Shown here: piece after piece, positions 1-42,049 of the stretch
Layout of the letters: each line of letters starts with the position of its first letter
How positions within the stretch are numbered: the stretch's first letter is position 1
Assembly (NCBI GenBank): GCA_947624885.1
Contig: CANQMD010000004.1
Span: 1 to 42,049, forward strand
Source: an uncultured Clostridia bacterium
Lineage (GTDB): Bacteria; Bacillota; Clostridia; Christensenellales; CAG-917
Reading direction: 5' to 3'
Length of the DNA: 42,049 nucleotides
Made by a program: the position numbers and the translations under genes
The notes under the pieces: generated by a model
Seen by the model: the letters and a program-made list of their open reading frames with translations, nothing else
What the model was told of the DNA's origin: nothing
The model's database searches: none

Positions 1-514
1 GCAGGCGCAAAGTGTTTGTGACGTACGGCCTTGATTTTCCTATGCGCTGCGCCACTTCCTCTTGGGTGAGCGCGTGGTTTTCCATAAGTTCGCGCATGCC
101 TTCCGCCGCCTCGATCGCGTTGAGGTCCTCCCTATGCAGGTTTTCGATCAGCGATATCTCCTGAATTTGTTGCGGCGTGAGTTCTCTGACGATGGCGGGC
201 ACGGATTTCAATCCCGCAAGCAGGCTTGCTCTGAAGCGGCGCTCGCCGGCGATGATCAAATATCTTCCGCCCTCCGTCTTGACCAGCAACAGCGGTTGCA
301 GCACGCCGTAGGTGGCGATCGAGTTCGCCATCTCTTTCAGGCTGTCCTCGTTAAACGTTTTGCGAGGCTGATTGGGGTTGCGATCTATCAAAGACACATC
401 TATTTCCTGCGTGGGAAATTCCTCCGCCGAGATCCCGACGGACACATTTGTACGGTTGTCGTTGAACAGCGCGTTCAAACCTCTTGCGCCCAGACCTCCC
501 TTGATGTTTGCCAT
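1..514 (-). CDS. parB: ParB/Spo0J chromosome partitioning protein, N-terminal part (truncated by window edge)
   Basis: Reverse translation from ATG at 514 reads MANIKGGLGARGLNALF...GISAEEFPTQEIDVSLIDRNPNQPRKTF...LLLVKTEGGRYLIIAGERRFRAS...ENLHREDLNAIEAAEGMRELMENHALTQEEVAQRIGKSRPYVTNTLRL, with ParB GERRxRA and ENLxRxDLNxIEEA-type motifs. Shine-Dalgarno GGAGGA at 521-526. Absent from the supplied ORF track because it runs off the window. Confidence 0.95.
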   Translation of the reverse strand, partial: MANIKGGLGARGLNALFNDNRTNVSVGISAEEFPTQEIDVSLIDRNPNQPRKTFNEDSLKEMANSIATYGVLQPLLLVKTEGGRYLIIAGERRFRASLLAGLKSVPAIVRELTPQQIQEISLIENLHREDLNAIEAAEGMRELMENHALTQEEVAQRIGKSRPYVTNTLRL

Positions 515-575
515 ATACATTCCTCCTAAATTTTCAAAAACCCTTTACTTTATTTCCTATTATATTGCGCGTCGC

Positions 576-1343
576 TCATTCCAATCTCGACAAAAATTCC
601 TCGGCGAGTTTGTCATATGCGAGCGTACCCGCGCAGCGCTTGTCGTACAGCGCGGCAGGTTTGCCGTAGCTTGGAGCCTCCGCCAGGCGGATATTGCGCG
701 GGATCTTCGCCTCGAACACCCTATCCCCAAAAAACTTTTCGATCTCGTCCAGCACGCCCCGCGACAGTTTTGATCTGCCGTCGTACATTGTCAGCACCAC
801 GCCCGTCACGTCGATGGACGGGTTGAGGTGTTTTTTGACCAGTTTGACGGTGTTCATCATCTGACTCAACCCCTCAAGCGCAAAAAATTCGCACTGAATG
901 GGGATCACCACGCCGTCGGACGCAGTGAGCGCGTTGACTGTGAGCAGCCCAAGCGACGGAGGGCAGTCCACAAACACAAAGTCGAATTTGTCAACGACGG
1001 GCGCAAGTTTTTCCTGTAGCACGCGCTCTCTGCCTATCACGATCTGGCTCAATTCCAACTCCGCTCCCGCGAGGTCGCTTGACGACGGAAGCAAGCACAG
1101 TCCCGTTGGCTCCAACTCGACGATCGCGTCCTCCGCGGATATCTCGTCGCACATCACGCCGTACACCGACGCTTTCAGATTTTTGTCAAATATGCCCAGT
1201 GCGCTTGAGGCGTTGCTTTGAGGGTCAAAGTCCACCACCAACACCTTTTTGCCTTTGAGGGCGAGCGCCGCCGCGAGGTTGACGCACGTTGTGGTTTTGC
1301 CCACCCCGCCCTTCTGATTTGAGAAAGAAATTATTTTTGCCAT
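576..1343 (-). CDS. parA: ParA/Soj-family partitioning ATPase
   Basis: MAKIISFSNQKGGVGKTTTCVNLAAALA: deviant Walker A KGGVGKTT; adjacent to parB. Confidence 0.95.
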   Translation of the reverse strand: MAKIISFSNQKGGVGKTTTCVNLAAALALKGKKVLVVDFDPQSNASSALGIFDKNLKASVYGVMCDEISAEDAIVELEPTGLCLLPSSSDLAGAELELSQIVIGRERVLQEKLAPVVDKFDFVFVDCPPSLGLLTVNALTASDGVVIPIQCEFFALEGLSQMMNTVKLVKKHLNPSIDVTGVVLTMYDGRSKLSRGVLDEIEKFFGDRVFEAKIPRNIRLAEAPSYGKPAALYDKRCAGTLAYDKLAEEFLSRLE

Positions 1344-1473
1344 ACTTTGAGTTTAACACAATCCCGCCGAATTATCAACAATGTTCAACACAATGTTTCA
1401 CAGGAATTTTCTCTGACCCAAAACGCGCGTATCAACGCGTCCGCGTTTTTATGCGCTGACCCTCTCACACTCG

Positions 1474-2169
1474 TCACAGCGGCGATTTTTTGATGATCCC
1501 GTAGCGGCGGGGATAGATTTTTGGCGTGGGCGCGGTCTTTTCAAACAAAAGCAGGGCGCGGCGGTTGTCCTCCAAAAGCAGGGATACTTTGTCTTTAAGG
1601 CGCATATTCAGCTTTGCCAGCGCGGTTTTGACGTTTTCAAGTTCGCTCTCGTCCGACTTGTACGCGATGAACACCCCTCCCGTTTTGAGCATGGGAGCGC
1701 TCAGTTCCAACAATATATTCAGCGACGCGACCGCTCTTGCGGTGACAACGTCAAACTTTTCAAACATAGCGGTCTGCTCTTCCGCCCTGCCGCACACCGC
1801 CCGCAGGTTGTCAAGACGGAGTTCTTTGGCAGCCTCGGCGATGAAGTTCGCCTTTTTGGAGGTTGCGTCCAGCGCCGTCACTTCAACGTTTGGCAGCGCG
1901 ACCGCAAGCGGAACGCTCGGAAACCCCGCTCCCGCCCCGATATCCAGCAATTTTGCGCCTTTGGGCACAAATTTTGCCGCGGTAAGCGAGTCTACGATAT
2001 GTTTGATCGCAAAGTCCTTCTCGTCCTTTATAGCGGTCAGGTTGAAGCGCTCGTTCGCCTTGGCGACAAGTTCAAAAAACCTTATCAATTTGTCGATCTG
2101 TTCCTTTTCAAGCGGAGCGCCCAGCCTGTTTGCTCCCTCCGAAACAAGTCTTACATTTTGCTCGTCCAT
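1474..2169 (-). CDS. rsmG: 16S rRNA (guanine-527-N7)-methyltransferase RsmG (GidB)
   Basis: Protein with LLDIGAGAGFPSVPLAVALP SAM-binding motif and VTARAVASLNILLELSAPMLKTGG; canonical neighbour of parAB. Confidence 0.93.
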   Translation of the reverse strand: MDEQNVRLVSEGANRLGAPLEKEQIDKLIRFFELVAKANERFNLTAIKDEKDFAIKHIVDSLTAAKFVPKGAKLLDIGAGAGFPSVPLAVALPNVEVTALDATSKKANFIAEAAKELRLDNLRAVCGRAEEQTAMFEKFDVVTARAVASLNILLELSAPMLKTGGVFIAYKSDESELENVKTALAKLNMRLKDKVSLLLEDNRRALLLFEKTAPTPKIYPRRYGIIKKSPL

Positions 2170-2295
2170 GCCTTGATTTTAGCACCTAATACCCGACTTG
2201 ACAATCGTTTTTATCTCTCAAAACCTTTGCAAACTCTTTTCAAACGTATTGAGATTTTTTTGCGATCGTGCTATTATATTGTGCGGAGGCGAAAC

Positions 2296-3018
2296 ATGAG
2301 AATAGCTATTGTGACTGCGATGGCGGAGGAAACATTCCCCATCCTGAACAAACTCGGCAACATTGTCGCGCAAAGCACCATATCGGGCGTGCGCGTATGC
2401 AAGGCGCAAGTGGGGGCGCACACGGTATATCTCGCGACGGGCGGCGTAGGCGAGATACGTTCGGCAATGATGATGCAGATGCTCAAAGATCTGTTCGATG
2501 TGGACGTAGCGCTCAATTTTGGCTTTGTTGGCGCGCTCGATCCCACCCTCAAGCAGGGCGATCTTCTGCTTGCAGGCAGAGTTTGCCACTATCAATTTGA
2601 CTCTTCCGCGATAGACGGCACCGTTCCCGGGCAGTACGACGGCAAGGACGACCGCTATTTCTATCTTGACGGCGCGCTCATCGACCGCGTTCTTCTCGCA
2701 ACGCGCATGCCGCTCAAGCAAGTCACTGTTGCCAGCGGCGACGTTTTCGTCGCAAATTCGGCGATGAAGACCCGCTTGCGCGACGAGTTTGGCTGCGACA
2801 TCTGCGAAATGGAACTTGCCGCTCTCGCGCTTGTATGCGAGCGCAACCGCATCCCATTGCTCAGCCTCAAAGTGGTGTCCGACAGCGCGGACGAATCTTC
2901 CCCCCTCAGTTTCCCGGAGGTAGTTCGCCGCTCCATGACCAAGTACGAACAGCTTTTGCCGGCCATCATTGCCGCCGTCACAGGCGAAGCGTCGCCCCTT
3001 CCACCCATCAAAAAGTGA
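2296..3018 (+). CDS. mtnN: 5'-methylthioadenosine/S-adenosylhomocysteine nucleosidase family protein
   Basis: MRIAIVTAMAEETFPILNKLG...TGGVGEIRSAMMMQ...FGFVGALDPTLKQGDLLLA...CEMELAALALVCERNRIPLLSLKVVSDSADE. ATG at 2296 with GGAGG at 2285-2289; the 1999 start in the ORF track is an over-extension overlapping rsmG. Confidence 0.85.
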   Translation: MRIAIVTAMAEETFPILNKLGNIVAQSTISGVRVCKAQVGAHTVYLATGGVGEIRSAMMMQMLKDLFDVDVALNFGFVGALDPTLKQGDLLLAGRVCHYQFDSSAIDGTVPGQYDGKDDRYFYLDGALIDRVLLATRMPLKQVTVASGDVFVANSAMKTRLRDEFGCDICEMELAALALVCERNRIPLLSLKVVSDSADESSPLSFPEVVRRSMTKYEQLLPAIIAAVTGEASPLPPIKK

Positions 3019-3109
3019 CTCTTCCCTCCCACATAGGAGCGCCCATTGAAGTTATAAATATACAGCCAACAGGCGACCCAAAAGTCCCATTTCCCAAATA
3101 GGATACAAC

Positions 3110-3156
3110 ATCAAAGGGCACACGGCATAAACACCGCGTCGCCCTTTTGATTTTCC
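3110..3156 (+). terminator. Rho-independent terminator after mtnN
   Basis: ATCAAAGGGC...GCCCTTTTGATTTT stem about 90 bp downstream of the mtnN stop. Confidence 0.6.
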
Positions 3157-3348
3157 TATTGTCAGCCTAAACGCCTATTATCGCAATTATCATGATCCTA
3201 GCCGCCAATATCTGTTCTTTATTAGTGGCGATTTATGATAATTAACAATTGAACTATTGTCCACCATTCCGCATTTTGCCATATTTTCTCTTTTCCCAAA
3301 TAACTGCATTTTCTCGCCCATAAAAATTTTTCATTACTCATAAGTTTG

Positions 3349-3661
3349 TTTTCCACAAAAATCTCGGAGCCTATTGACGTTTCTCCTCTCAATGCTTTTT
3401 GTTTCCCACAAAAGATATCTGTAATCGCTGAAGGTTTATTCTTTCTCAAAGTTCTCTTTTGTCCGACAAAACATCTCAGTATTTATTGATATTTCCATTC
3501 TTTCTATGTTCTCTTTTATCCACAAAATCCCTGTATTTATTGATATGTTCCCTCATTCGATCAAAATTTATATTTTTTATTCAACAAAATTTATAGAATT
3601 GATTTCTGAAAAACACGCACATTTTCTGTCTGTTGACCGAACAAAGTATTTGCTATCCACA
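3349..3661 (+). promoter_or_regulatory. Array of DnaA-box-like 9-mers
   Basis: TTTTCCACA 3349-3357, TTTCCCACA 3402-3410, degenerate TTGTCCGACA around 3459-3468, exact TTATCCACA 3516-3524, degenerate TTATTCAACA around 3578-3586, CTATCCACA 3653-3661. The ACAAAA half of the first five recurs at 3355, 3408, 3466, 3522 and 3584 (spacing 53-62 bp). Confidence 0.6.
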
Positions 3662-3720
3662 CGTTTTCACGATATGCCCATTTCCACCCACCACATTTTT
3701 CAGACAAAACTCCCGAAAGT

Positions 3721-3964
3721 CCGTATCCGAAACCTCTTACACGCTTTGCTCACATATCGGAAACCCTCTGCTTGTTTTGCCACCACATCCGAAACCCTTT
3801 GCAAGTTTATCACCAGATCGTAAGCTTCTTGCAAGTTTATCACCGTAGAGGAACTCATTGCGCGTTTTGTCACCACATAAAAAGCCCCCTCGTGCAAGTT
3901 TTGTCACCAAGTCAAAACCCCTTTTAGTTTTGGCGCCGCATCTTATACGCTTTTTCAGGTTTTG
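3721..3964. repeat. Eight-unit degenerate ~30-bp tandem repeat (iteron-like)
   Basis: Units start at 3721, 3751, 3781, 3811, 3841, 3871, 3905, 3935; approximate consensus CACCACATCcgAAacCctTTGCAAGTTTTGT; one unit is 34 bp, the rest 30 bp. Confidence 0.8.
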
Positions 3965-4064
3965 TGGCTGTAAATCTTGCCACCTATATTTCACTCAAAC
4001 ATTTGTATTTTCCGCGCCCGCTTCTTCGTGGTGTCGTTTCATATTTACAACAGTCATCACCCCG

Positions 4065-4080
4065 TGTTTCACGTGTAACA
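4065..4080. promoter_or_regulatory. parS-like site
   Basis: TGTTTCACGTGTAACA, one mismatch to parS consensus TGTTTCACGTGAAACA. Confidence 0.85.
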
Positions 4081-4238
4081 ATTTTACACAATTATCTCCT
4101 GCCGATAAAATTCTGGTATTCAAAAAACAGTCGATCGTTGTTTTTTTGTGCGTACCACCATTAAAATTTAACATCGCAAAATTTCTGTAAATTAAAATTC
4201 ACCACCGCACTTAAATTTTCTAGAATTAAAAAAATACA

Positions 4239-4254
4239 CGTTTCACGTGAAACC
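4239..4254. promoter_or_regulatory. parS site
   Basis: CGTTTCACGTGAAACC; 14-bp core GTTTCACGTGAAAC is a perfect palindrome identical to the parS core. Confidence 0.92.
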
Positions 4255-4354
4255 CTGGGACGGTTTTACTCCCAAATATCTGTCGATTTCGCCTCGGCGA
4301 TCTCTTTTGTTTAACCATCATCATTTAACAGCATTCGTTATGTTTTATTGTGTT

Positions 4355-4452
4355 CACAAACCTCGCGCAAACGGGCAATTTGTCGCCGTCCTCAAAATCA
4401 TGTTGCCACACGCCAACATGCACAAACCTCGCGCAAACGGGCAATTTGTCGC
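4355..4452. repeat. Perfect 32-bp direct repeat pair flanking a hairpin
   Basis: CACAAACCTCGCGCAAACGGGCAATTTGTCGC at 4355-4386 and 4421-4452; between them CATGTTG-CCACACGC-CAACATG (4399-4420). Confidence 0.9.
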
Positions 4453-4806
4453 GCCGACTTAATTGTGGTTGGTCAAGTTTGTACTGCGCGGCGTTTTGTC
4501 TGCTGCTCAGATCTGTATATCCTTTATCGAGTCTACTTCTGCGACTTGCTTCGGTGCGCACACCTTGCCTCGCGGTTATTTTTTGTTGTCAGCACTCTGA
4601 AAAACGGCTAGATACGACCAGATGTGTTACGTTGTCCCGTCAAACACTACGAAAAATAGCGCCGTGCGGTTGTTTACTATGTGCACAAAACACAGCAAAA
4701 GTCGTGCCGTACATCCAAGAGGGAGTATAAAACGCCATAAGTGTACGTCACTCAGAGCATGCCCACTGTTCCTTGGATAAATAGTTTACTATGTTAATGA
4801 AAATAC

Positions 4807-4856
4807 AAGTTCCACGTGAAACATCTCGCCTCCCCTCGCAGTTTCACGTGGAACTT
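4807..4856. promoter_or_regulatory. Two parS-like sites forming a perfect 16-bp inverted repeat
   Basis: AAGTTCCACGTGAAAC (4807-4822) and GTTTCACGTGGAACTT (4841-4856) separated by 18 bp; each is one mismatch from the parS core. Confidence 0.88.
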
Positions 4857-4871
4857 AAAGCCTTTAAAACC

Positions 4872-4893
4872 CCACTAAACAGTGGCTTTTTTT
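4872..4893 (+). terminator. Rho-independent terminator-like hairpin inside the origin region
   Basis: CCACT-AAAC-AGTGG followed by CTTTTTTT; a longer alternative pairing is AAAGCC (4857-4862) with GGCTTT (4884-4889). Confidence 0.55.
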
Positions 4894-5190
4894 AATGGTT
4901 GGGATTTCTTTGCGTCCTTTCACCCAAATTTTTATAGAGGTCTTTGACCCAAATTTTTCAACCATCAAAATTCTATCGTATGTTTCGCAAAATGTCAAGA
5001 ATTTTTTATTGTTTCACACTGCAAAAATTCTATCTTTTTTAAAGCAAAGTTCATCGCTTAAGATTGCGCCTGCCTAGTGATCGTCTTTTTGGTGCTGGTG
5101 ACTATTATTTTGGTTGATATTGCGTATATTTTGCCGCCTATGACATCATATTTCCTCATATTTGTTGCCCGTGCCCGCATATTCGCCTGT

Positions 5191-5270
5191 ATATACGCAT
5201 GCATTTCCGCATATACGCATGCATTTCCGCATATACGCATGCATACCCGCATATACGCGTGTGCATTTAT
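5191..5270. repeat. Four-unit 20-bp tandem repeat of alternating purine-pyrimidine sequence
   Basis: ATATACGCATGCATTTCCGC starting at 5191, 5211, 5231 and (diverged) 5251; exact 20-bp period. Confidence 0.88.
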
Positions 5271-5603
5271 ATATCGCTCCGGCCGACTTATTTCATATAT
5301 TCTCTCGTATTTGTTCCCATTTGAGTATTTCTACCTTCGTATCTATGCCGGAGTGCAGCCATTCTGTGCGGACTTTTATATGCGTATATGTGCATTCACT
5401 GTTTGCCGATGCTTGACTCGCCTAGTGATCTATCTTTCCGAGTGCCTCCTGTACTCATTGCTCGTAAACAGCTTTGATTTTTTTTCTACCGCGTTTATAT
5501 GCCGATATTGTCGCGCGTTTTAGACGTGTTTTGCGTGTTGATATTTTGCTCTCGCCTCGTTTATACGCCCGTTTTGCGCCATATTTGCGCCCGTCCCGCG
5601 CGT

Positions 5604-5612
5604 TGTGGACAA
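5604..5612 (-). promoter_or_regulatory. DnaA-box-like 9-mer (TTGTCCACA on minus)
   Basis: TGTGGACAA on the plus strand, about 120 bp upstream of gyrB. Confidence 0.45.
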
Positions 5613-5678
5613 AATGTGCACAAAACGCCGCAAAACAGTTGCATTCACGTGCGCGATTTGCTATAATTATTTTACTAA

Positions 5679-7640
<1,962 letters not shown>

Positions 7641-7650
7641 GAGGTGAACT

Positions 7651-10227
7651 ATGGCAAACATCAGAGATGACAAAAACAACGAATATATCCAACATATCGC
7701 CAACTCCACCGTCAAGGATGTGGAGATCAACGGCGAGTTGAAAAAGTCCTTCATCGCCTACGCGATGGCGGTCAACGTGTCCAGGGCGATCCCCGACGTG
7801 CGCGACGGCCTCAAGCCCGTGCACAGGCGCATATTGTACGCCATGAGCGAGTTGGGGCTGACCCCCGACAAGCCGTACCGCAAGTGCGCGATGGTGGTCG
7901 GCGAAGTGCTCGGCAAGTACCATCCGCACGGCGACAGTTCGGTGTATGACGCATTGGTCAGGCTTGCGCAGGACTTTTCCATTCGCTGTCCGCTGGTGGA
8001 CGGTCACGGAAACTTCGGCTCCGTAGACGGCGACCCCGCGGCGGCGTATCGTTACACCGAGGCAAGGCTGAGCAAGATCGCGCTTGAAATGACGCGCGAC
8101 ATCGACAAAAAAACCGTTGATTTTTATCCCAACTTTGACGACACGCGCGAGCAGCCGGAAGTGTTGCCGTCCAGATTCCCCAATCTGCTTGTAAACGGCT
8201 CAGACGGCATTGCCGTAGGCATGGCGACATCCATTCCGCCGCACAACCTTGGCGAGGTGATAGACGCGACTGTGGCGCTTCTGAACGATCCTGACATCAC
8301 CGTTGACGACCTCATCGGATACATTCCCGCGCCGGACTTCCCGACGGGAGCGCTGATTTTGGGCAGAAACAGCATAAAGCAGGCGTATCGCACGGGGCGC
8401 GGAGCGGCGATTTTGCGCGCGCGGGCGGAGATAGAGGAGATGCCCAACGGCAAAAGCCGCATCATCGTGACGGAGATCCCCTATCAGGTCAACAAGGCAA
8501 AACTCATTGAAAACATCGCGGATCAGGTCAAGGACAAGCGACTCGAGGGCATAAGCGACTTGCGCGAGGAAACCGACCGTCACGGCATGCGCATCGTCAT
8601 CGAACTCAAAAAGGACGCAAATCCGCAGGTGTTGCTCAACCAGCTTTACAAGCAGACCGCGATGCAAACCAGCTTCAGTATGATCATGCTTGCGCTTGTG
8701 GGCGGCGTGCCGCGCGTGCTCAACCTCAAGGAGATATTGGAGTGCTACGTCGCGCATCAAAAGGACGTCATTGTGCGCAGGACGCGTTTCGACCTCGAAA
8801 AGGCGCAGGAGCGGCAGCACATCTTGATGGGTTTGCACATCGCGCTTGAAAACATCGACGCGATCGTGGAGTTGCTCAAAAAATCCCGCGACCGTCAGGA
8901 CGCGATGAACAATCTCATGAGCGCCTACGGGCTGACCGACAGGCAGGCGGCGGCGATCCTCGACATGCGTCTGCAGCGCCTCACCGGATTGGAGGTGGAA
9001 AAGATCGAGCAGGAACTCGCCGAACTTGCCAAGCAGATCGAGTATTTCAATCTTGTGCTTTCAAGCGACGACGAGGTCAAGGCGATCATCATTCGCGAGA
9101 TCACCGAGATCAAGGCGCAGTACAACACGCCCAGGCTTTCCACGCTCACCTACGACTATGGCGACATCGACATCGAGGACCTCATCGAGCAGGAGGATGT
9201 GGTGATATCCATGACTCACGGCGGCTACATCAAGCGCCTCCCCGTCAGCGAGTACAGGGCGCAGCACCGCGGCGGCATGGGAGTCACGGGGCACAAGGCG
9301 AAGGACGAGGACTTTGTGGAAAACATCTTCACGTCCAACACTCACGAGAGGCTGATGTTCTTCACCTCGCTGGGCAAGGTATTCACGCTCAAGGCGTACG
9401 AGATCCCGGAGGCGACGCGCAATTCGCGAGGCAGGGCGGCGGTCAACATGCTGCAGCTTGAGCAGGGCGAAAAGATCAAAACCATCATACGCATGCCCGA
9501 TGAAAAGGAGGGCAAATATCTTGTGCTTGCCACCAAGGGCGGCCTCATCAAAAAGACCCCGCTTGTGGAGTACGAATCCATAAAGAAAAACGGCAAGATC
9601 GCCATCAAGTTCAACGAGGACGACGAGTTGCTCGACGCGATGATCGTCGACGAGGATTCCGAGATCCTCATCGCCAGCAGCGAGGGCAACGCGATCCATT
9701 TCCGCGCAAGCGCGATCAGACCGACGGGCAGGACGGCAATTGGAGTCAAGGCGATGAACTTGTCCGACGGCGCAACGCTTGTTGCGTGCACGGCGGTACA
9801 TGCGGGCGACGACATTCTCACCGTCACGGCAAACGGCTACGGCAAGCGCAGCGACATCGGCGAGTATCCTCTGCAAGGCAGAGCGGGCAAGGGCGTACGC
9901 GCAGGCGTATTCAACGACAAGACGGGCAAACTCATCGGGCTTGCGGTCATTCCCGCGGACACCGACGTGATGATGATCACCGACGCAGGCGTTATCATCC
10001 GCGTTGACGGCGGCGAGATCAGCAAGATAGGGCGCAACACGCAGGGCGTGCGCGTCATGAAGCTGAAGGACGACAAAATGACCGTCAAAGCCATCGCGCT
10101 TACTCCGCACGAGGACGAAACCGAGGGCGAGCAGGAACAACCTGCCGAAGAGGGCGAGGGCAGTCTGCCTTCATCCACCGACGATCAAACCGACGGCGAA
10201 CAGGGCGGCGCGGACGATCTCAACTGA
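7651..10227 (+). CDS. gyrA: DNA gyrase subunit A
   Basis: [38 protein letters not shown]-terminal beta-pinwheel region and acidic tail; immediately follows gyrB. Confidence 0.98.
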
Positions 10228-10240
10228 ATTTTGCAACAGG

Positions 10241-10271
10241 AAAGAGAGGCGTTCGCGCCCCTCTTTCTTTT
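10241..10271 (+). terminator. Rho-independent terminator after gyrA with UUCG tetraloop
   Basis: AAAGAGAGGCG-TTCG-CGCCCCTCTTT then CTTTTT; one A/C mismatch in the stem. Confidence 0.8.
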
Positions 10272-10364
10272 TACGCAAAAAATGCCCGTAAATGTCACAA
10301 AGCGCGGTTTACGTCCTCAAAATCTGCTGTTAAAATGCCGTTTAAGCAAAAACATTCAAAAAAA

Positions 10365-10517
10365 TCAATCGAGTTCCAAGAGGGAAACAGCGTACTTTTT
10401 TCCGTTCTCCATTTCCAGCACGATCATGTTTTCAAGTTCGGGCACGGATTCGATCTGTTTCACAACGTCAATGTTTTCAGAGATAAGTTGTCTTATGGTT
10501 GCAAGCAATTCTTTCAT
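10365..10517 (-). CDS. Small hypothetical protein (50 aa)
   Basis: MKELLATIRQLISENIDVVKQIESVPELENMIVLEMENGKKYAVSLLELD, with AAAAAGGAGG Shine-Dalgarno upstream of ATG at 10517; below the size cutoff of the ORF track. Confidence 0.6.
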   Translation of the reverse strand: MKELLATIRQLISENIDVVKQIESVPELENMIVLEMENGKKYAVSLLELD

Positions 10518-10756
10518 TTTGCGCGACCTCCTTTTTAATCAGCTATAGCTTATAACCGCAAATCTGAACTTGTCAACCCGTTTTCTACTTTTGCCCCATA
10601 ATCGCGAGACTAACTATGCAAAAATTTGTCAAATCGGCGTTTAAGGCATTTCAAGCGGCGGGCAACGCAAAAAATTGTCGCAGAATGTAACCTAGGCGCG
10701 ATTTTGTCGTATATTAAGCAAAACACAGGGCAAATCCCCGACGAAGAGGTGAAAAA

Positions 10757-12646
10757 ATGAAAAAAGCCAAATTTTTGACGACATTGCTGGTGGCTGCTGT
10801 TTTTGTTTTGGCATGCTGCTTCTTCACTGCGTGCGATCCGGACCGGCTCGCCGCTCCCCTTGCGGTCAACATGGGCGTAGTCAAGGCGTTCAAAGCGATA
10901 GATCCCGTCGGCGAAGTGATAACTCAGACGGCGGTCGCAAGCGGCGAAAAGTACGCCGTCACGGTGATCGCGACCGACTATGTTGCCGAATACGTGCTTG
11001 ACCAAAATTTCAATGTGGAAACTCAAACGGGCATATTGGGCGCCGCGCCTGCGCAAGCCGCGATGTCGTTGCCGCAACCCTCCGCGCTTGAAAAAGCGTA
11101 TGCCGAGGCGCTTCGGCTGTCCGGACTTGACTCTCAAAGCGTGACGGGGTTTGACTTCGATCGCGAACGGTATATGGGCGAGAGCGTCTACAAGGTAGAG
11201 ATAGAGGAGATAGGCGCAAAGTACAAGTATATTTTTGCAGAATCTGACATGAGATTGCTTGACAGCGAGATCGAATTTGAAAACGACGCGCACACCGGCT
11301 CGTACATCGATCAAAGCAAGGCGTTCGACATCGCGCTTCGCGCCGCGGGTGTCAGCGAAAACGTCAGCGCTACAGCGGCAGTCAGAAGCGTTTTTGAGGG
11401 CGGCAAAAAGGTGCACAAAGTCAGTTTCGATCACGATGGGTATCGTTACGATGTCAGCGTGGACGCGGTCGGCGGCGACATCGTCAAATTTTCAAAAAGT
11501 CGTCTTGACGGCGCAGATCTTTCCTCGATCGCGCAGACCATTTCGGCAGACGACGCAAAAAGCGTTGCGTTTGCGTTTGTGTTTGCGGACGGCGAGGAGC
11601 AGACGGATTGCGTTTTCCGCAAGGTCAAGTTGGACAGAGAGGACGGGCAGTTTGTTTACGAGGTGGAGTTGCTCGTCAAAAATGCGGAGTACGAATTTGA
11701 GATATCCGCGACCGACGGCGCCATTCTTGATGTCGAGATAGACCAAGTCAAACCCGCAACACCCGCGCCGCTTCCCGAAAACAGGCAATTCATTACGCGC
11801 GATGAGGCGATCGCTGCGGTCAAACAGTTTGCGGGCAACGGCGTTTACATTCTTGAAGTCGAGATAGACAAGGAAAACGGAAAGTATATTTATGAGATAG
11901 AGGCTCGCGTCGGCGGCGTTGCTCGCGAGTACAAGATCGACGCTCTCACGGGCGAGATACTCAACGCGATCGCGCCGTCCGAGGTTGTGATATCCGACGA
12001 GGAAGCCGTGCAGATCGCAACGCGTGCGTTCGGGCTTGAAAACGCCGTGATAGATCACAAGATCGTCAAGTTCGAACATGAGCACGGAGCGCTTTGCTAC
12101 ACCGTCAAGCTGTATGTCGGAGCGATCGAATACGAAGCTGAGATAGACGGGGCGACAGGCGCGATCCTCAGCAAGGAGATCGACCGCGAGGACGACCTCC
12201 CTCCCACAATGGGAGCGCCTACCGTCACGCAAGAGCAAGCGATCGCCAAACTCAAGGAGTTTCTCGGCGATCAAACTAACGTCGTCATTGGAGAGGTTGA
12301 GTTGGAGTCGGAATACGGCAGGCAGTTCTATGATATAGAAGTGCGCGTCGACTCGCAGGAGATCGAGTACTTTGTGGACGCTTTCACAGGCGATGTGGGC
12401 AAAAAGGCGGATATCGTCAGCGGAGGCAAAGCCGTCATAGGCGAGGAAGCCGCGTTTGCTTTGGCGATCAAGGAGTTCGGCGTAGAGTCCCGACAAGCGG
12501 ACATTCGCCTGCGCAAGATCAAACTTGACCGCGACGACGGCAGACTTTGCTATGAGATAGAGTTTTTCATCGACGACCTCGAATACGAGTTGGAACTCGA
12601 TGCCGAAACAGGCGCAGTTCTCGAAAGATCCATATCCTATGATTGA
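10757..12646 (+). CDS. Multi-PepSY-repeat lipoprotein
   Basis: Lipoprotein signal MKKAKFLTTLLVAAVFVLACCFFTACDP; repeated ~70-aa units such as ITRDEAIAAVKQFAGNG...KYIYEIEARVGGVAREYKIDALTGEIL and ISDEEAVQIATRAFG...LCYTVKLYVGAIEYEAEIDGATGAIL, matching the PepSY pattern. Confidence 0.85.
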   Translation: MKKAKFLTTLLVAAVFVLACCFFTACDPDRLAAPLAVNMGVVKAFKAIDPVGEVITQTAVASGEKYAVTVIATDYVAEYVLDQNFNVETQTGILGAAPAQAAMSLPQPSALEKAYAEALRLSGLDSQSVTGFDFDRERYMGESVYKVEIEEIGAKYKYIFAESDMRLLDSEIEFENDAHTGSYIDQSKAFDIALRAAGVSENVSATAAVRSVFEGGKKVHKVSFDHDGYRYDVSVDAVGGDIVKFSKSRLDGADLSSIAQTISADDAKSVAFAFVFADGEEQTDCVFRKVKLDREDGQFVYEVELLVKNAEYEFEISATDGAILDVEIDQVKPATPAPLPENRQFITRDEAIAAVKQFAGNGVYILEVEIDKENGKYIYEIEARVGGVAREYKIDALTGEILNAIAPSEVVISDEEAVQIATRAFGLENAVIDHKIVKFEHEHGALCYTVKLYVGAIEYEAEIDGATGAILSKEIDREDDLPPTMGAPTVTQEQAIAKLKEFLGDQTNVVIGEVELESEYGRQFYDIEVRVDSQEIEYFVDAFTGDVGKKADIVSGGKAVIGEEAAFALAIKEFGVESRQADIRLRKIKLDRDDGRLCYEIEFFIDDLEYELELDAETGAVLERSISYD

Positions 12647-12666
12647 GGAAGTCGCATGATGAGATC

Positions 12667-12715
12667 AACAACAAAACGCGCAAAGCGCACCCCTAAAAAC
12701 GCGCGTTTTTGTTGT
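12667..12715 (+). terminator. Terminator-like hairpin after the PepSY gene
   Basis: ACAACAAAACGCGC ... GCGCGTTTTTGTTGT imperfect stem. Confidence 0.45.
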
Positions 12716-13052
12716 AGACCGACGGCGGACGATTTCAAAATCGCAAGTATCAGTCAAAATTGCATTTTCAATTGACAAATCGCGTTTTGTTACGCAGGGG
12801 ATGGAGGTATCGCCGCCCCTGCGTGTTTTTTCGTTTATTTTGCCTGTGGACAGAACGCGCCTCTCGTTTTTCCGGGCAACGTCGAGCGTCCCTCCTGACA
12901 AAAGCACGGCGCATTTTCCGATCGAAGCGCTTTAAGATTTCGCACGTCGGCCCTCGCAACCCACGCAAACTTTGTTTTCCCCTCTTGAAATAAATGTTGT
13001 TTTACGTTATTATATTTATATCAAATCCATCGCGGATGTTTTGGAGAAAAGT

Positions 13053-14756
13053 ATGGAAGAAAGAAAGTGGTTCAAAGAAATGTCGATGTATCAGATCTGG
13101 CCTCGCTCATTCAAGGACGGCAACGGCGACGGTATCGGCGACCTCAAGGGAGTCATGAGCAAACTAGACTACATCAAAAGCCTTGGCGTAGACGCGATCT
13201 GGTTTTCGCCGCTGTACGTATCGCCGCAGGCGGACTATGGCTACGACATTGCGGATTATTGCGACATCAACCCGGATTACGGCACGCTTGACGAGTTCAA
13301 GGAGGTGCTTGCCGCGGCGCACGAGCGCGGGCTGAAGGTGATCATGGATCTGGTGATCAATCACACGTCCGACCAACACGAGTGGTTCAAGAAGAGCGTC
13401 AAGCGCGAGGAGCCTTTCACGGACTTTTACATTTGGCGTGACGGCAAGGGCAAAAACGGCAAAAAAGCGCCCAACAATTGGATGTCCACATTCCCCGGCT
13501 CCGCGTGGGAGTACGTTCCGGAAAGAGGGCAGTATTATCTGCATCTGTACGCCAAGGAGCAGCCGGACCTCAATCATGACAACCCCACCGTGCGCGAGTA
13601 CATAAAAAAGGTCATGCGTTTTTGGCTGGATATGGGCGTAGACGGCTTCCGCGAGGATGTCATCACGGAGATCAGCAAGGCGGACGGTTTGCCCAACGGA
13701 TTCCCGCTCATGCCCGCCTCCCGCGGCATGGAGCATTACAATCACGGTCCGCACATTCACGAGTATCTCAGCGACTATCGCACGGTGATCAAGGACTACG
13801 ACGCATTCCAGGTGGGCGAAGCGCCGCTGCTCACGCCCAAAAAGGCGCTTGGCTACGTTGTGGGGGACGAAAGGGAGCTTGACATGTGCATAGGTTTCCA
13901 GCATATGGAGGCGGACTGCATCCTCATAGGCTGGCTCAAAACGCCGTTCTCTCTCAAAAAACTCAAAAAGGTGTACGACAATTGGCAGACCACGCTTTAT
14001 CAAAAGGGCTGGAACGCCAACTATCTTGAAAACCACGACCAACCGCGCGTCATTTCTCGCTACGGCAGCGAAAAGTACCGCGTCGAAAGCGGCAAGGCGC
14101 TCGCGATGATGTATTCCTTCCTCAGCGGCACGCAATTCATCTATCAGGGGCAGGAGATAGGCATGACCTGTCCATATTTCGACAAATATCCCGAGGGGAC
14201 GGATCCTTGGGCGCAATTCAAGGACGTTTCCACATTCTGCGTGCGCGACCTTATGCGCAAGTTCGGATTCAGCCAGAAACACATTCTCAAGGTGGCGCAC
14301 ACGGCGGCGCGTGACTGCGCCAGAACGCCCGTACAGTGGACCGCAGGCAAAAACGCGGGCTTCAGCGACGGCGAGCCGTGGTATGCCGTCAACCCCAACT
14401 ACACCGAGGTCAACGTCGAGGCGGCGGAAAAGGATCCCAACAGCCTTTTGAATTTCTACCGCAAGATCATCGCCCTCCGCAAGCAGTACAAGGATGCCGC
14501 GGTCTATGGCAAGTTTGAGATCCACCTCAAGCGCCACCCCCACCTCTTTGTCTATGACAAGATCGCAGAGGACGGCACCAAACTCACCGTTGTCCTCAAC
14601 CTCAGCGACAAAGCCATTCCCTGCAAAAAGTTCGCCAAGTACATTCCTTCCGACGCGCAGGAACTTCTCTCCGTCTATGACGGGTGCTCGTTTGCGGCGG
14701 TGACCAAACCGTATGAGGGAAAACTCTACATCTCAAACGTCCGTACGGGCGAATAA
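13053..14756 (+). CDS. GH13 family alpha-glucosidase (oligo-1,6-glucosidase-like)
   Basis: MEERKWFKEMSMYQIWPRSFKDGNGDGIGDLKGVMSKLDYIKSLGVDAIWFSPLYVSPQADYGYDIADY...DLVINHTSDQHEWF...GVDGFREDVI...YLENHDQPRVISR, i.e. GH13 conserved regions. ATG at 13053 preferred over the 12972 extension. Confidence 0.93.
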   Translation: MEERKWFKEMSMYQIWPRSFKDGNGDGIGDLKGVMSKLDYIKSLGVDAIWFSPLYVSPQADYGYDIADYCDINPDYGTLDEFKEVLAAAHERGLKVIMDLVINHTSDQHEWFKKSVKREEPFTDFYIWRDGKGKNGKKAPNNWMSTFPGSAWEYVPERGQYYLHLYAKEQPDLNHDNPTVREYIKKVMRFWLDMGVDGFREDVITEISKADGLPNGFPLMPASRGMEHYNHGPHIHEYLSDYRTVIKDYDAFQVGEAPLLTPKKALGYVVGDERELDMCIGFQHMEADCILIGWLKTPFSLKKLKKVYDNWQTTLYQKGWNANYLENHDQPRVISRYGSEKYRVESGKALAMMYSFLSGTQFIYQGQEIGMTCPYFDKYPEGTDPWAQFKDVSTFCVRDLMRKFGFSQKHILKVAHTAARDCARTPVQWTAGKNAGFSDGEPWYAVNPNYTEVNVEAAEKDPNSLLNFYRKIIALRKQYKDAAVYGKFEIHLKRHPHLFVYDKIAEDGTKLTVVLNLSDKAIPCKKFAKYIPSDAQELLSVYDGCSFAAVTKPYEGKLYISNVRTGE

Positions 14757-14857
14757 CTGCGTCAGCGCCGCTTTTGCGAGCAATCACGTACACACAGTAC
14801 GCTCATGCCTTCAAAAGGAGGCGCTTTCTTGTTCTTCATCCCGTACGGCCGTTTGAG
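14732..14857. repeat. Long imperfect palindrome overlapping the 3' end of the GH13 gene
   Basis: Outer arms CTCAAACGTCCGTACGGG (14732-14749) and CCCGTACGGCCGTTTGAG (14840-14857), 17/18 complementary; nested arms GCGCCGCTTTTG... and ...CAAAAGGAGGCGC around CGTAC-ACACA-GTACG. Confidence 0.7.
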
Positions 14858-14983
14858 GCGATACACCTCGATCGTAGCATTGCAACAATTTCATATAATA
14901 GCAAATTCCGCACTTTATCATACAAAACCAGTTGTATAAACACGCAATTCTGAGCGTTGACAATACAGTTCTCTTTTCGCGTT

Positions 14984-15151
14984 GTCATTCTGAGCGCAGT
15001 CGAAGAATCCCCCTGATAGAGGCACCCACGTCCAGGCGTTTCCCATCCTCTCTGTCATTTTGAGCCTGTCGAAGAATCCCCCTGATAGAGGCACCCACGT
15101 CCAGGCGTTTCCCATCCTCTCTGTCATTCTGAGCGCAGTCGAAGAATCCCC
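14984..15151. repeat. Dispersed repeat family A, three tandem copies (~70-bp period)
   Basis: GTCATTCTGAGCGCAGTCGAAGAATCCCC-like copies at 14984, 15054, 15123; the first two units share the trailing AGAGGCACCCACGTCCAGGCGTTTCCCATCCTCTCT. Confidence 0.9.
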
Positions 15152-15185
15152 TTTGTAGAGGTATAACTCCGGTCATTGTATAGAA

Positions 15186-15242
15186 AAGGCTCCCTTTAGC
15201 AAGGGGAGCTGTCCGCCGAATATCGGCGGACTGAGGGGATTG
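15186..15242. repeat. Dispersed double-hairpin repeat family B
   Basis: AAGGCTCCCTTTAGCAAGGGGAGCTGTCCGCCGAATATCGGCGGACTGAGGGGATTG; contains perfect GTCCGCCGA-ATA-TCGGCGGAC hairpin. Confidence 0.9.
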
Positions 15243-15283
15243 CCCCCCCCCTTACTACCCCTCTCCGCCCATATATTTGCATT

Positions 15284-15340
15284 GGGGACGGGGGAAACAC
15301 CGCTTGAAATGAAAATTTATTTCATTTTTGCCCCGTCCCC
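15284..15340. repeat. Dispersed inverted-repeat family C (GGGGACGGGG...CCCCGTCCCC)
   Basis: GGGGACGGGGGAAACACCGCTTGAAATGAAAATTTATTTCATTTTTGCCCCGTCCCC; near-identical second copy at 40961-41017. Confidence 0.9.
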
Positions 15341-15496
15341 AACGAAAATAAAATATCAACCTAGTCGAAGCAATCACCCCAACCTTTGTCCGAGTGCTCT
15401 TATACAAGTACCACGCCTAGTCCGAGCCGCCACGCCTGTTCGCTATTCTCCGCCCAAAGCCCTGTCCAAGCCTCTCCCCTTGTTTCTCCGCCAACA

Positions 15497-15521
15497 AAAA
15501 AAAGCGGGCAACGGCCCGCTT
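15497..15521 (-). terminator. Rho-independent terminator of the tmk-holB-ricT operon
   Basis: On minus: AAGCGGGC-CGTT-GCCCGCTT followed by TTTTTT; just downstream of the ricT stop at 15541. Confidence 0.8.
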
Positions 15522-15540
15522 CTCCAAGCGCAGGGGGCGA

Positions 15541-16401
15541 TCATTTTTCCTCATCGTCGGGCATTGCGTCGATTTCCGCGGTTGACTGTCTTTCCCCGAT
15601 GTGCATCTCGTCGATGGAGTAGGTTTTGATGTCAAACGAGCCGTCCTTCAGCATCACTTTGACGCGAGCGCTCTGTTTCAGCAAGTCGTTTGATTCCACG
15701 GTACCTTCGCCGTCGGGGGTGCGGACCTTGCTGCCGACCTTGGGCATAAGTTTGTATGTTTGGGCGTAGTAGTCGTTTTCGTACTTAAGGCAGCACATAA
15801 GTCTGCCGCACACGCCGTTGATCTTTTGGGGATTGAGCGACAGTCCTTGCACTTTTGCCATTTTGATAGACACTTTTTCAAAGTCGGGCAGGTGAGTAGT
15901 GCAGCAGCAGGGGCGGCCGCACGGAGCCAGAGCGCCGCGCATTTTGATGTCGTCGCGCTCGTAGATCTGCCTCAGGTCGATCCTTGTCTTAAAGATCGAA
16001 GCCAGCACGCGCACAAGTTCGCGGAAGTCCACTCTCCCTTCGGCGGTGAAGTAGAAGATCAGTTTGGAGCGGTCAAAGGTATATTCCGCGTCCACAAGTT
16101 TCATGGGCACGCCCATCTCGGTGATCTTCTCGTGCATGATCATCAGCGCGTTGTCCTTATCCGCGAGGTTTTTCTTCAGCTGAGCGAAGTCGGCGGGGGT
16201 AGCCTTGCGCACGACGGGTTTCAGCGGCGGCACGATCTCGCTGTCGTCCACCTCCTTATTCGGGATCACGACGGTGGCAAACTCCAGCCCTCTCGGCGTT
16301 TCCACGATCGCGCCGTCGTCCATTTCAAAATCGATCCCCACGGGGTCAAAGTAATACGCTTTTGTAGAGTTGCGATATTTCAATCCAACGATCATTGCCA
16401 T
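15541..16401 (-). CDS. ricT: PSP1-domain protein RicT (YaaT)
   Basis: Cys-rich motifs CGRPCCCTTHLPDFEKVSIKMAK and NGVCGRLMCCLKYEN typical of PSP1/RicT; downstream of holB as in other Firmicutes. Confidence 0.92.
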   Translation of the reverse strand: MAMIVGLKYRNSTKAYYFDPVGIDFEMDDGAIVETPRGLEFATVVIPNKEVDDSEIVPPLKPVVRKATPADFAQLKKNLADKDNALMIMHEKITEMGVPMKLVDAEYTFDRSKLIFYFTAEGRVDFRELVRVLASIFKTRIDLRQIYERDDIKMRGALAPCGRPCCCTTHLPDFEKVSIKMAKVQGLSLNPQKINGVCGRLMCCLKYENDYYAQTYKLMPKVGSKVRTPDGEGTVESNDLLKQSARVKVMLKDGSFDIKTYSIDEMHIGERQSTAEIDAMPDDEEK

Positions 16402-17363
16402 TTATGTTTTACCTCCAACATACAAAACAGAAGATTATCGATCGACGCCTGCAAATTCACATTGAGGCTCGTTTTTTTGCGCACCGCGTTGATCTGCGTC
16501 AAAATTTCCGCCAACGCGCGGTCGCTGAATTTCTCGCTCAAAGCGCCGATATCCGCATTGAGCGCTTTCGCTATGGTGTTGTTGGGATCGTGCTTAAACA
16601 CCAGCGCGTCCCTCACGATTATTGACAGAACGTCCAAAAAAACGTTCGGATCTTTCATTGCCTGCACGGCGGGGGACAGTTCCACCACGTCGGAACTTTT
16701 GTTGAGGCGGCAGAGCAGGGAAGCCGCCGCGTCGTAGTACGCGATGTAGTCCTGCGACTCCGCAATTGCCAGCGCTTTCCCCGGCATACCGTCCGAGCAC
16801 GCGGCGGCGACGGCGGCGATATGCTCGTCTTTGCCCATGTTCAGCAGTTCCTCGTATATCTCCTTTTCGTCCACGCGGTCTATGAAGATCGCGCTGCAAC
16901 GCGACCGTACCGTTTCCAGCAGGCCGAGTTCGTTTTCCACCTGCAGCAAAAACGTGACGTTTTCGGGCGGCTCCTCCAGCGTTTTCAAAAACTTATTTTG
17001 CGATGTCGCGTTCATGAGGTCCGCGCGATGAATCACATATATTTTTCTGCCGCTCAGCCCGCGCATATTCACGGTGGAGATCAACTCCAGCACGTCGTCT
17101 TTTTTTATGTCCGTGCGTTCTAGGTTGAAGTGCAGCACGTCGGCGTGCGTTTTATGCAGCACTTTGCGGCACTCCACGCATTCCAGACAGCCCCCGTTCG
17201 GGCAAAACGCGTTTGCGGCGACAAGCAGACAAAAGCTGTCCGCAAGATCGCTGTCCGCGCACACGATGCGATATGCGTGCCCCAGCCCTTTTTTGATGTC
17301 GGCAAGCATAATTTCAAATGCCCGCGACGCTTTCAGGGATTTTTCAAACGCAAGTTCGCTCAC
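16392..17363 (-). CDS. holB: DNA polymerase III delta' subunit
   Basis: Zinc-binding CPNGGCLECVECRK, KIYVIHRADLMNATSQNKFLKTLEEPPENVTFLL; overlaps tmk and ricT by a few bases. Confidence 0.92.
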   Translation of the reverse strand: MSELAFEKSLKASRAFEIMLADIKKGLGHAYRIVCADSDLADSFCLLVAANAFCPNGGCLECVECRKVLHKTHADVLHFNLERTDIKKDDVLELISTVNMRGLSGRKIYVIHRADLMNATSQNKFLKTLEEPPENVTFLLQVENELGLLETVRSRCSAIFIDRVDEKEIYEELLNMGKDEHIAAVAAACSDGMPGKALAIAESQDYIAYYDAAASLLCRLNKSSDVVELSPAVQAMKDPNVFLDVLSIIVRDALVFKHDPNNTIAKALNADIGALSEKFSDRALAEILTQINAVRKKTSLNVNLQASIDNLLFCMLEVKHKWQ

Positions 17364-17968
17364 TTGATCGCCCCTCTATTTTTCAACTCCTCGATGATAT
17401 GCTTTGACGTCGCATATTTGTCAAAATCGGGTTTTATGCATACAAAACGCGACGGTGAAAGCGCGATTTCTGCAAGATAGCCCTCATACACTCTCTCAAA
17501 AAAGTCGTCGGGTTGCTCCTCGATCCTGTCCGCTTTTCGATCTCCTCGCCAATTGCTTTTTGGGGCAAGATCCAAAAACACCGTCACGTCGGGCATGCAC
17601 CCGTCAATGGCGAAGGCGTTTATTCTTTTGACCGTATCCGCCCCCAGCATGCGCCCATAACCTTGATACGCGACCGAGCTGTCCAAATACCTGTCGCAGA
17701 TGATCAACTTGCCGTTTTCCAGCGCGGGTTTTATGACTTCGCGCACAAGTTGCGCTCTGCTCGCGGCGTACAGCAAAGCCTCGGTCATGCTCGACATGGT
17801 TTTGTTTTTTTTGTCCAGGATCACCTCTCTTATCTGTTCGGATATATCGGTGCTCCCCGGCTCGCGGATATACAGCGCGTCCTGACCCGTTTTTTCCAGA
17901 TATTCTTTCAGCAGTCTGAGTTGCGTGGATTTTCCCACGCCTTCAGAGCCCTCGAATGTGACAAACAT
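17360..17968 (-). CDS. tmk: Thymidylate kinase
   Basis: MFVTFEGSEGVGKSTQLRLLKEYL, DRYLDSSVAYQGYGR; ATG at 17968 with GGAGGAA at 17973-17979. Confidence 0.95.
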   Translation of the reverse strand: MFVTFEGSEGVGKSTQLRLLKEYLEKTGQDALYIREPGSTDISEQIREVILDKKNKTMSSMTEALLYAASRAQLVREVIKPALENGKLIICDRYLDSSVAYQGYGRMLGADTVKRINAFAIDGCMPDVTVFLDLAPKSNWRGDRKADRIEEQPDDFFERVYEGYLAEIALSPSRFVCIKPDFDKYATSKHIIEELKNRGAIK

Positions 17969-18042
17969 AGCAATTCCTCCGAGCGTCAATATATTTTAGC
18001 ACAAATTTACTCTCATAACAAGCAATTGACGGTGCTTTTTGG

Positions 18043-19413
18043 TCACAACAGAATATCGAACTCCCTGTCGCTCACGTCCGCGTGCGTAGCGTTGAACTGC
18101 GACAGGTACGGTTTTATGCAAGCGGTCAGCCACTCGTTCTCGCGGTAGTTTGCGGAGTTCCCTTCTTCCCACGCCTGTTTTATCTGCTCGTATTCGTCCG
18201 TCAGGAAGTTGGCTTGCCTATGGTCCTCCTTGAGGTTAAGCAGCCCCCATGACGAGTTTGTCGCGGCGTGTTTGAAGTTCCAGGTGGTGAAGTTCCAGCC
18301 CATGCCGCAGTAGAGTTCGATCACGCCCTTCCACGCCTGTTCGTCCGTCTGCGAGCCTTCGCCAAAGCGAGCGTCGTCGCCCCACACGTTGAATTCGCCC
18401 ACAAACGTCGGCACGCCCCTATCGGCGATAGCCAGCGTCGCGAGTTTGAGGTTGTAAAACATCGAGTTTGACATGCTGCCTTCGCTCGCCCAGTTGTAGT
18501 GGTGATATTGATATATCACGTTTTCCCAGCCGTACTGTGCGGGATCGGGCAGATTTGCCGCCTCCCAGCACGATTCCATACATACGGCGTGATTCTTGTC
18601 CACACTGCGGATCGCCTTATACAGTTCGTCAAAGTAGTCCCACACGACCTTGTCTGTAGTTTGAGTTCCGTTTGCGTCCTTGATCCCCGGCTCGTTCAGC
18701 AAGTCAAAAAACGCCACGCAGCGCTCGTCCTTATATCTTGCCGCGACCTCCACCCACAGATCCTTTGTTTTTTGCCTGCAAATTTCGCCGATCTCGTCGT
18801 CGCGCCACAGCTGTCCGCCGCTTGGGACGGAGATATCGCCGGAGTGATCGTTGCCGTTTTGCGACCCCACCGCGCCGTGCAGATCCAAAATGATGTACAG
18901 CCCGTACTTTTTGCACATTTCCACCGCCCAATCTATGCGATCGAACGCGTCGTCGCGCAGCGCTAGGTCCTCAAACGGAGTCCGCTTGTATTCGCCCGCC
19001 GTTTCGTCATATTGCACCGCGTCGTAGATGTTCATATACGTGAACGGCAGGCGCACGCAGTTCATACCAAGGCTTTTCACAAACTCGAAGTCCTTTTCCG
19101 TCACCCAGTTGTCCTCGTATGCGGCAATCAGTTTTTCCGCGTCCTCTTTGCCGAAGCGGTTAGCCAATTCGATCAACATATCGATCTGCCCGTACTCTCT
19201 GCCTATGTCCGTCGGCGACAGCCAGCTTTCCTGCACCAGCCAACCGCCCAGGTTGGTCCCCGTCAGGCCGAACGGCTTACCGCTGCCGTCCAGCAGATTT
19301 TCCCCGTCCGTTTTCACAAAGTCGACCCTGGCGCGATCGCAACCCGCAAAGCCGATCGCCACCGCCGCGAAGATCACCGCGACGACAAGCGCAAGCGCAA
19401 CATATTTTCTCAT
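18043..19413 (-). CDS. Secreted/lipoprotein glycoside hydrolase family 5-like protein
   Basis: MRKYVALALVVAVIFAAVAIGFAGCDRA lipobox; GTNLGGWLVQESWLSP, MNCVRLPFTYMN, YIILDLHGAVGSQNG, FDLLNEPG, FVGEFNVWG match GH5 conserved motifs. Confidence 0.87.
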   Translation of the reverse strand: MRKYVALALVVAVIFAAVAIGFAGCDRARVDFVKTDGENLLDGSGKPFGLTGTNLGGWLVQESWLSPTDIGREYGQIDMLIELANRFGKEDAEKLIAAYEDNWVTEKDFEFVKSLGMNCVRLPFTYMNIYDAVQYDETAGEYKRTPFEDLALRDDAFDRIDWAVEMCKKYGLYIILDLHGAVGSQNGNDHSGDISVPSGGQLWRDDEIGEICRQKTKDLWVEVAARYKDERCVAFFDLLNEPGIKDANGTQTTDKVVWDYFDELYKAIRSVDKNHAVCMESCWEAANLPDPAQYGWENVIYQYHHYNWASEGSMSNSMFYNLKLATLAIADRGVPTFVGEFNVWGDDARFGEGSQTDEQAWKGVIELYCGMGWNFTTWNFKHAATNSSWGLLNLKEDHRQANFLTDEYEQIKQAWEEGNSANYRENEWLTACIKPYLSQFNATHADVSDREFDILL

Positions 19414-19598
19414 AATTCCTCCCAAAAGGGCGACTTGCCCCTCGATTTGACCTTATGCAGACATTATAACAGCAAAAACGCCTATGTTCAAGCAGGTTTT
19501 TCTTGACGAAACGCGATCATTTGTATTAAACTTGTCTATTATAGACAAAGCCGCCATCAAAAATATGATCGGCAAGCAAAAAACGGTGGACGCAAACT

Positions 19599-22019
19599 AT
19601 GGATTTCAAGCAGATCGAAGCAAAGTGGCAACTCAAGTGGGAGCAGACGGGACTTTACAAGTTCGACCGCAGCAAGGTTGACAAAAAGTATTATTGCCTT
19701 GAGATGTTCTCCTATCCGTCCGGGGCAAAGTTGCACGCGGGGCATTGGTACAATTACGGTCCCGCGGACACATTCGCGCGATTCAAGCGCATGCAGGGCT
19801 ACGAGGTGTTCCAGCCCATGGGCTTTGACGCGTTCGGACTTCCCGCGGAAAACTACGCGATCAAGACGGGCATACATCCTGAGGACAGCACCCTCAAAAA
19901 CATCGCCACCATGGAGCGCCAACTCAAGCGGATCGGCGCGACCTACGATTGGGATTATGAGATCAAGACCTGCCTTCCCGACTATTACAAGTGGACGCAG
20001 TGGATGTTCCTGCAGCTTTACAAGCACGGCTTGGCGTATCAAAAGGAAGCGCCCGTCAATTGGTGTCCCTCCTGCAACACTGTTCTTGCCAACGAGCAAG
20101 CGCAGGGCGGGGTATGCGACAGATGCGGCTCGCAGGTCACGCACAAAAATCTCAAGCAGTGGTTTTTCAAGATCACGGAGTATGCCGACGAGTTGCTCGA
20201 CGGGCTGGACGGTTTGGATTGGCCCGAAAAGACAAAGTTGATGCAAAAAAATTGGATCGGGCGCAGTTACGGCGGCGAGATCGTCTTCGACGTGAAGGGC
20301 TCCGATCAAAAGATAAAGGTATTCACCACCCGCGCGGACACGGCGTTTGGCGTGACCTACGTCGTCCTCGCGCCGGAAAGCCCGCTTGTAGACGAACTCA
20401 CCACGCCCGAACAGGCGGCGGCGGTCGGCGCCTATCGCGAAAAGGCGGCGCAAGCCACCGAGATAGACCGCATGAGTTCCACGCGTGAAAAGACGGGCGT
20501 GTTCACGGGCAGTTTCGCGATCAATCCCGTCAACGGCAAGGAAGTCCCCGTGCTTGTTGCGGACTATGTCATTGCGGGCTACGGCACGGGCGCGGTCATG
20601 GGCGTTGCGGCGCACGACGAGCGCGACTACGTGTTTGCGGGCAAGCTGGGGCTGCCCATACAGCGAGTGATCGCGTCCGCGGACGTCAAGGACGCACCTC
20701 TGCCGTTCACGGAGTACGGCACGCTTGTCAACAGCGGCGAGTTTGACGGTCTAACCTCCGAGGAGGCAAAACTCGCCATTCTCAAAAAGTTGCAAAGTCA
20801 GGGCAAGGGCGGGCTGAAAACCAACTACAGATTGCGCGATTGGCTTGTCAGTCGGCAAAGGTATTGGGGCGCGCCCATTCCGGTGATACATTGCGAGCAT
20901 TGCGGGGCTGTCCCCGTTCCGGAGGAGGATCTGCCCGTACTGCTCCCCAAAAACGTCAATTTCACGCCCGACGGTGAGTCCCCGCTCAAGCGTTGCGACG
21001 AGTTTATGCACACGGTATGTCCCGTCTGCGGCAGACCCGCGCTGAGGGACGCGGACACTCTTGACACGTTCGTATGTTCCAGCTGGTATTTCCTCCGTTA
21101 TCCTGACAGCAAAAATTCATCCGCGCCCTTCGACAGCGAGTGGATCAACAAGATGCTTCCCGTCGACAAGTACGTCGGCGGCGCGGAGCACGCTTGCATG
21201 CATCTTTTGTACGCGCGATTCTTCACCAAAGTGCTCAGGGATCTCGGCTATCTCAACTTTGACGAGCCGTTCTTGTCGCTTGTGCACCAGGGCACGATTC
21301 TCGGTCCGGACGGCAACAAGATGAGCAAAAGCAAGGGCAACGTAGTATCTCCCGACGACAACATCGCAAAGTACGGAGCCGACGCATTCAGGCTTTATCT
21401 GATGTTTGGCTTCAACTATGTCGAAGGCGGCCCGTGGAACGACAGCGGCCTCGAGGCGATCTCGCGGTTTATCGACCGCGTGGAGAGGCTTGTCAAAAAG
21501 TGCTATGAAAACTTTTCCTCCGCGCCTTTCGGCAAGGCGGAAAAGGATCTGGATCGCGTGCGCAACCTCACCATCAAAAACGTGTCGGCGGATCTTGAGC
21601 ACTTCTCGTTCAACACTGCCGTCGCAAGACTGATGGAGTTTGTCAACGCCATCTACGCTTACGACTCCTCCTCCCCTCAAAAGAACGTCATGTTCAAGGA
21701 TTGCGTGCGCGACCTCGTGTTGTTGCTTGCGCCCTTCGCCCCTCATTGCGCGGAGGAACTTTGGGAGATGCTTGGGCAAAAATATTCCGTTTTCGATCAA
21801 CCCTATCCCATTTGCAACGAAAAGGCGATCGCGCTTGACGAGATCGAACTTGCCGTGCAGATCAACAGCAAATTGAGGGCAAAGATCGTCGTTCCCGCCG
21901 ACGCGGACGACGCAAGCATAGAGGCGGCGGCAACGCAAGCGGTGAGCGAGCAGCTTGCGGGCAAACCCGTCAAAAAGGTGATCGTCGTCAAAGGCAGACT
22001 TGTCAACATCATCGCGTGA
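19599..22019 (+). CDS. leuS: Leucyl-tRNA synthetase
   Basis: [42 protein letters not shown] (KMSKS motif), editing domain. Confidence 0.98.
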
Positions 22020-22121
22020 GAACATGCGGATGTGACAAAACGCGAGGTTTATCCCTGCAAAACGCACTCATAAAGTGTCAAATCGCAAAATTTTTTATAC
22101 GCGCTATGCGCAGGAGAGCAT

Positions 22122-23405
22122 ATGTTGGATCTAGCAAAAATCAGGAGCAATCCGCAAGCCGTTGTTGACGCGCTTGCCAAAAAAGGTTACAAAGCGGACT
22201 TCACTCAGATCATCGAGTGGGACGATCAACGCAAAGCCGCCATCACCGAGGTGGAAAGGCTCAAGGCGCAAAAAAACAAGGTATCCGCTCAAATTCCCGC
22301 TCTCAAAAAGGCGGGTCAGCCGGTGCAGCCCATCTTTGACGAGATGCGCAAACTCGGCGACGAGATCGCGGAGGGCGACAAAAAGGCGGCGGATCTTTCC
22401 GCCAACATCTACAACGCGCTTGCCTCAATGCCCAACATTCCCGACGACGATCTTCTTCCCGGCGAAAAGGAAAACAATCAGGTGATCAGGATCTTCGGCG
22501 AGCAGCCCAAGTTTGATTTCCCGCTCAAAAATCACGTGGACATCTGCACGGATCTGGGGCTTATCGACTACGAGCGCGGCGTGAAACTCAGCGGCAACGG
22601 ATTTTGGATATATCGCGGAATGGGCGCGAGGCTTGAGTGGGCGCTGCTCAACTATTTCATCGACGAGCATCTTGCTGACGGCTACGAGTTCATTTTGCCG
22701 CCCTACCAGCTTGGCTACAATTGCGGATTTGGAGCGGGGCAATTCCCCAAGTTCAGCGACGAGGTGTATTGGCTTGACGTCGACGAGGACAAAAAGCGCA
22801 ATCGCTTCATGCTTCCCACGGCGGAAACTGCGCTCGTCAACATGTACGCGGGCGAGATCATCGACGAAAGCAAGTTGCCCATGAAGTTCTTTGCGTATTC
22901 GCCGTGTTTCCGCAAGGAGGCGGGCAGCGCGAGGACGGAGGAGCGGGGCATGATCCGCGGCCACCAGTTCAACAAGATCGAAATGGTGCAGTACGCTCAT
23001 CCCGACCACAGCGCGGAGGCGTTTGAGGAGTTGGTCAACAAGGCGGCGAGGCTTGTTGAAAAGTTAGGATTGCACTTCCGCGTCAGCAAACTTGCGGCGG
23101 GCGACTGTTCCGCGTCCATGGCGAGGACCTACGACATCGAGTTGTGGATCCCGTCCATGGGGATCTACAAAGAGTGCTCCTCGGTGTCCAACGCCAACGA
23201 CTATCAAGCGCGGCGCAACAACACGCGCTATCGCGATTCCAAGACGGGTCGTCCGGCGTATGTGCACACTCTGAACGGCAGCGGGCTTGCCACGTCCAGG
23301 CTCATTCCCGCCATAGTGGAGCAGTATCAAAATGCGGACGGCAGCGTGACGATCCCCGAAGCGCTCAGGAAGTATCTCGGCGGGATAGACAAGATCACAA
23401 AGTGA
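22122..23405 (+). CDS. serS: Seryl-tRNA synthetase
   Basis: MLDLAKIRSNPQAVVDALAKKGY..., CFRKEAGSARTEERGMIRGHQFNKIEMVQY, class II motif 3 LNGSGLATSRLIPAIVEQYQ. Confidence 0.97.
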   Translation: MLDLAKIRSNPQAVVDALAKKGYKADFTQIIEWDDQRKAAITEVERLKAQKNKVSAQIPALKKAGQPVQPIFDEMRKLGDEIAEGDKKAADLSANIYNALASMPNIPDDDLLPGEKENNQVIRIFGEQPKFDFPLKNHVDICTDLGLIDYERGVKLSGNGFWIYRGMGARLEWALLNYFIDEHLADGYEFILPPYQLGYNCGFGAGQFPKFSDEVYWLDVDEDKKRNRFMLPTAETALVNMYAGEIIDESKLPMKFFAYSPCFRKEAGSARTEERGMIRGHQFNKIEMVQYAHPDHSAEAFEELVNKAARLVEKLGLHFRVSKLAAGDCSASMARTYDIELWIPSMGIYKECSSVSNANDYQARRNNTRYRDSKTGRPAYVHTLNGSGLATSRLIPAIVEQYQNADGSVTIPEALRKYLGGIDKITK

Positions 23406-23467
23406 ACGTTTTTGCGGAGCGGAAGTTGTTTTCGCCCCGCATATTTTTACTCTGAAAGGGGGAGCAT

Positions 23468-24775
23468 ATGCAAGATCAACTCAAAAAGTATTCCGACGAG
23501 GCATACGAAATGGTGCAATTCGCCGCAAACGACATCGGCCAACGCCTGCCGGGCTGCGACGGTGAAAAAAAGTTTCACGAACATCTTTCGCAAAAGTTTC
23601 GGGAGATCGGCTTGGAGCCGAAGACGGAAAAGTTCATTTTCGCGCCGCGCAGTTCCATCGGCGGCTTGCCGTACGCGGGCTGGGGAGGCATAATGCTTGC
23701 CGCTCTGCTTGTGCTCGGCACATTGGGCGGCAGGCTCAACGCGCAGGTCGGGGCTGCGCTGCACTTTTTCGCCGCGCTTTACGGCATAGTGCTGTGGGTC
23801 TGGGTCATTCTCAGCGTATTCAAGTACAAAACTTGGTTTGATTGGTGTTTCAAGCAGGAGGTTTCCCACAACACCTACGCGCAACTCACGCCCGCCGACG
23901 GACGCTACGATTACACCGTCTATCTTTCGGGGCACACCGACACCAGCTGGACGCTCAAGCACTCCGCGGCAAAGGGCTCGCCCGCGTTCATCTACATCAA
24001 AATTGGCATAGGCGCGGTTTCTGTAGGCTTGACCACGGCGCTCGCGCTCGTCTGCATGGTATGTTCAATGGGGCTCGCGTTCGCGACCTCGGCGGAACAA
24101 CTCCTGTCGTTCGGCAGGGCGACGGACGTGTTGTTTTACGTCGTGACGTTCTGCTCTCCCGCGCTCGCCGTCGGCGCGTACATGCTCACGCTTTACAACG
24201 AGAAAAACCCGCGCGTCGCATCTCCGGGCGCAATGGACAACGCCACAGGCGTAGCGATCGCCTATGAAACGATAAAGTTTTTCAAAGACAATCCCGATCT
24301 CGCCCCCGCGCATTGCCGCATTATCGCGATGGGTTGCGGAGCGGAGGAGGCGGGGCTGAGGGGCTCCATCAACTTTGTACGCGCGCACAAGGACGACGGC
24401 ATGTTGCAAAACGCCTATCACATCAACATCGACTCCATCGCGGACAAGGACCACTTCGAGGTCATACACGGCGACGCGTGGCTGTGCCCGCACTTTGACA
24501 AGGACATGACCGCCATGGCGTTCGAGGCGATGAAGGAAGCGGGCATACAAAAGCCCGGCGACATCGCCAATCCTGTCGGCGGATGCGACTCCACGCCTTT
24601 CCAAAAGGCGGGCGTAAAATCAATCACCGTCGCGGCGCAGGACCCCGCCATGACCTATTATTATCACACCCTTTACGACGTTCCCGAACGCTTTGAAAAG
24701 AGCGTAGTCGCCAAGGGGCTGGAGGTCGTCGTACGCCTTGTTCAAAAGATAGGCGAATCGCGCGAGAATATCTGA
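23468..24775 (+). CDS. Membrane-associated M28-family zinc peptidase
   Basis: YLSGHTDTSW, SPGAMDNATGVAIAYETIKFF, GCGAEEAGLRGSINFV, HINIDSIAD, CDSTPFQKAGVKSITV; hydrophobic segments around residues ~70-115 and ~175-240. Confidence 0.83.
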   Translation: MQDQLKKYSDEAYEMVQFAANDIGQRLPGCDGEKKFHEHLSQKFREIGLEPKTEKFIFAPRSSIGGLPYAGWGGIMLAALLVLGTLGGRLNAQVGAALHFFAALYGIVLWVWVILSVFKYKTWFDWCFKQEVSHNTYAQLTPADGRYDYTVYLSGHTDTSWTLKHSAAKGSPAFIYIKIGIGAVSVGLTTALALVCMVCSMGLAFATSAEQLLSFGRATDVLFYVVTFCSPALAVGAYMLTLYNEKNPRVASPGAMDNATGVAIAYETIKFFKDNPDLAPAHCRIIAMGCGAEEAGLRGSINFVRAHKDDGMLQNAYHINIDSIADKDHFEVIHGDAWLCPHFDKDMTAMAFEAMKEAGIQKPGDIANPVGGCDSTPFQKAGVKSITVAAQDPAMTYYYHTLYDVPERFEKSVVAKGLEVVVRLVQKIGESRENI

Positions 24776-24915
24776 AACATGGGTTTATCTTTGCAATTTC
24801 TGCATTTAAACTCGTGATTTTGCAAAAAACAAACCCAAAAACAGCGACATCTCACCCGTCGTCGTTTCAAACCTAATCATTCACAACGGGCGATCGCGCC
24901 CGACCCGCATTTTTC

Positions 24916-24945
24916 AAAACGCAGCCTTATCTCGGCTGCGTTTTT
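24916..24945 (+). terminator. Rho-independent terminator
   Basis: AAAACGCAGCC-TTATCTC-GGCTGCGTTTTT. Confidence 0.8.
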
Positions 24946-25163
24946 ATATGTTCGCTCAACTTGAAAATAGTGCGTTTTTCTTTGTCACTATTTGAAAACG
25001 CATGCGCTTATTTTCCGCAAGGTCTTTGCCCTACGAGCGCCTCGCCCGTCGCCTTTTCCGCGTTCTCTTTGCGGAGCGGACTTTTCGCGTTTTGTCCCGT
25101 TTGGATTTGAAGGCTTTCGTTCATTAAAACCCGTTTAATGCGGAGATTGTCAAAAGTTGGCTA

Positions 25164-25192
25164 TTGACAGCGCCTTCAATTGGATATAAGAT
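25164..25192 (+). promoter_or_regulatory. Candidate sigma-A-type promoter
   Basis: TTGACA (25164-25169), 17-bp spacer, TAAGAT (25187-25192), upstream of the giant lipoprotein gene. Confidence 0.45.
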
Positions 25193-25283
25193 AAAGTATA
25201 CAAATTATAATATTTGCATTATTATATTTGTAGGGTGGAACCGCCTCGTTCAGCAATCGTCGCGGCGGCTCCAAGGGAAAATT

Positions 25284-28200
25284 ATGACAAAAAAGAGATT
25301 CGGACTTATAGGCATTTTGCTGTTGACCGTTCTGCTCATTGCGCTTCTCGCCGCATGCGATCCGACTCCCGCCACAAACATAAAGGATGGCAACACAATT
25401 TATTTTGTTTCCAACGGAGGCTCGCGAGTGGAATCCATCACCGCGCGAGCGGGCGCTCCCATCACGCCTCCCGCAGATCCGACAAGGGAGGGCTATTATT
25501 TTGTCGGATGGTTTTTATCCCGACAGGCGGCGGACAGTTTGTCCACCAAGCCTGAAACGCTTCCCACCGTCATGCCCGCCAAAAGCGTCACCTATTACGC
25601 CGGCTGGACGGCGGACGGAGCGCAAGTCATTCTCGATCCCAAGGGCGGAGAACTTCAAACCACGCGTTTTTCGGCGGCGATTGGCGCGCGACTGCTCGAT
25701 CTGCTTCGCGCGTATATCCCCACAGTTGAGCAAGGCGTGGAGTTTTTGGGCTGGGCAAAGGACGGCGAACTTATTGACGATAGCGTCACGCTCGGCATAG
25801 AGGGCGCGTCGCTTGAGGCAAGATACGCCGCATATTTCACCGTGAACGTCATCAAAGAGGGGCTTGACGGCTCCGACCTTCTCGACGAGGAGGAGAGTAT
25901 CAATGAGAAAGTCCCCGTCGGGACTGTCCGCACTTATGTTTACAAAACCTACGACGGCTATTCCCGCGCCAGCGATCTTCAGCACACCTCCTGCACGCTC
26001 ACTGTCGGGATGCACCCCGCGGACAACGTTGTGACCGTGCGTTACAACCGACTTCGCGTCACCGTCAACTATCTCAAGGGCGACCCCTCGGCGCAGGGCG
26101 AGGAGCAAAGTTTTTCCATACGCTTCGGCGAGGCGCTCACCCTCATACACAATCCTTTCACCTATGACGACAAACACCGTTTTGCGGGCTGGCGCGTCGG
26201 CTCTGAAATTTTTGAGGAAGGCAGGGCGCTTGAGGAGAAGGATCTGAAAGTCACCGACGGCGAAAGGATAGACATCACCGCCGTTTGGGACGAAAAGTTT
26301 GAGGACATCGGCGGAGGAGTCGACATCGTCTGGCTGCTCGGCTCCACGGGCAGGGACGTACAGCTTTTGCGAGAAAATCTCCCCGTCATGAGCGGCACGA
26401 CCAGCGCTTCCGGGACGTTCACCGTCAAAAGCGCGACGGGGGCGGAACTTCGCGGCAAACTTTTGAGGGACGACGGCGTATTCACGTGGGATCTCGGTTT
26501 CGGAGCGCACGTAGATCGCTACATCGTCAACGCGGACGGCGTTGGCGCGGGCGACAAAAACGACTATGCCGTCCTCAACGATCCGCAATCCGCCGAGTTG
26601 CACATTGCGGGCGAAGTCCTCAAGGGCAGATATCATTTCAGCAACGCGGACGGCGCGTATCTCTTCCAAACTTTTGACGAACAGCCACGGCTCGTCTGGT
26701 TTTCCATGATCACGGTCGGCGGCAGGCAATATTTTGTTGTGCGTGAAAATTTGCGCCAAACCTACGATCACATTCTTGACGGCACGCAGTACGAGATCGA
26801 ATTGCTCGCAAACGGCGTTGCCGATCTATATCGCTGCGAGGGCGAGCCTTCGTGGCTTTTCCGCAGGCTTGTTGCGGTAGGCAGTTGGACCTCGTCGGGC
26901 GGCGGATATAGGCTGTCGATTTCGGGCACGGAGTTTGACGGCAAGCTGTTCAAGCCCCAGCCCTACGGCAGGACGCTCACGGAGTACAAATCGCGCTACG
27001 CCGGCACTTTTGCCGTGGACGGCGGCGGGCAGTTGGTTTTGGACGGATTCAGCGGCGCAAGCTACACGGACGGCGACGGAGTCACAGAGGACGGCGAATT
27101 TTATGTTGTTGACGGCGACGCGGTGTTTTTCGACAGGGAGCGCTCGCAGCACTTCTCGCTTGACGGACAAACCGCGACGATCAAAGGATCTCCGGAGGTC
27201 TACAGCGCCTACATGGGCAAGGACGAAACGGAGAGCATAGTTGTCAACGGGCACGGCAAGTTGCGCTATGTGGACAAGCACGGCAGGGTCTACTATGCGG
27301 ATTACACCCATTCCGCGTTTGACGGCGACGCTCAGGTGCTCAAATTTGCGCTTGACAGTGGCAAATTCAACTATCTTGTCAAAGACGGAGTCGCCACGCT
27401 CACGGGCGACGAAGTCGGCGTATACGTCGGCGGCGGGGCAAAACTTTACATCGACGGCATGGGCGGCGCGATCTACGAGCAGGGCGCGCAGCGGCAAACC
27501 TGCACCTATCAAAAGCGCAACGAAGCGCCCTATGACTATGTGCTGTCGGGCGCGGTCGGTTTCCGCTTTATGCTCGATCTCGAGGGCGGCACATTCAAGC
27601 GGCACGACGATGAAAATTCGGGCACATTCACGGACAAATTCGACGCGACCGTCACGCTCTTCCTCGACGGTTACGGAGCCGCGGAACTTCGCGAGGGCGA
27701 CGAGGTCAAAGTCTATTCCGTCGTTTCCGCAAGCGGGGCGGATCTGATCCTGCAATCCTCCGACTATGGCGACGCAAACATTCGCATTTTGGAGGGGAGC
27801 GCGTTCGTCAGATATTCGCTCGATCGCGTCAAACACATCAATCGCTACGATCCTTCCGTTTTCGACGAGGAGGGCAACAATCTTGAGGAAGACGTATTCC
27901 TCACCATGGACGGCTTTGACGGAGTGACTCTCACCGCCTCCGACGGAGTCAAAACGGGCGTTCTCAACACCGACGACGGCACGGGCGAATATCTCGCCAC
28001 GCTTGACGGCGAGGAGTTCCGTTTCAAAGTATTCGCCTATCCTCTCGCCTCCACGGACAGCAAGTATGCTTTCGCGCAATACAGCGAGAGGAATGATCTG
28101 ACCTTCACCCGTCCCGCGGGCGAAGCGGGCGACGAAGGCGAGTTCGCGGAGGATTCTCTACGTCTTGACGGTTTCGGCACGTTGACCTACGCCGTCTGGG

Positions 28201-29969
28201 GCGGCGATCCCAAAGTCGGTTTTTACAGCTATTGGGACAATATTATAGTCGCAAAGGGCGGCGATTTCGACAAATTGTATTTCTTCACGACAAGCGCGTC
28301 CTCGTTTGAACTATGCGTCGAGGTCGTCGTTGACGGCGGCGTGCTCAAGCGCTATATCGGCGAGGGCGGGGACGTTACGCTTGGCGCCGAGGTCAAGATG
28401 ATCGCGCAAGGCGCGTTCAAAAACAGCGCTGTTCGCAGCGTGAGCGCGCAGTTGCTTGAAAGCGGAATTGCTGAGGGCGCTTTTGAAAATTGCGTCCTGC
28501 TTGAGGAGTTTTCCGCAACGCGAGTTGCAAGCATAGCCGACCGCGCGTTCTACGGTTGCGAAAGATTGCGTTCCATATCGGGCACGGGCAGCGTATCCGA
28601 CATAGGCGAGCAGGCGTTTTTCGGCTGCGCCGCGCTTGAGCAGTTCGACGCGAAGGCGGTGCGAAACATACGTCGCGAGGCGTTTGCGGGCACGTCTGTG
28701 CGCGCGGAGTTTGGCGGCAGCACAAGCAACATGCAGATCGAGGACAGGGCATTTGCGCACGGCGACGGAGCCGCTCCCACGATATTCTTGAGCGAAACCG
28801 CCACGGAATTGCCCAAGTTGAACGGCGACCCCTTCGCGTTTGACGGCGAGGGCGAGGACAAGTTTATGATACTTGTCAAAACCGAGGCGCAACTGCGCTC
28901 CATCTACAACAGTTCGGAGTGGACCGTCCATTCGGGCAGAGTCGCATTTGACGGCGCGGAGGGCATAGGCGAGTACATCGACGTGACGACGCTCTCAAAG
29001 GTCGTCTTCGGCGGCATAACGACGTTTGACGGTTATCAGTGGTGTTACATGCCCGCGACCACGGGCGACAAACTTATTCGTTATGACTCGTCCAGAGTGG
29101 ACAAAACGCTTGTGCTCGATCTTATTTTCGGCGACGGCGTTCTTCATGCGAACACTGCGGAGCGCGGGCTTGCGTACAGTTTTGTCAAAGAGGGCAAGCA
29201 ACTCGTCTACAATTATGACAACGCCGTCACTCTCAGCTTCACGGCGACCGCGGGCGATGGTCCGATATCCGCGACGTTTGTCTATGCGGACGCTCCAAGA
29301 GGGGCGAGGGTTTCGCTTTCGCGCGAGGATATGTCCTTCACGATCGGCAGATACACCTATCACGTCATTCTCAAAGTCAACATGACCTTCACCTACACCA
29401 CCACCTATCACAGCAACGAGGTCGGCACTTATTCTCACGCGACAGACCCCTCCAGCGTCATCACGCTGTTACAGACGGACGAGGAGGGCACCGTATACGA
29501 CATTCGCGGCAACTATCTGCTTGTCACCCTTGACCAAGCGGATCAAAGGATAGATCTTGATAGTGCCCATGTGCAGTTCATGTCCAACGACGGCGCGTCC
29601 GTGCGATTCTACGTGTTCTTTGACGACAGCGACGCAAGCAAGTGTTACACCGTGCAGATATCCTTTGACAACGACGCGTCCACCTACGCCGCAACGGTGA
29701 CCAAGCGCTACGAAGGCACGACGTACTACACAAGCACAAACAACAACTCCTTGTTCAACGGAGTCATAATCTCTTACACCGAGGTCGGGCTGAAAATCGC
29801 CGCACTCGTCATGATCACCGTGACCGTCGACGATCAACAGTACGTCGTCACCGCCGCACTCGACAACAACACCGTGACCATCGAGGGTGACTATCCCGCC
29901 TCTCTTCTCGGCACCTTCTACATCTCCTTTATGGACGGCAGACAAGCCCGCATCACCCGCGCAAGTTGA
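25284..29969 (+). CDS. Large surface lipoprotein with InlB/Listeria-Bacteroides-type repeat and BspA-like leucine-rich repeats
   Basis: Signal MTKKRFGLIGILLLTVLLIALLAACDP; NTIYFVSNGGSRVESITARAGAPITPPADPTREGYYFVGWF...YYAGW (InlB B-repeat pattern); GAFENCVLLEEFSATRVASIADRAFYGCERLRSISGTGSVSDIGEQAFFGCAALEQF (BspA-like LRR). Confidence 0.85.
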   Translation: MTKKRFGLIGILLLTVLLIALLAACDPTPATNIKDGNTIYFVSNGGSRVESITARAGAPITPPADPTREGYYFVGWFLSRQAADSLSTKPETLPTVMPAKSVTYYAGWTADGAQVILDPKGGELQTTRFSAAIGARLLDLLRAYIPTVEQGVEFLGWAKDGELIDDSVTLGIEGASLEARYAAYFTVNVIKEGLDGSDLLDEEESINEKVPVGTVRTYVYKTYDGYSRASDLQHTSCTLTVGMHPADNVVTVRYNRLRVTVNYLKGDPSAQGEEQSFSIRFGEALTLIHNPFTYDDKHRFAGWRVGSEIFEEGRALEEKDLKVTDGERIDITAVWDEKFEDIGGGVDIVWLLGSTGRDVQLLRENLPVMSGTTSASGTFTVKSATGAELRGKLLRDDGVFTWDLGFGAHVDRYIVNADGVGAGDKNDYAVLNDPQSAELHIAGEVLKGRYHFSNADGAYLFQTFDEQPRLVWFSMITVGGRQYFVVRENLRQTYDHILDGTQYEIELLANGVADLYRCEGEPSWLFRRLVAVGSWTSSGGGYRLSISGTEFDGKLFKPQPYGRTLTEYKSRYAGTFAVDGGGQLVLDGFSGASYTDGDGVTEDGEFYVVDGDAVFFDRERSQHFSLDGQTATIKGSPEVYSAYMGKDETESIVVNGHGKLRYVDKHGRVYYADYTHSAFDGDAQVLKFALDSGKFNYLVKDGVATLTGDEVGVYVGGGAKLYIDGMGGAIYEQGAQRQTCTYQKRNEAPYDYVLSGAVGFRFMLDLEGGTFKRHDDENSGTFTDKFDATVTLFLDGYGAAELREGDEVKVYSVVSASGADLILQSSDYGDANIRILEGSAFVRYSLDRVKHINRYDPSVFDEEGNNLEEDVFLTMDGFDGVTLTASDGVKTGVLNTDDGTGEYLATLDGEEFRFKVFAYPLASTDSKYAFAQYSERNDLTFTRPAGEAGDEGEFAEDSLRLDGFGTLTYAVWGGDPKVGFYSYWDNIIVAKGGDFDKLYFFTTSASSFELCVEVVVDGGVLKRYIGEGGDVTLGAEVKMIAQGAFKNSAVRSVSAQLLESGIAEGAFENCVLLEEFSATRVASIADRAFYGCERLRSISGTGSVSDIGEQAFFGCAALEQFDAKAVRNIRREAFAGTSVRAEFGGSTSNMQIEDRAFAHGDGAAPTIFLSETATELPKLNGDPFAFDGEGEDKFMILVKTEAQLRSIYNSSEWTVHSGRVAFDGAEGIGEYIDVTTLSKVVFGGITTFDGYQWCYMPATTGDKLIRYDSSRVDKTLVLDLIFGDGVLHANTAERGLAYSFVKEGKQLVYNYDNAVTLSFTATAGDGPISATFVYADAPRGARVSLSREDMSFTIGRYTYHVILKVNMTFTYTTTYHSNEVGTYSHATDPSSVITLLQTDEEGTVYDIRGNYLLVTLDQADQRIDLDSAHVQFMSNDGASVRFYVFFDDSDASKCYTVQISFDNDASTYAATVTKRYEGTTYYTSTNNNSLFNGVIISYTEVGLKIAALVMITVTVDDQQYVVTAALDNNTVTIEGDYPASLLGTFYISFMDGRQARITRAS

Positions 29970-30001
29970 TCTCGCTCGTCCCTCTTCAAAAAAATCCCAA
30001 C

Positions 30002-30032
30002 AAAAAAACGCGGGAGCGTCCCGCGTTTTTTC
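30002..30032. terminator. Bidirectional Rho-independent terminator between convergent genes
   Basis: AAAAAAACGCGGGA-GCG-TCCCGCGTTTTTT. Confidence 0.88.
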
Positions 30033-30043
30033 ATCTCATTTTC

Positions 30044-31435
30044 TCACAATTTTTCCACGACAGGCCCTTCCTTGGTGTCCTTGACGGAGTATCCCAATTC
30101 GGCGATTTTTGAGCGAAGCGCGTCCGCTGTCGCAAAGTCCTTTGCCGCTTTTGCCGCAGCGCGTTGTTCCACCAGCGCTTTCACGTCGGCGGGGATGTCG
30201 CTCTTTTGTTTGGCTTCGTAGTACGCCGTGAACTTTGCGGGCGTTTCTCTGAAAAATCCGAGCAATCCGTACGTCTTTTTGATCTGTTCCGCGTCGTTTG
30301 CGGCGCTCTTGTCGCCCGCGGCGAGTTTTGCCTTTATGCGTTTGAAATATCCAAACAGATCCGCCAGCGCTTTTGCGGTGTTAAAGTCGTCGTCCATGGC
30401 TCGGTTGAACGCCTCGTCGATATCGTCTGCGCTCCCGTCCGCCTTCAGGCCGCTCTCCTCGACCTCCGCCAACGTCTTGTAAAACCCGTACATATGCCTG
30501 TCCGCTTCGGGAAAAAGATCGTCCGTGATGTTGATATCTCCGCGGTAATTTGTCTGCAACAGAGCGTATTTTATTGTTTCGGGGGAGTATTCGTCCAGCA
30601 GGTCGCTCAAAAGCAGGCTGTTTCCCAGCGATTTGCTCATCTTTTGGCCGTTGACCTTGATGAGGCCGTTGTGTATCCAATATTTTGCAAACTGTTTGCC
30701 CGTCAGAGCCTCGGTCTGCGCGATCTCGTTCTCGTGGTGCGGAAACACCAGATCCCTTCCGCCGCCGTGGATGTCTATCTGCTCGCCAAACGCCGCTCTG
30801 TTCATCGCGGAGCACTCTATATGCCAGCCGGGTCTGCCTTTCCCCCAGGGCGATTCCCAATATATTTCGCCCTCTTTGGCGGATTTCCACAGCGCAAAGT
30901 CCAGCGGATCCAGCTTATTCTCCTCGTTTTCGATGCGCACGCTCTCGTACGCGTCCTCGGTGCGCCTGCCGCTCAGCTTGCCGTAGCCGGGGAAACTGTC
31001 CACCTTGAAGTACACGTCGCCGCGCTCGGTAGGGTAGGCGTGACCGCTCTCTATCAAGCGGGAGATGAAGTCGATGATGTTGTCGATGTTTTCGGTCGCT
31101 TTCAGCCACACCGTAGGGTCGTCCACCTCAAAACGCCTCATGAGAGCGTCGATGTTTTTGATCATCATCGCGGCGTATTCAAGCGCGGGGATACCCGTTT
31201 CGTGCGACTTTGCGATAATCTTGTCGTCGACGTCGGTATAGTTGCGCGCGTACTTGACATCATAGCCCGCCTTTTCAAGATATTTGCGAATGATGTCGTA
31301 GATCAGCGCCTGATACGCGTGTCCTATGTGCGCCTCGCCCGACACCGTGATGCCGCACGCGTACATTTTCACTTTGCCTTCCTCAAGCGGCGCAAAGTCC
31401 TCTTTTCTGCGGGTGAGAGTGTTGTATATTTTCAT
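30044..31435 (-). CDS. cysS: Cysteinyl-tRNA synthetase
   Basis: MKIYNTLTRRKEDFAPLEEGKVKMYACGITVSGEAHIGHAYQALIYDIIRKYL, WHIECSAM, KMSKSLGN. Confidence 0.97.
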   Translation of the reverse strand: MKIYNTLTRRKEDFAPLEEGKVKMYACGITVSGEAHIGHAYQALIYDIIRKYLEKAGYDVKYARNYTDVDDKIIAKSHETGIPALEYAAMMIKNIDALMRRFEVDDPTVWLKATENIDNIIDFISRLIESGHAYPTERGDVYFKVDSFPGYGKLSGRRTEDAYESVRIENEENKLDPLDFALWKSAKEGEIYWESPWGKGRPGWHIECSAMNRAAFGEQIDIHGGGRDLVFPHHENEIAQTEALTGKQFAKYWIHNGLIKVNGQKMSKSLGNSLLLSDLLDEYSPETIKYALLQTNYRGDINITDDLFPEADRHMYGFYKTLAEVEESGLKADGSADDIDEAFNRAMDDDFNTAKALADLFGYFKRIKAKLAAGDKSAANDAEQIKKTYGLLGFFRETPAKFTAYYEAKQKSDIPADVKALVEQRAAAKAAKDFATADALRSKIAELGYSVKDTKEGPVVEKL

Positions 31436-31514
31436 ATTCAGTCCTCGATTTTATGCGGTTTATTCTCTCAAAATATATGCAGGCAAGTCGCCAAACGATT
31501 TGCCTGCACCAAAG

Positions 31515-33599
31515 TTATTCGCCGTCCTTTTCGTCCGTCCCGTTGTCCTCGGCGGGCAAGTCCTTGTCGCCTACGGGCGGATCGCCTTCGGTCTGCTGTG
31601 GCGCGGGCAACTCTATTGTCGCGGGAGGCTCGTTTTCCGCCTGTTTACGCTTTGATCTCTGCGGTTTTTGTTCCGCGGGTTTTTCGACGGGGATCTCGTT
31701 TGCGTCGCTCCTATTGATCTTTGAGGAGAATATCCCTTCGCCGTCGTTTTCCTCGCCGAACAGCGCGTCGATCTCGTCCTCGTAGATCGTTTCCTTTTCG
31801 TACAGCAGTTTGACCATAGCGTCCATGATGGGCCTGTTTTCGCGCAGGATTGACAGGGCGATCTGATACTGTTCGTCCAGGATCCTCTTGACTTCCTTGT
31901 CTATCATCGCCGCCACGTCGTCGCTGTAGTTGAGTTGCGTTTGGTAATCGCGCCCCAAAAACACCTCTTCGCTCGCGCCGAGATACATGTTGCCGATCGC
32001 CTCGGACATGCCCCATTCAGTCACCATTTTGCGTGCGAGTTTGCTTGCGCGTTGAATATCGTTTGACGCGCCCGTCGACACGTCCTGAATCACCAATTCC
32101 TCCGCGGCGCGACCGCCCAGCAGCATAGTGATGTTGTCAAGCAGCTTGCCTTTGGTCATATGGTTGTCGTCCGTTTCGGGCAGGGTGATGGTGTAGCCCG
32201 CCGCCATGCCGCGCGGGATTATGCTCACCTCGTGCACGCTGTCGCAATGCTTCATCTTTTTGGCGATAATCGCGTGTCCGCTCTCGTGGTACGCGGTTAT
32301 GCGTTTGTCCGATTCCGTGACAAGTCTGCTCTTTTTTGCGGGACCCGCCATGACTTTGTTTATCGCCTCGCTTATATCCTTCATGCAGATCAGCCCGCGA
32401 TTTGCTCTTGCCGCGAGGATCGCCGCCTCGTTCAAAATGTTTTCAATGTCCGCGCCCGTAAATCCAGATGTAAGTCTTGCAAGGCTCTTGAAGTTCACGT
32501 CCGCCGCCAAAGGCTTGTTGCGGGCATGCACTTTGAAGATGTCCTCTCTGCCTTTCACGTCTGGCACGTTGACGTAGATCTGCCTGTCAAATCTGCCCGG
32601 CCTCATAAGCGCGGGATCGAGTATATCCGAGCGGTTTGTCGCCGCCATGACGATTATCGAACTGTTGGATTCAAAACCGTCCATCTGCACAAGCAACTGA
32701 TTCAGCGTCTGTTCGCGCTCGTCGTTTCCGCCGCCGAGTCCCGCGCCGCGCTGTCTGCCCACCGCGTCTATCTCGTCGATAAAGATGATGCATGGCATAT
32801 TCTTTTTTGCTTGGTCAAACAGATCGCGCACTCTCGACGCGCCCACGCCGACAAACATTTCCACAAAGTCCGATCCGCTTATTGAAAAGAATGGGACGTT
32901 CGCCTCGCCCGCCACCGCTTTTGCAAACAGAGTCTTGCCCGTTCCCGGAGGCCCCACCAGCAACACGCCGTGCGGGATACGCGCGCCTATATCCATATAT
33001 TTTTTTGGATATTTCAAAAAGTCGACGATCTCTTGCAGTTCCTGTTTTTCCTCTTCCGCGCCCGCAACGTCGCTGAATCTCACCTTTATATCGCGCACCT
33101 GATTCGCTGTCGTCTTGCCAAAGTTCATAGCTTGGTTGTTCACGCCCGCGGACTTGCGCAGGATGATTATAAACACGATGAACAGTATTGCGTACAGCAC
33201 GATCGGCACCAGCAGACTGCTGATCAGCGATCCTCTTGAGGGGTCGTTGTACTCTCTTGGCAGCGACAAAATTTGCACCGCGAGGTCGGGGTTGACCTCT
33301 TTCACGTCCTCCGCCCATTGCTGGATGGAGTTTTCAAGTTCGGTGCGGGAGGGGATATTCGCATAAAAGCGCACTTTGCTTTCGCCGTTCAGCAAAATAT
33401 CCACGCTGTAGCTTCCGTCAACTCTCAGCGCCGCCACTTTGCCTTCCTTGATCAACGATTCAAGCGTATTTTGTCCCTCCGCGATCCCCGCGTATCCCAA
33501 CTCCTTGGGCGCGGTCAGCGTATACGCCAAAACGATCGCCAAGATCACAAGCGCGATCGCGGCGATGATAAAAATTACTCGTCTAGTGGATGCTTTCAT
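31515..33599 (-). CDS. ftsH: ATP-dependent zinc metalloprotease FtsH
   Basis: [67 protein letters not shown] (HExxH), AAA second region of homology. Confidence 0.97.
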
Positions 33600-33899
33600 C
33601 TGTCCTCCTTCAAAAAGCCTTCAAACGCACATTTATATATACGTTCTCAATTATATAAAGCAAACCCAAAAAAGTCAATCGCAAAAGGCCTGCAATTTGC
33701 AAAGCCCGCCCGACTGTCTATATTATGGGCAAATTATGAGATATATTTGTTAAAACTACGTTAAAACTATGTTAAAATCTGTTGATTTGATGGCGTACTT
33801 TGTCAAACGCAGATTTCAAAAGCTCCCGCAAACATCAAGCAAATACTTTACAAACGTTATTTTTGTATTTATAATTATAAGATATCAAAGAGGTGTTTT

Positions 33900-35282
33900 A
33901 TGGAAAACGTTGACATTGCATTGATCCTGACGGACAAAAGCTACGTCGGCAAGGACGTAGTGGTTGCGGGCTGGGTGCGCACCGCGCGCGACAGCAAAAC
34001 CATGGCGTTTCTCGCGCTCAACGACGGCACTTCGCTCAAGCATCTGCAGATCGTCGTCAACAAGGCGGAGTACGCGGGCGACCTTGGCGGGGTGCTCAAA
34101 AACGGCGTATCCGTCAAAGTGGAGGGCAAGGTAGTCCCCGCGCTCAAGGAGGGCGATGTGGAGATCAACGCGACCTCCATACAGCTTCTCGGCGATTGTC
34201 CGTCCGACTATCCTTTGCAGAAAAAGTATCACAGCATGGAGTTTTTGCGCACCATACCCGCGCTGAGGCCTCGCACCAACACCTTCAACGCAATGTTGCG
34301 CGTGCGCTCCAAACTGAGTTTTGCCATACACCGCTTCTTTCAGGAGAACGGATTCACCTACGTGCACACTCCCATCATCACGGGCAGCGACTGCGAAGGC
34401 GCGGGCGAGATCTTCCGCGTGACCACCAACACCTATTTCGACGCGCTCAAAGCCAAGGACGAGGACAGCTATATTTTGGGCGACTTCTTCGGCAGAAAGG
34501 CGGGGCTTACGGTCAGCGGCCAGCTTGAGGGCGAAGTTGCCGCGATGGCGATGGGCAAGATCTACACTTTCGGCCCCACATTCCGCGCGGAAAACAGCAA
34601 CACCCCCCGCCACGCGGCGGAGTTTTGGCAGGTGGAGCCCGAGGTTGCTTTCGCCAAACTCCCCGACATCATCAAGATCGCCGAAAGCATGATCAAGTAT
34701 ATCATCAAAGCGGTTTTGGACGAATGCCCCGACGAGATCGCCTTCTTTGAAAACGCCTTTGAAAAAGGACTGAGAGCAAAGTTGCAAAGCGTTGTGGACA
34801 GCGATTTTGCCGTCCTCGACTACGCCGACGCGATCGACATTCTCAAAAAGAGCGGGCAGACTTTCCAATACCCCGTGGAGTGGGGGCTGGACCTCCAGTC
34901 CGAGCATGAGCGCTACATCACGGAGCAAGTTTTGGGCAAGCCCGTGTTCATCGTCAACTATCCCAAGCACATCAAGTCCTTCTACATGAAGCAGAATCCC
35001 GACGGCAAGACCGTTGCGGCGACCGACCTGCTTGTGCCCGGCGTAGGCGAGATCATCGGCTGCAGCGAGCGCGAGGAGAATTACGACAAACTCAGATCCG
35101 CCATGGTCGAAAGAGGCATGAATCTTGCCGATTATCAGGGCTATCTTGAGTTGCGCAAGTACGGCTCCGTCCCCCACAGCGGCTACGGCCTCGGCCTCGA
35201 GCGCATCCTGATGTATGTCACGGGCATAAACAATATAAGGGATGTGCAGTTGTTCGCCCGCACCGCCGGCGACCTCATGTAA
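33900..35282 (+). CDS. asnS: Asparaginyl-tRNA synthetase
   Basis: VVVAGWVRTARDSKTMAFLALNDGTSLKHLQIVV, FGPTFRAENSNTPRHAAEFWQVEPEVAF, SGYGLGLERILMYVTGINNIRDVQLF. Confidence 0.96.
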   Translation: MENVDIALILTDKSYVGKDVVVAGWVRTARDSKTMAFLALNDGTSLKHLQIVVNKAEYAGDLGGVLKNGVSVKVEGKVVPALKEGDVEINATSIQLLGDCPSDYPLQKKYHSMEFLRTIPALRPRTNTFNAMLRVRSKLSFAIHRFFQENGFTYVHTPIITGSDCEGAGEIFRVTTNTYFDALKAKDEDSYILGDFFGRKAGLTVSGQLEGEVAAMAMGKIYTFGPTFRAENSNTPRHAAEFWQVEPEVAFAKLPDIIKIAESMIKYIIKAVLDECPDEIAFFENAFEKGLRAKLQSVVDSDFAVLDYADAIDILKKSGQTFQYPVEWGLDLQSEHERYITEQVLGKPVFIVNYPKHIKSFYMKQNPDGKTVAATDLLVPGVGEIIGCSEREENYDKLRSAMVERGMNLADYQGYLELRKYGSVPHSGYGLGLERILMYVTGINNIRDVQLFARTAGDLM

Positions 35283-35295
35283 AACGGCGCTATTT

Positions 35296-35530
35296 GGCGA
35301 AATACTGCGTCAGGTCAAATTTTCTCGTCGTCATGTACGTCTATGTACATTAGGCGACTCAAAAATTTGCCCTTCCTTGTCTTTCATCCAAATATCGCCG
35401 TTTTCCGGGGACATATGGGTGAAACACAGCAACACCGCAAAACGCTTTCGCGTCATGCATCCAAATATCAAAGTTTGGGGCAAGAAGCAGAGGCGAAATA
35501 CTGCGTCAGGTCAAATTTTCTCGTCGTCAT
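35296..35530. repeat. 39-bp perfect direct repeat pair; the first copy forms the left arm of a hairpin
   Basis: GGCGAAATACTGCGTCAGGTCAAATTTTCTCGTCGTCAT at 35296-35334 and 35492-35530; hairpin CAAATTTTCTCGTCGTCATGTAC / GTACATTAGGCGACTCAAAAATTTG at 35316-35369. Confidence 0.88.
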
Positions 35531-35918
35531 TGAACGCGACAGGCGTTGTCACTCGGACATTGTTAATGAATGACCCACCCTCGCCTCACGGCGTTCCCCG
35601 CCCTCCCCGAACAGGCAGACTGTTTGTGCTCTACGCACAAACTCCTTATTAACGTTACGTCGCGGCAGGGTCGGGGAAAAGCTACGCTCGCTCACCGCGT
35701 TACGTCGTGCAGACAAGTCTGCATTTATGCCACTTGTTCGGGCGGAATAAAACAGAAGCCCCGCCCTCACTGCGTACTATTGCAAAATTGCTTGCTCCGC
35801 ATTGTCGCTCGGACACGGCAGAGGGGTAGTAAGAGGACGACTCGGACAAGGGTTGTACTATCCACTCAGACAGGGCAGGGCACTTGTATAGCTACGCTCG
35901 GACAGACGTTTCCAAATC

Positions 35919-35975
35919 AAGGCGCCCCTTAGTAAGGGGAGCTGTCCGCCGATATTCTGCGGACTGAGGGGATTG
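35919..35975. repeat. Family B repeat copy
   Basis: AAGGCGCCCCTTAGTAAGGGGAGCTGTCCGCCGATATTCTGCGGACTGAGGGGATTG. Confidence 0.88.
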
Positions 35976-35998
35976 TCAAAAAACAACTCATACTCGCT

Positions 35999-36027
35999 GT
36001 CATTCTGAGCGCAGTCGAAGAATCCCC
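35999..36027. repeat. Family A repeat copy
   Basis: GTCATTCTGAGCGCAGTCGAAGAATCCCC. Confidence 0.9.
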
Positions 36028-36060
36028 TTTGCAGAGGCACAGCGCAAGTTTCTCGTCAAA

Positions 36061-36157
36061 AAGGCTCCCTTTAGATTTACCCCACAAAATTCGACAAGCT
36101 CATTTTGCGGGGACCCCGATGTGGGGAGCCGGCACCTTCAGGTGCCTGAGGGGATTG
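36061..36157. repeat. Family B variant with altered internal hairpins
   Basis: AAGGCTCCCTTTAG...CCCCACAAAATTCGACAAGCTCATTTTGCGGGG...GGGGAGCCGGCACCTTCAGGTGCCTGAGGGGATTG. Confidence 0.8.
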
Positions 36158-36221
36158 TCGCGGGCAGCAGCCCCAGCCCACAACGTTGGACTTGCCGAAG
36201 TTCAACGCCACCAAAAAGCCT

Positions 36222-37220
36222 ATGTCAACAACACTTTACAAATCCAAGCTGTCCGTCAGGGACACCGAAAAGGCGATCAAGTTTGTCAAGGACACGTTTC
36301 AGCGCAACCTTGTCAAAAGTTTTGGTTTTGAGCGGGTATCCGCGCCTATGATCGTGCCGGCGGGGATAGGCATCAACGACGATCTCAACGGCGTAGAGCG
36401 CCCCGTGAGTTTTGACATTCCCAACTGTGGCGGCGCGACGGCGGAGGTAGTGCAGTCGTTGGCAAAGTGGAAGCGGGTGGCGCTCAAGCGGTACGGCTAT
36501 CGCGACGGCGAGGGGCTGTACACGGACATGAACGCGCTTCGTCGCGACGACATTCTGGACGCACAGCACAGCGTTTACGTCGATCAGTGGGATTGGGAGA
36601 TGGTCATCTCGAAGGGACACCGCACGGAGTCGTTTTTGAAGATGGTCGTGACGCGCATTGTCGGCGCGATCGTTGACACGCTTGAGGAAACCAAGCGGCA
36701 GTTTCCGCAGCTGACCTTGACGCTCTCGCGGGACGTGAAGTTCATCACCACGCAGGAGGCGCTTGACCTCTACCCCACGCTTTGTCCGCACGAGAGGGAA
36801 CGTGCGCTTTGCAGGGAGCACGGCACGGTATTTTTGATGAAGATAGGCGGCGCGTTGTCCGACGGCAAGCCGCACGACGGCAGAGCGCCGGACTATGACG
36901 ATTGGTCGCTCAACGGCGACATCCTGTTTTACGACGAAGCCATCGACGACAGCGTGGAAATCTCCTCCATGGGCATACGCGTCGATTCCGACAGCCTGCT
37001 GCGCCAGCTTGAGGTCGCGGGCGCGACGGACAAGCTGAAGTACGACTATCACAAGCAGGTCCTTGCGGGGGAGTTGCCGCTTTCCATCGGCGGCGGGATA
37101 GGGCAGTCCAGGCTGTGTATGCTGCTGCTTGAAAAGGCGCACATCGGCGAAGTGCAGGTCGGCATATGGCCGGACAACATGCGCGCGGAGTGCGAAGCGC
37201 GTGGCGTAAAGCTGCTATGA
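36222..37220 (+). CDS. asnA: Aspartate--ammonia ligase (asparagine synthetase A)
   Basis: MSTTLYKSKLSVRDTEKAIKFVKDTFQRNLVKSFGFERVSAPMIVPAGIGINDDLNGVERPVSFDIP..., DMNALRRDD, YVDQWDWE. Start uncertain: 36222 ATG chosen, TTG at 36186 possible. Confidence 0.94.
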   Translation: MSTTLYKSKLSVRDTEKAIKFVKDTFQRNLVKSFGFERVSAPMIVPAGIGINDDLNGVERPVSFDIPNCGGATAEVVQSLAKWKRVALKRYGYRDGEGLYTDMNALRRDDILDAQHSVYVDQWDWEMVISKGHRTESFLKMVVTRIVGAIVDTLEETKRQFPQLTLTLSRDVKFITTQEALDLYPTLCPHERERALCREHGTVFLMKIGGALSDGKPHDGRAPDYDDWSLNGDILFYDEAIDDSVEISSMGIRVDSDSLLRQLEVAGATDKLKYDYHKQVLAGELPLSIGGGIGQSRLCMLLLEKAHIGEVQVGIWPDNMRAECEARGVKLL

Positions 37221-37286
37221 AATTGCAAAAACAGAGGTTTATCACCTCAAAATATACATATAAACATTAAATTCGAGGTTTTGACT

Positions 37287-39032
37287 ATGGAAATGAGAAC
37301 ACACACTTGCGGCGAACTCCGCGAGGGCGACGTTGGCAAACAAGTGAAACTTTGCGGCTGGCTCAGCAGCGTGCGCGACCTTGGCGCGGTGATATTTTTT
37401 GTGCTGAGGGATTTTTACGGCTACACTCAGGCGGTCGTTTCCGACGACGCGATGAAGGAGCAGATCCGATCCATTCCGCGCGAGAGCACCGTATCGGTGG
37501 AGGGCAAAGTCGTGTTGAGGAGCGCCCCCAACAAGGACATGCCCACGGGCATGATCGAGATCGAGCCAAACAAGGTGGAGGTGCTTGGCAGGTGTTACGA
37601 GCAGTTGCCGTTTGAGGTGGCGACCTCCACGCAATCCCGCGAGGACGCGAGGCTCAAATATCGTTTTCTCGACTTGCGCAATCCCGAAGTCAAAAACAAG
37701 ATCGTATTCCGCTCCAAGGTGGTGTCCTATCTGCGGCAGAAGATGACGGAGCTTGGTTTTCTTGAGATCACCACGCCAATACTCACGTCAAGTTCGCCTG
37801 AGGGCGCGAGGGACTACATTGTGCCGTCCAGGCTTTATCCGGGGCATTTTTACGCATTGCCTCAAGCGCCTCAGCAGTACAAGCAGTTGCTCATGACCAG
37901 CGGCTTTGACAGATATTTTCAGATCGCGCCCTGTTTCCGCGACGAGGACGCGCGTGCGGACCGCAGTCCGGGCGAATTTTATCAGCTTGATTGCGAGATG
38001 TGTTTCGCCACGCAGGAGGACGTGTTTGCGGTGATGGAGCAGGTGCTGAGCGGCGTTTTCAAGCAGTTCTCGCCCGCGGGATACAAGGTTGACGAGGGCC
38101 CCTTCCGTCGCATATCCTATCGCGACGCGATGCGCGATTACGGCTCCGACAAGCCCGATCTTCGCAACCCGCTCATCATCAAGGACGTGACGGATCTGCT
38201 AAAAGGCAAAGCGCCCTTCTTTGAAGAGGGCAAGACGATCAAGGCGATCGCAGTCAACGATTTTGCACAAACCCGCAAGTGGATCGACGCGCTTGCGGAG
38301 CGCGTCAAGCAAAACGGCGCGACGGGCATGTATTGGTTCAAGCTGGACGAAAACGGCGAGCCTGCGGGCGGCATATCCAAGTTTGTTGCGGACAGCAAGG
38401 ATGCGCTTATCGAGCGGCTTGGGCTGAAGGCGGGCGGATTTGTCGCGCTCGTAGCGGAGCAAAAGGGCGTCGAAAAGCAAGCGGGCTATCTGCGCACGGA
38501 GTTGGGCGTAGGGCTTGACCTGCTTGAAAAGAACGCCTTCCGTTTCTGCTGGATAGTGGACTTCCCGATGTACGAGTATGACGACGACGGCGTGCTCGGA
38601 TTTTGTCACAACCCGTTCTCCATGCCGCAAGGCGGGCTGGAGGCGCTCAACACCAAAGATCCTCTGGACATACTTGCCTATCAATACGACAGCGTTGTCA
38701 ACGGTGTAGAACTTTCCAGCGGCGCGGTGCGCAATCACGAGCCCGCGATCATGGAACGCGCGTTTGAGATCGTCGGCTACGGCAAGGATGTGATCGAACA
38801 GAAGTTTTCCGCGCTTTACAACGCGTTCAAATTCGGAGCGCCGCCGCACGCGGGCATCGCGCCGGGCGTAGACAGGATGGTGATGTTGCTGCTTGGCGAG
38901 CAAAACATTCGCGAGATCATCACGTTCCCAATGGACAGAAACGCTCGCGACGTGCTTATGGGCGCACCCTCGACCGTGACGGAAAAGCAATTGAAAGAGG
39001 TGCACATCAAACTCGACCTGCCCAAGGACTGA
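37287..39032 (+). CDS. aspS: Aspartyl-tRNA synthetase (bacterial type with GAD insertion domain)
   Basis: MEMRTHTCGELREGDVGKQVKLCGWLSSVRDLGAVIFFVLRD, FQIAPCFRDEDARADRSPGEFYQLDCEM, GAPPHAGIAPGVDRMVMLL. Confidence 0.97.
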   Translation: MEMRTHTCGELREGDVGKQVKLCGWLSSVRDLGAVIFFVLRDFYGYTQAVVSDDAMKEQIRSIPRESTVSVEGKVVLRSAPNKDMPTGMIEIEPNKVEVLGRCYEQLPFEVATSTQSREDARLKYRFLDLRNPEVKNKIVFRSKVVSYLRQKMTELGFLEITTPILTSSSPEGARDYIVPSRLYPGHFYALPQAPQQYKQLLMTSGFDRYFQIAPCFRDEDARADRSPGEFYQLDCEMCFATQEDVFAVMEQVLSGVFKQFSPAGYKVDEGPFRRISYRDAMRDYGSDKPDLRNPLIIKDVTDLLKGKAPFFEEGKTIKAIAVNDFAQTRKWIDALAERVKQNGATGMYWFKLDENGEPAGGISKFVADSKDALIERLGLKAGGFVALVAEQKGVEKQAGYLRTELGVGLDLLEKNAFRFCWIVDFPMYEYDDDGVLGFCHNPFSMPQGGLEALNTKDPLDILAYQYDSVVNGVELSSGAVRNHEPAIMERAFEIVGYGKDVIEQKFSALYNAFKFGAPPHAGIAPGVDRMVMLLLGEQNIREIITFPMDRNARDVLMGAPSTVTEKQLKEVHIKLDLPKD

Positions 39033-39227
39033 GGCGGACAAGCGAAAGATCGCGGCACAAAACCTCTCAAAAAGCGCGTTTGTACGCCCATTTTCAAAAA
39101 AAGTCGAACATTAAGTGAAACAAATGGGGCAAGTTGTGTTTGACAACGCGCAAAATATAGTTTATAAATATATAGCATAGATTTTTTGTCCGCGCCCACG
39201 CGGCGGGGCAAATGTGGAGATACCGGT

Positions 39228-40703
39228 ATGAAAAAGAAGTTAGCAGCAATATCCGCGGCGCTTGTCGTAGTGCTTGCGCTCACGATTGCGCTTGTCGCTT
39301 GCAACGAGTACAAGTGGCAGTCCATCGGCGCGGGCGACAGTTCCGCCGAGGTGCAATCCAACGGCGGCTATGCCGTGAGGCAGGGCAAGTATCTGTATTA
39401 CGTCAACGGCTATGACGGCACCGACGCGGACAACACTTTCGGCACGCCCGTCAAGCAGGCGATCTTGCGCAGCGAGATCTCCGAGGAAGGCGGCAAGTGG
39501 ACGATCGACAACTCCAAGACAAAAGTCGTCGTTCCCAAAACGGTGCTTTATTCAAGTTCCAACAGCGACGGCGGCATCGCGGTTTTCGGCGAGTGGATCT
39601 ATTACGCCACGCCCAACTATGACAAGGACAAAACGGGCACAGCGTCCACGACCGACGTTGACTTTATGCGCACCAGGACGGACGGCGCGATCACCCAAAA
39701 GATCGCCAAGATCAGCGGGCGCGACACCAAGTATCTGTTCACGCCAAGCCGCATCCTTTACATCAGCGGCACCTCCGTCAACTACATTGACTTTTCTGGT
39801 ATGAAGACCAACAAGTCCATTGACAACGGCAGCGGCGCAAAGACGGGCACGCTTGCGGAAAACGTCAGCGGCGACGTGCTTTGGGATATGGGACTTGATC
39901 GCATATTCTATGTGGAAACAGTCACCGGCTCCGACAGCTTCAAAAACTACAACAATCTGTGCTCCATCAAGATCGACGGCACCGACAAGCAGACTCTCGC
40001 CACAGAGAGCACGTTCCTTGACGAAAACGCCAAGCCGGAGGAAAATCCGCTCAGCGTGTTCAAGTATACGCTCAAGACGTTGCTTGTGGAAACGGACGCG
40101 CAAGGCGCAAAGGACGTCACTTTGTATTACACCAAAACTCACCGCAAGGGCGAAAGCGACGCTTCCGACGGCTACTTCTGCGCCAAAGCGAGCGACATCA
40201 AAGGCACTGAGTATCGCATGTTCGCCGAGGACAGCGATGTCACGGCAAATTATCCTCTCGGATATTCGCAGGGCGCATTGCTCACGATCAACAGCAGCCT
40301 CTATTACATCGACGGCAAGGACAACCCCTCCGACGCCACCTTTGAGCAAAGGTTGATCGTCAGCGGCAGCACCGGCGGCACTCCCACGGTGTGCTATGTT
40401 GACGCGCAAGCCAAGCAAGCGTATTACACGTCGTCCTCTGTGACGGGGCTTGCCCGCATCTCCTATGACATCGAGCACCCCGACAACCAAGCCCTCATTT
40501 TCAGCGAGGGCATCAAGACTGATTGGCTCAAGCTGGACTTTATCGGCACCAACCTGTTCTTTTTTGCGACGGACGACAGCAACTATGTGCATTTCATCGA
40601 CGTGAAGTCCCCCATCTACCGTCAGAAGGACGAGAATGATGAAGATCTGAAAACTCCCTACGTCGGCCTGGAGAGAGAGGAAGACGAGGGTGAAGAGGCT
40701 TGA
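39228..40703 (+). CDS. Lipoprotein, possible beta-propeller (DUF5050-like)
   Basis: MKKKLAAISAALVVVLALTIALVACNEYKW lipobox; recurring short motifs such as GKYLYYVNG, GEWIYYATP, RILYISG, SLYYIDGKDN. ATG at 39228. Confidence 0.7.
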   Translation: MKKKLAAISAALVVVLALTIALVACNEYKWQSIGAGDSSAEVQSNGGYAVRQGKYLYYVNGYDGTDADNTFGTPVKQAILRSEISEEGGKWTIDNSKTKVVVPKTVLYSSSNSDGGIAVFGEWIYYATPNYDKDKTGTASTTDVDFMRTRTDGAITQKIAKISGRDTKYLFTPSRILYISGTSVNYIDFSGMKTNKSIDNGSGAKTGTLAENVSGDVLWDMGLDRIFYVETVTGSDSFKNYNNLCSIKIDGTDKQTLATESTFLDENAKPEENPLSVFKYTLKTLLVETDAQGAKDVTLYYTKTHRKGESDASDGYFCAKASDIKGTEYRMFAEDSDVTANYPLGYSQGALLTINSSLYYIDGKDNPSDATFEQRLIVSGSTGGTPTVCYVDAQAKQAYYTSSSVTGLARISYDIEHPDNQALIFSEGIKTDWLKLDFIGTNLFFFATDDSNYVHFIDVKSPIYRQKDENDEDLKTPYVGLEREEDEGEEA

Positions 40704-40722
40704 CCTCCCTCTTCGGCAAAAC

Positions 40723-40745
40723 GGCGGGTGACCCCCGCCTTTTTG
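40723..40745 (+). terminator. Rho-independent terminator
   Basis: GGCGGG-TGACC-CCCGCC then TTTTTG. Confidence 0.8.
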
Positions 40746-40805
40746 TTTGAAACCCCCAGCCTCACCCCTACTCAGCAGATGGCTCACCAAAACCTCACAC
40801 CTCCT

Positions 40806-40834
40806 GTCATTCTGAGCGCCGTCGAAGAATCCCC
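40806..40834. repeat. Family A repeat copy
   Basis: GTCATTCTGAGCGCCGTCGAAGAATCCCC. Confidence 0.9.
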
Positions 40835-40867
40835 TATACAGAGGCACAGCGCAAGTTTCTCGTCAAG

Positions 40868-40924
40868 AAGGCGCCCTTTAGTAAGGGGAGCTGTCCGCCG
40901 AATATCGGCGGACTGAGGGGATTG
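40868..40924. repeat. Family B repeat copy
   Basis: AAGGCGCCCTTTAGTAAGGGGAGCTGTCCGCCGAATATCGGCGGACTGAGGGGATTG. Confidence 0.9.
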
Positions 40925-40960
40925 TCCCCCATACATCCCTCTGCCTGTCTAGTTTCATTC

Positions 40961-41017
40961 GGGGACGGGGGAACACCGCTTGAAATGAAAATTCATTTTC
41001 ATTTTTGCCCCGTCCCC
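40961..41017. repeat. Family C repeat copy
   Basis: GGGGACGGGGGAACACCGCTTGAAATGAAAATTCATTTTCATTTTTGCCCCGTCCCC. Confidence 0.9.
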
Positions 41018-41073
41018 TGACGAAACTATAACCCCTTCCTCATTTACAAAAAATATACGATCGAGGATATATT

Positions 41074-41787
41074 ATGACAAAAACCATCTTTGTGACCGGT
41101 GGCAGCCGAGGCATAGGCGAGGCGATCGTGCGCCTCGCGGCGGGCGCGTACAACGTTGCGTTCACCTATTTCCGCAGCGAGGGCAGGGCTCAAGCGCTTC
41201 AGCGCGAACTTGGCGCGGGCGTATTGGGCATAAGTTGCGACGTGCGTTCGTGCTCCTCCGTGCAGGAGGCGGTCGACAGGGCAAAGGCGCGGTTTGGCAG
41301 GATAGACGTGCTTGTCAACAACGCGGGGATCAGCCACAGCGGCCTGCTCATCGACATGACGGCGGAGCAGTGGCGCGACGTTATGGCGATCAACCTTGAC
41401 GGCGCGTTTTACGCGACAAAAGCCGTCTTGCCGGGCATGTTGAGCCAAGGCGGCGGCGCGATCGTCAACATATCTTCGGTTTGGGGATTGCAGGGCGCAA
41501 GCTGCGAGGCGGCGTATTCTGCAAGCAAGGCAGGGCTGATCGGCTTGACAAAAGCGCTTGCCAAGGAGGTCGCGCCCATGGGCGTGACAGTCAACGCCAT
41601 CGCCCCCGGAGCCGTCGACACCGACATGATGCGCGACTATACCGCGGATGAAGTTTCCGCCCTCATATCCGATCGTATTCCTCTTGGCCGCCTCGCCACC
41701 CCAACAGAGGTCGCCCGCGCCGCACTTTTTCTCGCCGAGCACTCCTACATCACCGGAGCCACCCTCTCCGTCGACGGCGGCATGTGA
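41074..41787 (+). CDS. fabG: Short-chain dehydrogenase/reductase, 3-oxoacyl-ACP reductase-like
   Basis: TKTIFVTGGSRGIGEAIVRLAA, LVNNAGISHSG, NISSVWGLQGASCEAAYSASKAGL (YxxxK), TGATLSVDGGM. Confidence 0.88.
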   Translation: MTKTIFVTGGSRGIGEAIVRLAAGAYNVAFTYFRSEGRAQALQRELGAGVLGISCDVRSCSSVQEAVDRAKARFGRIDVLVNNAGISHSGLLIDMTAEQWRDVMAINLDGAFYATKAVLPGMLSQGGGAIVNISSVWGLQGASCEAAYSASKAGLIGLTKALAKEVAPMGVTVNAIAPGAVDTDMMRDYTADEVSALISDRIPLGRLATPTEVARAALFLAEHSYITGATLSVDGGM

Positions 41788-41829
41788 CCCATCTTTTTCC
41801 GATTTTCAAAAAACGCCCGTATTTCCCCT

Positions 41830-41988
41830 GTCATTCTTAGCGCAGTCGAAGAATCCCCTTGTAACTCTCAGGCAGGGTTTTGCTCGTATTTACTGTCATG
41901 TTGAGCGTAGTCGAAACATCCCCTTGTAACTCTCGGGCAGGGTTTTGCTCATATTTACTGTCATGTTGAGCGTAGTCGAAGAATCCCC
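41830..41988. repeat. Family A, three tandem copies (~65-bp period)
   Basis: Copies at 41830, 41894, 41960 separated by CTTGTAACTCTC(A/G)GGCAGGGTTTTGCTC(G/A)TATTTACT. Confidence 0.9.
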
Positions 41989-42049
41989 TTTGCAGAGAGG
42001 CACAGCCCCTTATCCCTTCAAGGCTCCTTTCTTCCATTTAAGGCTCCCT

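Follow-up and report, generated by a model that had tools for sequence, protein, structure and literature searches.

How three families of short intergenic repeats, A, B and C, came to stand in the same order at two distant sites is the question raised by this stretch of DNA. The window, as the whole 42,049-nucleotide stretch is called here, is contig C4 of a MAG of 1.59 Mb (160 contigs, 95% complete), referred to below as the own genome (G000). The A-B-C composites that a sequence-only reading had placed at 14984-15340 and 40806-41017 were present at both sites on the + strand. That reading took the order to suggest either mobilisation as a unit or stepwise insertion into a preferred target. 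Our conclusion is that A, B and C are probably the solo forms of repeats which, in relatives, bracket GIY-YIG, DUF559 (PF04480) and RAYT (Y1/HUH) genes, put together as a stepwise mosaic. The repeat copies in the window were as follows.

14984-15012, + strand: family A copy, exact consensus
15054-15081, + strand: family A variant A' (GTCATTTTGAGCCTGTCGAAGAATCCCC)
15123-15151, + strand: family A copy
15186-15242, + strand: family B, two hairpins and a CTGAGGGGATTG tail, fold z -5.5
15284-15340, + strand: family C, long palindrome GGGGACGGGG..CCCCGTCCCC, fold z -5.8 with flanks
35919-35975, + strand: family B copy, in an island that lacks C
35999-36027, + strand: family A copy
36061-36157, + strand: variant of family B, its hairpin 1 holding an additional palindrome, CCCCACAAAAT..ATTTTGCGGGGACCCCG, read directly
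40806-40834, + strand: family A copy
40868-40924, + strand: family B copy, fold z -5.1
40961-41017, + strand: family C copy, fold z -7.2 with flanks
41830-41988, + strand: three A copies, at 41830, 41895 and 41960, arrayed with a period of 65 nt
42040-42049, + strand: candidate beginning of a B-like copy (AAGGCTCCCT), truncated where the contig ends, read directly and too short for certainty

Site 1 reads A-A'-A-B-C and site 2 reads A-B-C, with every copy on the + strand; a third A/B island, at 35919-36157, has the order B-A-B and is without C. The A copies of site 1 are partly a 67-nt direct repeat with 99% identity. Folded as single-stranded DNA, B and C gave z scores of -5.1 to -7.2 against dinucleotide shuffles, and A, at 31 nt, showed no excess folding against such shuffles (z 0.0). 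A T precedes the A copies of the window, so that they start TGTCAT. Because of this start A is not assigned to the CGTC REPs; the CGTC tag and the stable palindrome were both absent. Several other repeats were seen. The fourth palindrome, CCCCACAAAAT..ATTTTGCGGGGACCCCG and its variants, lies within hairpin 1 of some B copies, and a palindrome of this type also occurs near nuclease genes of sister species (L249, L257, L259). Elsewhere in the window a 20-nt unit (ATATACGCATGCATTTCCGC) is present as three direct copies at 5191-5261, and an exact 32-nt direct repeat (CACAAACCTCGCGCAAACGGGCAATTTGTCGC), 66 nt apart, at 4355-4452.

Family A was found beside GIY-YIG genes, a partner that had been presumed before the new loci were tested. 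In G016, A copies flank a 93-aa GIY-YIG gene on both sides, and in G050 A-type repeats stand directly before the start codon and directly after the stop codon of a GIY-YIG gene. For independent loci, the G016 protein was searched against 391 genomes of the class, with homologues of the order of E 1e-28 or better counted as close and the A core defined as GTCAT..[TC]GAG within 400 bp. An A core was present at all 15 close homologues, on both sides in 12 of them, and at none of 12 distant homologues; by our own estimate, the chance of an A core near a gene is about 0.01 per gene. On this basis A is placed in a grouping that we propose, the GIY-YIG-bracketing repeats. Four of the remaining small GIY-YIG genes (L273, L276-L278) were without the A motif. 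The residues R28 and E65 were invariant among the GIY-YIG proteins, as would be expected of active nucleases. As a separate observation, L316 (G132), 1489-1782, holds a GIY-YIG gene from a clade further removed, with a different repeat on its two sides (z 61), perhaps another nuclease-repeat pair.

Family B elements lie on both sides of a gene of about 120 aa in G010 and G004. A PF04480 (DUF559) profile search was done in 60 relatives. All 11 standalone DUF559 genes were bracketed by the B-type signature or by flank-shared repeats, each by at least one criterion: the signature was present at 6 of 11, and repeats common to both flanks, a criterion not specific to B, at 9 of 11. The two-hairpin architecture of B was found beside standalone DUF559 genes, and B is placed in a second grouping that we propose, the DUF559-bracketing palindromes. 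The other five DUF559 matches (four within proteins of 441-1555 aa, one of 150 aa) were without the B-type signature. D51, E62 and D64 of DUF559 were invariant, again as expected if the proteins are active nucleases. Outside the relatives, DUF559 genes in records from Deinococcus (three), Photobacterium (one) and E. coli (one) adjoin CTCCC-type hairpins, and on two Deinococcus plasmids the DUF559 unit occupies different junctions beside hpa genes. Viral contigs yielded one weak relative each for the GIY-YIG and DUF559 nucleases, and these two were left out of the comparison.

For family C, a PF01797 profile search in 200 genomes of the order was used. The RAYT genes of G010 (253 aa) and G035 (255 aa) have GGGGACGG..CCGTCCCC palindromes on both sides, and those of G032 and G203 are surrounded by GGGGACGG repeats. 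The proteins matched Y1_Tnp above the cut-off and the RAYT model REP_Tyr_transpos below it, with 71-74 bits for L160, L161 and L163 against 80. A PDB sequence search with RAYT gave no match. In the own genome C is a multi-copy intergenic palindrome, and the sequence beside its constant core varies by lineage (ATTTTCATT in the own genome, TAACATT in G010, AACAATT in G035). C is not assigned to the GTAG REPs because it starts with GGGGACGG; the GTAG tag was absent. A RAYT-type partner had been suggested for the composite from the sequence, and the suggestion holds for C, given the flanking palindromes in G010 and G035; the partners of A and B differ, and no Y1_Tnp or RAYT gene was detected in the own genome, where gaps in the MAG are possible. 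Indeed, none of the three partner genes was found there: the link to the enzymes runs through relatives only, and in a fragmented MAG with contigs often ending in repeats, loss of a partner gene and an assembly gap are indistinguishable.

The brackets were also scored independently of repeat family, as repeats common to both flanks at z>5. By this test 14/16 close GIY-YIG genes, 9/11 DUF559 genes and 5/7 RAYT genes were bracketed, the RAYT genes L164 and L178 being without a bracket, and the controls discriminated: 1/15 for other GIY-YIG genes and 0/20 for IS200 TnpA. The association extends across phyla. GTCAT-type palindromes accompany genes of the GIY-YIG group in Planktothrix, Sinorhizobium, Azospirillum, Aeromonas, Photobacterium, Spirosoma, Sphingobium and Rhizobium sp. 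CIAT894. Most of these genes have them on either side, and in Photobacterium they were observed downstream only; the R. tumorigenes GIY-YIG gene had no clear bracket. In a Neisseria gonorrhoeae record CGTCATTCCCGC..GCGGGAATC (dRS3/CGTC-1) begins two bases past the GIY-YIG stop codon and is also present upstream. The bracketed GIY-YIG gene of a Planktothrix plasmid (L332) is situated between an MmeI restriction-modification gene and DISARM drmA. One clean empty-site comparison was obtained, for the GIY-YIG unit of Azospirillum. The sufB-sufC spacer of A. lipoferum 4B, 617 bp long, holds a CGTC dimer, the GIY-YIG gene and a second CGTC dimer; in A. ramasamyi, A. oryzae and A. thermophilum the spacer is 55-91 bp and without such repeats, and in Azospirillum B510 (L349) it is 129 bp and has a CTCCCCC..GGGGGAG hairpin instead. 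The repeat/GIY-YIG/repeat unit is absent from four sister plasmids, and one spacer would seem to have been used by two repeat families, in A. lipoferum 4B and in B510. A search in S. meliloti gave no clean empty site.

The main rival explanation regards both nuclease genes, GIY-YIG and DUF559, as selfish and of the homing type: they would have landed in existing repeats, which had spread by other means. Genes of both nuclease families do sit between operon genes in the manner of insertions, mobile genes that insert into REPs are known, e.g., ISPpu9 (PMC8450116), and a bracket alone cannot separate cause from target. On the other hand, the empty sites of Azospirillum are without CGTC repeats, so the unit appears to bring its own; the sole B match of G053 and that of G057 each adjoin DUF559; and each nuclease clade keeps its repeat type across phyla. 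The empty sites and the two sole B copies are few cases, and with them in hand we regard landing in existing repeats as rather unlikely.

The position of the islands bears on a further explanation, namely that selection retains them for a function at the 3' side of genes, as terminators or mRNA stabilisers, their copying being incidental. Among 26 islands with a flanking gene on each side, 21 are oriented like the gene upstream of them and 1 is flanked by divergent genes (crude ORF calls). Further, the pairing of B hairpin 2 survives wholesale sequence change: in 23 distinct sequences from four genomes the arms stay complementary, with a mean of 6.7 contiguous pairs vs 3.1 when arms are swapped. 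However, avoidance of promoters alone would yield a 3' bias, the same spacer varies in content from one sister species to another, the three families are missing from most members of the genus, and the window had no Rfam match at gathering score. Selection for a 3' function is thus an unlikely account of the islands.

Order and strand were then counted in the own genome from scanned stretches around copies, at a threshold score of 17 or more for A and B. There were about 105 A copies, about 32 B copies and 13 C loci whose flanks were informative. Neighbouring A and B copies no more than 300 bp apart were on the same strand in 80 of 82 pairs and opposed in 2; by order, there were 19 AB, 19 BA and 42 AA. 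All 13 C loci lay inside A/B islands, for which the chance is about 3e-8 if insertion is only into intergenic DNA, assumed to be 12%. C was at the 3' side of the island in 10 of 13 loci (one-sided binomial 0.046) and in 7 of 8 full-length copies (0.035), the exceptions among the 13 being C78:5626, C132:274 and C37:11. 'C last' is a real though imperfect rule, and 'A before B' is no rule. Thus the fixed order A-B-C proposed from the sequence survives in the non-random placement of C and fails for A and B. Likewise, the genome-wide comparison of copies that it called for found strand to be kept and C to be always within A/B islands, but the A/B order to be free. A further motif, GTCC[GA]AGC, recurs downstream of A copies, 78 times in the scanned stretches vs about 12 expected, in a sample biased to islands; its window positions are 15420, 15464, 35807 and 35896.

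The three families are distributed independently among the sister species. In a comparison with 60 relatives, matches to the A core motif were frequent in the own genome, G014 and G005 but rare or absent elsewhere; B was found in the own genome, G014, G004, G010, G005, G017, G016 and two order-level genomes; and C was found in the own genome, G010 and G035, with one weak match in G039. In G014 A and B are accompanied by a single weak C-like match, and G010 carries B and C with a single A-motif match. Orthologous spacers also hold different repeats. The spacer 3' of an amylase gene is A-A-A-B-C in the window; in G010 it contains nothing but B elements, of which two are reversed. For a spacer of own contig C65 with synteny to G016 on both sides, one of the two genomes has A-A-A-A-B-A; its counterpart has B, a further element with two hairpins, and a pair of A-like copies in opposed orientation. 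Such differences would fit repeated independent insertion and local tandem duplication. Since each family occurs in the sisters independently of the other two and a given spacer differs in its repeats from species to species, the islands are mosaics built stepwise and not a single mobile unit. Together with the equal numbers of AB and BA, these distributions and spacers, which differ in repeats and orientation, speak, of the two explanations first offered for the order, for stepwise insertion into a preferred target and against mobilisation as a unit.

That A-B-C was mobilised as one compound element of fixed order had in its favour the order common to the two window sites, the conserved sequence around C at both, and the 3' position of C. 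Against it, in addition to the free A/B order and the sisters with A and B or B and C only, islands without C are the majority in the own genome, the B-C linker is not conserved over its full length, and across the species-genome collection the B-C junction pattern was matched only in two unrelated archaeal MAGs. A compound element is therefore very improbable. The flanks of C are themselves conserved, so that no target-site duplication could be clearly delimited there. The archaeal contigs (L255, L256; Thermosphaera, Desulfurococcaceae) show an exact match to the B-C junction pattern, its spacing included. Finally, chance or an assembly artefact, to which a MAG in 160 contigs, many ending in repeats, might be prone, is hardly credible given multi-copy repeats in several independent genomes and strong structure and strand statistics.

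For the stepwise mosaic of solo repeats, the following mechanism is proposed. Each enzyme would nick or cut at or near its own repeat, and cutting would lead to the copying of solo repeats and, more rarely, of the bracketed gene to new sites. That GIY-YIG and DUF559 act on the repeats at all is something we infer, as is the copying route. Tolerant 3' spacers would collect repeats of several families, on one strand and downstream of genes, and local tandem duplication would fill out the islands. More broadly, CGTC/dRS3-like repeats and CTCCC..GGGAG two-hairpin repeats may, at what we judge to be an even chance, be non-autonomous forms of mobile units driven by GIY-YIG and DUF559, a nuclease counterpart of REP/RAYT across phyla. 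The analysis points to candidate enzymes for two repeat classes that are very common, one of which has been described as lacking a known transposase. A small conserved nuclease gene bracketed by CGTC repeats, a class that includes hundreds of Neisseria dRS3 copies, is a concrete and clonable candidate, and the same logic yields DUF559 as the candidate for B-type repeats. If this is true, at least three unrelated enzyme folds have given rise to REP-like spread, and mosaic islands are a record of several such systems sharing tolerant spacers. Searching the literature by repeat sequence gave unrelated papers only, and in open-access text we found no paper linking GIY-YIG or DUF559 to these repeats; an earlier description elsewhere is possible.

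The repeats resemble those of REP/RAYT systems (REPtrons, TIRtrons, REPINs; PMC3733652, PMC2817692, PMC3116915), likewise short multi-copy palindromes, mostly downstream of genes, and here too they bracket an enzyme gene in relatives, often in inverted orientation; the arrangement of C around RAYT fits a TIRtron (PMC3733652). They differ in that the partners of A and B are nucleases (GIY-YIG and DUF559) instead of tyrosine transposases, and in that C has GGGGACGG, not GTAG, in a genome without a detected RAYT. With regard to the CGTC REPs, including Neisseria dRS3 (PMC3733652), the GIY-YIG clade that has A-type repeats in Clostridia-like genomes adjoins CGTC-type repeats in proteobacteria and Neisseria, although the CGTC REPs start CGTCAT whereas A starts TGTCAT and is a weak palindrome in the own genome. 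No dedicated transposase was reported for CGTC repeats, Di Nocera and colleagues left their mobiliser open, and GIY-YIG goes unmentioned (PMC3733652). Free-standing GIY-YIG homing endonucleases match the genes described here in catalytic fold and in invariant residues of active-site type, and are likewise single small genes inserted between operon genes; the present genes differ in being bracketed by multi-copy palindromes scattered over the genome, with no intron or intein. The BIMEs of enterobacteria and the NIMEs of Neisseria, the latter containing dRS3, are likewise intergenic mosaics of different repeat modules (PMC2817692, PMC9778887). BIMEs, however, alternate in orientation, while the islands described here keep to one strand and are not classed with them; in contrast to both BIMEs and NIMEs, these islands are made of three families with three different enzyme partners.
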